Assembly: GCF_009865215.1 (NCBI RefSeq)
Contig: NZ_WWJX01000216.1
Coordinates: 1 to 38,828, forward strand
Reading direction: 5' to 3'
Source: Streptomyces sp. SID3343
Lineage (GTDB): Bacteria; Actinomycetota; Actinomycetes; Streptomycetales; Streptomycetaceae
DNA: 38,828 nt
The position numbers and the translations under genes were made by a program. The notes under the pieces were generated by a model, which was not told where the DNA came from, made no database searches, and saw only the letters and a program-made list of their open reading frames with translations. Positions 1 to 38,828 of the stretch are shown piece after piece. How positions within the stretch are numbered: the stretch's first letter is position 1; each line of letters opens with the position of its first letter.

Positions 1-228
1 GATCTCGACACCGGACCAGCGCCCGGCGAGCCGGCGCGAACTCCGGGCGAGCAGCCGGGTGGCGTGGACGGCGGGCGGCAGGGCGAGGAGGCCGAGCCCG
101 GCCGGAACGACGCTGATCGCGGTCGCGGTGACAGTGAAGAGCGCCATCTGCGGAACCGCGTATCCGGCGAGTACCAGCCCGCGCAGCGGTGCGGTGGCCT
201 TGGTGCTCGGCGTCCCGGCGGTGTCCAT
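1..228 (-). CDS. Sensor-domain protein, N-terminal part (probably histidine kinase), cut by window edge
   Basis: An open frame reads leftward from an ATG at 228 to the window edge without a stop (76 codons). The translation has a short polar start (MDTAGTPSTKATAPLRG), then two hydrophobic stretches (about residues 20-36 and 37-50) and a basic segment with RLLARSSRRLAGRW. This pattern, hydrophobic hairpin followed by an Ala/Arg/Leu helix, resembles the putative sensor domain found at the N-terminus of many actinobacterial histidine kinases. The kinase core would lie outside the window. It is divergent from an ABC exporter at 543, the usual arrangement for a two-component system that controls a neighbouring transporter. 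A histidine kinase is therefore my best guess; a sensor-domain-only membrane protein is the alternative. Confidence 0.6.
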   Translation of the reverse strand, partial: MDTAGTPSTKATAPLRGLVLAGYAVPQMALFTVTATAISVVPAGLGLLALPPAVHATRLLARSSRRLAGRWSGVEI

Positions 229-542
229 GATCGCGTTTCCCCTCGTCGTCTCGATCGCGTGGTCGCTCGACCTCGTGACCACGAGTCTGCTCTCGCGGGA
301 CGGGCGAAACACTGCACCGAACCCCCGACTCGGGGTGGGTCTGGCCCCACCCTTCGGCCGGCGATACGACGGTGCGCGTGGGCGGCGAAATCGGTCGGCC
401 CGCGTCGGGGCGGGCCGGGCGAACCACCGTCGCCTCTGCCGAAAGTCGCAGCCCACCCGTGGCGTTCGGCCGATGTCGGCCCCGGGGCCCGCCTCCTACG
501 TTCGTGTCCACGACAGGAAGACACAGGAAGAGGGGGTGCCCG
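229..542. promoter_or_regulatory. Divergent promoter region with three palindromes
   Basis: This 314-bp gap separates the sensor gene (minus) and the ABC operon (plus) and holds no convincing gene. It contains a perfect inverted repeat CTCGTG-AC-CACGAG at 272-285, CCCCGA-C-TCGGGG at 323-335, and GGGTGGG-N6-CCCACCC at 333-352. They could be operators for a regulator of the pair or, for the two GC-rich ones, small transcript hairpins. A purine-rich ribosome binding site (AGGAAGAGGGGG) precedes the ATG at 543. I did not find a clean -10/-35 pair. Confidence 0.45.
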
Positions 543-1454
543 ATGATCACGCTGGACCGGCTGACCAAGCGCCACGGCGAACACACCGCTGTCGACGACC
601 TGACCCTGAGCATCGAAGGCGGCCAGGTCACCGGCTTCCTGGGACCCAACGGGGCCGGGAAGTCGACCACGATGCGGATGATCCTGGGCCTGGACCGGCC
701 GACCTCGGGCCACGCGCTGATCGGCGGCCTACCGTACGCACGACTGCGCCGCCCCCTGCGCGAGATCGGCGCGCTGCTGGACGCCAAGGCGGTACACCCG
801 GGTCGAAGCGCGCGGGCCCACCTGCGGGCACTCGCGCGCACCCACGACCTCCCCGCCCGCCGGGTGGACGAGGTCTTGGACCAGGTCGGCCTCACCGATG
901 TCGCGCAGCGCCGCGCGGGAACCTTCTCGCTGGGCATGAGCCAACGACTGGGCGTCGCGTCGGCGCTGATCGGCGACCCGCGCGCGCTCGTCCTCGACGA
1001 GCCGGTCAACGGCCTGGACCCGGACGGCGTGCGGTGGATCCGCGAACTGATCCGCTCGCTCGCCGCCGAGGGCCGCGCGGTGTTCGTATCGAGCCACCTG
1101 ATGAGCGAGATGGAGCAGACCGCCGACCGGCTCGTCGTGCTCGGCAAGGGCCGGCTGATCGCCAACGCTCCGGTGGCCGAGTTGCTCGGCGCGGCCTCGA
1201 CGGCGGGCGTCGTGGTGCGCAGCCCCGACTCGGTGGGCCTGGGCCTGGTGGCGCAACACGCGCTCGCCGACGGCGCGCGGGTGATCGCGACCGACGGCGA
1301 CTCGCTCACGATCGCGGGTGCGTCGATCGAGGAGATCGGGCGGATCGCGCACGGCGTCGGCGTCCTGTTGCACGAGCTGAGCCCGCGTCAGGCGTCGTTG
1401 GAGCAGGCGTACTTGGAGCTGACGGCGGACTCGGTCGAGTACGCGGCCGGGTGA
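543..1454 (+). CDS. ABC transporter ATP-binding protein (drug/antibiotic exporter type)
   Basis: A 303-residue ATPase that would energise export by the membrane protein encoded next. Walker A is GPNGAGKST at residues 34-42, the ABC signature is the FSLGMSQ region at 128-134, and Walker B with the catalytic glutamate is ALVLDEP at 148-154, followed by the D-loop NGLDP and a switch histidine in SSHLMSE. The roughly 80-residue C-terminal extension after the nucleotide-binding domain is typical of the ABC-2 subfamily of drug and lantibiotic exporters (BcrA/DrrA-like). The ATG at 543 has AGGAAGAGGGGG just upstream and starts right before the conserved first beta strand, so longer in-frame starts were rejected. 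The permease follows 27 bp after the stop. Substrate cannot be read from sequence. Confidence 0.93.
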   Translation: MITLDRLTKRHGEHTAVDDLTLSIEGGQVTGFLGPNGAGKSTTMRMILGLDRPTSGHALIGGLPYARLRRPLREIGALLDAKAVHPGRSARAHLRALARTHDLPARRVDEVLDQVGLTDVAQRRAGTFSLGMSQRLGVASALIGDPRALVLDEPVNGLDPDGVRWIRELIRSLAAEGRAVFVSSHLMSEMEQTADRLVVLGKGRLIANAPVAELLGAASTAGVVVRSPDSVGLGLVAQHALADGARVIATDGDSLTIAGASIEEIGRIAHGVGVLLHELSPRQASLEQAYLELTADSVEYAAG

Positions 1455-1481
1455 ACGATGGCCATTCGAAAGGGGTTTGAC

Positions 1482-2207
1482 GTGTCGATCGCGCTGCGCG
1501 GTTCGATGGGGTCGGAGTGGATCAAGCTGTGGTCGGTGCGGTCCACCTGGTGGGCACTGGCGAGCGCGCTGGTCCTGATGAGTGGTTGCTCGGCGGTGAT
1601 GGGCATCGACTTCGCCCACGACGTCAGGACGGGAGAGACCAAGGACGGCCTGACCATGGCGATCGGCGAGCCCGCGACGAGCTCGGTGCTGCTCGCGCAG
1701 TTCGCGATCGTCGCGTTGGCGATGGCGGTGGTCACCGCCGAATTCGCGTCCGGAGCCATGCGGGTCACGCTCACCGCCGATCCGAACCGGGCTCGGGTGC
1801 TGTTCGCCAAGACCGCGGTGGTGGTCGCGGTGACCACGCCGCTCGCGCTGGTGCTCGCGGTGTGCGGGGTCGTCATGGGCCGCGTGTCCCTGGGCTCGTA
1901 CGGGATCACCACGGCCTCCGAGGTCGCCGGCGACATCGCGGCGATCACGGTCTACCTGGTGCTGACCGCGATCCTGACCGTGGGTGTGGGCGCGGTCCTG
2001 CGCAGCCCGGTCTCCACGCTGAGCGCGGTCCTGACGTTGATGCTCGCGCTGCCGATGCTGATCCAGGCGACGGCCGCCGACTACCTGCCCGGCACCGCCG
2101 GCCTGAACCTGCTCGACGGCGACGCCGCCGCCACCGCCGTGCTCGCCGCATGGGCCCTGGCAGCCCAACTCGCCGGCTGGACAGCCCTACGCCGCCGCGA
2201 CATCTGA
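1482..2207 (+). CDS. ABC-2 type transporter permease
   Basis: A 241-residue integral membrane protein with about six hydrophobic segments (near residues 24-40, 65-85, 105-130, 140-170, 175-195 and 215-232). The N-terminal GSEWIKLWSVRSTWW motif is the amphipathic helix typical of ABC-2 permeases in actinobacteria. It pairs with the ATPase ending at 1454. I prefer the GTG at 1482 because AAGGGG lies 8 bp upstream; an in-frame ATG at 1458, only 3 bp after the ATPase stop, has no visible ribosome binding site and would add eight polar residues. It converges on dnaB with 49 bp between stops, and I see no strong terminator there. Confidence 0.88.
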   Translation: MSIALRGSMGSEWIKLWSVRSTWWALASALVLMSGCSAVMGIDFAHDVRTGETKDGLTMAIGEPATSSVLLAQFAIVALAMAVVTAEFASGAMRVTLTADPNRARVLFAKTAVVVAVTTPLALVLAVCGVVMGRVSLGSYGITTASEVAGDIAAITVYLVLTAILTVGVGAVLRSPVSTLSAVLTLMLALPMLIQATAADYLPGTAGLNLLDGDAAATAVLAAWALAAQLAGWTALRRRDI

Positions 2208-2256
2208 CCACCCGCCCGGGACGGCCGAAAACGCCTGCCGGTTCAAGGTCACGACA

Positions 2257-4848
2257 TCAGCTCTGCGCCATGTCCACGAAACGCGAGTAGTGCCCCTGGA
2301 ACGCGACCGTGATCGTCGCGGTCGGGCCGTTGCGGTGCTTGGCCACGATCAGGTCGGCCTCGCCCGCGCGGGGGGACTCCTTCTCGTACGCATCCTCACG
2401 ATGCAACAGGATGACCATGTCCGCGTCCTGTTCGATGGATCCACTTTCGCGAAGGTCCGAAACCATCGGTTTCTTGTCCGTTCGCTGCTCCGGACCACGG
2501 TTGAGCTGGGACATCGCAACGACCGGGACCTCGAGTTCCTTCGCGAGGAGCTTGAGGTTTCGCGACATCTCGGAGACTTCCTGCTGACGGTTCTCGGCTC
2601 GGCGGGAGCCGCCTGCCTGCATCAGCTGGAGATAGTCGATGATCACGAGTCGCAGATCGTGCTTCTGCTTGAGCCGGCGGCACTTGGCCCGGATCTCCAT
2701 CATCGACAGGTTGGGTGAGTCGTCGATGTACATCGGCGCCGCCGTGACCTCACCCATCTTGCGGGACAACCGCGTCCAGTCGTCATCGGTCATGCTCCCG
2801 GAGCGCATGTGGTGCAATGCGACCCGAGCCTCCGCCGACAACAACCGCATCATGATCTCGTTGCGGCCCATCTCCAGCGAGAAAATCACACTGGCAAGAC
2901 CGTTTTTGATCGAACAGGCGCGTGCAATGTCCAGGCCGAGGGTCGAGTTGTGGGTGGGGATCCAGGACCGGCCGGCCAGATAGAGATGGTTCTCGTTGTC
3001 CACCTCCACGCATCGCACCGGCACCGAGTCGACGCGCCGCACCGCGCTGATATGGCGCAGCCGGGTGGTCGGATGGTCCGGGGCGCTCTGGCGGGCGATC
3101 TTGCGCGTCAGCCGGAAGACCTTGTCCGCCGGCGTGAAGTCCACCTGGTAGCAGACCGACGATTCGGCGCTACGGCCCTCGACCTGCTTCGTGCGCATCG
3201 TCGCGCGATACCCGAGCCCGAGGACGAGTTCGAGCGCGCCCTCGGCGAGCCTGCGGTTGGTCACCGCGAACTGCACGGTTCCGCTCGGGCTCACGTGGCC
3301 GTCGGTGTCGAGCAGCCCGGCGAGGAGATCGCGCCGCTGTTGTTCGGATGCCCGCAGGTAACTCTGCGGGATGTGCTTGTCGTTCAGTACGCCGAGCGTG
3401 CGCAGGATGGCGGGGACGGTACCGTGCCGATCGCGACAGGCTTGGCAGCGCACCGGACCACTCGACGGACGACCGCAATCGGGGCACACGGGCGCGGCGA
3501 CCGGCGCCGAAACCGCCTTCGCCTTGCCACCGCAGGACTTTCCGCACGAGCGCACCCGAGAGGTGCGCGGGACGAACGGTTTCCCGCACACGACGCAGGC
3601 GCGCTCCGCGACGGCCGTCGGCTCGGGGAGGCGCAGGTTGTACAGCAGGTGGCTCGAACCCGGGAGGACTCGGATGCCCTCGCGCTCGATGTGGTCGACT
3701 ATCTCGGAGTCGGCCGTGGTGAACCGGCTTCCGGCGCTGTTCCCGTCACCCAACCACGCGCCCAATACGTACGGCGGCAGCAACAGGTCGCGTTCCGGGA
3801 ACCGGGCGGGGGCGGCAACCCTGACGGCGTGGTTCGACCGATGGTCGGCCGTCTCGCACACCAGCGTGGCCGCGATCTCCTCGGTGGTGCGCACCGTCCC
3901 GGCGAACGACGACCCGTCCGTGCGGTCGCGGGCCGCCCGGCGCTCGGCGTGGGTCTCGGTCACCCATTGGTGCCGGCCGTCCGCGACGATCACCGCACCG
4001 TCCGAGAACTCGACCTCGTAGCACGGGCGATCGATCAACACCTCGGTCGCCGCCACGACGCGGGTGGGTGCTCCGTCGGCTCCGACGAGCAGATCACCGA
4101 CCCGCACCTCGCCCATGGTGGTCCAGCCGCTCGGTGTCGGCAGGGGGGTGTCGAGAGCCAGTGCCTTGCCCATGGCCGGTCGTGCGGCGATGACGATCAT
4201 CTGGCCCGAGTGGAGGCCGTTGGTGAGGGAGTCCAGGTCGGAGAAGCCGGTGGGGATACCGGACATCTGGCCGCCGCGGGAGCCGATCGCCTCGATTTCG
4301 TCGAGGGCGCCCTCCATGATGTCGGCCAGGGGGGCGTAGTCCTCGGTGGTGCGCTGCTCGGTGACCTTGTAGACCTCGGCCTGGGCGTTGTTGACGATGT
4401 CGTCGACCTCGCCGTCGGCCGCGTAGCCCATCTGCACGATGCGGGTGCCGGCCTCGACGAGGCGGCGCAGGACGGCCTGTTCACGCACGATGCGCGCGTA
4501 GTACTCGGCGTTGGCCGCGGTGGGCACCGACGAGATCAGGGTGTGCAGGTACGGGGCACCGCCCACGCGGCCGATCTCGGTGCGCTTGGTCAGCTCGGCC
4601 GCGACGGTGACCGCGTCGGCGGGTTCGCCCCGCGCGTACAGGTCCAGGATCGCGTTGTAGACCAGTTCGTGGGCCGGGCGGTAGAAGTCGATCGGCTTGA
4701 GGTTTTCGACCACGTCGGCGATGGCGTCCTTGGACAACATCATGCCGCCGAGAACCGACTGTTCGGCCGCGATGTCCTGCGGCGGGGTTCGCTCGAAGCC
4801 TTCGCGGGACGGTTCGGGTGGGGCCTCTTCGAACTCGGAGACGCTCAT
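2257..4848 (-). CDS. dnaB: Replicative DNA helicase DnaB with in-frame intein
   Basis: An 863-residue precursor. After removal of the 406-residue intein the host protein is 457 residues, normal for DnaB, the hexameric ATPase that unwinds DNA at the fork. The N-extein (228 residues) has the DnaB N-terminal domain (TPPQDIAAEQSVLGGMML) and linker, ending in RPAMGK of Walker A. The C-extein resumes with STLGLDIARA and carries Walker B (LVIIDYLQLM), the SQLNRGPEQR motif and the arginine-finger region near KHRNGPT. The ATG at 4848 follows AAGGGAGA; the frame stays open upstream but without family similarity. The gene is divergent from the MATE exporter, and its leader holds the DnaA-box-like cluster at 5021-5115. 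Confidence 0.97.
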   Translation of the reverse strand: MSVSEFEEAPPEPSREGFERTPPQDIAAEQSVLGGMMLSKDAIADVVENLKPIDFYRPAHELVYNAILDLYARGEPADAVTVAAELTKRTEIGRVGGAPYLHTLISSVPTAANAEYYARIVREQAVLRRLVEAGTRIVQMGYAADGEVDDIVNNAQAEVYKVTEQRTTEDYAPLADIMEGALDEIEAIGSRGGQMSGIPTGFSDLDSLTNGLHSGQMIVIAARPAMGKALALDTPLPTPSGWTTMGEVRVGDLLVGADGAPTRVVAATEVLIDRPCYEVEFSDGAVIVADGRHQWVTETHAERRAARDRTDGSSFAGTVRTTEEIAATLVCETADHRSNHAVRVAAPARFPERDLLLPPYVLGAWLGDGNSAGSRFTTADSEIVDHIEREGIRVLPGSSHLLYNLRLPEPTAVAERACVVCGKPFVPRTSRVRSCGKSCGGKAKAVSAPVAAPVCPDCGRPSSGPVRCQACRDRHGTVPAILRTLGVLNDKHIPQSYLRASEQQRRDLLAGLLDTDGHVSPSGTVQFAVTNRRLAEGALELVLGLGYRATMRTKQVEGRSAESSVCYQVDFTPADKVFRLTRKIARQSAPDHPTTRLRHISAVRRVDSVPVRCVEVDNENHLYLAGRSWIPTHNSTLGLDIARACSIKNGLASVIFSLEMGRNEIMMRLLSAEARVALHHMRSGSMTDDDWTRLSRKMGEVTAAPMYIDDSPNLSMMEIRAKCRRLKQKHDLRLVIIDYLQLMQAGGSRRAENRQQEVSEMSRNLKLLAKELEVPVVAMSQLNRGPEQRTDKKPMVSDLRESGSIEQDADMVILLHREDAYEKESPRAGEADLIVAKHRNGPTATITVAFQGHYSRFVDMAQS
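2947..4164 (-). other. Class 3 intein with LAGLIDADG homing endonuclease, inserted in the DnaB P-loop
   Basis: A 406-residue intein lies between Lys228 of the P-loop (RPAMGK) and the following Ser-Thr. It starts with Ala (ALALDTPLPTPSGW), not Cys or Ser, and ends in PTHN followed by Ser as +1 residue. The block B Trp (W67 in GRHQW), block F Cys (C385 in VPVRCVEVD) and block G Thr (T404) form the W-C-T set that defines class 3 inteins, which splice from the block F cysteine. Two dodecapeptide motifs, LGAWLGDG (D140) and LLAGLLDTDG (D288), mark a LAGLIDADG endonuclease. Between them are two zinc-finger-like cysteine clusters: C190/C193/C207/C211 and C227/C230/C240/C243. The sequence closely recalls the mycobacterial DnaB intein at the same site. 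It is in frame and all splicing residues are intact. Confidence 0.95.
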
Positions 4849-5020
4849 GCCCGGGTCTCCCTTCACAAAGGCTCGCGCGAATTCGCACCGTTGACTTCGC
4901 CGTGAACGCGCCGTGTCCTTCATACGCCACACGGCCGACAGATTTACCGCACGACGCGGCGTGCGGCCCTTCACCGTACGGGTGGACCAACAGACCTCCA
5001 ACACGGTCATACACAGGCCC

Positions 5021-5115
5021 TGTGGATAACTGTGGACAACCTGTGGAGGAAGCCGCCTCCAGCTGTGTACAAGCTGTGCGCAGCCACCCGTCAACGCTTC
5101 GCAATCATGTCCACA
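5021..5115. promoter_or_regulatory. Cluster of DnaA-box-like sequences in the dnaB leader
   Basis: Within the 414-bp spacer between dnaB and the MATE gene, the minus strand reads TTGTCCACA (5031-5039) followed at once by TTATCCACA (5021-5029); these match the Streptomyces and E. coli DnaA-box consensus exactly. A degenerate third copy, TCCTCCACA, lies at 5042-5050, giving three CCACAG units in 10-11 bp steps. TTGTACACA at 5064-5072 (minus) and ATGTCCACA at 5107-5115 (plus) each have one mismatch, and TCATCCACA (minus, 5262-5270) overlaps the MATE start. An AT-richer stretch lies at 5155-5170. The rest of the spacer (4849-5020 and 5116-5228) shows no gene. Confidence 0.65.
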
Positions 5116-5228
5116 TATGGCCTCTGACCTGCGAAGTCTCTATCCACCGGCTGTGTATGTGAAAAACTGTTGGGCGAATCATGCGGCTATCGCCCCACGT
5201 GTGCACCCGCGTACGCCCCGCGCTCGCC

Positions 5229-5261
5229 GGTAAGGGACAGGACAGCATTGTGACCCTTACC
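5229..5261. promoter_or_regulatory. Inverted repeat touching the MATE start codon
   Basis: GGTAAGGG (5229-5236) and CCCTTACC (5254-5261) are perfect 8-bp arms separated by 17 bp, ending 1 bp before the GTG start at 5263. The spacing fits a dimeric repressor contacting two turns of DNA. As RNA, the arms would place the start codon at the foot of a hairpin. It is a candidate site controlling the exporter. Confidence 0.45.
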
Positions 5262-5262
5262 T

Positions 5263-6666
5263 GTGGATGACTACGGTGGACGCGTGCCGTCCTCCGTCCC
5301 CGCGAAGCCGCCCTCCACGCCGCGCCGTACCCCCGCGCCGGCCCCGAACGGGCGTCGCGCCCAGGATCGCGACATCCTGCGCCTGGCGATCCCCGCGTTC
5401 TTCGCCCTCGTCGCCGAGCCGCTGTTCGTGCTCGTCGACTCGGCGATCGTCGGCCGCCTGGGCACGCCGCAACTGGCCGGTCTGGGCGTGGCCGGCGCGA
5501 TGCTGACCACGCTGGTCAACCTGTGCGTCTTCCTCGCGTACGCCACCACCGCGGCGGTGGCGCGACTGCTCGGCGCGGGGGACGTGCGGGCCGCGATCCG
5601 ACAGGGCATGGACGGCGTGTGGCTGGCCGCGCTGCTCGGTGTGCTGCTGCTCGGTGTGGGCGTGCTGGGCGCGCCGTGGATCGTCGCCGCGTTCGGCGCG
5701 TCCGACACCGCGGCGCCGCACGCGCAGACCTACCTGCGGATCGGCTCGCTGGGGATCCCGGCGATGTTGATCGTGCTGGCCGCCACCGGCATTCTCCGCG
5801 GCCTCCAGGACACCCGGACGCCGCTGGTGGTCGCCGTGCTCGGGTTCGGCGCCAACCTGGTGCTCAACGTCGTGTTCGTCTATGGCCTCCACTGGGGCAT
5901 CGCCGGTTCCGCGTGGGGCACGGTGATCGCGCAGAACGCGATGGCCTTCGCCTATCTCGCCACCGTCGTGCGCGGCGCCCGCCGCCAGGGCGCGTCACTG
6001 CGGCCCGACCTGCCCGGCATCCGGGCCTCGGCGAGCGCGGGCGCGCCGCTGTTCGTCCGTACGGTGAGCCTGCGCGCGATCTTGATCGCGGCGACCGTGG
6101 CCGCCACCCACATGGGCGACACCTCGATCGCGACGCATCAGGTCGCGTGGCAGATCTGGACGTTCCTGGCGTTCGCGATGGACGCCCTCGCCATCGCCGC
6201 GCAGGCGATCGTCGGCCGCGCGCTCGGCGCCGGCGACGCGGCGGGGGCCCGTACGGCCACCCGCCGGATGCTCGTGTGGGGGGTGTGGACCGGAGTGCTC
6301 TTCGCGGTCGTGGTGATCGCCGCGCGGCCCCTGTACATCCCGTTGTTCACGTCCGACTCCGCCGTACGACACCTGCTGGCCGGCACCCTGATCGCGGTCG
6401 CCGTGCTCCAGCCGCTCGCCGGCGCGGTGTTCGTCCTCGACGGCGTGCTGATCGGGGCCGGCGACGGCCGCTACCTCGCCCTGACCATGCCGATCGTGCT
6501 CGCCGGGTTCTGCGCGGTGCTGGGCACCGTACTGGCCCTGGGCGGCGGCCTGATCGCCCTGTGGTGGTGGGCGATCGGCACCTTCATGCTGATCCGCGTC
6601 GTGCTCCTGGGCCTGCGCGCGTACGGTGACGCGTGGCTGGTGACGGGCGGGCGTCGACGCTCGTGA
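5263..6666 (+). CDS. MATE family efflux transporter (DinF-like)
   Basis: A 467-residue membrane protein with about 12 predicted helices, typical length for multidrug and toxin extrusion transporters that use a cation gradient to export organic compounds. The first helix region (RDILRLAIPAFFALVAEPLFVLVDSAIVGRLGTPQLAGLGVA) is the conserved MATE signature, and the halves repeat internally. A MATE gene adjacent to dnaB is the usual arrangement in Streptomyces. The GTG at 5263 is the first in-frame start; a GTG at 5284 is also possible, since the first 35 residues are Pro/Arg-rich and not conserved. No strong ribosome binding site is visible, and an inverted repeat ends at the start. Substrate unknown. 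Confidence 0.92.
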   Translation: MDDYGGRVPSSVPAKPPSTPRRTPAPAPNGRRAQDRDILRLAIPAFFALVAEPLFVLVDSAIVGRLGTPQLAGLGVAGAMLTTLVNLCVFLAYATTAAVARLLGAGDVRAAIRQGMDGVWLAALLGVLLLGVGVLGAPWIVAAFGASDTAAPHAQTYLRIGSLGIPAMLIVLAATGILRGLQDTRTPLVVAVLGFGANLVLNVVFVYGLHWGIAGSAWGTVIAQNAMAFAYLATVVRGARRQGASLRPDLPGIRASASAGAPLFVRTVSLRAILIAATVAATHMGDTSIATHQVAWQIWTFLAFAMDALAIAAQAIVGRALGAGDAAGARTATRRMLVWGVWTGVLFAVVVIAARPLYIPLFTSDSAVRHLLAGTLIAVAVLQPLAGAVFVLDGVLIGAGDGRYLALTMPIVLAGFCAVLGTVLALGGGLIALWWWAIGTFMLIRVVLLGLRAYGDAWLVTGGRRRS

Positions 6667-6671
6667 GCGCC

Positions 6672-6713
6672 GAGTCGAGGGGCCCGAAACCATCGTTTCG
6701 GGCCCCTCGACTC
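6672..6713. terminator. Bidirectional hairpin terminator, 19-bp perfect stem
   Basis: The arms 6672-6690 and 6695-6713 are perfectly complementary around a CATC loop. It sits between the convergent MATE and copA genes. No T-run follows, as is common for actinobacterial terminators. Confidence 0.9.
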
Positions 6714-6770
6714 CAAGACGGTTCTCCGGTCGACACGGAAACCTTCCATCGACCGGTCGAGCCTTGGTCC

Positions 6771-9110
6771 TCAGTGCGCGGCCAGTTCGCGCGGCTTGGG
6801 CTCCGTCGCCGTCGCGTCGGTGATCGGCGCGGCCGACGCCACCGAGGCGAAGCGGCGCAGGCGCAGCGAGTTGCCGACCACGAAGACCGACGAGAAGGCC
6901 ATCGCCGCACCGGCGATCATCGGGTTGAGCAGACCGGCCACCGCGAGCGGGATCGCCGCGACGTTGTAGCCGAAGGCCCAGAACAGGTTCGACTTGATCG
7001 TGCGCAGCGTCGACCGCGACAGCCGAATCGCGTCCACCGCCGCCGTCAGATCGCCACGCACCAGGGTCAGGTCGGCCGCCTCGATCGCGGCGTCGGTCCC
7101 CGTACCCATCGCCAACCCCAGGTCGGCGACCGCGAGCGCGGCGGCGTCGTTGACCCCGTCGCCCACCATCGCCACGACCCGTCCCCGGGCCTGCAACGCC
7201 TTGACCGCGTCGACCTTGCCCTGCGGCAGCACACCCGCGATGACCTCGTCGATGCCGACCTTGGCCGCCACCGCCCGCGCCGCCCGCTCGTTGTCCCCGG
7301 TCAACAGCACCGGTGTGAGCCCGAGCCCGCGCAGTCCGGCGATGGCCTGTGCCGACGTGGCCTTGATCGTGTCCGACGTGACCAGCACGCCACGCACCTG
7401 TCCGTCCCACGCGACCGCGATCGCGGTACGGCCCGCGCCCTCCGCGTCGTCGAGCGCGGCGAGCAGTTCGGCCGGGAGGTCCAACGCCCAGTCGGCGAGC
7501 AGCGACGGCCGCCCGGCGACGACCGCGTGGCCTTCGACGATGCCCTCCACGCCCAGTCCCTCGCGGTTGGTGAAGCTTTCCACCGCGGGCAGCGGGCCGA
7601 AGCGCTCCTGCGCCGCGGCGGCGATCGCCTTGGCGATCGGGTGTTCACTGGCGTGTTCCAGCGCGCCGGCGATGCGCAGCAGTTCGGCGGCGTCACCGCC
7701 GTCGACCGCGACGGTGGCGGCGAGCGACATCCGGCCCGTGGTCACCGTGCCGGTCTTGTCCAGCACGACGGTGTCCACGCGACGGGTGGATTCGAGCACC
7801 TCGGGGCCCTTGATCAGCACACCGAGCTGCGCGCCGCGACCGGTACCGACCAGCAACGCGACGGGCGTGGCCAGCCCCAGGGCGCACGGGCAGGCGATGA
7901 CCAGGACGGACACCGCGGCGGTGAACGCCGTCTCGACACCGGAGCCCGCGCCGATCCAGAACCCGAGGGTGGCGACCGCGAGCGCGATCACGACCGGCAC
8001 GAACACGCCCGACACCCGGTCGGCGAGGCGTTGCACCTCGGCCTTGCCGGTCTGCGCGTCGGAGACCAGCCGGGCCATCTGCGCGAGCTGGGTGTCGGAG
8101 CCGACCCGGGTCGCGCGCACCACCAGGCGACCGCCCGCGTTCAGCGTCGCCCCGGTGACCTCGTCGCCCGGGCCGACCTCCACCGGTACCGACTCGCCGG
8201 TGAGCATCGAGGCGTCCACGGCGGAGGAACCCTCGGTGACCACGCCGTCGGTGGCGATCTTCTCGCCGGGCCGGACCACGAACCGGGTGCCCACGCTCAG
8301 CTGCCCGACCGGGACGCGCTCCTCGCGCCCGTCCTCGCGCAGCACCGACACGTCGCGCACGCCCAGTTCGAGCAGGGCCTTGAGGGCGGCCCCGGCCTTG
8401 CGCTTGGACTTGGCCTCGAAGTAACGACCGGCGAGCAGGAACATGATCACCCCGGAGGCGGCCTCCAGGTAGATCTCCGCGTGTCCGCCGGTGCCGGCGG
8501 TGAACGAGAACTCCATCTTCATGCCGGGCTCGCCCGCGCCGCCGACGAACAGGGCGTACAGCGACCAGCCGAACGCCGCCAGCGTGCCCAGCGACACGAG
8601 CGTGTCCATCGTCGCGGTGCCGTGCCGGACGTTCTTGGCGGCGACCCGGTGGAACGGCCACCCGCCCCACACCACGACCGGCGCGGCGAGCATGAGCACG
8701 GCCCACTGCCAAAAGCGGAACTGAAGAGCGGGGATCATCGACAGCGCGATCACCGGGATGGTCAGCACGGTGCTGAACACGAGCCGCTCCCGCAGCGACC
8801 GCAGCGCGCCGTCGGGTTCGTCGGGCGGTTCCTCCGCCGGATCGGGCCCGGCGTCCGTCTTCTCGTGGATCGGCTTCGCGGTGTATCCCGCGGCCTCGAC
8901 GGCCGCGACCAGTTCGTCGGTGTCGATACCGGCCGGGTGGTGCACCGTGGCCTTCTCCAGGGCGAAGTTCACCGTCGCCCGCACACCGTCGAGCTTGTTC
9001 AGTTTGCGTTCGATGCGGTTGGCGCACGAGGAGCACGTCATGCCCCCGAGTTCGAGTTCGATTCGGGTTGACGCGTCCGTGGCCGCGGCCTGCGGGGTGT
9101 CGGCGCTCAT
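6771..9110 (-). CDS. copA: Copper-exporting P1B-type ATPase
   Basis: A 779-residue heavy-metal ATPase that pumps Cu(I) out of the cell. An N-terminal HMA domain carries the metal-binding GGMTCSSC (Cys26, Cys29). The actuator motif is TGES. The intramembrane metal site is C407-P408-C409 (ACPCALG), the mark of Cu(I)/Ag(I) transport. Asp451 in DKTGT is the phosphorylated residue. SEHPIAKA gives the nucleotide-domain HP pair, and [11 protein letters not shown] the hinge. Eight membrane segments fit the length. The ATG at 9110 has AGGAGC 5 bp upstream. It lies downstream of copZ on the same strand, with its own palindromic operator at 9136-9158, so it can be transcribed alone or with copZ. Confidence 0.96.
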
Positions 9111-9135
9111 GTCTGCTCCTCGGGGTACGCCCCGA

Positions 9136-9158
9136 GTATCCCTACCGGGTAGGGGTAC
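9136..9158 (-). promoter_or_regulatory. CsoR-type operator upstream of copA
   Basis: GTATCCCTACC (9136-9146) and GGTAGGGGTAC (9148-9158) form an 11-bp inverted repeat with one mismatch around a single G. The pattern TA-C-run / G-run-TA is the known signature of the copper-sensing repressor CsoR. On the minus strand a weak -35 (TCTCGG) and -10 (GATACT) flank the site with 17 bp between, so the repressor would sit in the promoter spacer. csoR itself is not in the window. Confidence 0.75.
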
Positions 9159-9193
9159 CGAGACGTCAGGGGTGCGGATCGGGGAAAACCGGC

Positions 9194-9223
9194 GAAGGGG
9201 ACAGCCGGAGAAGGGGACAGCCG
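9194..9223. repeat. Short tandem repeat, 16-bp period
   Basis: GAAGGGGACAGCCG occurs at 9194-9207 and 9210-9223, with a decayed third start (GAAGGG) at about 9226. It lies between the copA operator and the copZ terminator; no function is evident. Confidence 0.6.
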
Positions 9224-9229
9224 ACGAAG

Positions 9230-9262
9230 GGCCGTCCCGCCGGTCGAACCGGCAGGACGGCC
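9230..9262 (-). terminator. Hairpin terminator after copZ
   Basis: Arms 9230-9243 and 9249-9262 pair over 14 positions with one C/A mismatch and a 5-nt TCGAA loop, directly downstream of the copZ stop on the minus strand. It may attenuate read-through into copA. Confidence 0.75.
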
Positions 9263-9267
9263 GAGGC

Positions 9268-9477
9268 TCACGCCTCGACGACCTGGTAGCCGGCCTCGAC
9301 GACCGCCGCGCGCACCGCGTCGGCGCTCACCGGCTGCGCCGAGGTCACGGTCACCAGGCCGGAGGCGAGTTCGACCTTGACGTCGGTCACGCCCGCCACC
9401 TCGGAGACCTCCTCGGTGACGGAGGACACGCAGTGGCCGCAGGTCATCCCGCTGACGGTGAAGGTGGCGGTGCTCAT
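9268..9477 (-). CDS. copZ: Copper chaperone (HMA domain protein)
   Basis: A 69-residue single-domain protein with the GMTCGHC metal-binding loop (Cys12 and Cys15), the compact beta-alpha-beta-beta-alpha-beta fold length of CopZ, and the conserved aliphatic pattern ending in VVEAGYQV. CopZ binds Cu(I) in the cytoplasm and passes it to CopA and to the regulator CsoR. It starts at ATG 9477 with AGAGGACC upstream. Its promoter contains a near-ideal CsoR operator, and copA follows 157 bp downstream with a hairpin between. Confidence 0.95.
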
Positions 9478-9528
9478 GACAGTGGTCCTCTCGTCGTCAC
9501 TGGGGTCGCGCTCGGCCCCACAACGACG

Positions 9529-9557
9529 AATTTATACCCCTAGGGGGTATCAGGCAA
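9529..9557 (-). promoter_or_regulatory. copZ promoter with embedded CsoR operator
   Basis: On the minus strand the -35 TTGCCT (9552-9557) and -10 TAAATT (9529-9534) are 17 bp apart. The operator ATACCCC-TAG-GGGGTAT (9534-9550, perfect 7-bp arms) fills the spacer. Repressor binding there would block RNA polymerase; copper would release CsoR. The -10 lies 52 bp before the copZ start. Confidence 0.82.
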
Positions 9558-9626
9558 GCCACCGAGCCGACTCGTCGAAAGAAAGCCGACCCCACCCCGC
9601 TCGACCACCGGCCGCCCCGATCCCGC

Positions 9627-10619
9627 TCAGTCCGACCTGCGCACCGACCGTACGGGCTCGTGCACCGGCCGCCCCACCCGGAACACCGCGAGCGGCCGCG
9701 CCCCCACCATGCCCGCCAACCGCTGCGCGGTCAGGTCGCAGTCGATCACCTGACTCAACGGATGGGTCGCGTATCCGTGGCGGGCCAACGTCGACCAACA
9801 CCGAAACAGCCCACGCCCGTGCTCCAACACCTCCGCCGCCGAAGGCACAGCCGACCCCGCACCCGCACCCGCCGTCAACACCACCACCGTCCCGTCGTAA
9901 CGCAGCACCCCACGCGACGAAGCCGCCAACGCCCGCGCCAACCCCACCGGCCGCAACACCCGATACGCCGCCGGCCGCAACACCGCGTCCAACACCCGCC
10001 CCTCGACCCGGGACAGCCCCAGCGCCTCCCCGGTCAGCCCGTCCGCCCGCAGTCCCCGATCCCCGCGCAGCCGCAGCCACTGCCGCAACTCGGCCACGAC
10101 CTCGCCGTCGCCGAACAACCACCGATCGGCCTGATCCAGCAACGGCGCGACCGCCCGCGTCCCCCCACGCCACAACCCGCCCACCCCACCGAGCGCCGCC
10201 GCGGCCCCCGCGAACACCTCCGCCGGCAGTTCCCCCGGCACATACGCCCCGCGCGCACTGCGCCGCCCCCGCAGATCCGCCGCCGTGAACGCCGTGGGGT
10301 AACACGCGCCCGTCGGCACGAACCGCACCACCACCCGCCGCTCGACGTCCCACACCGGCTCGACCCGCAACGGCACCCCCAACGCCGCGGACGCGATCAG
10401 ATACGCCTCCACGAACGCCCCGAGCCCCAGGAACAGATCCCGCCGGGTCGGATCCCCCACCGGAAGTTCCCGCTCGGCATGCCACCCCAGCTCGTACTCC
10501 CCGGTGCCCACCGGGCGCACCCTCCAGGGCTGAGTGTTGTGCGCGCTCGGCGCCCGACCGGCCAGCCGCAGCAGCGCGTCGCCCTCGGCCCGCGCGTCCC
10601 GGATCCGCTCGGCACTCAC
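9627..10619 (-). CDS. Acg-like nitroreductase family protein
   Basis: A 330-residue protein, last of a four-gene overlapping operon. The N-terminal motif LAGRAPSAHNTQPWRVR matches the FMN-contacting SxHNxQPW signature of the Acg (Rv2032) nitroreductase family, and the length (Acg is about 330) agrees. The rest shows the two-domain pattern: RRDLFLGLGAFVEAY near residue 60 and the C-terminal YATHPLSQVIDC...ARPLAVFRVGRP. Acg itself holds FMN but is a poor nitroreductase, so redox activity here is uncertain. The start is GTG 10619, overlapping the upstream stop as GTGA, which implies coupled translation. The frame is open far upstream, but that segment is antisense-like to the preceding genes and was excluded. 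Confidence 0.85.
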   Translation of the reverse strand: MSAERIRDARAEGDALLRLAGRAPSAHNTQPWRVRPVGTGEYELGWHAERELPVGDPTRRDLFLGLGAFVEAYLIASAALGVPLRVEPVWDVERRVVVRFVPTGACYPTAFTAADLRGRRSARGAYVPGELPAEVFAGAAAALGGVGGLWRGGTRAVAPLLDQADRWLFGDGEVVAELRQWLRLRGDRGLRADGLTGEALGLSRVEGRVLDAVLRPAAYRVLRPVGLARALAASSRGVLRYDGTVVVLTAGAGAGSAVPSAAEVLEHGRGLFRCWSTLARHGYATHPLSQVIDCDLTAQRLAGMVGARPLAVFRVGRPVHEPVRSVRRSD

Positions 10620-11728
10620 GAGCGTTTCCCCACCGCTCGGGCGTAGAACGTGTGCCCGTGCAGTTCCCGCCCGCCGATCCGGCGATACTGCGCCGCCGAC
10701 GCCTTGTTGCCGTCCTCGACCCACGTACTGCGCAGCGCGTGGTAGCCGCCGGCCCGCAGGGCCCGATACTGCTCGCGTGCGAGCAACGTGAGATAGCCCC
10801 GCCCCTGGGCATGCGGCACCGTCCCCTTGATGATCAACACCGCCTCGCGCCGATATCGGCTCCGGCCGGCGAGCAGCCGAAGCTGATTGCCCACGTGCAG
10901 GTCGCCGCCGATCCGGATGAGGAAGTCCGAGACGTCCGGCACCGCGAGGGTGAACGCGATCGGCTCGCCCGCCCGTTCCAGCCACAGCAGCAACGACTCG
11001 TCCAGCAGATGCGCGAGCCCGTCCGTCTGCGCGCGCAGTTCGTCGAGCTCGATCGGCGTGTAGTAGCCCAGTCGGGTGAAGCTCGCGTTGAGCATCCGGT
11101 GCAGGATCGGCAGTTGCTCGGCCAGGCGCCGCCGCGACCCGCGCCTGATCACCAACCGTTCGGCCGCGATCCGCGCGTCGTCGAAGACGTAGGTCGCGTC
11201 CGGATCGTCGGTGCGCTCGTCCAGGTTCGGGCAGATCCACGTCGATGCCGAGAACCGCCGTGCGAAGCCCGCGCGTTCGTACGTCTCCGGGTAGCGCGCG
11301 GGGTTCCACGCCGAATCCACGAAGCCGCGCTCCGCGAATCCCGACGTGATCACCCCGCCGGTCTGGTTCGGCAGCAACGCGACCGGCCCGAACAGCCGTT
11401 GGCGCCCCGCCGCCGCGGCCCGGCGGTGCATCAGATCCACCAGCGTCTCGAACACCGCGACGTCGTCGGCGAACTCGGTGAGCCCGAACAACTGGTGGCG
11501 CCCGTTCAGCTTCGCGTCGAACCGATCGTCGGTGTGCAGGCAGGTCCGGCCCACCGCCCGCCCCGCCCCGTCGCGCACGACGTACAACTCGACCCCGGCC
11601 CGCGACCACCGTCGAATCTGTCCCCGAAGCACGGGCACGTAGCGCTCCTTCGGGTGCAGCCGCAGCGGCAGGGCGCAGAAGTCGCGCAGCCCGCGCCGGG
11701 ACGTCACCCGCTCCACGGTGAGCGTCAC
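10616..11728 (-). CDS. GNAT-like acyltransferase, 370 residues
   Basis: A 370-residue soluble protein in the middle of the operon. The C-terminal half resembles the GNAT fold: a motif-A-like QGRGYLTLLARE followed by YRALRAGGYHALRSTWVEDGNKASAAQYRRIGGRELHGHTFYAR, where the Glu-x-x-Asn-xx-Ser/Ala element is typical of acetyltransferases. The N-terminal half has LFGPVALLPNQTGG and WNPARYPETYERAGF, seen in large uncharacterised GNAT-like proteins. It probably transfers an acyl group, possibly the one activated by the ligase encoded first in the operon; this is inference from neighbourhood. GTG 11728 overlaps the upstream stop as GTGA. Confidence 0.65.
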   Translation of the reverse strand: MTLTVERVTSRRGLRDFCALPLRLHPKERYVPVLRGQIRRWSRAGVELYVVRDGAGRAVGRTCLHTDDRFDAKLNGRHQLFGLTEFADDVAVFETLVDLMHRRAAAAGRQRLFGPVALLPNQTGGVITSGFAERGFVDSAWNPARYPETYERAGFARRFSASTWICPNLDERTDDPDATYVFDDARIAAERLVIRRGSRRRLAEQLPILHRMLNASFTRLGYYTPIELDELRAQTDGLAHLLDESLLLWLERAGEPIAFTLAVPDVSDFLIRIGGDLHVGNQLRLLAGRSRYRREAVLIIKGTVPHAQGRGYLTLLAREQYRALRAGGYHALRSTWVEDGNKASAAQYRRIGGRELHGHTFYARAVGKRS

Positions 11729-12180
11729 GACTTCGCCTTCCGGTGCACGCGGGCCCCGGCGCGCTCGTCCCCGATCGGGGTGAACTCCTCGATGTGCGCC
11801 ATCGTGTCGTCCTCGGCCCGCCAGGCACCGTTGCTGTAGCCGCCCGGCTGCGCGTCGAAGAGCCGGATGAAGCCGGCCGTGCCGTTTCTGTCGCCGTGGT
11901 CGGTCATCCAGCACATCAGGTCGCGGTGCGCCTTCGAGCGGGCGAAGCGCAGCAGCGCGTCGCGGTCCGCGAACACCGCGATCGTGCCGAGCGTGAACGG
12001 CCCCTGACGGTAGACCTTGTGCCAGCGGTAGCCGTCCATGCGCTTCATCGTCCGCACCATCGCCAGCCACGGGCGCGCGAGCGAGATCAGCGAGCGCAGA
12101 CCGCTGTAGCGGGTGGCCCCGATGAACATCGCCTCGCCTCGCGCCTGCGGCGGCGCCGCCGAGAAGTCGGTGGTCCTCAT
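11725..12180 (-). CDS. Small ferredoxin-like alpha/beta-barrel protein (monooxygenase-like), function unknown
   Basis: A 151-residue protein with GATRYSGLRSLISLARPWLAMVRTMKRMDGY and FTLGTIAVFADRDALLRFARSKAHRDLM. This alternation of an Arg-rich helix, a G-Y strand, a Trp/His strand and an F-A-x-x-x-x-H helix looks like the dimeric alpha+beta barrel used by small monooxygenase-like and DUF3291-type proteins. I do not recognise a specific family and no cofactor ligand is obvious. It overlaps the ligase gene by ATGA (12177-12180) and the GNAT gene by GTGA (11725-11728), so it is made stoichiometrically with them. Confidence 0.6.
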   Translation of the reverse strand: MRTTDFSAAPPQARGEAMFIGATRYSGLRSLISLARPWLAMVRTMKRMDGYRWHKVYRQGPFTLGTIAVFADRDALLRFARSKAHRDLMCWMTDHGDRNGTAGFIRLFDAQPGGYSNGAWRAEDDTMAHIEEFTPIGDERAGARVHRKAKS

Positions 12181-13718
12181 CGCCGCCCCTCCACCAGGTA
12201 GACGTTCTTGATCTTCGTGGTGCCCCGCAGGAACGGCCCGGTCGCGAAGTCGTGCACGAGCACCCGCACGTCGGCCGCCGTCGGATCCTCCACGAGCGAC
12301 TGCGCGAAGTCGCGGCTCACCCGGGCGAGATGCCGCACCACACCCTCGCGGCACACCCGGGCGAGCTTTTCCCGATCCGCGTCGTCGAGCGAACTGCCGT
12401 CCCTGAGCTGGAGGTTGACCACCGGCCTGCTTTCGAGATCGGCGTATTCGTCCACGGTCAGGCAGAACCCCTCCAGGTCCGCCGCCATCGGGTTGTCCTG
12501 GTACAGGCCGTACTCGACGTCCTGTGGATAGATGTTGGCGCCCATGTACGAGACCGTGCTGTCCTTGCGCCCGAACAACAGCAGCAGCGGCAACCGCATC
12601 CCCTCGGCCCGCGCGGCCGCCTCCCACTCGGCCCATGCGGCGGCATCCGGCCGGATCATCTCCTCGACCCGATCGAAGGTCAGCAGCCGGCCCTCGTCGC
12701 CGATGTTGTAGCGCAGCTTGGGGCTCATCACCGCGGTCGAGTTGATCGTGCAGACCACCTCGTCCTCGGCATTGGTCTCCAGGTAGGTCTCCAGCGGGTT
12801 GTACTGGAACACCATCGGCACCCGGCCCTCGTCCGGCCCCAGTACGAGCGTGCGCAGCCGTTCGTCGGTCAGCAGTCGCTTGCGCAGCCACACCGTCGCG
12901 TCGCTCTCGCCGGCCATCCCGATCGTCAGGTCGGAGGCCCCGTAGCCGGAGCGCACCTTGACGAAGCGCTCCTCCAGGTAGTCGCGCAGCGCCTCGGTCA
13001 TCCCCTCCCCGCCGACGAATCCGTACATCGTGTGCCGGTCCCAGTCGAAACCGTCCGCGTCGAGACGATCGCGCAGGTGCTTGAGGAACGGCGGGTAGGC
13101 GGTCACCAGGTAGGTGAAGCGCGGCCCGAAGTGCCGCAGCGTGTCCACGATCTTGTCCAGGTCGGGGCCGGTGTTCTTGACCATCGCCACCCTGGCCATC
13201 GCGATCCCGGTGTTGGTGCCGGTCGCCCACGCGCCCATCGAGTACGCGTTGATCACGAACAGCTTCCGGCGCGGGAAGACCAGCGACGTGTAGCCCGCGA
13301 CGTTGCGGTGCACGGACTTGAGCTCGCGCCGCGACCGCAGCCAGTTGTGCGGGGTGCCCGAGGAGCCCGACGACTCGTCCACGACCGTGCCCGCGACCTG
13401 CAACTCGCCGAGCCAACAGCGGGTGTCCTCGGGATACGCCTTGACGTAGTTCTCCTTGGACGTCTCCGGATACGACCCGAGGTCGAACCAGCGAAAACGC
13501 CACCGGTGCCGGCGCAGGAAGTCCCGGTAGGCGGGCACGTCCAAGGCCGCGAACTGACACGTCATCCACGCGTGTCGGCGGGCGAACGTGTGCATCCACG
13601 GCCGGTAGTGGGTCGCGGTCCATCGCCACACGGCCGGGTGGACGCGATAGAGCTGGTACAGGCCCGTCAGCGCGAAGCCGGCGACGCGCAGCAACCACTG
13701 TCGGATGAATCTCGCCAT
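12177..13718 (-). CDS. CapK/PaaK-like adenylate-forming ligase
   Basis: A 513-residue protein, first gene of the operon. The phosphate-binding motif of adenylate-forming enzymes appears as ESSGSSGTPHNW (about residues 113-124), with a later YGASDL (the Y/F-G-x-x-E/D motif), GDEGRLL (the aspartate that holds the ribose), and GRKDSTVSYMGANIYPQDVE, the hinge and C-terminal entry typical of phenylacetate-CoA ligase and CapK relatives. It should activate a carboxylate with ATP, then pass it to CoA or another acceptor; substrate unknown. The N-terminal 30 residues are hydrophobic/aromatic (LLRVAGFALTGLYQLYRV) and may attach it to membrane. ATG 13718 has GGGGCAG upstream. Transcription probably starts near 13800-13840. 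Confidence 0.8.
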   Translation of the reverse strand: MARFIRQWLLRVAGFALTGLYQLYRVHPAVWRWTATHYRPWMHTFARRHAWMTCQFAALDVPAYRDFLRRHRWRFRWFDLGSYPETSKENYVKAYPEDTRCWLGELQVAGTVVDESSGSSGTPHNWLRSRRELKSVHRNVAGYTSLVFPRRKLFVINAYSMGAWATGTNTGIAMARVAMVKNTGPDLDKIVDTLRHFGPRFTYLVTAYPPFLKHLRDRLDADGFDWDRHTMYGFVGGEGMTEALRDYLEERFVKVRSGYGASDLTIGMAGESDATVWLRKRLLTDERLRTLVLGPDEGRVPMVFQYNPLETYLETNAEDEVVCTINSTAVMSPKLRYNIGDEGRLLTFDRVEEMIRPDAAAWAEWEAAARAEGMRLPLLLLFGRKDSTVSYMGANIYPQDVEYGLYQDNPMAADLEGFCLTVDEYADLESRPVVNLQLRDGSSLDDADREKLARVCREGVVRHLARVSRDFAQSLVEDPTAADVRVLVHDFATGPFLRGTTKIKNVYLVEGRR

Positions 13719-13803
13719 GACCGTCTGCCCCTCAGTCCCGCCGGCCCACCCGGCGCGTGACTCCAGACTGCGGCCGAGCGGATACCGCGGGAATGAGCGC
13801 TGA

Positions 13804-13817
13804 TACTCATACAAGTA
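13804..13817. promoter_or_regulatory. Imperfect palindrome upstream of the ligase operon
   Basis: TACTCATACAAGTA is a 14-bp imperfect palindrome (matching TACT/AGTA ends and central TA), followed by CTCA so that TACTCA also occurs twice 12 bp apart. It lies 86 bp before the ligase start in an AT-richer patch. It could be an operator or activator site; evidence is weak. The rest of 13719-13880 holds nothing else recognisable. Confidence 0.3.
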
Positions 13818-13880
13818 CTCAGAACCACCGGGACTGGGCATCACCCGAGGGCCGGGCCCGAGGATCGACCGAGGCAACGC

Positions 13881-13920
13881 CGAACGGCCCGACACCCCGC
13901 GAGGGGTGTCGGGCCGTTCG
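13881..13920 (-). terminator. Terminator of the rpsF-rplI operon, 18-bp perfect stem
   Basis: Arms 13881-13898 and 13903-13920 are exact complements around a GCGA tetraloop, 20 bp after the rplI stop. It separates the ribosomal operon from the ligase operon transcribed from the same strand. A short direct repeat (GGTGCTTC twice) lies between it and rplI. Confidence 0.92.
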
Positions 13921-13940
13921 GGTGCTTCGGGTGCTTCGGG

Positions 13941-14387
13941 TCAGGCAGGCACGACGTCGAGGTCGAGCGCGGCCGAAACCTCCTGGTGGAGGCGAACCGT
14001 GATGCGGTGCGACCCGACGGTCTTGATCGGCGTACCGATCTCGACACGGCGCTTGTCGATGTCCGGACCGCCGGCGGCCTTGATGGCCGACACGACGTCC
14101 GCGACGGTGACGGAACCGAACAGGCGGCCCGTGTCGCCGGCGCGCGTCTGGAGCGTCACCTTGAGACCCGCGAGCTGACCCTTGACCTCTGCGGCCTGGT
14201 CGAGCGTGCGGATCTCGCGAACCTTGCGGGCGCGACGGATGGCCGCCACGTCCTTCTCTCCGCCGCGGCTCCAGCGAATCGCGTAGCCGCGCGGCACGAG
14301 GTAGTTACGGCCGTAGCCGTCCTTGACCTCGATGATGTCGCCGGGCTCACCGAGACCGGTCACCTCGTGGGTGAGGATGAGCTTCAT
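13941..14387 (-). CDS. rplI: 50S ribosomal protein L9
   Basis: A 148-residue protein of standard L9 length. The N-terminal 23S rRNA-binding domain [36 protein letters not shown] is unmistakable, with the connecting helix ([21 protein letters not shown]) and the C-terminal domain ([31 protein letters not shown]). L9 binds domain V of 23S rRNA and helps reading-frame fidelity. Last gene of the operon, 17 bp after rpsR, with AAAGGGTGA before ATG 14387. Confidence 0.99.
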
Positions 14388-14404
14388 GACAAGATCACCC
14401 TTTC

Positions 14405-14641
14405 TCAGCGAGCAGTGCTGGTGTACGGCAGCAGCGCCATCTCGCGGCTGTTCTTGACAGCCACGGCGACGTCACGCTGGTGCTGCGTGCAGTTTCCGGT
14501 CACGCGACGAGCGCGGATCTTCCCACGGTCGGAAATGAACTTCCGCAGCAGGTTGGTGTCCTTGTAGTCCACATAGGAGATCTTCTCCTTGCAGAACACG
14601 CAGACCTTCTTCTTAGGCTTGCGCGCAGGCGCCTTCGCCAT
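14405..14641 (-). CDS. rpsR: 30S ribosomal protein S18, zinc-binding (C+) form
   Basis: A 78-residue S18 that pairs with S6 on the platform of the small subunit. It contains CVFC near residue 14 and a later NCTQHQ, giving the four-ligand set of the zinc-containing C+ paralogue. Actinobacteria often carry a second, zinc-free S18 elsewhere under Zur control; this one in the ssb operon is the housekeeping form. Conserved [21 protein letters not shown] and a basic N-terminus are present. ATG 14641 is preceded by GGAGAG. Confidence 0.99.
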
Positions 14642-14705
14642 TGTGCTCTCCAGATCGTTTCAGAAGTCTTCAGCTCGGATCGCGAACCGAACCCTCGGCC
14701 GTGGC

Positions 14706-15314
14706 CTAGAAGGGGGGTTCGTCCGAGTAGCCGCCCGGCGGGGGACCCCAGCCCCCCGCGCCGCCGCCGCCCTGCTGCTGGCCGCCCCCTGCGGGAGTGG
14801 CCCACGGGTCGTCGGCGGGAGCGCCACCGCCCTGCTGGGGACGGCCGCCGTAGCCACCGCCACCCTGCTGTCCGCCGCCTTGTTGGCCGCCGTAACCGCC
14901 GCCGCCCTGCTGCTGACCACCGCCGTAGCCACCCTGACCGCCGCCTCCGCGGCTCGCCTTGGTGACCTTCGCGGTGGCCCACTTCAGGGTCGGGCCGATC
15001 TCGTCGACCTCGAGCTCCACGACCGTGCGCTTCTCGCCCTCTTTGGTCTCGTAGGACCGCTGCTTCAGCCGGCCCTGGACGATGACGCCCGTGCCGCGCT
15101 GGAGGGATTCCGCGACGTTCTCGGCCAGCTGCTTCCAGGCCGAACAGCGAAGGAACAGCGCTTCGCCGTCCTTCCACTCGTTCGTCTGACGGTCGAACGT
15201 GCGCGGCGTGGAGGCCACGGTGAAGTTCGCGACAGCGGCACCGCTGGGCGTGAAGCGCAGTTCCGGGTCGGCAGTCAGGTTTCCGACAACAGTGATGATG
15301 GTCTCGCCTGCCAT
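14706..15314 (-). CDS. ssb: Single-stranded DNA-binding protein
   Basis: A 202-residue SSB. The OB fold fills residues 1-115 ([33 protein letters not shown] ... [28 protein letters not shown]). A roughly 80-residue Gly/Gln linker with repeated [14 protein letters not shown] units follows, ending in the acidic tip DEPPF that recruits partner proteins. It coats single-stranded DNA during replication and repair. It lies between rpsF and rpsR, the common arrangement. ATG 15314 follows GAAGGGG at 5 bp. Confidence 0.99.
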
Positions 15315-15390
15315 GCTGACCCCTTCGCTGATTTCAGCGCAGTGCTGCGTTTCGACGTGCGGTGCGGTTGGTGGTGCGCGCGAGCTCGGA

Positions 15391-15681
15391 CTAGCGCTGG
15401 TCGGGGCGCAGGACCTTGGTCCGCAGCACCGACTCGTTGAGGTTCATCTGACGGTCGAGTTCCTTGACGGTCGCGGGCTCCGCGGCCAGGTCCACGACGG
15501 CGTAGATGCCTTCGGACTTCTTCTTGATCTCGTACGAGAGCCGGCGACGGCCCCACGTGTCGATCTTCTCGACCTTGCCACCGTCGTTGCGGATGACATT
15601 GAGGAACTGCTCGAGAAGCGGCGTGACCGCGCGCTCTTCGAGGTCCGCGTCGAGGATGACCATGAGTTCGTAGCTACGCAT
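15391..15681 (-). CDS. rpsF: 30S ribosomal protein S6
   Basis: A 96-residue S6 with [19 protein letters not shown] at the start, the [18 protein letters not shown] core that contacts S18 and rRNA, and [14 protein letters not shown] near the end. First gene of the rpsF-ssb-rpsR-rplI operon. ATG 15681 has a strong AGGAGGTG 10 bp upstream; the frame stays open upstream but without S6 similarity. A hairpin in the leader (15713-15731) may serve S6:S18 feedback control. Confidence 0.99.
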
Positions 15682-15712
15682 GAAGTACACCCACCTCCTG
15701 TGGACTGAATCG

Positions 15713-15731
15713 GCCACGGAATCTCCGTGGC
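15713..15731 (-). promoter_or_regulatory. rpsF: rpsF leader hairpin, candidate S6:S18 binding element
   Basis: On the minus strand GCCACGGA-GAT-TCCGTGGC forms a perfect 8-bp hairpin, followed immediately by CGATTC, so that CCGA overlaps its 3' foot, about 13 nt before the Shine-Dalgarno. In other bacteria the S6:S18 complex represses rpsF through a leader hairpin with a conserved CCGA-type bulge. The geometry here is only suggestive. Confidence 0.4.
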
Positions 15732-15814
15732 AGGAGGGCTTGCGTATCACCGCCGCGCCAGGCGGCCCCGCGTTCGAGACGAACGTGGGGTGCCGAGAGC
15801 ACAGCGGACGGTAC

Positions 15815-15844
15815 AGCCTACCCGCCGCCACACACAGTCTCGAA
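15815..15844 (-). promoter_or_regulatory. Likely promoter of the rpsF operon
   Basis: Minus strand: TTCGAG (15839-15844) and TAGGCT (15815-15820) separated by 18 bp resemble a vegetative (HrdB-type) actinobacterial promoter. It would give a leader of about 130 nt, enough to hold the hairpin at 15713-15731. Confidence 0.5.
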
Positions 15845-15925
15845 ATCCGAGCTTGAGGCCCACGCGGCGAGGGGATTGATATACGGACAAAAGGTTTGCC
15901 GCCAGTTACTCACCGGAGGTGCGTG

Positions 15926-16279
15926 ATGGCACATACGATCCGCCGCACGGGAACCGCGACGGGACCCGTGGGAACGCCCGGCGCCACCGCCGTGGGCACC
16001 CATCGGCCGCGGCTCTCGCTGAACTCCGACGGGCGCGCGCATCCGCGCGAGAACACCCTCGTGGCCGTGACCGTGCTGTTCGCGCTCGTCGCCGGGATCT
16101 GCGTCTTCTTCCGCGACATGCACATCCTCGGCGCGTGGACCGCGCTCGGCGGTGTGGTGACGGGGCTGATCAGCCAGATGTTCTCGGCGACCACCGGCGA
16201 GCGCGCGGTGACCATCCTCGCGCTGGGCGTGTCCGCCGTCTCCCTGTTCATGAACATGTTCCACGGCGGACTGTACTGA
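15926..16279 (+). CDS. Small integral membrane protein, unknown function
   Basis: A 117-residue protein divergent from rpsF. Residues 1-40 are polar and Thr/Gly/Pro-rich; three hydrophobic helices follow (about 43-62, 69-87, 92-112), so the N-terminus probably faces one side and the short tail HGGLY the other. ATG 15926 has GGAGG at 6 bp; an in-frame GTG lies 3 bp earlier. A comparable small membrane gene sits beside rpsF in other streptomycetes as I recall. No function can be assigned. Confidence 0.85.
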   Translation: MAHTIRRTGTATGPVGTPGATAVGTHRPRLSLNSDGRAHPRENTLVAVTVLFALVAGICVFFRDMHILGAWTALGGVVTGLISQMFSATTGERAVTILALGVSAVSLFMNMFHGGLY

Positions 16280-16297
16280 CGACCCCACGCCGCTTCA

Positions 16298-16336
16298 CGC
16301 CGGCGCCCGCCCCGTCCGACGGGGCGGGCGCCGGCG
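16298..16336 (+). terminator. GC-rich hairpin terminator
   Basis: Arms 16298-16316 and 16318-16336 are perfect 19-nt complements around one base (in RNA probably a 16-bp stem with a 7-nt loop), 18 bp after the small membrane gene stop. The remaining gap up to 16527 probably holds the femX promoter; a TAGCCT at 16487-16492 is a possible -10. Confidence 0.88.
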
Positions 16337-16527
16337 CGTTTCGGGTCGGTTCGGATGGCTCCGCGGCCGGGCCCGTCGCCGACGACCGACCCGGTCGGGC
16401 GTCCGATCGGGGAGGTTTGATCCCCATCGTCCCCGTACAGTCCTGCGTGAGGCGCCCGGCCGCAGCCATAGCGGGCAAAGGCGCAGTAGCCTCTGTCACG
16501 GCCGAACCGATTTCGAGGAGCTCTTGT

Positions 16528-17646
16528 ATGTCTTTGCGCCTGAGGACGCTCACCGCCGAGGAGCATCTCGCCTTCATCAAGAGCAGGCCCTCCGTGAGCT
16601 TTCTTCAGTGCCCCTCGTGGGGAACGGTGAAGAGCGAGTGGCGGTCCGAGAGCATCGGTTGGATCGACGAGTCGGGGGCCGTCGTGGGCGCCGCGCTCGT
16701 GCTGTACCGGCAGTTGCCGAAGATAAAGCGCTACCTGGCCTACATGCCCGAGGGTCCGGTCATCGACTGGTTCGACGACGACCTGGGCAAGTGGCTCGAC
16801 CCGATGCTCGCGCACCTCAAGAGCCGCGGTTCGTTCTCGGTCAAGATGGGTCCGCCGGTGGTGATCGCCCGCTGGGAGGCGGACACGATCAAAAAGGCGA
16901 TCGCGGCCAAGTCGGCGAACCGGCTGCGCGACCTGCCGCCCGACTGGACCGACGACTCCGGCGCGGACCTGGAGAAGCGGCTGCGCGGCCTGGGTTGGCA
17001 GCAGGACGCGTCGGGCGGTGCGGGCTTCGGCGACGTGCAGCCGCGCTACGTCTTCCAGGTGCCGCTGGTCCGGCGCAGCCTCGACGACGTGCATGCGGGG
17101 TTCAACCAGTTGTGGCGCCGCAACATCAAGAAGGCCGCGAAGGCCGGCGTCGACGTGGTCCAGGGCGGCTACGACGACCTGCCCGTGTTCCACGAGGTCT
17201 ACAAGGTCACCGCCGTGCGCGATCACTTCACGCCGCGGCCGCTGGCCTACTTCCAGGGCATGTGGAAGGCGCTCAACGCCGAGGACCCCGAGCGCATGCG
17301 GCTCTACCTCGCCAAGCACGAGGGCGAGGTGCTCGCCTCCACCACGATGGTCACCGTCGGCGATCACGTCTGGTACTCGTACGGCGCTTCCGCGAACCAC
17401 AAGCGCGAGGTCCGTCCCTCGAACGCGATCCAGTGGCGCATGCTGCGCGACGCGTACGCGCTCGGTGCCTCGCGCTACGACCTGCGCGGCATCAGCGACA
17501 CCCTCGACGAGAACGACCACCTCTTCGGTCTCATCCAGTTCAAGCTCGGCACCGGTGGCGAGGCCGTCGAGTATCTCGGCGAGTGGGACTTCCCGCTCAA
17601 CAAGATGCTGCACAAGGCTCTCGACATGTACATGTCCCGCCGCTGA
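16528..17646 (+). CDS. femX: FemX-type lipid II aminoacyltransferase
   Basis: A 372-residue FemAB-family enzyme that adds an amino acid, glycine in streptomycetes, from aminoacyl-tRNA to the lysine/LL-DAP side chain of lipid II at the inner membrane face. Visible features are the double GNAT-like architecture: FLQCPSWGTVKSEWRSESIGW, then YMPEGPVIDW, the LWRRNIKKAAKAGVDV segment typical of Fem ligases at the start of the second half, and DLRGISDTLDENDHLFGLIQFKLGTGGEAVEYLGEWDFPL, the conserved C-terminal signature. ATG 16528 follows GAGGAG. The alanine-racemase-like gene comes next on the same strand, suggesting a joint role in peptidoglycan precursor metabolism. Confidence 0.93.
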   Translation: MSLRLRTLTAEEHLAFIKSRPSVSFLQCPSWGTVKSEWRSESIGWIDESGAVVGAALVLYRQLPKIKRYLAYMPEGPVIDWFDDDLGKWLDPMLAHLKSRGSFSVKMGPPVVIARWEADTIKKAIAAKSANRLRDLPPDWTDDSGADLEKRLRGLGWQQDASGGAGFGDVQPRYVFQVPLVRRSLDDVHAGFNQLWRRNIKKAAKAGVDVVQGGYDDLPVFHEVYKVTAVRDHFTPRPLAYFQGMWKALNAEDPERMRLYLAKHEGEVLASTTMVTVGDHVWYSYGASANHKREVRPSNAIQWRMLRDAYALGASRYDLRGISDTLDENDHLFGLIQFKLGTGGEAVEYLGEWDFPLNKMLHKALDMYMSRR

Positions 17647-17657
17647 CGCCCCGCCGA

Positions 17658-17697
17658 CGGCGCTCGCGTCGTCGGCGCTCGCGTCGTCGGCGCTCGA
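17658..17697. repeat. 15-bp tandem repeat, 2.7 copies
   Basis: CGGCGCTCGCGTCGT at 17658-17672 and 17673-17687 are identical, and 17688-17696 repeats the first nine bases. The repeat lies in the 152-bp gap after femX; copy number may vary between strains. Confidence 0.8.
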
Positions 17698-17798
17698 TCG
17701 CCCACATCACGACCGCGGTGCCCCCACGCCGCGGGTTTCGCCTCCGCCCCGCGTTCTCCGAGGGACACGTCCCGCTCACGGAAGGCCCCGAAGCGCCC

Positions 17799-18830
17799 AT
17801 GTCGCTCACGCTCTACGTCGACGCCGCCCGCTGGCGCAAGCACCAGGACGAGGTACGCGACACGTTCCCCGGTCTCGTGCCGGTGATGAAGGGCAACGGG
17901 TACGGATTCACCAACCCGAGACTGGCCGAGGAGGCCACTCGGATGGGCGTGGACACCGTGGCCGTGGGCACGACGTACGAGGCCGCCGTGGTCAAGGACC
18001 ACTTCGACGGCAAGGTCATGGTGCTCACGCCCTACCTGCGGGGCGAGGAGGCGGTGCCGCTGCCGGATCGCACCATCCGCACGGTCTCCTCGGTCCAGGC
18101 CGCGAGCGACCTGATGGACTGCCGGGTCGTCGTCGCGTGCATGACCACCATGAAGCGCGACGGGGTCACCGAGGAGGAACTCGTCAAGCTTCGCACCGGG
18201 ATGGACAACGTCCGCCTGGAGGGCTTCTCGCTGCACCTGCCGTTGGACCACCCGGACGGCTACGACCCGGTCGCCGAGGTCGAGGCGTGGGTCCAGCGGC
18301 TGCGCGCCGCGCGGTTGCCGGTGCGCTCGATGTACGTCAGCCACCTCACCGCGTCCGAACTGCACGTGCTGCGCGAGCGGCACCCCGACGTGGAGTTTCG
18401 GCCGCGGATCGGCACCGATCTGTGGCTGGGCGACCACGACGCGCTCACCAGCCGCGGCACCGTGCTCGACGTCGTGCGCATCGCGCGCGGCGAGCGGTTC
18501 GGCTACCGCCAGCGCAAGGCGCCGAGCGAGGGCCACCTGATCGTGGTCAGCGGCGGCACCGCGCAGGGCGTGGGCCTGGAGGCCCCCAAGACGGTGCGCG
18601 GCGTCATGCCCCGCGCCAAGGGCGTCGCCCGCGCGGGACTGGCGACCGTCAACCGCTCGCTGTCCCCGTTCACGTGGGCCGGCAAGCAGCGCTGGTTCGC
18701 CGAGCCGCCGCACATGCAGGTCAGCCTGCTGTTCCTGGCGAACGACGTGGCCCCGCCGAAGCCGGGCGACGAACTGGAGGCCGCGTTGCGGCACACCACC
18801 ACGCACTTCGACCGGATCGCCATCCGCTGA
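17799..18830 (+). CDS. Alanine-racemase-like PLP-fold protein
   Basis: A 343-residue protein. The N-terminal barrel has the PLP lysine motif PVMKGNGYGF (Lys31), then GVDTVAVGTTYEA, and a pocket-like FRPRIGTDLWLGD, equivalent to the RPGIALYG of alanine racemases. The C-terminal domain is short: where true racemases have the catalytic tyrosine in a GYADGYPR-like motif, this protein reads SGGTAQGVGLEAP, so the second base seems absent. It may be an amino-acid-handling relative rather than a racemase. It follows femX on the same strand. The ATG at 17799 begins the conserved region; GAAGG upstream is spaced rather far, so translation may be modest. Confidence 0.75.
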   Translation: MSLTLYVDAARWRKHQDEVRDTFPGLVPVMKGNGYGFTNPRLAEEATRMGVDTVAVGTTYEAAVVKDHFDGKVMVLTPYLRGEEAVPLPDRTIRTVSSVQAASDLMDCRVVVACMTTMKRDGVTEEELVKLRTGMDNVRLEGFSLHLPLDHPDGYDPVAEVEAWVQRLRAARLPVRSMYVSHLTASELHVLRERHPDVEFRPRIGTDLWLGDHDALTSRGTVLDVVRIARGERFGYRQRKAPSEGHLIVVSGGTAQGVGLEAPKTVRGVMPRAKGVARAGLATVNRSLSPFTWAGKQRWFAEPPHMQVSLLFLANDVAPPKPGDELEAALRHTTTHFDRIAIR

Positions 18831-18850
18831 CGATCGGGCCCTACCGATCG
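18831..18850. terminator. Compact bidirectional hairpin between convergent stops
   Basis: CGATCGG (18831-18837) and CCGATCG (18844-18850) flank a 6-nt loop and fill the whole 21-bp gap between the Alr-like stop and the stop of the opposing glycosyltransferase gene. The stem is short for a terminator, so function is tentative. Confidence 0.5.
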
Positions 18851-18851
18851 A

Positions 18852-20273
18852 TCATCGACCGGGCGCGAGGACGAACACGTCCGGCGCCCGGTCGAGCACG
18901 CCACCCGACGGGTCGTCACTGCCGTCCGCCCGAACCGGGTCGCGCTCGGGCATCAGGATGTCGCGCACCACCACGAAGCAGATGTACGCGGTGCCGAGCA
19001 GGTGCAGCAGGATCGTCACGTGGTACGCGTTCTGCGACAGGCCCTTGCCGGAGAACGAGGCGATGTACATCCACACGCCGAAGAAGTACGTCACCTCGCA
19101 CGCCTGCCAGATCAGGAAGTCGCGCCAGCGCGGCCGGGCCAGCACCACGAGCGGGATCATCCACAGCACGTACTGCGGCGAGTAGACCTTGTTGGTGAGG
19201 ATGAACGCCGCCACGACGAGGAACGCGAGTTGCGCGAATCGCGGCCTGCGCGGCGCGAACATCGCCAGGGCGGCGATCCCCAGACAGCACAACACCAGGC
19301 TGATGCCGACCAGTTCGTTCAGGTACTCCAACGGTTGACCGTCACCGCGTTGCTGCAGGATCAGCCAGATCGAGCCGTAGTCGGCCGGGCGTTCCTGGCT
19401 GAACGTGTAGAACAGCTTCCAGCCCTCGCGAATGTGCAGGCCACCGCCGCCGAAGTCGAGCGCGACGGGCAGGTTCACCACCAACCACGTGATCAGCGCG
19501 GCGGCCGCGGTCTTGGCGAACGCGGTCAGCCGCCCCGAGCGCAGACACAACAGGAACAGCGGCGCCAGCAACAGCGCCGGATACAACTTCGCCGCAGTGG
19601 CCAGCCCGATCAGCACACCGGCCGCGACCACGTTGCGCCGCGCCCACGTCCACATCCCCGCCGCGGTCAGCGCGACCGCGACCAGGTCCCAGTTGATGAT
19701 CCCGTTGAGCGCCAACGCCGGTGCGCACGCCACCATCGCGGCGTCCCACGGCCGTCGCCCCGACGTCCCCTTGACCGCGAGCACGGTGACCACCGCGCAC
19801 GCCATCATGATGAAGAAGTTGACCATGACGAACCACAGCTGTTCGTCCTGCATGTCGCCGTCGAAGATCTTCGCGAACCCCTGCGCGACGGTGGCCGCGA
19901 ACGACATCACGCCGCCCGTGACCACCGGGTACTCCAGGAACTTCATGTCCTTGTCGCCGGTCTCGTCGAAGTACGGGATCTTCCCGTCCGCGAGACCGCG
20001 ATTGATGTACAGGTGCGGCATGTCGCTGTAGCACGCGTGCGAGTACTGCGTACTGCCCGAGAACCAACCACCGTCGTAGCAGGGCTTCTTCTGCACCAGC
20101 CCGAGCGCGAAGCACACGACCGCGAGCAGGATCAGCACCCGCACGGGAGTCCACCAGCCGAGCCCGTCGAAGCGGATCCGGCGCCCGGCCGGCCCGCCGA
20201 CGAGTTCACTGCCCGCCCGAATCACCGGGTCGTCGTGCGTGGGCAGGACGGGGTCGGTCGATGTCGGCGTCAT
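18852..20273 (-). CDS. GT-C (GT87/DUF2029-like) membrane glycosyltransferase
   Basis: A 473-residue membrane protein with around ten hydrophobic helices, of the family that takes mannose or arabinose from polyprenyl-phosphate on the outer face of the membrane. The first large loop holds YSDMPHLYINRG; Asp84 is placed like the catalytic Asp of GT-C enzymes. Other family marks are NWDLVAVAL, AAKLYPALLLAPL and NKVYSPQYVLWMIPL. The C-terminal 35 residues are charged and cytosolic. I chose ATG 20273 because GAGAGG lies 9 bp upstream; an in-frame ATG at 20282 abuts that site too closely. It lies downstream of the PBP gene on the same strand, after a hairpin. Confidence 0.85.
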   Translation of the reverse strand: MTPTSTDPVLPTHDDPVIRAGSELVGGPAGRRIRFDGLGWWTPVRVLILLAVVCFALGLVQKKPCYDGGWFSGSTQYSHACYSDMPHLYINRGLADGKIPYFDETGDKDMKFLEYPVVTGGVMSFAATVAQGFAKIFDGDMQDEQLWFVMVNFFIMMACAVVTVLAVKGTSGRRPWDAAMVACAPALALNGIINWDLVAVALTAAGMWTWARRNVVAAGVLIGLATAAKLYPALLLAPLFLLCLRSGRLTAFAKTAAAALITWLVVNLPVALDFGGGGLHIREGWKLFYTFSQERPADYGSIWLILQQRGDGQPLEYLNELVGISLVLCCLGIAALAMFAPRRPRFAQLAFLVVAAFILTNKVYSPQYVLWMIPLVVLARPRWRDFLIWQACEVTYFFGVWMYIASFSGKGLSQNAYHVTILLHLLGTAYICFVVVRDILMPERDPVRADGSDDPSGGVLDRAPDVFVLAPGR

Positions 20274-20324
20274 GCCGGCCATCCTCTCGCGATCCACGAG
20301 GCTGCCCTCGCCGGTCGGATACAA

Positions 20325-20358
20325 CGCGTGCCCCACCGCCGAAGCGATGGGGCACGCG
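20325..20358 (-). terminator. Terminator after the penicillin-binding protein gene
   Basis: Perfect 11-bp arms, 20325-20335 and 20348-20358 (CGCGTGCCCCA), with a 12-nt loop, 15 bp beyond the PBP stop and before the glycosyltransferase gene. Confidence 0.8.
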
Positions 20359-20373
20359 TAAGGGTAGAGGGTG

Positions 20374-22932
20374 TCAACGGCCCCGTCCGCCGGAGATCAA
20401 CCCGCCGGAACCACGACCGCCGCGGGTGGTGCCCGCTTCCGTCGTCGCCGGATGCGTCACGGGCGCGGTCGGTGAGGTCGGCGGCTTGGTGGTGACCGGC
20501 GGATCCGTCGTCGGCGGCGGCGGCGTGTTGCCGGTGCTGCCCGTTGTCGTCGTCGTCACCGGCGGCGGAGCCGGTGTGTTCGACACCGGCGGCGCCGTGG
20601 TCGCCGGCGCCGAGGTCGTCGCCTTGGTCGTCGAAGGCGGCGCGGTCGTCGGCGGCAGGTTCTTGTCGTCCTGCTTGTCGTACGTCTCACCGGGGGCGGA
20701 GAAGTCCTGGACGGGCATGCCCTCCAGGGCCTTCTTCATGTACGCCGTCCACACGAGCGTCGGCACGTCACCACCGTGCACCGAGTCGCGACCGCCCAGG
20801 CCCTTGAGCGACAGGCGCTTGTGGCTGGTCGGATCCTCACGGAACAGGGCCACCGAGGTCGCCAGATTGGGCGTGTAGCCCACGAACCACGCCGAGTTGT
20901 TCTCGTCGGTGGTACCGGTCTTGCCCGCCACCGGACGGTTCAACTCCTTCGCGCCCCGGCCCGTACCGTCCTTCGCCTCGACCACCTGCCTCATCACCTG
21001 GTTGACGGTGTCCGCGACGTTCTTGTCGAAGACCTGGGTGGTCTCGTGCTTGGGCAACGGGACCTTGCCGCCGTTGTGGGTGATGTCCTTCACGTAATAC
21101 GGCTCGGCGTGCAAACCGCGGGCGGCGAACGTCGCGTAGGCCTCGGCCATGTCCAGCGCGCTGGGCGGCGCCACACCGAGCGCGATCGTCGGCGTGTCGT
21201 GCAAGTCGTCGAGGTCGGCGGGCAACCCGGCGTCGATCAGGGCCTTCTTGACCTTCTCCGGTCCGACGTTGGCGGCGAGTTGGACGAAGACCGTGTTGAC
21301 CGACTTCTCCATCGCTCTGGTGATGGTGATCCGGCCGTACGGGGTATCGCCCTCGTTCCCCGGCTTGTAGTCCTTGCCGGTCTTCTCGTCCTTGAAGTTC
21401 TGTCCGTTCGGCAACTTGATCGCGATATCACTGTCACCGTTGTAGATGCTGTCCGGACCGATCGGCTTGCCGTCGAGCCCACCGTCGCGCAGTGCCGCCG
21501 CGAGGACGAACAGCTTGAACGTCGAGCCCGCCTGGATGTCGCGTCTGACCGCGTCGTTGTATTCCTGTTGGACGAAGTCCGGGCCGCCGTACAACGCGAC
21601 CACCGCCCCGTCTCCGGGGACGACCGAGGCCAACCCGGTGCGCACGTATCGGTCCGCATCGTTCTTGTCCTGCTTGAGCTCCGAGGTCAGCTTGTCCTTG
21701 ACCGCGTTGACCGCCGCGTCCTGCTTGGTCTTGTCGAACGTGGTGACGATCTTGAACCCACCGCGCGCGAGATCGGCCTCGGGGATGACGTTGTTGCGCT
21801 TGAGGTACTGGTCGGTCACCTTCATCAGGTAGCCGGCCTGCCCGGCCTTGCCCGCGGCGGGCTTTTGCTTGATCGGCATCGGGAACTGGAGGGTGTCGCG
21901 CTCGGCCTTGCTCAGCCAGCCCTCCTTGACCATGCCGTTGAGGGCGTACGACCAGCGACCCTTGACCTTCTCGGTCTGGCTGGGGAACTCGATCACGTCG
22001 TAGATGCTCGGCGCGTTCAACAGCGTCGCGAGATACGCGCCCTCGGCGACGTTGAGGTCACCGACGTTCTTGCCGTAGTACGCCTGCGCCGCGGCCTGGA
22101 TCCCGTAGGCGCTGCGCCCGTAGAACGCGGTGTTGAGATAGCCGACGAGGATGTCGTCCTTGCGCATCTGCCGGTCGACCTTCAGCGCGATGAAGATCTC
22201 GCTGAACTTGCGCTTGAAGGACCGCTCCTGCGTCAGGTACGTGTTCTTGACGTACTGCTGGGTGATCGTCGAACCACCCTGCGTGTCACCGCCCTTGACC
22301 ATCGTGACGCCGGCCCGCACCAGGCCCTTGGGCGAGACGCCCGAGTCGCTGTAGAACGACCGGTTCTCGGCGGCGATCACAGCCTGCTGCACAGGCTTGG
22401 GAATCTGGTCCAACGTCACGTTCTGCCGGTTGTACTCCCCGGTGCGACCGATCTCGGTCGTGCCGTCCGAGTAGTAGTAGATGTTCGACTGATACGTGGT
22501 GTTCGCGTTCGGGTCCGGTACGTCGACCAACGCGTAGGCCAGGGCCGCGAGGCCCAGGATCGACGCGAAGAAGAACAGGATCATCGCCAGGATCTGCTTG
22601 ATGGACGGCAGCCAGCGGCGGACGCCGCGCTTGCCGAACCGCGGATAGTCGATGAACCGCTTCTTCTTGCCCGGGCGCTCCGGCCCGTCCGCGCCGCGGC
22701 CCCGGGAACGTCCACCGGAGGCGTTGCCGTTGGCGGCACGGCGGCCCCCGCGGGACGCGGCTCGGGACTCCACCCGGGAAAGCGGGCGCTCCTCGTCATC
22801 CCCTCCGGGCCCTGCGGGCAGGGGCGAGCCGCCGGGTGGCGTCCCGCCCCCGGCCCCGCCCGCGCCCCCGGAATGCGAGTCACCGCGCCCCTCGGGACGC
22901 GGTTGCGGTGATCTACGGCGATGTTCACTCAT
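20374..22932 (-). CDS. Class A penicillin-binding protein
   Basis: An 852-residue bifunctional peptidoglycan synthase. Residues 1-115 are a charged, Gly/Arg/Pro-rich cytosolic tail; a single membrane helix follows (IKQILAMILFFFASILGLAALAYALV with flanks). The GT51 glycosyltransferase domain has catalytic Glu189 in AAENRSF and the GGSTITQQ motif. The transpeptidase domain has S470-T-F-K473, S544-V-N546 and K671-T-G-T. The last 100 residues are a Thr/Pro-rich tail ending Gly/Arg-rich, likely cell-wall-spanning. ATG 22932 follows GAGGAG at 10 bp. It polymerises and cross-links strands from the lipid II that FemX modifies and MurJ flips. Confidence 0.96.
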   Translation of the reverse strand: MSEHRRRSPQPRPEGRGDSHSGGAGGAGGGTPPGGSPLPAGPGGDDEERPLSRVESRAASRGGRRAANGNASGGRSRGRGADGPERPGKKKRFIDYPRFGKRGVRRWLPSIKQILAMILFFFASILGLAALAYALVDVPDPNANTTYQSNIYYYSDGTTEIGRTGEYNRQNVTLDQIPKPVQQAVIAAENRSFYSDSGVSPKGLVRAGVTMVKGGDTQGGSTITQQYVKNTYLTQERSFKRKFSEIFIALKVDRQMRKDDILVGYLNTAFYGRSAYGIQAAAQAYYGKNVGDLNVAEGAYLATLLNAPSIYDVIEFPSQTEKVKGRWSYALNGMVKEGWLSKAERDTLQFPMPIKQKPAAGKAGQAGYLMKVTDQYLKRNNVIPEADLARGGFKIVTTFDKTKQDAAVNAVKDKLTSELKQDKNDADRYVRTGLASVVPGDGAVVALYGGPDFVQQEYNDAVRRDIQAGSTFKLFVLAAALRDGGLDGKPIGPDSIYNGDSDIAIKLPNGQNFKDEKTGKDYKPGNEGDTPYGRITITRAMEKSVNTVFVQLAANVGPEKVKKALIDAGLPADLDDLHDTPTIALGVAPPSALDMAEAYATFAARGLHAEPYYVKDITHNGGKVPLPKHETTQVFDKNVADTVNQVMRQVVEAKDGTGRGAKELNRPVAGKTGTTDENNSAWFVGYTPNLATSVALFREDPTSHKRLSLKGLGGRDSVHGGDVPTLVWTAYMKKALEGMPVQDFSAPGETYDKQDDKNLPPTTAPPSTTKATTSAPATTAPPVSNTPAPPPVTTTTTGSTGNTPPPPTTDPPVTTKPPTSPTAPVTHPATTEAGTTRGGRGSGGLISGGRGR

Positions 22933-23130
22933 GCGTTCGCTACTCCTCGGCCGTACGACGCGGAGGTCGGACGCACGGGTCGTGGCTCTCCGTTCCCCAG
23001 GACGCATACGTATAGGGAGCGGTTCCGCAGGAAGCGGGGCTTGAGGCAGCACACGGCGGAACAGACTACGCGGATCCGCATTCGCGACCTCACTGTGACC
23101 TGCCTGTGACCCGAGTCACCGGGCAGCGCC
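22933..23130. promoter_or_regulatory. PBP upstream region with a GTGAC/GTCAC palindrome
   Basis: Left half of the 389-bp divergent gap between the PBP gene and padR. It contains GTGAC-CCGA-GTCAC at 23106-23119, flanked by CTGCC and GGCAG, which extends the dyad. GTGACC also occurs just upstream. It may bind a regulator, but none is indicated. No gene was seen here. Confidence 0.35.
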
Positions 23131-23196
23131 TTGCATCGACACGGCAAGGAGACCTATCGTCTCGATGTATCGGTTCGATACATCGACCCGATACAT
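23131..23196 (+). promoter_or_regulatory. padR promoter and PadR-type operator
   Basis: TTGCAT (23131-23136) and TATCGT (23155-23160) are 18 bp apart and make a good vegetative promoter. Just downstream lies a perfect 11-bp inverted repeat, TCGATGTATCG-GTT-CGATACATCGA halves at 23162-23172 and 23176-23186, covering the expected transcription start. A further CGATACAT half-site lies at 23189-23196. ATGT/ACAT dyads are the known recognition pattern of PadR-family repressors, so autorepression is likely. Confidence 0.8.
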
Positions 23197-23321
23197 ACAA
23201 GCCAGGGACGCTGGAGCCCCGGCCGGACGCAAGGCCGTTCGCGACCGTATCCCACGGTTTCCGACCGGTCCACGACGGCCCGGTGCAGGCGATCGAGTCC
23301 GCGATCGGACGGAGGAGAGCG

Positions 23322-23981
23322 ATGAGCAGGCGCGGTGGCGTCCTCGAATTCGCGATCCTCGGCCTGTTGCACGACTCCCCCATGCACGGCTACGAGTTGC
23401 GCAAGCGGCTCAACACCGTGCTCGGCTCGTTCCGTGCCATCGCCTACGGCACTCTCTACCCGTGCCTCAAATCCCTGCTGGAGCGGGGCTGGCTCGCGGA
23501 AGAGGTGCCCCCGGCACCGGCACTCGCCGGCAGCAAGCGATCACGCATCGTGTATCAGCTGACGGCACAGGGCAAGGAGCACTTCCAAGAACTGCTGTCC
23601 GAGTCCGGGCCCTCGGCCTGGGAGGACGAGAACTTCGGCGTGCACTTCGCCTTCTTCGGTCGAACCGACCACGAGGTGCGCATGCGTATCCTCGAAGGTC
23701 GGCGCAGCCGGCTCGAGGAACGCCTCGACCGGGTGCGCGGGTCGCTGACCCGGACACGGGAGAAGCTCGACGGTTACACCCTCGAGTTGCAGCGACACGG
23801 CTTGGAGTCGGTCGAGCGCGAGGTGCGCTGGCTGAACGAGCTCATCACCGCCGAACGGCACGCCGGAGCGAATCCGGAAGCCGTCGGCGCCGAAATCCCG
23901 GTCGATCCCGCCACGGGCGGCCTCGATTTTCGGACCCCCACCCAGGACGTGGCCTCGGACCCGTCCGCATCCAACAACTGA
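23322..23981 (+). CDS. PadR family transcriptional regulator
   Basis: A 219-residue PadR-subfamily 1 regulator. The winged-helix domain covers residues 1-85: GGVLEFAILGLLHDSPMHGYEL, then AYGTLYPCLKSLLERGW and the wing RSRIVYQLTAQGKEHF. Residues 120-185 form an Arg/Glu-rich coiled-coil dimerisation region (RRSRLEERLDRVRGSL...EVRWLNEL), and a variable acidic tail follows. Its own leader holds a perfect ATGTATCG/CGATACAT operator. It precedes ino1 by 48 bp, so repressor and inositol synthase are probably cotranscribed and the regulator may link inositol (mycothiol, phosphatidylinositol) supply to a signal. ATG 23322 has GGAGGAG. Confidence 0.93.
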   Translation: MSRRGGVLEFAILGLLHDSPMHGYELRKRLNTVLGSFRAIAYGTLYPCLKSLLERGWLAEEVPPAPALAGSKRSRIVYQLTAQGKEHFQELLSESGPSAWEDENFGVHFAFFGRTDHEVRMRILEGRRSRLEERLDRVRGSLTRTREKLDGYTLELQRHGLESVEREVRWLNELITAERHAGANPEAVGAEIPVDPATGGLDFRTPTQDVASDPSASNN

Positions 23982-24029
23982 GGTCGTCGGTTCATGACGG
24001 CCTCGTCGAGATCACAGGGAGCAACCGGA

Positions 24030-25109
24030 ATGGGTTCGGTTCGCGTAGCCATCGTCGGTGTGGGCAACTGCGCCGCTTCGCTGGTGCAGGGCGTCGAGTA
24101 CTACAAGGACGCCGACCCGAACAGCCGCGTCCCCGGCCTGATGCACGTGCAGTTCGGCGAGTATCACGTTCGTGACGTCGAGTTCGTGGCTGCCTTCGAT
24201 GTGGACGCCAAGAAGGTCGGTTTCGACCTCTCGGACGCCATCGGTGCCAGTGAGAACAACACGATCAAGATCTGCGACGTGCCGCCGTCGGGTGTCACGG
24301 TCCAGCGCGGTCACACCCTGGACGGTCTCGGCAAGTACTACCGCGAGACCATCGAGGAGTCGACCGAGTCCCCCGTCGACGTCGTGAAGGTCCTCAAGGA
24401 CCAGGCCGTCGACGTCCTCGTCTGCTACCTCCCGGTGGGCTCCGAGGACGCGGCGAAGTTCTACGCCCAGTGCGCCATCGACGCCAAGGTCGCGTTCGTC
24501 AACGCTCTTCCGGTCTTCATCGCCGGTACCAAGGAGTGGGCGGACAAGTTCACCGAGGCGGGCGTGCCGATCGTCGGCGACGACATCAAGTCGCAGGTCG
24601 GCGCCACCATCACGCACCGCGTGATGGCGAAGCTCTTCGAAGACCGCGGTGTGCTCCTGGAGCGCACCATGCAGCTGAACGTCGGCGGCAACATGGACTT
24701 CAAGAACATGCTCGAGCGCGAGCGCCTGGAGTCGAAGAAGATCTCCAAGACGCAGTCCGTCACCTCGCAGGTCGACCGTGACCTCGGCGCGGACAACGTG
24801 CACATCGGTCCGTCGGACTTCGTCGCCTGGCTCGACGACCGCAAGTGGGCCTACGTGCGCCTGGAGGGTCGCGCCTTCGGTGACGTCCCGCTGAACCTGG
24901 AGTACAAGCTCGAGGTCTGGGACTCGCCGAACTCGGCCGGTGTCATCATCGACGCCGTGCGTGCCGCGAAGATCGCCAAGGACCGCGGCATCGGTGGCCC
25001 GATCCTGTCGGCGTCCTCGTACTTCATGAAGTCGCCGCCGGTGCAGTACTTCGACGACGAGGCGCGCAACTCGGTCGAGGCCTTCATCAAGGGCGAGATC
25101 GACAGCTGA
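24030..25109 (+). CDS. ino1: Inositol-3-phosphate synthase
   Basis: A 359-residue NAD-dependent enzyme that turns glucose 6-phosphate into inositol 3-phosphate, the source of phosphatidylinositol and of mycothiol in actinobacteria. The N-terminal Rossmann motif is [18 protein letters not shown]. Conserved segments are [52 protein letters not shown] and [18 protein letters not shown] near the C-terminus, with the tetramer/active-site lysine-rich stretch. Codon use is strongly optimised (TTC, AAG, GGT/GGC), as in a highly expressed gene. ATG 24030 starts the family's usual [10 protein letters not shown] with AGGGAG upstream; an ATG at 23994 would add 12 non-conserved residues. Confidence 0.96.
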
Positions 25110-25156
25110 TCGACGCAACGTAGTCGTGGTCACGCGGGTCGGTGGCCAGGCTCGAT

Positions 25157-25192
25157 CGAATGTCCGGCTCCCTTTCGGGGGCCGGACGTTCG
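25157..25192 (+). terminator. Terminator after ino1
   Basis: Sixteen-base arms 25157-25172 and 25177-25192 pair fully when two G-U pairs are allowed, with a TTTC loop, followed by GCGTTTCGG. It is 47 bp beyond the ino1 stop. Confidence 0.88.
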
Positions 25193-25283
25193 GCGTTTCG
25201 GGGCTGTGCGTTTCGGGGCCGGGATCGGGCGTACGCGGGCTCGGTTTCCGGTGCCCGGCGCAGGGCCGGCTACGGTTGGCGGC

Positions 25284-26603
25284 GTGGCCCTCATCCGTGA
25301 TCTGCGCTCGCTGCTCAAGCTGCGCGACTTCCGCCGGTTGTTCGCCACCCGACTGACCTCGCAGTTGTCCGACGGGGCCTTTCAGGTCGCCATCGCCGGG
25401 CAGGCGTTCTTCTCACCGGAGAAGCAGACCTCCGCGCCCTCGATCGCGGCCGCGTTCGCGGTACTCCTGTTGCCCTACTCGCTGGTCGGCCCGTTCACGG
25501 GTGTGCTGCTCGACCGTTGGCGGCGGCGCCAGGTGCTCGTGCGGTGCAATCTCCTGCGGGCCGTGCTCGTGGCGATCACCGCGGGGCTCGTACTGGTCGG
25601 GGTGCCCGACGCGGTGTTCTACGGCGCGGCGCTCGTGGTGCTGTCGGTGAACCGGTTCGTCCTCGCCGGGCTGTCCGCGTCGTTGCCGCGCGTGGTACCC
25701 GTGGACCGCCTGGTCACGGCGAACTCGGTGTCGCCCACCGCGGGCACCGTCGCGGCGGCCGTGGGCGGCGGGGCGGCGGTGCTCGTGCAGGCGCTCGTGG
25801 CCGAGGGCTCGGGCGCGACCGCGGCGGTGATCCTGGTGTCGGGGCTGTTGTACCTGTTCTCCGCGTCGGTCGCGGCGACCATGCCGGTGGACCTGCTCGG
25901 GCCCGATCCGGACCGGATCCTGCCCGGCGTGGGGGAGGCCCTGCGCTCGGTGGCCCGCGGGCTGCGCGAAGGAGCCGCGCACGTGTGGAAGCGGCGCGCG
26001 CCGGCGCACGCGTTGGCCGCGATCACCGCGATGCGGTTTTGCTACGGCGTGCTGACCGTCATGACGGTGTTGCTGTGCCGCAACACCTTCAACGATCCCT
26101 CGGACACCAGCGGCGGCCTGGCGAGCTTCGGGATCACGGTGAGCGTGTCCGCGCTCGGCTTCTTCGTCGCGGCGGTGGCCACTCCCGCGGTCACCGCGCG
26201 GATCGGCGTGGCGGCCTGGATCGGCACGTGCGCGTTCGCGGGCGCGGTGTGTCAGGCGGCGCTCGGGTTGCCGTTCGAGTTCGCCCCGATGGTGGTCGGC
26301 GCGTTCCTGCTCGGGGTGACGTCGCAGGGCGCCAAGATCGGGGTGGACACGGTCGTGCAGACCACGGTGGACGACGCGTATCGAGGGCGGGTCTTCTCCG
26401 TGTACGACGTCCTGTTCAACGTCGCGTTCGTGGGCGCGGCCGCCGTCGCGGCGCTCGGCCTGCCCGACGACGGGCGCTCGCCGGCGGTCCTGCTGGTGGT
26501 CGCGGCGGTGTACGCGCTCACCGGCGTCCTGTACACACTGGCGTCGCGTCGCCACCCTCCGGTGCCCATTTCCCCGGTGTCGACGGATGCCACACGGTCG
26601 TAA
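25284..26603 (+). CDS. MFS transporter
   Basis: A 439-residue membrane protein with about 12 helices. FRRLFATRLTSQLSDGAFQVAIAG near the start and GPFTGVLLDRWRRRQVLVRCNLLRA (the MFS motif between helices 2 and 3) place it in the major facilitator superfamily, in the group with MFS_3/enterobactin-exporter-like members. GVDTVVQTTVDDAYRGRVFSVYDVLFN is the matching loop in the second half. Substrate unknown. The GTG at 25284 fits the family's start and lies 7 bp after a -10-like TACGGT (25271-25276), so the mRNA may be leaderless; no ribosome binding site is seen. Longer in-frame starts give a non-conserved extension. Confidence 0.9.
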   Translation: MALIRDLRSLLKLRDFRRLFATRLTSQLSDGAFQVAIAGQAFFSPEKQTSAPSIAAAFAVLLLPYSLVGPFTGVLLDRWRRRQVLVRCNLLRAVLVAITAGLVLVGVPDAVFYGAALVVLSVNRFVLAGLSASLPRVVPVDRLVTANSVSPTAGTVAAAVGGGAAVLVQALVAEGSGATAAVILVSGLLYLFSASVAATMPVDLLGPDPDRILPGVGEALRSVARGLREGAAHVWKRRAPAHALAAITAMRFCYGVLTVMTVLLCRNTFNDPSDTSGGLASFGITVSVSALGFFVAAVATPAVTARIGVAAWIGTCAFAGAVCQAALGLPFEFAPMVVGAFLLGVTSQGAKIGVDTVVQTTVDDAYRGRVFSVYDVLFNVAFVGAAAVAALGLPDDGRSPAVLLVVAAVYALTGVLYTLASRRHPPVPISPVSTDATRS

Positions 26604-26737
26604 AGCCCTTTTCGCTGCGATATCCACTCCTTTCGCCGGCCCCTTCAGGCAATTAAATTACCTGCGGGTAGTGCAATGACAAGGCAGAGGTTCTAATCTG
26701 CACATCCAGCGATTTTCGGCACCTCTGGAGCCACTCC

Positions 26738-27238
26738 GTGTCCAACGACGCCGGTTCGGATGAAAACAATCCATCGCCGTACATACCGGCATGGTCCGAG
26801 AACACCCCGCCGCACGGGTATCCCGTACTGCCGGAATCGGCGCCGCCCCGAGCGCCCGTCGTACCCGCGCCGCGACGGATCGAGGGCCGCGCCGCGGCTC
26901 GCCGCGCGGCGGCGGCGGTCGAGCCCAAGCCGCGCGGGCGCGGTCTGTTGGTCGTGGTGCTCGCGGTACTGCTGCTCGGCGGCATCGCCGGTGGTGCGTG
27001 GTGGTACCTGCGCGAGGACGAAAGCCTGGCCGTCCACGAGGGCGACTGCCTGGGCAACAGCACCGACTTCGACCAGGACCCGGTCCCGTGCGAGGACGCC
27101 GACGCCCGGTTCGTCGTGCTCGAACTCGTCCGAGGGACGTCGTTCACCGGCGTGTGCGACTCCGTCCCGGGCAGCACGATCGCGCTGGCGTCGGATCCCG
27201 ACGAGCGCGCCGTTTTGTGTCTGGCCGCCCGGAAGTAA
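26738..27238 (+). CDS. Membrane-anchored protein with extracellular Cys-containing domain (paralogue 1)
   Basis: A 166-residue protein. Residues 1-70 are cytosolic and Pro/Ala/Arg-rich, 71-90 form one membrane helix (GLLVVVLAVLLLGGIAGGAWW), and the outside domain of about 75 residues has four cysteines: GDCLG, VPCEDADARF, GVCDS and VLCLAA. The same spacing of motifs recurs in the next gene (GDC...KCSDSDAAFKV...KC...LLCVTV), so the two are tandem paralogues that probably form two disulfides outside the cell. They recall the LppU/SCO3897-like proteins of actinobacteria. GTG 26738 has GGAG upstream, and a -10-like TAATCT (26694-26699) lies 38 bp before it in an unusually AT-rich spot. Confidence 0.8.
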   Translation: MSNDAGSDENNPSPYIPAWSENTPPHGYPVLPESAPPRAPVVPAPRRIEGRAAARRAAAAVEPKPRGRGLLVVVLAVLLLGGIAGGAWWYLREDESLAVHEGDCLGNSTDFDQDPVPCEDADARFVVLELVRGTSFTGVCDSVPGSTIALASDPDERAVLCLAARK

Positions 27239-27383
27239 GGCTTCCGAAAACGAAACGGATACTTTTGCCCGTTATTCCGCTCACATCCGGTCAGGATAAG
27301 GGGATTCCCCGCTGCGCAATGTCCGGCTCGGCCTTTAGTGTTCGGGACTGTCTCACCAATCCCCTGCAACGGAGATCGTCCCC

Positions 27384-28097
27384 ATGTCCAGTCCCTTCCC
27401 GCCCGGTCCCAACGGCCCGCAGCAGCCCAACCAGGGCTGGAACCAGCAGCCTCAGGGTCAGCCGCAGCAGCCGCAGCAGCCGGGCTGGGGTCAGCAGCCG
27501 CCCCCGCAGGGTCAGCAGCCGGGCGGTTACCCACCCCCCGGCGGCGGCTTCCCGCCCCCTGCCGGTGGTGGCGGCTTCCCGCCGGCCGGTGGCCAACCGG
27601 GTTTCTACGGTGGCCCGCCGCCGCCCCCGCCGCGCAGCAACAAGGTCAAGAAGATCGTGCTGCCGATCGTCGGTGTCGTGGTCTTGGCCGGCATCGGCCT
27701 GGGCGTGAAGGCATTCACGTCCAAGGACGCGGTCGACAAGGCCAAGGTCGGCGACTGCGTCACCGCAGGCAGCGACAAGAAGACCGGCCCGAAGCTCACC
27801 AAATGCTCGGACTCCGACGCCGCGTTCAAGGTCGTCGCCAAGTTCACGGACAGCTCGGACCTGGAGAAGTGCAACACCCCCGACGTCATACGCAAGGGTT
27901 CCATCCTCGGTTTCTACCGCACGGGTTCGGACAAGGGTCTGCTGTGCGTCACGGTCACCGAGCACACGACCCCCGCCTCCTTCAAGGGGATCTCCGGCGC
28001 CAGCTCGTTCACCCCTGAGATGATCGCCATCTATCAAAAGGCTGTCGCCGACGGCGACGTCACCGAGGAAGAACTCAAGAAGCTGGCAGGCGAGTAG
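27384..28097 (+). CDS. Membrane-anchored protein with Gln/Pro/Gly-rich tail and extracellular Cys domain (paralogue 2)
   Basis: A 237-residue protein. Residues 1-88 are low-complexity (repeated QQP, GGGFPPP, PPPPPP), 91-112 form a membrane helix after RSNKVKK, and the exterior domain carries VGDCVTAG, LTKCSDSDAAFKVVAKF, LEKCNTPD and KGLLCVTVT, the same four-cysteine plan as the preceding gene. The tail TEEELKKLAGE is acidic and helical. Such proteins occur beside the cca/NUDIX/murJ region in streptomycetes, but their function is unknown to me. ATG 27384 follows GGAGA. A -10-like TAGTGT lies at 27336-27341, so it has its own promoter. Confidence 0.85.
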   Translation: MSSPFPPGPNGPQQPNQGWNQQPQGQPQQPQQPGWGQQPPPQGQQPGGYPPPGGGFPPPAGGGGFPPAGGQPGFYGGPPPPPPRSNKVKKIVLPIVGVVVLAGIGLGVKAFTSKDAVDKAKVGDCVTAGSDKKTGPKLTKCSDSDAAFKVVAKFTDSSDLEKCNTPDVIRKGSILGFYRTGSDKGLLCVTVTEHTTPASFKGISGASSFTPEMIAIYQKAVADGDVTEEELKKLAGE

Positions 28098-28144
28098 CAA
28101 GTAGTCGGGTGACCCACCACCCCTCGATCCAGGCACACGGACGA

Positions 28145-28189
28145 AAGCGTGAGGCCCGCCGGTAGTCCCACCCGGCGGGCCTCACGCTT
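28145..28189. terminator. Bidirectional terminator, 18-bp perfect stem
   Basis: Arms 28145-28162 and 28172-28189 pair perfectly around a 9-nt loop between the convergent paralogue 2 and cca genes. On the plus strand it begins AAGCGTGAGG and ends CCTCACGCTT, so each strand gets a short T-tail. Confidence 0.93.
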
Positions 28190-28200
28190 GCCGCGTCCGC

Positions 28201-29688
28201 TCACGCCCCCGCGTTCGCCGCCCACCACTCGCGCAACGCCGCGACCGCCGCGTCGTGCTCCATCGGTCCGTGTTCGAGCCGTATCTCCAGCATGTGCCGA
28301 TACGCCTTGCCCACCAGCGGGCCGGGCGGGACGTCGAGCAGTGTCATGATCTCGTTGCCGTCCAGATCGGGGCGGATCGAGTCCAACTCCTCCTGGCCCT
28401 GCAACTGGGCGATCCGCTCCTCCAGGCCGTCGTAGGCCCGAGCGAGCGTAGTCGCCTTGCGCTTGTTGCGCGTCGTGCAGTCGGAGCGGGTCAGCTTGTG
28501 CAGCCGATCAAGCAGCGGGCCCGCGTCGCGCACGTAGCGGCGCACCGCCGAGTCGGTCCACTCGCCCGTGCCGTAGCCGTGAAAGCGCAGGTGCAGCTCG
28601 ACCAGGCGCGTGACGTCGTCGATGACGTCCTTGGGATACTTCAGTGCCTTGAGTCGCTTGCGCGTCATGTGCGCGCCGACCATCTCGTGGTGATGGAAAG
28701 AGACCCGCCCGTCGGCCTCGAAGCGCCGCGTCCGAGGCTTGCCGATGTCGTGCAGGAGCGCCGCCAGACGCAGCACCAGGTCGGGCTCGCCCGGTGCCTC
28801 CAGGGCCATCGCCTGTTCGAGCACGATCAGCGTGTGCTCGTACACGTCCTTGTGCCGGTGGTGCTCGTCCACCTCCAGGCGCAGCGTCGGCAGCTCGGGC
28901 AGCACCCGCTCGGCGAGGCCCGTCTCGACGAGCAGTTCCAGGCCCTTGCGCGGGTGGTCCGACCCGACGAGCTTGTTCAACTCGTCGCGCACCCGCTCAG
29001 CGGAGACGATCTCGATCCGCTCGGCCATGTCCTTCATCGCCGCGACGACCTCGGGCTCGACCTCGAAGTCGAGCTGCGCGGCGAACCGCGCCGCCCGCAT
29101 CATCCGCAACGGGTCGTCGCCGAACGACGCCTGCGGCGTGCCCGGGGTACGCAGCACGTGCGCCGCGAGGTCCTCCAGGCCGCCGTGCGGGTCGACGAAG
29201 GTGATCCCGGGCAGCGCGACCGCCATCGCGTTGACGGTGAAGTCGCGACGGACCAGGTCGTCCTCGATCGAGTCGCCGTAGGAGACCTCCGGCTTGCGCG
29301 ACGTGCGGTCGTAGGCCTCGGAGCGGTAGGTGGTGATCTCGATCTGGTAGTCGGGAGAGTCCGCGACCTGCTTGCGGCATCCGACCGTGCCGAACGCGAT
29401 GCCCACGTCCCACACCGCGTCGGCCCACGGGCGCACGATCGCGAGGACCTGTTCCGGGCGGGCGTCGGTGGTGAAGTCGAGGTCGTTGCCGAGCCGCCCG
29501 AGCAGGGCGTCGCGCACCGAGCCGCCGACCAGCGCGAGGGCGTGACCGGCCGCCTCGAAGCGGCGGGCGAGGTCGTCGGCCACGGGCGCGACGCGCAGGA
29601 GTTCGTCGACGGCGCGGCGTTGTACGGCGCTGAGTTCGCCGAGGATCGGCGGATCGTCCGGGTGGGGTGTGTTCTTCGCGTTCGGCAC
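28201..29688 (-). CDS. cca: CCA tRNA nucleotidyltransferase
   Basis: A 495-residue class II nucleotidyltransferase that adds or repairs the 3' CCA end of tRNAs. The head domain has LVGGSVRDALLGR and the metal-binding N-D-L-D-F, then RRDFTVNAMA; the neck has DPLRMMRAARFAAQL and SAERVRDEL. A C-terminal HD phosphohydrolase domain follows (DVYEHTL, LAALLHDIGKPRTR, GRVSFHHHEMVGA), as is usual in actinobacterial enzymes. Neither start has a ribosome binding site. I chose GTG 29688, lying 9 bp after a -10-like TAACCT (minus, 29698-29703), which suggests a leaderless mRNA; TTG 29697 is in frame but less likely. It is divergent from the NUDIX gene. Confidence 0.95.
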   Translation of the reverse strand: MPNAKNTPHPDDPPILGELSAVQRRAVDELLRVAPVADDLARRFEAAGHALALVGGSVRDALLGRLGNDLDFTTDARPEQVLAIVRPWADAVWDVGIAFGTVGCRKQVADSPDYQIEITTYRSEAYDRTSRKPEVSYGDSIEDDLVRRDFTVNAMAVALPGITFVDPHGGLEDLAAHVLRTPGTPQASFGDDPLRMMRAARFAAQLDFEVEPEVVAAMKDMAERIEIVSAERVRDELNKLVGSDHPRKGLELLVETGLAERVLPELPTLRLEVDEHHRHKDVYEHTLIVLEQAMALEAPGEPDLVLRLAALLHDIGKPRTRRFEADGRVSFHHHEMVGAHMTRKRLKALKYPKDVIDDVTRLVELHLRFHGYGTGEWTDSAVRRYVRDAGPLLDRLHKLTRSDCTTRNKRKATTLARAYDGLEERIAQLQGQEELDSIRPDLDGNEIMTLLDVPPGPLVGKAYRHMLEIRLEHGPMEHDAAVAALREWWAANAGA

Positions 29689-29804
29689 GGGAGACAAGGT
29701 TACGGGTCGATGCCGTACGACTCGCGCGGATTATCTTTCCGCGGTCGGCGCGATGGAGTGATCATGGCGTTCTGGCGTGGCGCATGTCGCACTAAGCTTG
29801 GCGG
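29689..29804. promoter_or_regulatory. Divergent promoters of cca and the NUDIX gene, both leaderless-looking
   Basis: Plus strand: TTCTGG (29770-29775) and TAAGCT (29793-29798) with 17 bp between; the -10 ends 6 bp before the NUDIX ATG. Minus strand: TAACCT (29698-29703) ends 9 bp before the cca GTG. Neither gene has a Shine-Dalgarno. Confidence 0.55.
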
Positions 29805-30266
29805 ATGCCTTCCGAGACCACGCCGCCGCGCCGTCGGTTGCAAGTGGCCGAGGAGACTTCGGCGGGTGGTCTGGTCGTCGATCGGCTCACGCTGCGCGCC
29901 GCGTTGATCGCCCGCCGGGATCGACGCGGACGGCTGCTGTGGTCGCTGCCCAAGGGGCACATCGAGGACGGCGAGGGCCCGGTCGAGGCGGCGCTGCGCG
30001 AGGTCGAGGAGGAGACCGGAATCGTGGGTCGGATCCTGGCTCCGCTGGGCGTGATCGACTACTGGTTCACCGCGCCGGATCGGCGTGTGCACAAAACCGT
30101 TCACCACTACCTCATGGAAGCGGCGGGCGGAGATCTGTCGGACGACGACATCGAGGTCGAAGCGGTGGCTTGGGTTCCGCTCGGGGCGCTTTCCGCGCGG
30201 CTCGCGTATCCCGACGAGCGGCGGTTGGTGACGCTCGCCCCGGAGTTGTGGGCGGACAGCGCGTGA
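29805..30266 (+). CDS. NUDIX hydrolase
   Basis: A 153-residue enzyme of the family that hydrolyses nucleoside diphosphates linked to another moiety. The complete Nudix box reads [23 protein letters not shown], beginning at about residue 51 (split as G-x5-E-x7-R-E-x2-E-E-x-G), and binds the catalytic metal. [12 protein letters not shown] before it and [11 protein letters not shown] after it resemble the diadenosine-polyphosphate/MutT-like group common beside cca in actinobacteria. Exact substrate unknown. ATG 29805 lies 6 bp after the -10 TAAGCT, so translation is probably leaderless. The large DUF6049 gene follows closely. Confidence 0.94.
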
Positions 30267-30301
30267 GCGGTGGCCGGCCCGATGTCGGGCAAGGAGTCGT
30301 C

Positions 30302-32695
30302 GTGGTCCGCGGCCGTGCGCTTGTGGTGATCCTGCTCCTGACCGCGAGCCTGTTCGCGCTGTCGCCGTGGCTGCCCGCGCCGCCCGCGTCGGCCGCCGAG
30401 GGGTCGGACGTACAGGTGATCGTCGACGACGTGAGTCCCGCTGTCGCGAGGCCGGCCGGCCAGGACGTCAAGCTCACAGGTTCCGTCCTCAACAAGAGCG
30501 CCAAGGCGATCGACCAGGCCGACGTCTCGGTGCGGCTGCGCGATCAGCCGATGATCTTCCGCGACAGCCTGAGCAGCCAGGACGAGAACGCGTCGACCGG
30601 CCAGCCTCAGGGGACGGCCGTCACCGTGCGCAACCTGGCCCCGGGCGCGACCGCGCCGTGGTCCATAACGATCAAGGCCAAGCAGCCCGCCTTCAACCCC
30701 AACAAGGCCGGCGTGTACGCGCTCGCGGTCGAGGCCAGGAGCGGCACCAGGTCGCTCGGGGTGACCCGCACCTTCCTGCCCTGGGTACCCACCCTCGCCA
30801 AGGTCAAGGACGATCTTTCCCCGCTTCAGGTCGCCACGGTCCTGCCGCTGGTGGACCGCCCGCATCGCGACGGTACGACCATCGGCGACAACTCGCAGAC
30901 CCCGGTGTTCCGAGACGACGATCTGGCCCGGTCGTTGGCTCCGGGCGGGCGACTGTACGACCTCGTGAACGCGACCGAGGGCTTCAAGGCCGACTGGGCG
31001 ATCGACCCCGAACTGATCGACGCCGCCCGGGACATGGCCGGCGGTTACCGCGTCGCGCCGCCCGGCAGCCTCGATCCGGACGTGCCGAAGAAGAAGCGCG
31101 ACACCAAGGACGCCAAGCCGGAGGACACCGCCAAGGCGACTCCCAACGAGATCGGGAACACGCTGCCCGGTGGCGGCGGCGCCACCGCCGCGGCCTGGCT
31201 GGACCGGCTCAAGACCCTGCTCGGCGCCCAGCCGGTGATCGGCCTGCCCTACGGCGACACCGACCTCGCACTCGTCGCGCACGGGCTCGCCGGCTCCGGA
31301 AAAATCGACCTCCGCCCCGAACTGACCGAGGCGCGCCGCGAGTCGGCCGAGGTACTGCAACAGACGCTGCCCAACAGCCCCGTGCGCACGGACGTCGCGT
31401 GGCCCGCGGACGGCGCCCTCGACGAGGCGATCATCGCGCTCACCCAGGGCATGGGCACGAACACCGTGCTCACCTCCGGCCGGAGCCTGCCGCCGACCCG
31501 GCAGTTGAACCACACGCCGACCGCCAAAGCGACCCTTCCCGGCACCGACGGGCAGGGCACCGCGCTCGTCACCGACCCGACCATCGACGCGCTGATCCGA
31601 ACCGACACCAGGGCGCCGGGGCAAAAGGCGCTGCTGACCCAGCGGCTGACGGCCGAACTGCTGACGATCTCGCTGGACAACCAGCGGCCCAACCGCGGCC
31701 TGGTGATCGCGCCGCCGCGCACGACGGACGCGTCGCTCGTCGACATCCTCAAGAAGGTGCTGAAGGACTCGAACGACTGGACCAACAGCGCGTCGTTGGC
31801 CGAGGTCGCCGGCGCGCCCGCCACGCCCACCGCGCGCAAGCTCGCCGAGTATCCCCACGAGGTGCGCGCGAGCGAGCCGTCCGGGCGGTTTTTGACGGAC
31901 ACCCGCAACCTGTCCGAATCGACGCACACGTTCGCCGCGATCCTGACCATTCCCGAGCGAGTGACCGGCCCGTTCGATCCCGCCGTGCTGCGCCTGCTGT
32001 CCACGCAGTGGCGCGGCGACCCGCAGGCCGCCGAGCGCTATCGACTCGGCGTCACCCGCAGTCTGCGCGAACTCCAGTCCCTGGTGTACGTGGTCCGCAA
32101 GACCGGGGTCACCCTGTCCGGCGACGCGGGCAACATCCCGATCACCGTGGTCAACGGCCTCCAGCAACCGATCAACATCACGATCGAGTTGACCTCACAC
32201 CAGCCCAACCGGCTCAAGCTGGGCCAACCGATGGTCACGACCGTGCCGGCCGGCCGCACCCAGATGTTCAAGACCTCCGCGGAATCGGCCGCGAACGGCA
32301 AGGTCCTGGTGGACATCAAGCTGCTTGCCCCGGACGGTCGTCAGTTCAAGGCACCCGAGTCGTTCTTCGTCAACACGACCACGATCGACGGCCTCACCCG
32401 GTGGATCATCGGCGTGCTCGCCTTCCTGCTCGCGGTGTTCTCGGTGCGCGCGTTCCTGCGCAGGCGCCGCGAGGCCGCTCTTGCCGCGGACGGGGACGGC
32501 GAGGACGGTGAGGTCCGCGACGACGCGCCGTGGACCCCCGACGCGGACGACTCCACCGCAGATCCGCTGAAACCGTCGTCCACCCGGTCTCCGGAGCCAC
32601 CCATGCCGACCCGCGCCGGCGGGAACGGACCGCCGGATCCGGCCGACCCGCGAGGACACACGCCATCGGGATCCACGACCGACCGCCCCGAATGA
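30302..32695 (+). CDS. DUF6049 family membrane-anchored extracellular protein
   Basis: A 797-residue protein with a signal peptide (ALVVILLLTASLFALSPWLPAPPASA, cut after about residue 32), a large extracellular region, one membrane helix (about 700-721, WIIGVLAFLLAVFSVRAFL) and a charged cytosolic tail. The exterior starts with an Ig-like repeat (VQVIVDDVSPAVARPAGQDVKLTGSVLNKS) and ends in another beta-rich domain (NIPITVVNGLQQPINITIELTS). It matches the uncharacterised family always found between NUDIX and murJ in actinobacteria, so an envelope role with MurJ is likely but unproven. GTG 30302 has AAGGAG at 5 bp; an in-frame GTG at 30263 overlaps the NUDIX stop (GTGA) and is the alternative. 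Confidence 0.88.
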   Translation: MVRGRALVVILLLTASLFALSPWLPAPPASAAEGSDVQVIVDDVSPAVARPAGQDVKLTGSVLNKSAKAIDQADVSVRLRDQPMIFRDSLSSQDENASTGQPQGTAVTVRNLAPGATAPWSITIKAKQPAFNPNKAGVYALAVEARSGTRSLGVTRTFLPWVPTLAKVKDDLSPLQVATVLPLVDRPHRDGTTIGDNSQTPVFRDDDLARSLAPGGRLYDLVNATEGFKADWAIDPELIDAARDMAGGYRVAPPGSLDPDVPKKKRDTKDAKPEDTAKATPNEIGNTLPGGGGATAAAWLDRLKTLLGAQPVIGLPYGDTDLALVAHGLAGSGKIDLRPELTEARRESAEVLQQTLPNSPVRTDVAWPADGALDEAIIALTQGMGTNTVLTSGRSLPPTRQLNHTPTAKATLPGTDGQGTALVTDPTIDALIRTDTRAPGQKALLTQRLTAELLTISLDNQRPNRGLVIAPPRTTDASLVDILKKVLKDSNDWTNSASLAEVAGAPATPTARKLAEYPHEVRASEPSGRFLTDTRNLSESTHTFAAILTIPERVTGPFDPAVLRLLSTQWRGDPQAAERYRLGVTRSLRELQSLVYVVRKTGVTLSGDAGNIPITVVNGLQQPINITIELTSHQPNRLKLGQPMVTTVPAGRTQMFKTSAESAANGKVLVDIKLLAPDGRQFKAPESFFVNTTTIDGLTRWIIGVLAFLLAVFSVRAFLRRRREAALAADGDGEDGEVRDDAPWTPDADDSTADPLKPSSTRSPEPPMPTRAGGNGPPDPADPRGHTPSGSTTDRPE

Positions 32696-32747
32696 GAAAG
32701 TGGGCACCGGACACTCAACCTGACCGAGAAGACGAGGGCCCGCCCGC

Positions 32748-35399
32748 ATGAGCGACCGGAGCGACGAACGTCAGCCGTACACCGGCGGCTCCGCCGAGCC
32801 CGACGACGGCGCGCACGACGATCCCTATCGGGGTCGTCCGCCCGCCGATCCGTATCTGCAGCAGTACGTCGATCCCTACGGACAGCCTGCCGACCCGTAC
32901 GCGCAGCAACCGCCCGATCCGTACGCGCAGCAGCCCGCGGATCCGTACGCGCAGCCGGGCGACGGCTACCAGGACCCGAACGCCCAGCCGAACTACGGCG
33001 GCGAGCCGAGTTACGGTGAGCCCGCCCACCAGGATCAGGGCTATCAGGGCCAGGGTTATCAAAGCCAGGGCGGCTACGGCGCGGGCCCCGGGCAGGCGTA
33101 TCCCGACCAGTACGGCGCGGGTGCCTACGACCCGTACGCGCAGCACCACCAGCCCGAGCAACCGGCCCATCAGGACCGGCAGCCACCCGGGCAGGACAGC
33201 GGCGCGGCGTGGTTTCGAGACGAGCTGCCGGCCGCCCAGGAGCCCTATGTCGGCGTGAACGAGATCTTCACGCCGGAGGAGCCGGGCTACACCGATCCGC
33301 CGCAGAACTACGGGGGCGGGGGCGGCGGATACGACTCGGACAACCGATACCCCCCGGCGCAACCGCCGCCGCCGGCGCAGAACTACGCGCAACAACAACC
33401 GCAGTACGCGCCTCCGCCGCCCCAACAGCAGCAGGCCCCCCAACAGACCCCCCAGCAGGCCCAGGGCGGCTGGGGCGACTACGAGCGCCCCGGCGGCTGG
33501 TTGATGGACCAGACGCTGACGGGCATCAACCTCGGCCTCGCCGGCGACATCGCGGGCATGCCCTCCTACACCGAGGCCTATCAGCGCTACGAAACCCAGC
33601 ACCGGGCCGAGGCGGCCGCCGCGTCGATGTCCGCGAGCTCGGTCCTCGACGCCCCGCCGGTTCCGCTGAACCCCTCCACCTCTCCCGTCTATCGGATGCC
33701 CGGCTCCGGCGCCGAAGAGCGCATGGCCGGCATCCCGGTGGGCGGCGAGGGCAAGAAGGGCAGCAAGCTCGGCGGGATAATGCGATCGTCCGCCGTCATG
33801 GCCGCGGGCACGATCGTGTCCCGCGTGACGGGCTTCGCCCGTAACCTCGTCGCCGCCGCGGCCCTGGGCACGGCGGTCCTGGCGAACACGTACAACGTCG
33901 CCAACACGATGCCCACGCTGCTGTACATCCTGGTCGGCGGCGGCGCGCTGAACGCGGTCTTCGTGCCGCAACTCGTGCGCGCGATGCGCCAGGACGACGA
34001 CGGTGGCGAGGCGTACGCGAACCGCCTGCTCACCCTGGTGATGACCGCGCTCTTCGGGCTGGTGGTGCTGGCCTGGTTCGGTGCGCCACTGCTGATTCGG
34101 GCCTTCGCCAACTCGCTCGCCAAGTACCACCAGGACTACGAACTCGCGATCACCTTCGCGCGCTACTGCCTGCCCATCATCTTCTTCATGGGCCTGCACG
34201 TGCTGTTCGGCCAGATCCTCAACGCGCGAGAACGCTACGGCCCGATGATGTGGACCCCGGTCCTCAACAACATCGTCATCATCGCGACGTTCGGGCTCTA
34301 CATCTGGGTCGCCGGAACCCAGGAGAACATCGGGCAGACCTCGGACACCATCACCCCCGACGAGGTCCGGCTGCTCGGACTCGGCACGCTGTTGGGCATG
34401 GTCGTGCAGTCGATGGCGATGGTCCCGTATCTCAAGGCGGCCCGGTTCCGCTTCCGACCACGCTTCGACTTCCGCGGCTCCGGGATGGGCAAGGCGCTGG
34501 GGCTCGCGAAGTGGACGTTCCTGTTCGTGCTCGCGAACCAGGCCGGCTACCTCGTGGTGACCCAGCTCGCGACCGCGATCGACACCAACGCGCGCAACGA
34601 GAACATCCACTTCGGCGTGGGCTTCACCGCGTACAGCAGCGCGTTGCTGATCTGGCAGCTCCCGCAGGCGGTGATCACCGTGTCGGTGATGACCGCGATG
34701 CTGCCGAGGATGAGCCGCGCGGCGGTCGACGGCGACATGGCGAGCGTGCGCGGCGACATCTCGTCCGGGCTGCGATTGTCGGCGGTCGCGATGATCCCGT
34801 GTGCGGCGATCTTCGTGGCCCTGGGTCGCGACATCGGCGGCTTCATCTTCGCGCCGACGGGTGTGCAGAGCGCGCACTGGATCGGCTACATGCTGATGGC
34901 ACTCGGTCTGGGGTTGATCCCGTACTCGGCGCAATATGTGCTGTTGCGAGGCTTCTATGTGTACGAGGACACCCGAACACCCTTCCTCAACACGGTGTGG
35001 ATCGCGGGCGCCCAAGCGGCTTTCGCGGGGCTGGCGTTCGTCGCGCTGCCGACGAAGTGGGCCGGTGTCGGCATCGCGGGCGGATACAGCCTGGCCTACC
35101 TCGTGGGCGTCGTGCTGGCCGCACAGCGACTCAAGAAACGACTCGGGGACCTCGACGGCCGTCGGGTCACCCGGACGTACACCCGCCTGTTGATCGCGGC
35201 GGCCTTCGGTGGCACGGCGGCGTTCCTGGTGGCCCGGCTGTGCACGGGTCACTTCGGGGTGGGCATGGGCGGATCCGCCATCGCGGTGGGCGCGGGGATG
35301 GTGACGATGTTCGTCGTGTTCTTCATCGCGGCCAACCGCATGCGGGTCGAGGAGATGAGCGCGATGACGGGCATGATCAAGGGCCGACTCGGCCGCTGA
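32748..35399 (+). CDS. murJ: Lipid II flippase MurJ (MviN) with long cytosolic N-terminal extension
   Basis: An 883-residue protein. Residues 1-340 are low-complexity, rich in Tyr, Gln, Pro and Gly (three DPYAQ repeats at 49-72, more DPY/YGQ units later), and probably disordered. The MurJ core begins near 341 (GGIMRSSAVMAAGTIVSRVTGFARNLVAAAALG) with about 14 helices, including NTYNVANTMPTLLYILVGGGALNAVFVPQL and YVLLRGFYVYEDTRTPFLNTV, conserved in lipid II flippases of the MOP superfamily. It carries lipid II across the membrane for the PBPs. ATG 32748 has GAGGG upstream. It lies between DUF6049 and a pseudokinase; in mycobacteria the kinase-like domain is fused to MurJ, here it is a separate gene. 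Confidence 0.95.
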   Translation: MSDRSDERQPYTGGSAEPDDGAHDDPYRGRPPADPYLQQYVDPYGQPADPYAQQPPDPYAQQPADPYAQPGDGYQDPNAQPNYGGEPSYGEPAHQDQGYQGQGYQSQGGYGAGPGQAYPDQYGAGAYDPYAQHHQPEQPAHQDRQPPGQDSGAAWFRDELPAAQEPYVGVNEIFTPEEPGYTDPPQNYGGGGGGYDSDNRYPPAQPPPPAQNYAQQQPQYAPPPPQQQQAPQQTPQQAQGGWGDYERPGGWLMDQTLTGINLGLAGDIAGMPSYTEAYQRYETQHRAEAAAASMSASSVLDAPPVPLNPSTSPVYRMPGSGAEERMAGIPVGGEGKKGSKLGGIMRSSAVMAAGTIVSRVTGFARNLVAAAALGTAVLANTYNVANTMPTLLYILVGGGALNAVFVPQLVRAMRQDDDGGEAYANRLLTLVMTALFGLVVLAWFGAPLLIRAFANSLAKYHQDYELAITFARYCLPIIFFMGLHVLFGQILNARERYGPMMWTPVLNNIVIIATFGLYIWVAGTQENIGQTSDTITPDEVRLLGLGTLLGMVVQSMAMVPYLKAARFRFRPRFDFRGSGMGKALGLAKWTFLFVLANQAGYLVVTQLATAIDTNARNENIHFGVGFTAYSSALLIWQLPQAVITVSVMTAMLPRMSRAAVDGDMASVRGDISSGLRLSAVAMIPCAAIFVALGRDIGGFIFAPTGVQSAHWIGYMLMALGLGLIPYSAQYVLLRGFYVYEDTRTPFLNTVWIAGAQAAFAGLAFVALPTKWAGVGIAGGYSLAYLVGVVLAAQRLKKRLGDLDGRRVTRTYTRLLIAAAFGGTAAFLVARLCTGHFGVGMGGSAIAVGAGMVTMFVVFFIAANRMRVEEMSAMTGMIKGRLGR
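32892..32963 (+). repeat. 24-bp tandem repeat inside murJ, three copies
   Basis: Units at 32892-32915, 32916-32939 and 32940-32963 each begin GA(C/T)CCGTACGCGCAGC and encode DPYAQQPP, DPYAQQPA and DPYAQPGD. A further isolated copy of the core lies at 33129-33145. The near-identity at DNA level suggests recent expansion. Confidence 0.9.
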
Positions 35400-35406
35400 C
35401 GCCGCG

Positions 35407-35439
35407 ACGCGCTCCGGGAAAGCGGCATCCGGAGCGCGT
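35407..35439 (+). terminator. Terminator after murJ
   Basis: Arms 35407-35417 and 35429-35439 (ACGCGCTCCGG) pair perfectly with an 11-nt loop and are followed by TT, 8 bp after the murJ stop. The remaining gap to 35686 probably holds the pseudokinase promoter; TACGAT at 35651-35656 is a possible -10, with no clear -35. Confidence 0.85.
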
Positions 35440-35686
35440 TTCGCCGGTGAATTCGGCAAGCGGGACCCTGTGGGATGTACCACCATGGGCGATGACGTGT
35501 GTGCCGCACGACGGATCAGGGGTAAAGCTCCCGATACGCCGGGGTCGGTCCTCACCTTGATCACCGCGAGGGCGCAACCCTCGACGGGGTTGGGGAGTCT
35601 CACGTTGTGTACAGGCCGTCCCTGGCCGACGGTCCGCAACGGCTCACCTCTACGATGAGCTTGCCGACGAGGAGGATGAGGCCGAG

Positions 35687-37750
35687 GTGACGGACCGAAC
35701 CGCAGGATCCGTCGACTTGGCGACCGACGACCCGGATCCCGTATCGGGCAAGGCATCTGACGCAGTGTCGGATAATTCGGACGGCTCGGACGCCAAGGTC
35801 TCCGCGAGTACCACCACGGTCCTGCCCATCGGCAGCGAGCCCGAACCTCCCGAGAGCGCGACTTCCGAAATCGTCTCCCTCGACGCGGAATCCGACGCCG
35901 AGCCAGACGGTGACGGCGACGCCCCCGAGGCCGACAACGCACCGGTGGAGAACGCCCCCACCGAGGCGAAGTCCGTTGCCGGCAAAGGCGATACGGATGA
36001 GCCCGGCACCTCGAAGGCTGCCGCGGCGTCGTCGGACGCCGCACCGTCGGGCGCTCCGAAGGCCGACGCCCCGAAGAGCCCGGTCGACGAATCCGGCGAG
36101 GGCGACGCCGCCAAGCCCGAGATCCGACCGGCCGCGCCCGAAGCGGAACCGGAACCCACGCCTTTGCGGGTGAGCCGAGGCACCCGCCTGGCCGCCCGCT
36201 ACCGCCTCGAACACCGCCTGTCGCAGAACGGCCGCAGCGAAACCTGGCGCGCCGTCGACGAGAAGCTCCGGCGCGCCGTGGGCGTGCACATCGTCCCCGC
36301 GGGCGGCGAGCACGGCCGAGCGGTCATCGCCGCGGCACGCGCCGCCGCGCTGATGGGCGACCCACGCTTCGTCCAGGTCCTGGACTGCGCCGAGCAGGAC
36401 GGCCTGATCTACGTGGTGAAGGAGTGGCTGCCCGACGCCGACAACCTCACCAAGGTCTTCGAGAGCGCGCCGCTGCCCCGGCACGAGGTGTACGAACTCG
36501 CCGGTGCCGTCGCCCAGGCGATGTCGGTCGCGCACCGGGCCGGGCTGTCGCACCTGCGGCTGACACCCGAGAACGTGCTGCGCATGCACACCGGCCAGTA
36601 CAAGATCGTCGGTCTGGCGGTCGAGGCCGCCCTCTACGGACACGACACGACCGACGCGGCCCGCGACGACGTGCAGGCGGTCGGCGCGCTGATGTACGCG
36701 GCGCTGACCCGGCGTTGGCCCACCGGCGCCGAATACGGCCTCCAGGCCGCGCCGTTCACGAGCGGCAGGCTGTGCGCGCCCGGCCAGATCCGGGCCGGCG
36801 TCGACGACGCGCTCGCCGCGCTGACGATGCGCGCGTTGGGCCACGAGGCCAAGCACGAACCGGCGTTCGGAACACCCGGTGAACTGTCGGCGGCCATCTC
36901 CGCGATGCCGGAGATCCTGCCGCCCGAACCCGACGAGATCGTCGGTGGCCCGGCGCCGGACTATCCCTCCTACACGCCCACGCCGACCCGGCCGATCTAC
37001 TCGACCGGTGGCCACTCCGGCGGTACGCGCCCGCCGACCCGTCCGACGATCACGCCGCCGCCCCCGCTCGGCGGCCGGTTCGGCGCGACGGTCAAGGCCG
37101 TGGTCGCGGTGATCGTGGTCTTGGCGATCGTGCTGGTGACGTGGCAGATCGCGAGCCACGCGAGTGACCAGGGCGAGGAGAAGAAGGGTCCGCTGGAGTC
37201 GCAGTCGCATCCGACGTCGGGGCCGGCTGCCTCGGTCGCGCCGCCCGCACCGTTGCCGATCCGCGCCAAGGGAGCGAAGGAGATCGGCATCGGTCGCGAG
37301 CCGGTGAAGCCCGAGAAGGCGGGCGACACGATCGACGGCGATCCCGAGACGGTGTGGTCCACCGGAATGTTTCTGGACGGCCCGCCGATCGACTACGCGG
37401 GGCGCAAGGGCTACGGGATCGCGTACGACCTCGGCACCGAACAGGACGTGAAGACCGCGACGGTGGTCCTCGGCCACGATGGCAAGCGCACCACGATCGC
37501 ACTCAAGGCCGCCCCACCGGGCACGACGTCGATGCCGAACAGCGAGAGCGCCTTCACCGTCGACATGGCCAAGGCGTCGACGGACGGCGCGACGCTCACG
37601 ATCACTGCCGACAAGCCGGCCAAGGCCCGTTTCGTGCTCTTGGTGATGACCGAGAATCCGAAGGTGTCGCGGGGCAACTACAAGGGGTACGAGGTCCACA
37701 CCTCGGGCTACCAGAACGCCTGGCGCGAGGTCGGTTTCGCCTCCGGATGA
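35687..37750 (+). CDS. Membrane pseudokinase with extracellular discoidin-like domain
   Basis: A 687-residue protein. Residues 1-160 are acidic and Ala/Pro-rich; a Ser/Thr-kinase fold covers about 165-405 (RLAARYRLEHRL...). The catalytic marks are lost: the glycine loop reads SQNGRSETW, the VAVK lysine is VGVH, the HRDLKPEN loop is HLRLTPEN, and DFG is replaced within YKIVGLAVEA. One membrane helix lies near 471-489. Outside, about 532-687 has DTIDGDPETVWSTG and GYGIAYDLGTEQDVKTATVVLG, like F5/8 or NPCBM sugar-binding domains. This matches the C-terminal half of mycobacterial MviN, where the pseudokinase recruits an FHA protein when phosphorylated. GTG 35687 follows GGAGGATGAGG. Confidence 0.9.
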   Translation: MTDRTAGSVDLATDDPDPVSGKASDAVSDNSDGSDAKVSASTTTVLPIGSEPEPPESATSEIVSLDAESDAEPDGDGDAPEADNAPVENAPTEAKSVAGKGDTDEPGTSKAAAASSDAAPSGAPKADAPKSPVDESGEGDAAKPEIRPAAPEAEPEPTPLRVSRGTRLAARYRLEHRLSQNGRSETWRAVDEKLRRAVGVHIVPAGGEHGRAVIAAARAAALMGDPRFVQVLDCAEQDGLIYVVKEWLPDADNLTKVFESAPLPRHEVYELAGAVAQAMSVAHRAGLSHLRLTPENVLRMHTGQYKIVGLAVEAALYGHDTTDAARDDVQAVGALMYAALTRRWPTGAEYGLQAAPFTSGRLCAPGQIRAGVDDALAALTMRALGHEAKHEPAFGTPGELSAAISAMPEILPPEPDEIVGGPAPDYPSYTPTPTRPIYSTGGHSGGTRPPTRPTITPPPPLGGRFGATVKAVVAVIVVLAIVLVTWQIASHASDQGEEKKGPLESQSHPTSGPAASVAPPAPLPIRAKGAKEIGIGREPVKPEKAGDTIDGDPETVWSTGMFLDGPPIDYAGRKGYGIAYDLGTEQDVKTATVVLGHDGKRTTIALKAAPPGTTSMPNSESAFTVDMAKASTDGATLTITADKPAKARFVLLVMTENPKVSRGNYKGYEVHTSGYQNAWREVGFASG

Positions 37751-37822
37751 TCGAGGCGAACCCCTCTCCACCCGGCACCGCCGCCATGCCAGGATGACCC
37801 GGAGCCCAACGGGAGGGGGAGC

Positions 37823-38527
37823 GTGGCGGTGAGCTCGGAGCAGGTCGGATCGGCCTATGCCGACGTGACCGACGCGGACCTGCTCGCCCGGCACGCCGGG
37901 GGCGACCCGAACGCGTTCGGCGAAGTCGTCCGCCGACACCGCGACCGGCTGTGGGCGGTGGCCCTGCGCACCCTGGGCGACCGCGAGGAAGCCGCTGACG
38001 CCCTCCAGGACGCCCTCGTATCCGCCTATCGAGCGGCAGGACGCTTCGAGGGCCGTTCGGCCGTCACGACGTGGCTGCACCGGATCGTGGTCAACGCGTG
38101 CCTGGACCGGGCCCGGCGCAAGGCCGCCCGGCCGGCCGTACCACTGCCCGAGGACCTCGACCAACGGCTGCCCGCGCCCGCCCAGGACGATCCCGCGATC
38201 CGCGGCGAGACCCGGGCGACCGTGCTGGCCGCGCTCGCGACGCTGTCGGCGGAGCAACGGGCCGCGCTCGTCCTGGTCGACATGGAGGGCTATCCCGTCG
38301 ACGAGGCCGCGCGGATCCTGCAGGTCGCGTCCGGCACGATCAAGAGTCGATGCGCGCGCGGCCGGGCCAAGCTGCTGCCGCTCGTGCGCCATCTGCGCGA
38401 AGCGGGCGGACCCCGCGGGAACCCGCCGCCCGGACCATCCGTCCCATCGACGGACGAGCGCCCGATCGACGAGGGCCCGGCCCCCGAAGCCGGTGGCACG
38501 AACGTGGAGGGAGGTGGCACCCGATGA
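37823..38527 (+). CDS. sigM: ECF sigma factor, SigM family
   Basis: A 234-residue extracytoplasmic-function sigma factor. Region 2 (about 33-100) has AFGEVVRRHRDRLWAVALRTLGDREEAADALQDALVSAYRAAGRF and TWLHRIVVNACLDRARR; region 4 (about 130-185) has LSAEQRAALVLVDMEGYPVDEAARILQVASGTIKSRCARGRAKL with the recognition helix. The Pro/Gly/Glu-rich tail (190-234) is unusual in length. Position beside the murJ pseudokinase and upstream of a zinc-motif anti-sigma gene fits SigM, an osmotic/oxidative/envelope stress sigma in Streptomyces. GTG 37823 has GGGAGGGGG; GTG 37829 is in frame. It ends in a 4-bp ATGA overlap with the anti-sigma gene. Confidence 0.93.
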   Translation: MAVSSEQVGSAYADVTDADLLARHAGGDPNAFGEVVRRHRDRLWAVALRTLGDREEAADALQDALVSAYRAAGRFEGRSAVTTWLHRIVVNACLDRARRKAARPAVPLPEDLDQRLPAPAQDDPAIRGETRATVLAALATLSAEQRAALVLVDMEGYPVDEAARILQVASGTIKSRCARGRAKLLPLVRHLREAGGPRGNPPPGPSVPSTDERPIDEGPAPEAGGTNVEGGGTR

Positions 38528-38828
38528 GCGAACACGGCGAACACATCGACGTCGACATACTGTCCGACCTCGTCGAGGGGCTGCTGCCCACCGAGCGCGA
38601 AGCCGACCTCACCCCACACCTCGCCGGGTGCGCCGAGTGCCGGGACACCCGGGACGCGCTCGCGGAGATCCGCGAACTGCTCGGCGCGCAGCCCGTCGAG
38701 CCGATGCCCGCCGACGTGGTCGCCCGAATCGACAGCGCCCTCGCCCTGGCCGCGCTCCCACCGCCCAGGCCCGCCGAGGCCCCGAGGCCGGCCGTGCCCG
38801 CCGCCCGCGACCCACGGCCCGCCCCGGT
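38524..38828 (+). CDS. rsmA: Anti-sigma factor, N-terminal part (zinc-finger/RsmA-like), cut by window edge
   Basis: About 101 codons are present before the window ends. ATG 38524 overlaps the sigM stop (ATGA), so the two proteins are made together. The N-terminus MSEHGEHIDVDILSDLVEGLLPTEREADLTPHLAGCAECRDT has the His-x3-Cys-x2-Cys motif of zinc-binding anti-sigma (ZAS-like) proteins. In S. coelicolor the SigM partner RsmA is reported to carry an iron-sulfur cluster; whether these cysteines do the same here is unknown. It should bind SigM and hold it inactive. The C-terminus, including any membrane helix, is outside the window. Confidence 0.88.
   Translation, partial: MSEHGEHIDVDILSDLVEGLLPTEREADLTPHLAGCAECRDTRDALAEIRELLGAQPVEPMPADVVARIDSALALAALPPPRPAEAPRPAVPAARDPRPAP

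Follow-up and report, generated by a model that had tools for sequence, protein, structure and literature searches.

Within the window (the whole 38,828-nucleotide stretch analysed here, from Streptomyces sp. SID3343), the gene for the replicative DNA helicase DnaB is interrupted in frame at its P-loop. What is this insert, and from where did it come? We suggest, with a probability of roughly 0.88 for the full statement, that it is a full-length class 3 intein with an intact-looking LAGLIDADG endonuclease, which entered recently from an unsampled actinobacterial donor of a Streptosporangiales/Catenulispora-like group and not from mycobacteria. The figure is no higher because the support for the exact place of the intein differs between two trees.

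A class 3 intein in the DnaB P-loop

The gene, its exteins and the residues that define the splicing route are located as follows.

2257..4848, minus strand: dnaB precursor, replicative DNA helicase, intein included (863 aa; ORF translation and Pfam)
4165..4848, minus strand: N-extein, the part of DnaB that ends with RPAMGK of Walker A (junction reading, Pfam, congener alignment)
2947..4164, minus strand: class 3 intein, 406 aa (ORF, PDB sequence search, row alignment, fold match)
2257..2946, minus strand: C-extein with stop codon, starting at Ser+1 (STLGLD; junction reading, Pfam, congener alignment)
4162..4164, minus strand: Ala1, non-nucleophilic first residue (Ala in 103 of 103 rows)
3964..3981, minus strand: block B, Asp62-x-x-His65-x-Trp67 (row alignment, coordinates)
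3010..3012, minus strand: Cys385, the class 3 nucleophile in block F (row alignment, coordinates)
2947..2955, minus strand: block G, Thr404-His405-Asn406 (row alignment, coordinates)

The junctions read RPAMGK/ALALDT and WIPTHN/STLG in the DnaB translation. The intein thus separates the Lys from the Ser of Walker A, which is the DnaB-b (P-loop) site. The Pfam DnaB_C match is split into two stretches with LAGLIDADG_3 within the insert, and the precursor scores above the cut-off of NCBIfam intein_Cterm. Three congeners have DnaB proteins that are 98.5, 98.2 and 98.9% identical to the window DnaB at the protein level; in all three the insert is absent and RPAMGKSTLGLD is uninterrupted. Since the same DnaB occurs there without the insert and with this segment intact, the borders of the intein are exact and not due to chance. 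An in-frame insert, a splicing-domain signature, an empty-site counterpart and a fold match to inteins are therefore all in place. The initial annotation had put an intein at 2947-4164 with Ala1, Trp67, Cys385, Thr404, H405-N406 and Ser+1, and both coordinates and residues proved exact; its insertion between the Walker A Lys and Ser agrees with the junctions and with the empty congener sites.

The insert has no nucleophile at position 1 and carries W67 in block B, C385 in block F and T404 in block G, the set that defines class 3. Among solved proteins, those nearest to it in sequence are 6RIX, 6RIY and 6BS8, all of them class 3 DnaB inteins (PDB sequence search, E 1.6e-43 to 5.9e-42), and the earlier assignment to this class is thereby supported at the sequence level. 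We aligned it in a set of 103 DnaB-b rows, made up of 80 genome_contigs loci and 23 whole genomes, with one duplicate (L011 and L057) and hence 102 distinct inteins. Ala1, Asp62, His65, Trp67, Cys385, Thr404, His405 and Asn406 are invariant in all 103 rows. The genome_contigs loci are the best 80 of at least 582 encoding stretches confirmed via two peptide patterns, and the arrangement GK/A...THN/S is present in all of these 80. By the class 3 pathway, Cys385 would attack the Lys-Ala1 bond and the N-extein would then be transferred to Ser+1, after which cyclisation of Asn406 would restore the Lys-Ser pair of Walker A.

An AlphaFold2 model of the intein, built from a 79-row alignment, had a mean pLDDT of 92.1 and a pTM of 0.88. 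Its best Foldseek match was PI-SceI (E 2.4e-18, rmsd about 6-8 A, TM 0.6, 13% identity), and the splicing domain resembled 6BS8 and class 3 mini-inteins with TM values of up to 0.86 by target length. Judged by its residues, then, the insert is a genuine and well-formed class 3 intein at DnaB site b.

DnaB_C matches occur at eight places in the genome, and the split window gene accounts for two of them. Of the others, the best-scoring one is encoded on contig C1326 (L039), which resembles a plasmid; the P-loop of this protein is not interrupted, and it shares 59% identity with the window exteins. Besides this DnaB paralog, the contig carries a further gene for a DnaB-like protein as well as genes that, by reading, resemble those for a GntR-type regulator and a helicase. 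With 98-99% identity, the window dnaB is by sequence the ortholog of the congeners' DnaB, which makes it a fair inference that the chromosomal DnaB, and hence replication, would depend on splicing. This dependence had been claimed before and is consistent with the sequence. A divergent MatE gene adjoins dnaB, and farther away are genes for an ABC transporter, a heavy-metal P-type ATPase, a penicillin-binding protein and inositol-phosphate synthase; we take this gene order to resemble that around Streptomyces dnaB. The streptomycete-like nature of the host genome, as first annotated, is probably correct.

DnaB-b inteins are common in actinobacteria

Presence in such a genome had been called unexpected, which the counts do not support. 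The window intein was matched in 99 of 394 class genomes at E<=1e-20. Among 29 new class loci, GK/A could be read directly in 26 and the THN/S end in all 29. At E<=1e-12, 39 of 249 same-family genomes had a match (the family is presumably Streptomycetaceae; the order grouping is from GTDB), and the DnaB P-loop junction was read in 17 of them, the window included. Two of the other 22 matching family genomes (G231 and G024) were opened, and by reading their matches are not in DnaB. On these matches, the class 3 DnaB-b intein is common in actinobacteria, and that of the window is an ordinary member of a widespread kind. Class 3 inteins at the DnaB P-loop would thus be routine across Actinomycetes and no mycobacterial speciality.

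Related elements were also seen outside this site. Two family genomes carry class 3-like mini-inteins with Ala1 and a C-terminal THN followed by Thr (L277 at G024:C36:48000-52500, and L022 in G012). They sit in the P-loop GANGSGK/A...N/TTTA of proteins that by reading are TraG/VirD4 coupling ATPase-like. Another two family genomes (L012 and L019) have an apparent second DnaB intein after DLRESG in addition to the P-loop intein. Five loci (L016, L268, L271, L274 and L275) have DnaB-b inteins of 501 aa, with about 90 extra aa after about residue 83.

A probable recent arrival from a non-mycobacterial source

We compared trees of the inteins with a tree of the exteins, sampling 47 of the 79 genome_contigs loci plus L057. 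In the 72-row intein tree, the 16 Mycobacteriales inteins formed one clade (100/99) with the window outside, and 12 of the 16 Streptomycetaceae rows formed another (97/94). The window intein grouped with that of G020 (92/86) and then with that of G025, both from the same order, within a group of 11 rows (94/85) that left out four of the seven Streptosporangiales. The 65-row tree and the AU tests exclude L246, L019, L226, L227, L017, L228 and L242, which are long, short or outgroup rows. There, the window lay in a 14-row group (100/99) with G020, G025, four Catenulispora-genus inteins and all seven Streptosporangiales, and the forks nearest to the window intein were under the starred support level (94/84 with G020).

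In the extein tree (73 rows), the window DnaB grouped with the three empty congeners (100/99), with the empty L047 as its sister (100/93), and together they lay inside a family clade of 20 rows (100/99). A survey of related genomes for empty sites, as proposed in the initial annotation, found the same DnaB with an empty site in all three congeners. Since all three, the sister among them, are empty at the same DnaB and both LAGLIDADG acids of the window intein are intact, a recent horizontal arrival in this lineage is likely. Gain on the terminal branch appears to be the simplest history, and the source was probably a non-mycobacterial actinobacterium. Even the nearest intein shares no more than 67% identity with that of the window, so no donor is identified.

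An alternative, which we regard as unlikely, is that the intein is an old one, inherited vertically in Streptomycetaceae and lost repeatedly within the genus. Its junction was, after all, read in 17 of the 249 family genomes, and its base composition is like that of the host gene (G+C at codon position 3 of 0.877 in the intein versus 0.880 in the exteins). Nor did a co-conversion tract mark its arrival: none was found at the junctions over 1371 sites aligned with the three empty congeners, and window-only differences were not enriched near the junctions (Fisher p 0.10 within 20 nt and 0.34 within 30 nt). Given the host-like G+C and the lack of such a tract, composition and flanks show no sign of recent arrival. 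The genus sample consists of four genomes only, the window's included, and is compatible with an old intein lost three times. However, this history requires a precise loss in each of the three empty congeners, and the trees argue against it. Joining the window intein with the 12 Streptomycetaceae rows of the 65-row tree, G020 among them, as one family clade costs 65.0 log units and is rejected (AU p 0.00209), as is the whole order as one intein clade (57.4 log units, AU p 0.00223). Vertical inheritance across Streptomycetales had been named in advance as the finding that would overturn a transfer; because it is rejected at AU p of about 0.002 at both the family and the order level, horizontal movement stands, but from the Streptosporangiales/Catenulispora-like intein group.

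The transfer from mycobacteria or their phages that was first proposed is very improbable. Class 3-like matches are frequent in mycobacteriophage records (Mycobacterium is in the names of 281 of the 533 phage records that match), and it has been proposed that the class as a whole came from phages, as set out in the accessible part of PMC3196547. Yet the Mycobacteriales clade excludes the window, and forcing the window intein into it costs 74.8 log units (AU p 0.00029); the nearest rows are inteins of the same order and of Streptosporangiales. As for a phage source, the best place is below 60% identity in all 533 records, and 40 of the 60 phage matches listed lie in genes annotated as terminase or exonuclease. 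Among the matches listed, the best phage one is to the helicase of a Brevibacterium phage, with 43.9% identity across 85% of the query. Plasmids gave 33 matching records; among those listed, no dnaB gene of a mycobacterial plasmid covers more than 52% of the query. None of these phage and plasmid matches indicates a donor. Separately, in 80 viral class 3 intein loci (L136-L215), Gly-Lys immediately precedes the intein in 52, so that Walker A seems to have been targeted repeatedly.

Least probable of all is that the insert is no longer functional or was brought into the assembly by contamination. The assembly does consist of 1645 contigs, with contamination put at 6.69%, but the exteins are 98-99% identical to those of congeners, the frame is open, all splicing residues are kept, and the best-scoring other DnaB_C protein is the far more divergent paralog on plasmid-like contig C1326.

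The endonuclease and its eight-Cys module

Horizontal arrival of the intein would rely on its endonuclease, for which the following features were located.

3742..3777, minus strand: LAGLIDADG motif 1 (PPYVLGAWLGDG), acid Asp140 (row alignment, coordinates)
3436..3597, minus strand: eight-Cys double zinc-ribbon-like module, Cys190/193/207/211/227/230/240/243, inside the endonuclease domain (row alignment and profiles)
3298..3327, minus strand: LAGLIDADG motif 2 (LLAGLLDTDG), acid Asp288 (Pfam, row alignment)

With two motifs and an acid in each (D140 and D288), the domain is of the LAGLIDADG homing type (PF14528, E 5.8e-08), and its fold matched PI-SceI, PI-PfuI and I-DmoI in Foldseek. The putative endonuclease would cut empty dnaB alleles, into which the intein would then be copied.

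Residues 190-243 between the two motifs follow the spacing C-x2-C-x13-C-x3-C-x14/16-C-x2-C-x9/12-C-x2-C, and all eight Cys are present in 92 of the 103 DnaB-b rows. Pfam DZR_2 matched 23 of 27 eight-Cys segments at E<=0.1. The window segment itself scored 22.4 bits against a cut-off of 27, and we therefore call the module ribbon-like only. PHROG 1271 (phrog_1271, annotated as HNH endonuclease) matched the segment through its positions 176-236 (E 7.3e-05); about equally good was the match to PHROG 1333, whose function is unknown (E 6e-05). A profile search of PDB sequences with the segment gave weak partial matches to zinc-finger and ribosomal proteins (best E 0.024). No viral class 3 intein among the 38 listed has the full pattern. 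One viral contig (L172) encodes a 489-aa class 3 intein with three CxxC pairs, which is possibly a viral form of the module.

At least half of the module is missing in ten rows. A LAGLIDADG acid is lost in eight of these, versus 3 of the 93 rows with the module (plain table 90/3 versus 2/8, Fisher 2.9e-8, kinship ignored). A kinship-aware test found eight independent pairs on the best tree and one on supported branches, and the sign test was not significant. As only one independent pair is supported, relatedness may explain the association. Splicing residues are kept in every row that lacks the module, so by sequence it looks tied to the endonuclease rather than to splicing.

Tentatively, and at somewhat less than even odds, the DnaB-b endonuclease may be a composite in which a zinc-ribbon module, alignable with phrog_1271, lies between the LAGLIDADG motifs and adds DNA contacts. 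If so, the module would be a metal-dependent aiming part that is lost as homing decays, and it would sit in an element whose M. smegmatis relative reportedly stops splicing with zinc and oxidants. The yeast HO protein, a LAGLIDADG enzyme related to an intein, is likewise said to carry a zinc finger. Among literature titles, we found none on a zinc-ribbon or zinc-binding module in DnaB inteins.

The mycobacterial DnaB-b inteins studied in PMC5050341 lack endonucleases, according to the available part of that paper. All 10 Mycobacteriaceae loci among the best 80 of at least 582, a selection that favours full-length forms, have inteins of 403-417 aa with both LAGLIDADG acids. The mini-inteins are probably reduced forms.

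Cys48 and possible redox sensitivity

One further residue bears on regulation.

4021..4023, minus strand: Cys48, counterpart of DnaBi1 Cys48, the disulfide partner of the block F Cys (row alignment)

In M. smegmatis DnaBi1, oxidation joins Cys48 to the catalytic block F Cys, and the accessible part of PMC6195587 describes Cys48 as non-conserved. This position is Cys in 103 of 103 DnaB-b rows. Because one of the two peptide scan patterns behind the genome_contigs rows included Cys48, we also read rows from a pattern-free whole-genome search, and all 52 had Cys (24 of the 52 share their intein with the 103-row set). In the viral class 3 loci, for which one scan pattern likewise contained the position, the counterpart was read by script in 73 of 80, was visible in four more and was absent in three. 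It was missing in one of four phage inteins opened by name, a terminase intein. These alignments indicate that the pair of Cys48 and block F Cys characterises DnaB-b inteins as a family and is also common in inteins elsewhere. Since both residues are present in the window intein and are linked by oxidation in DnaBi1 (PMC6195587, accessible part), redox or zinc sensitivity is plausible by analogy. Because Cys48 is conserved across the family, the proposed redox trap can be put to the test in bacteria other than mycobacteria, and the filled and empty sites within one genus are clean material for homing and fitness tests.

Comparison with known inteins

In overall fold, a splicing domain joined to a LAGLIDADG endonuclease, the window intein resembles PI-SceI, the yeast VMA1 intein endonuclease. 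We take PI-SceI to be a class 1 intein with no eight-Cys module at the corresponding place.

M. smegmatis DnaBi1 (6BS8), according to the accessible part of PMC6195587, shares P-loop site b, class 3, Asp62-x-x-His65, Trp67 and Cys48, as well as the block F Cys, the block G Thr and Ser+1. It is, however, a mini-intein without an endonuclease, whereas the window intein has 406 aa with LAGLIDADG motifs and the eight-Cys module. M. chimaera DnaB1 (6RIX, 6RIY) is the best PDB sequence match (E 1.6e-43) and is likewise class 3, with a Cys-His-Thr triad and Trp67, but its solved chain has 145 residues and the endonuclease domain is absent (PMC7664689, in the part available). The DnaB intein of mycobacteriophage Bethlehem, compared by description alone, is named as class 3 in the accessible part of PMC3196547 and has a phage helicase as its host protein.

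DnaB-b inteins that are full-length, from Catenulispora, Acrocarpospora, Herbidospora, Nocardia, Mycobacterium and other genera, occupy the same site and have a similar length. Those of the five named genera are 59-67% identical to the window intein, and most of these full-length inteins, which are compared by sequence, have the same LAGLIDADG and eight-Cys layout.
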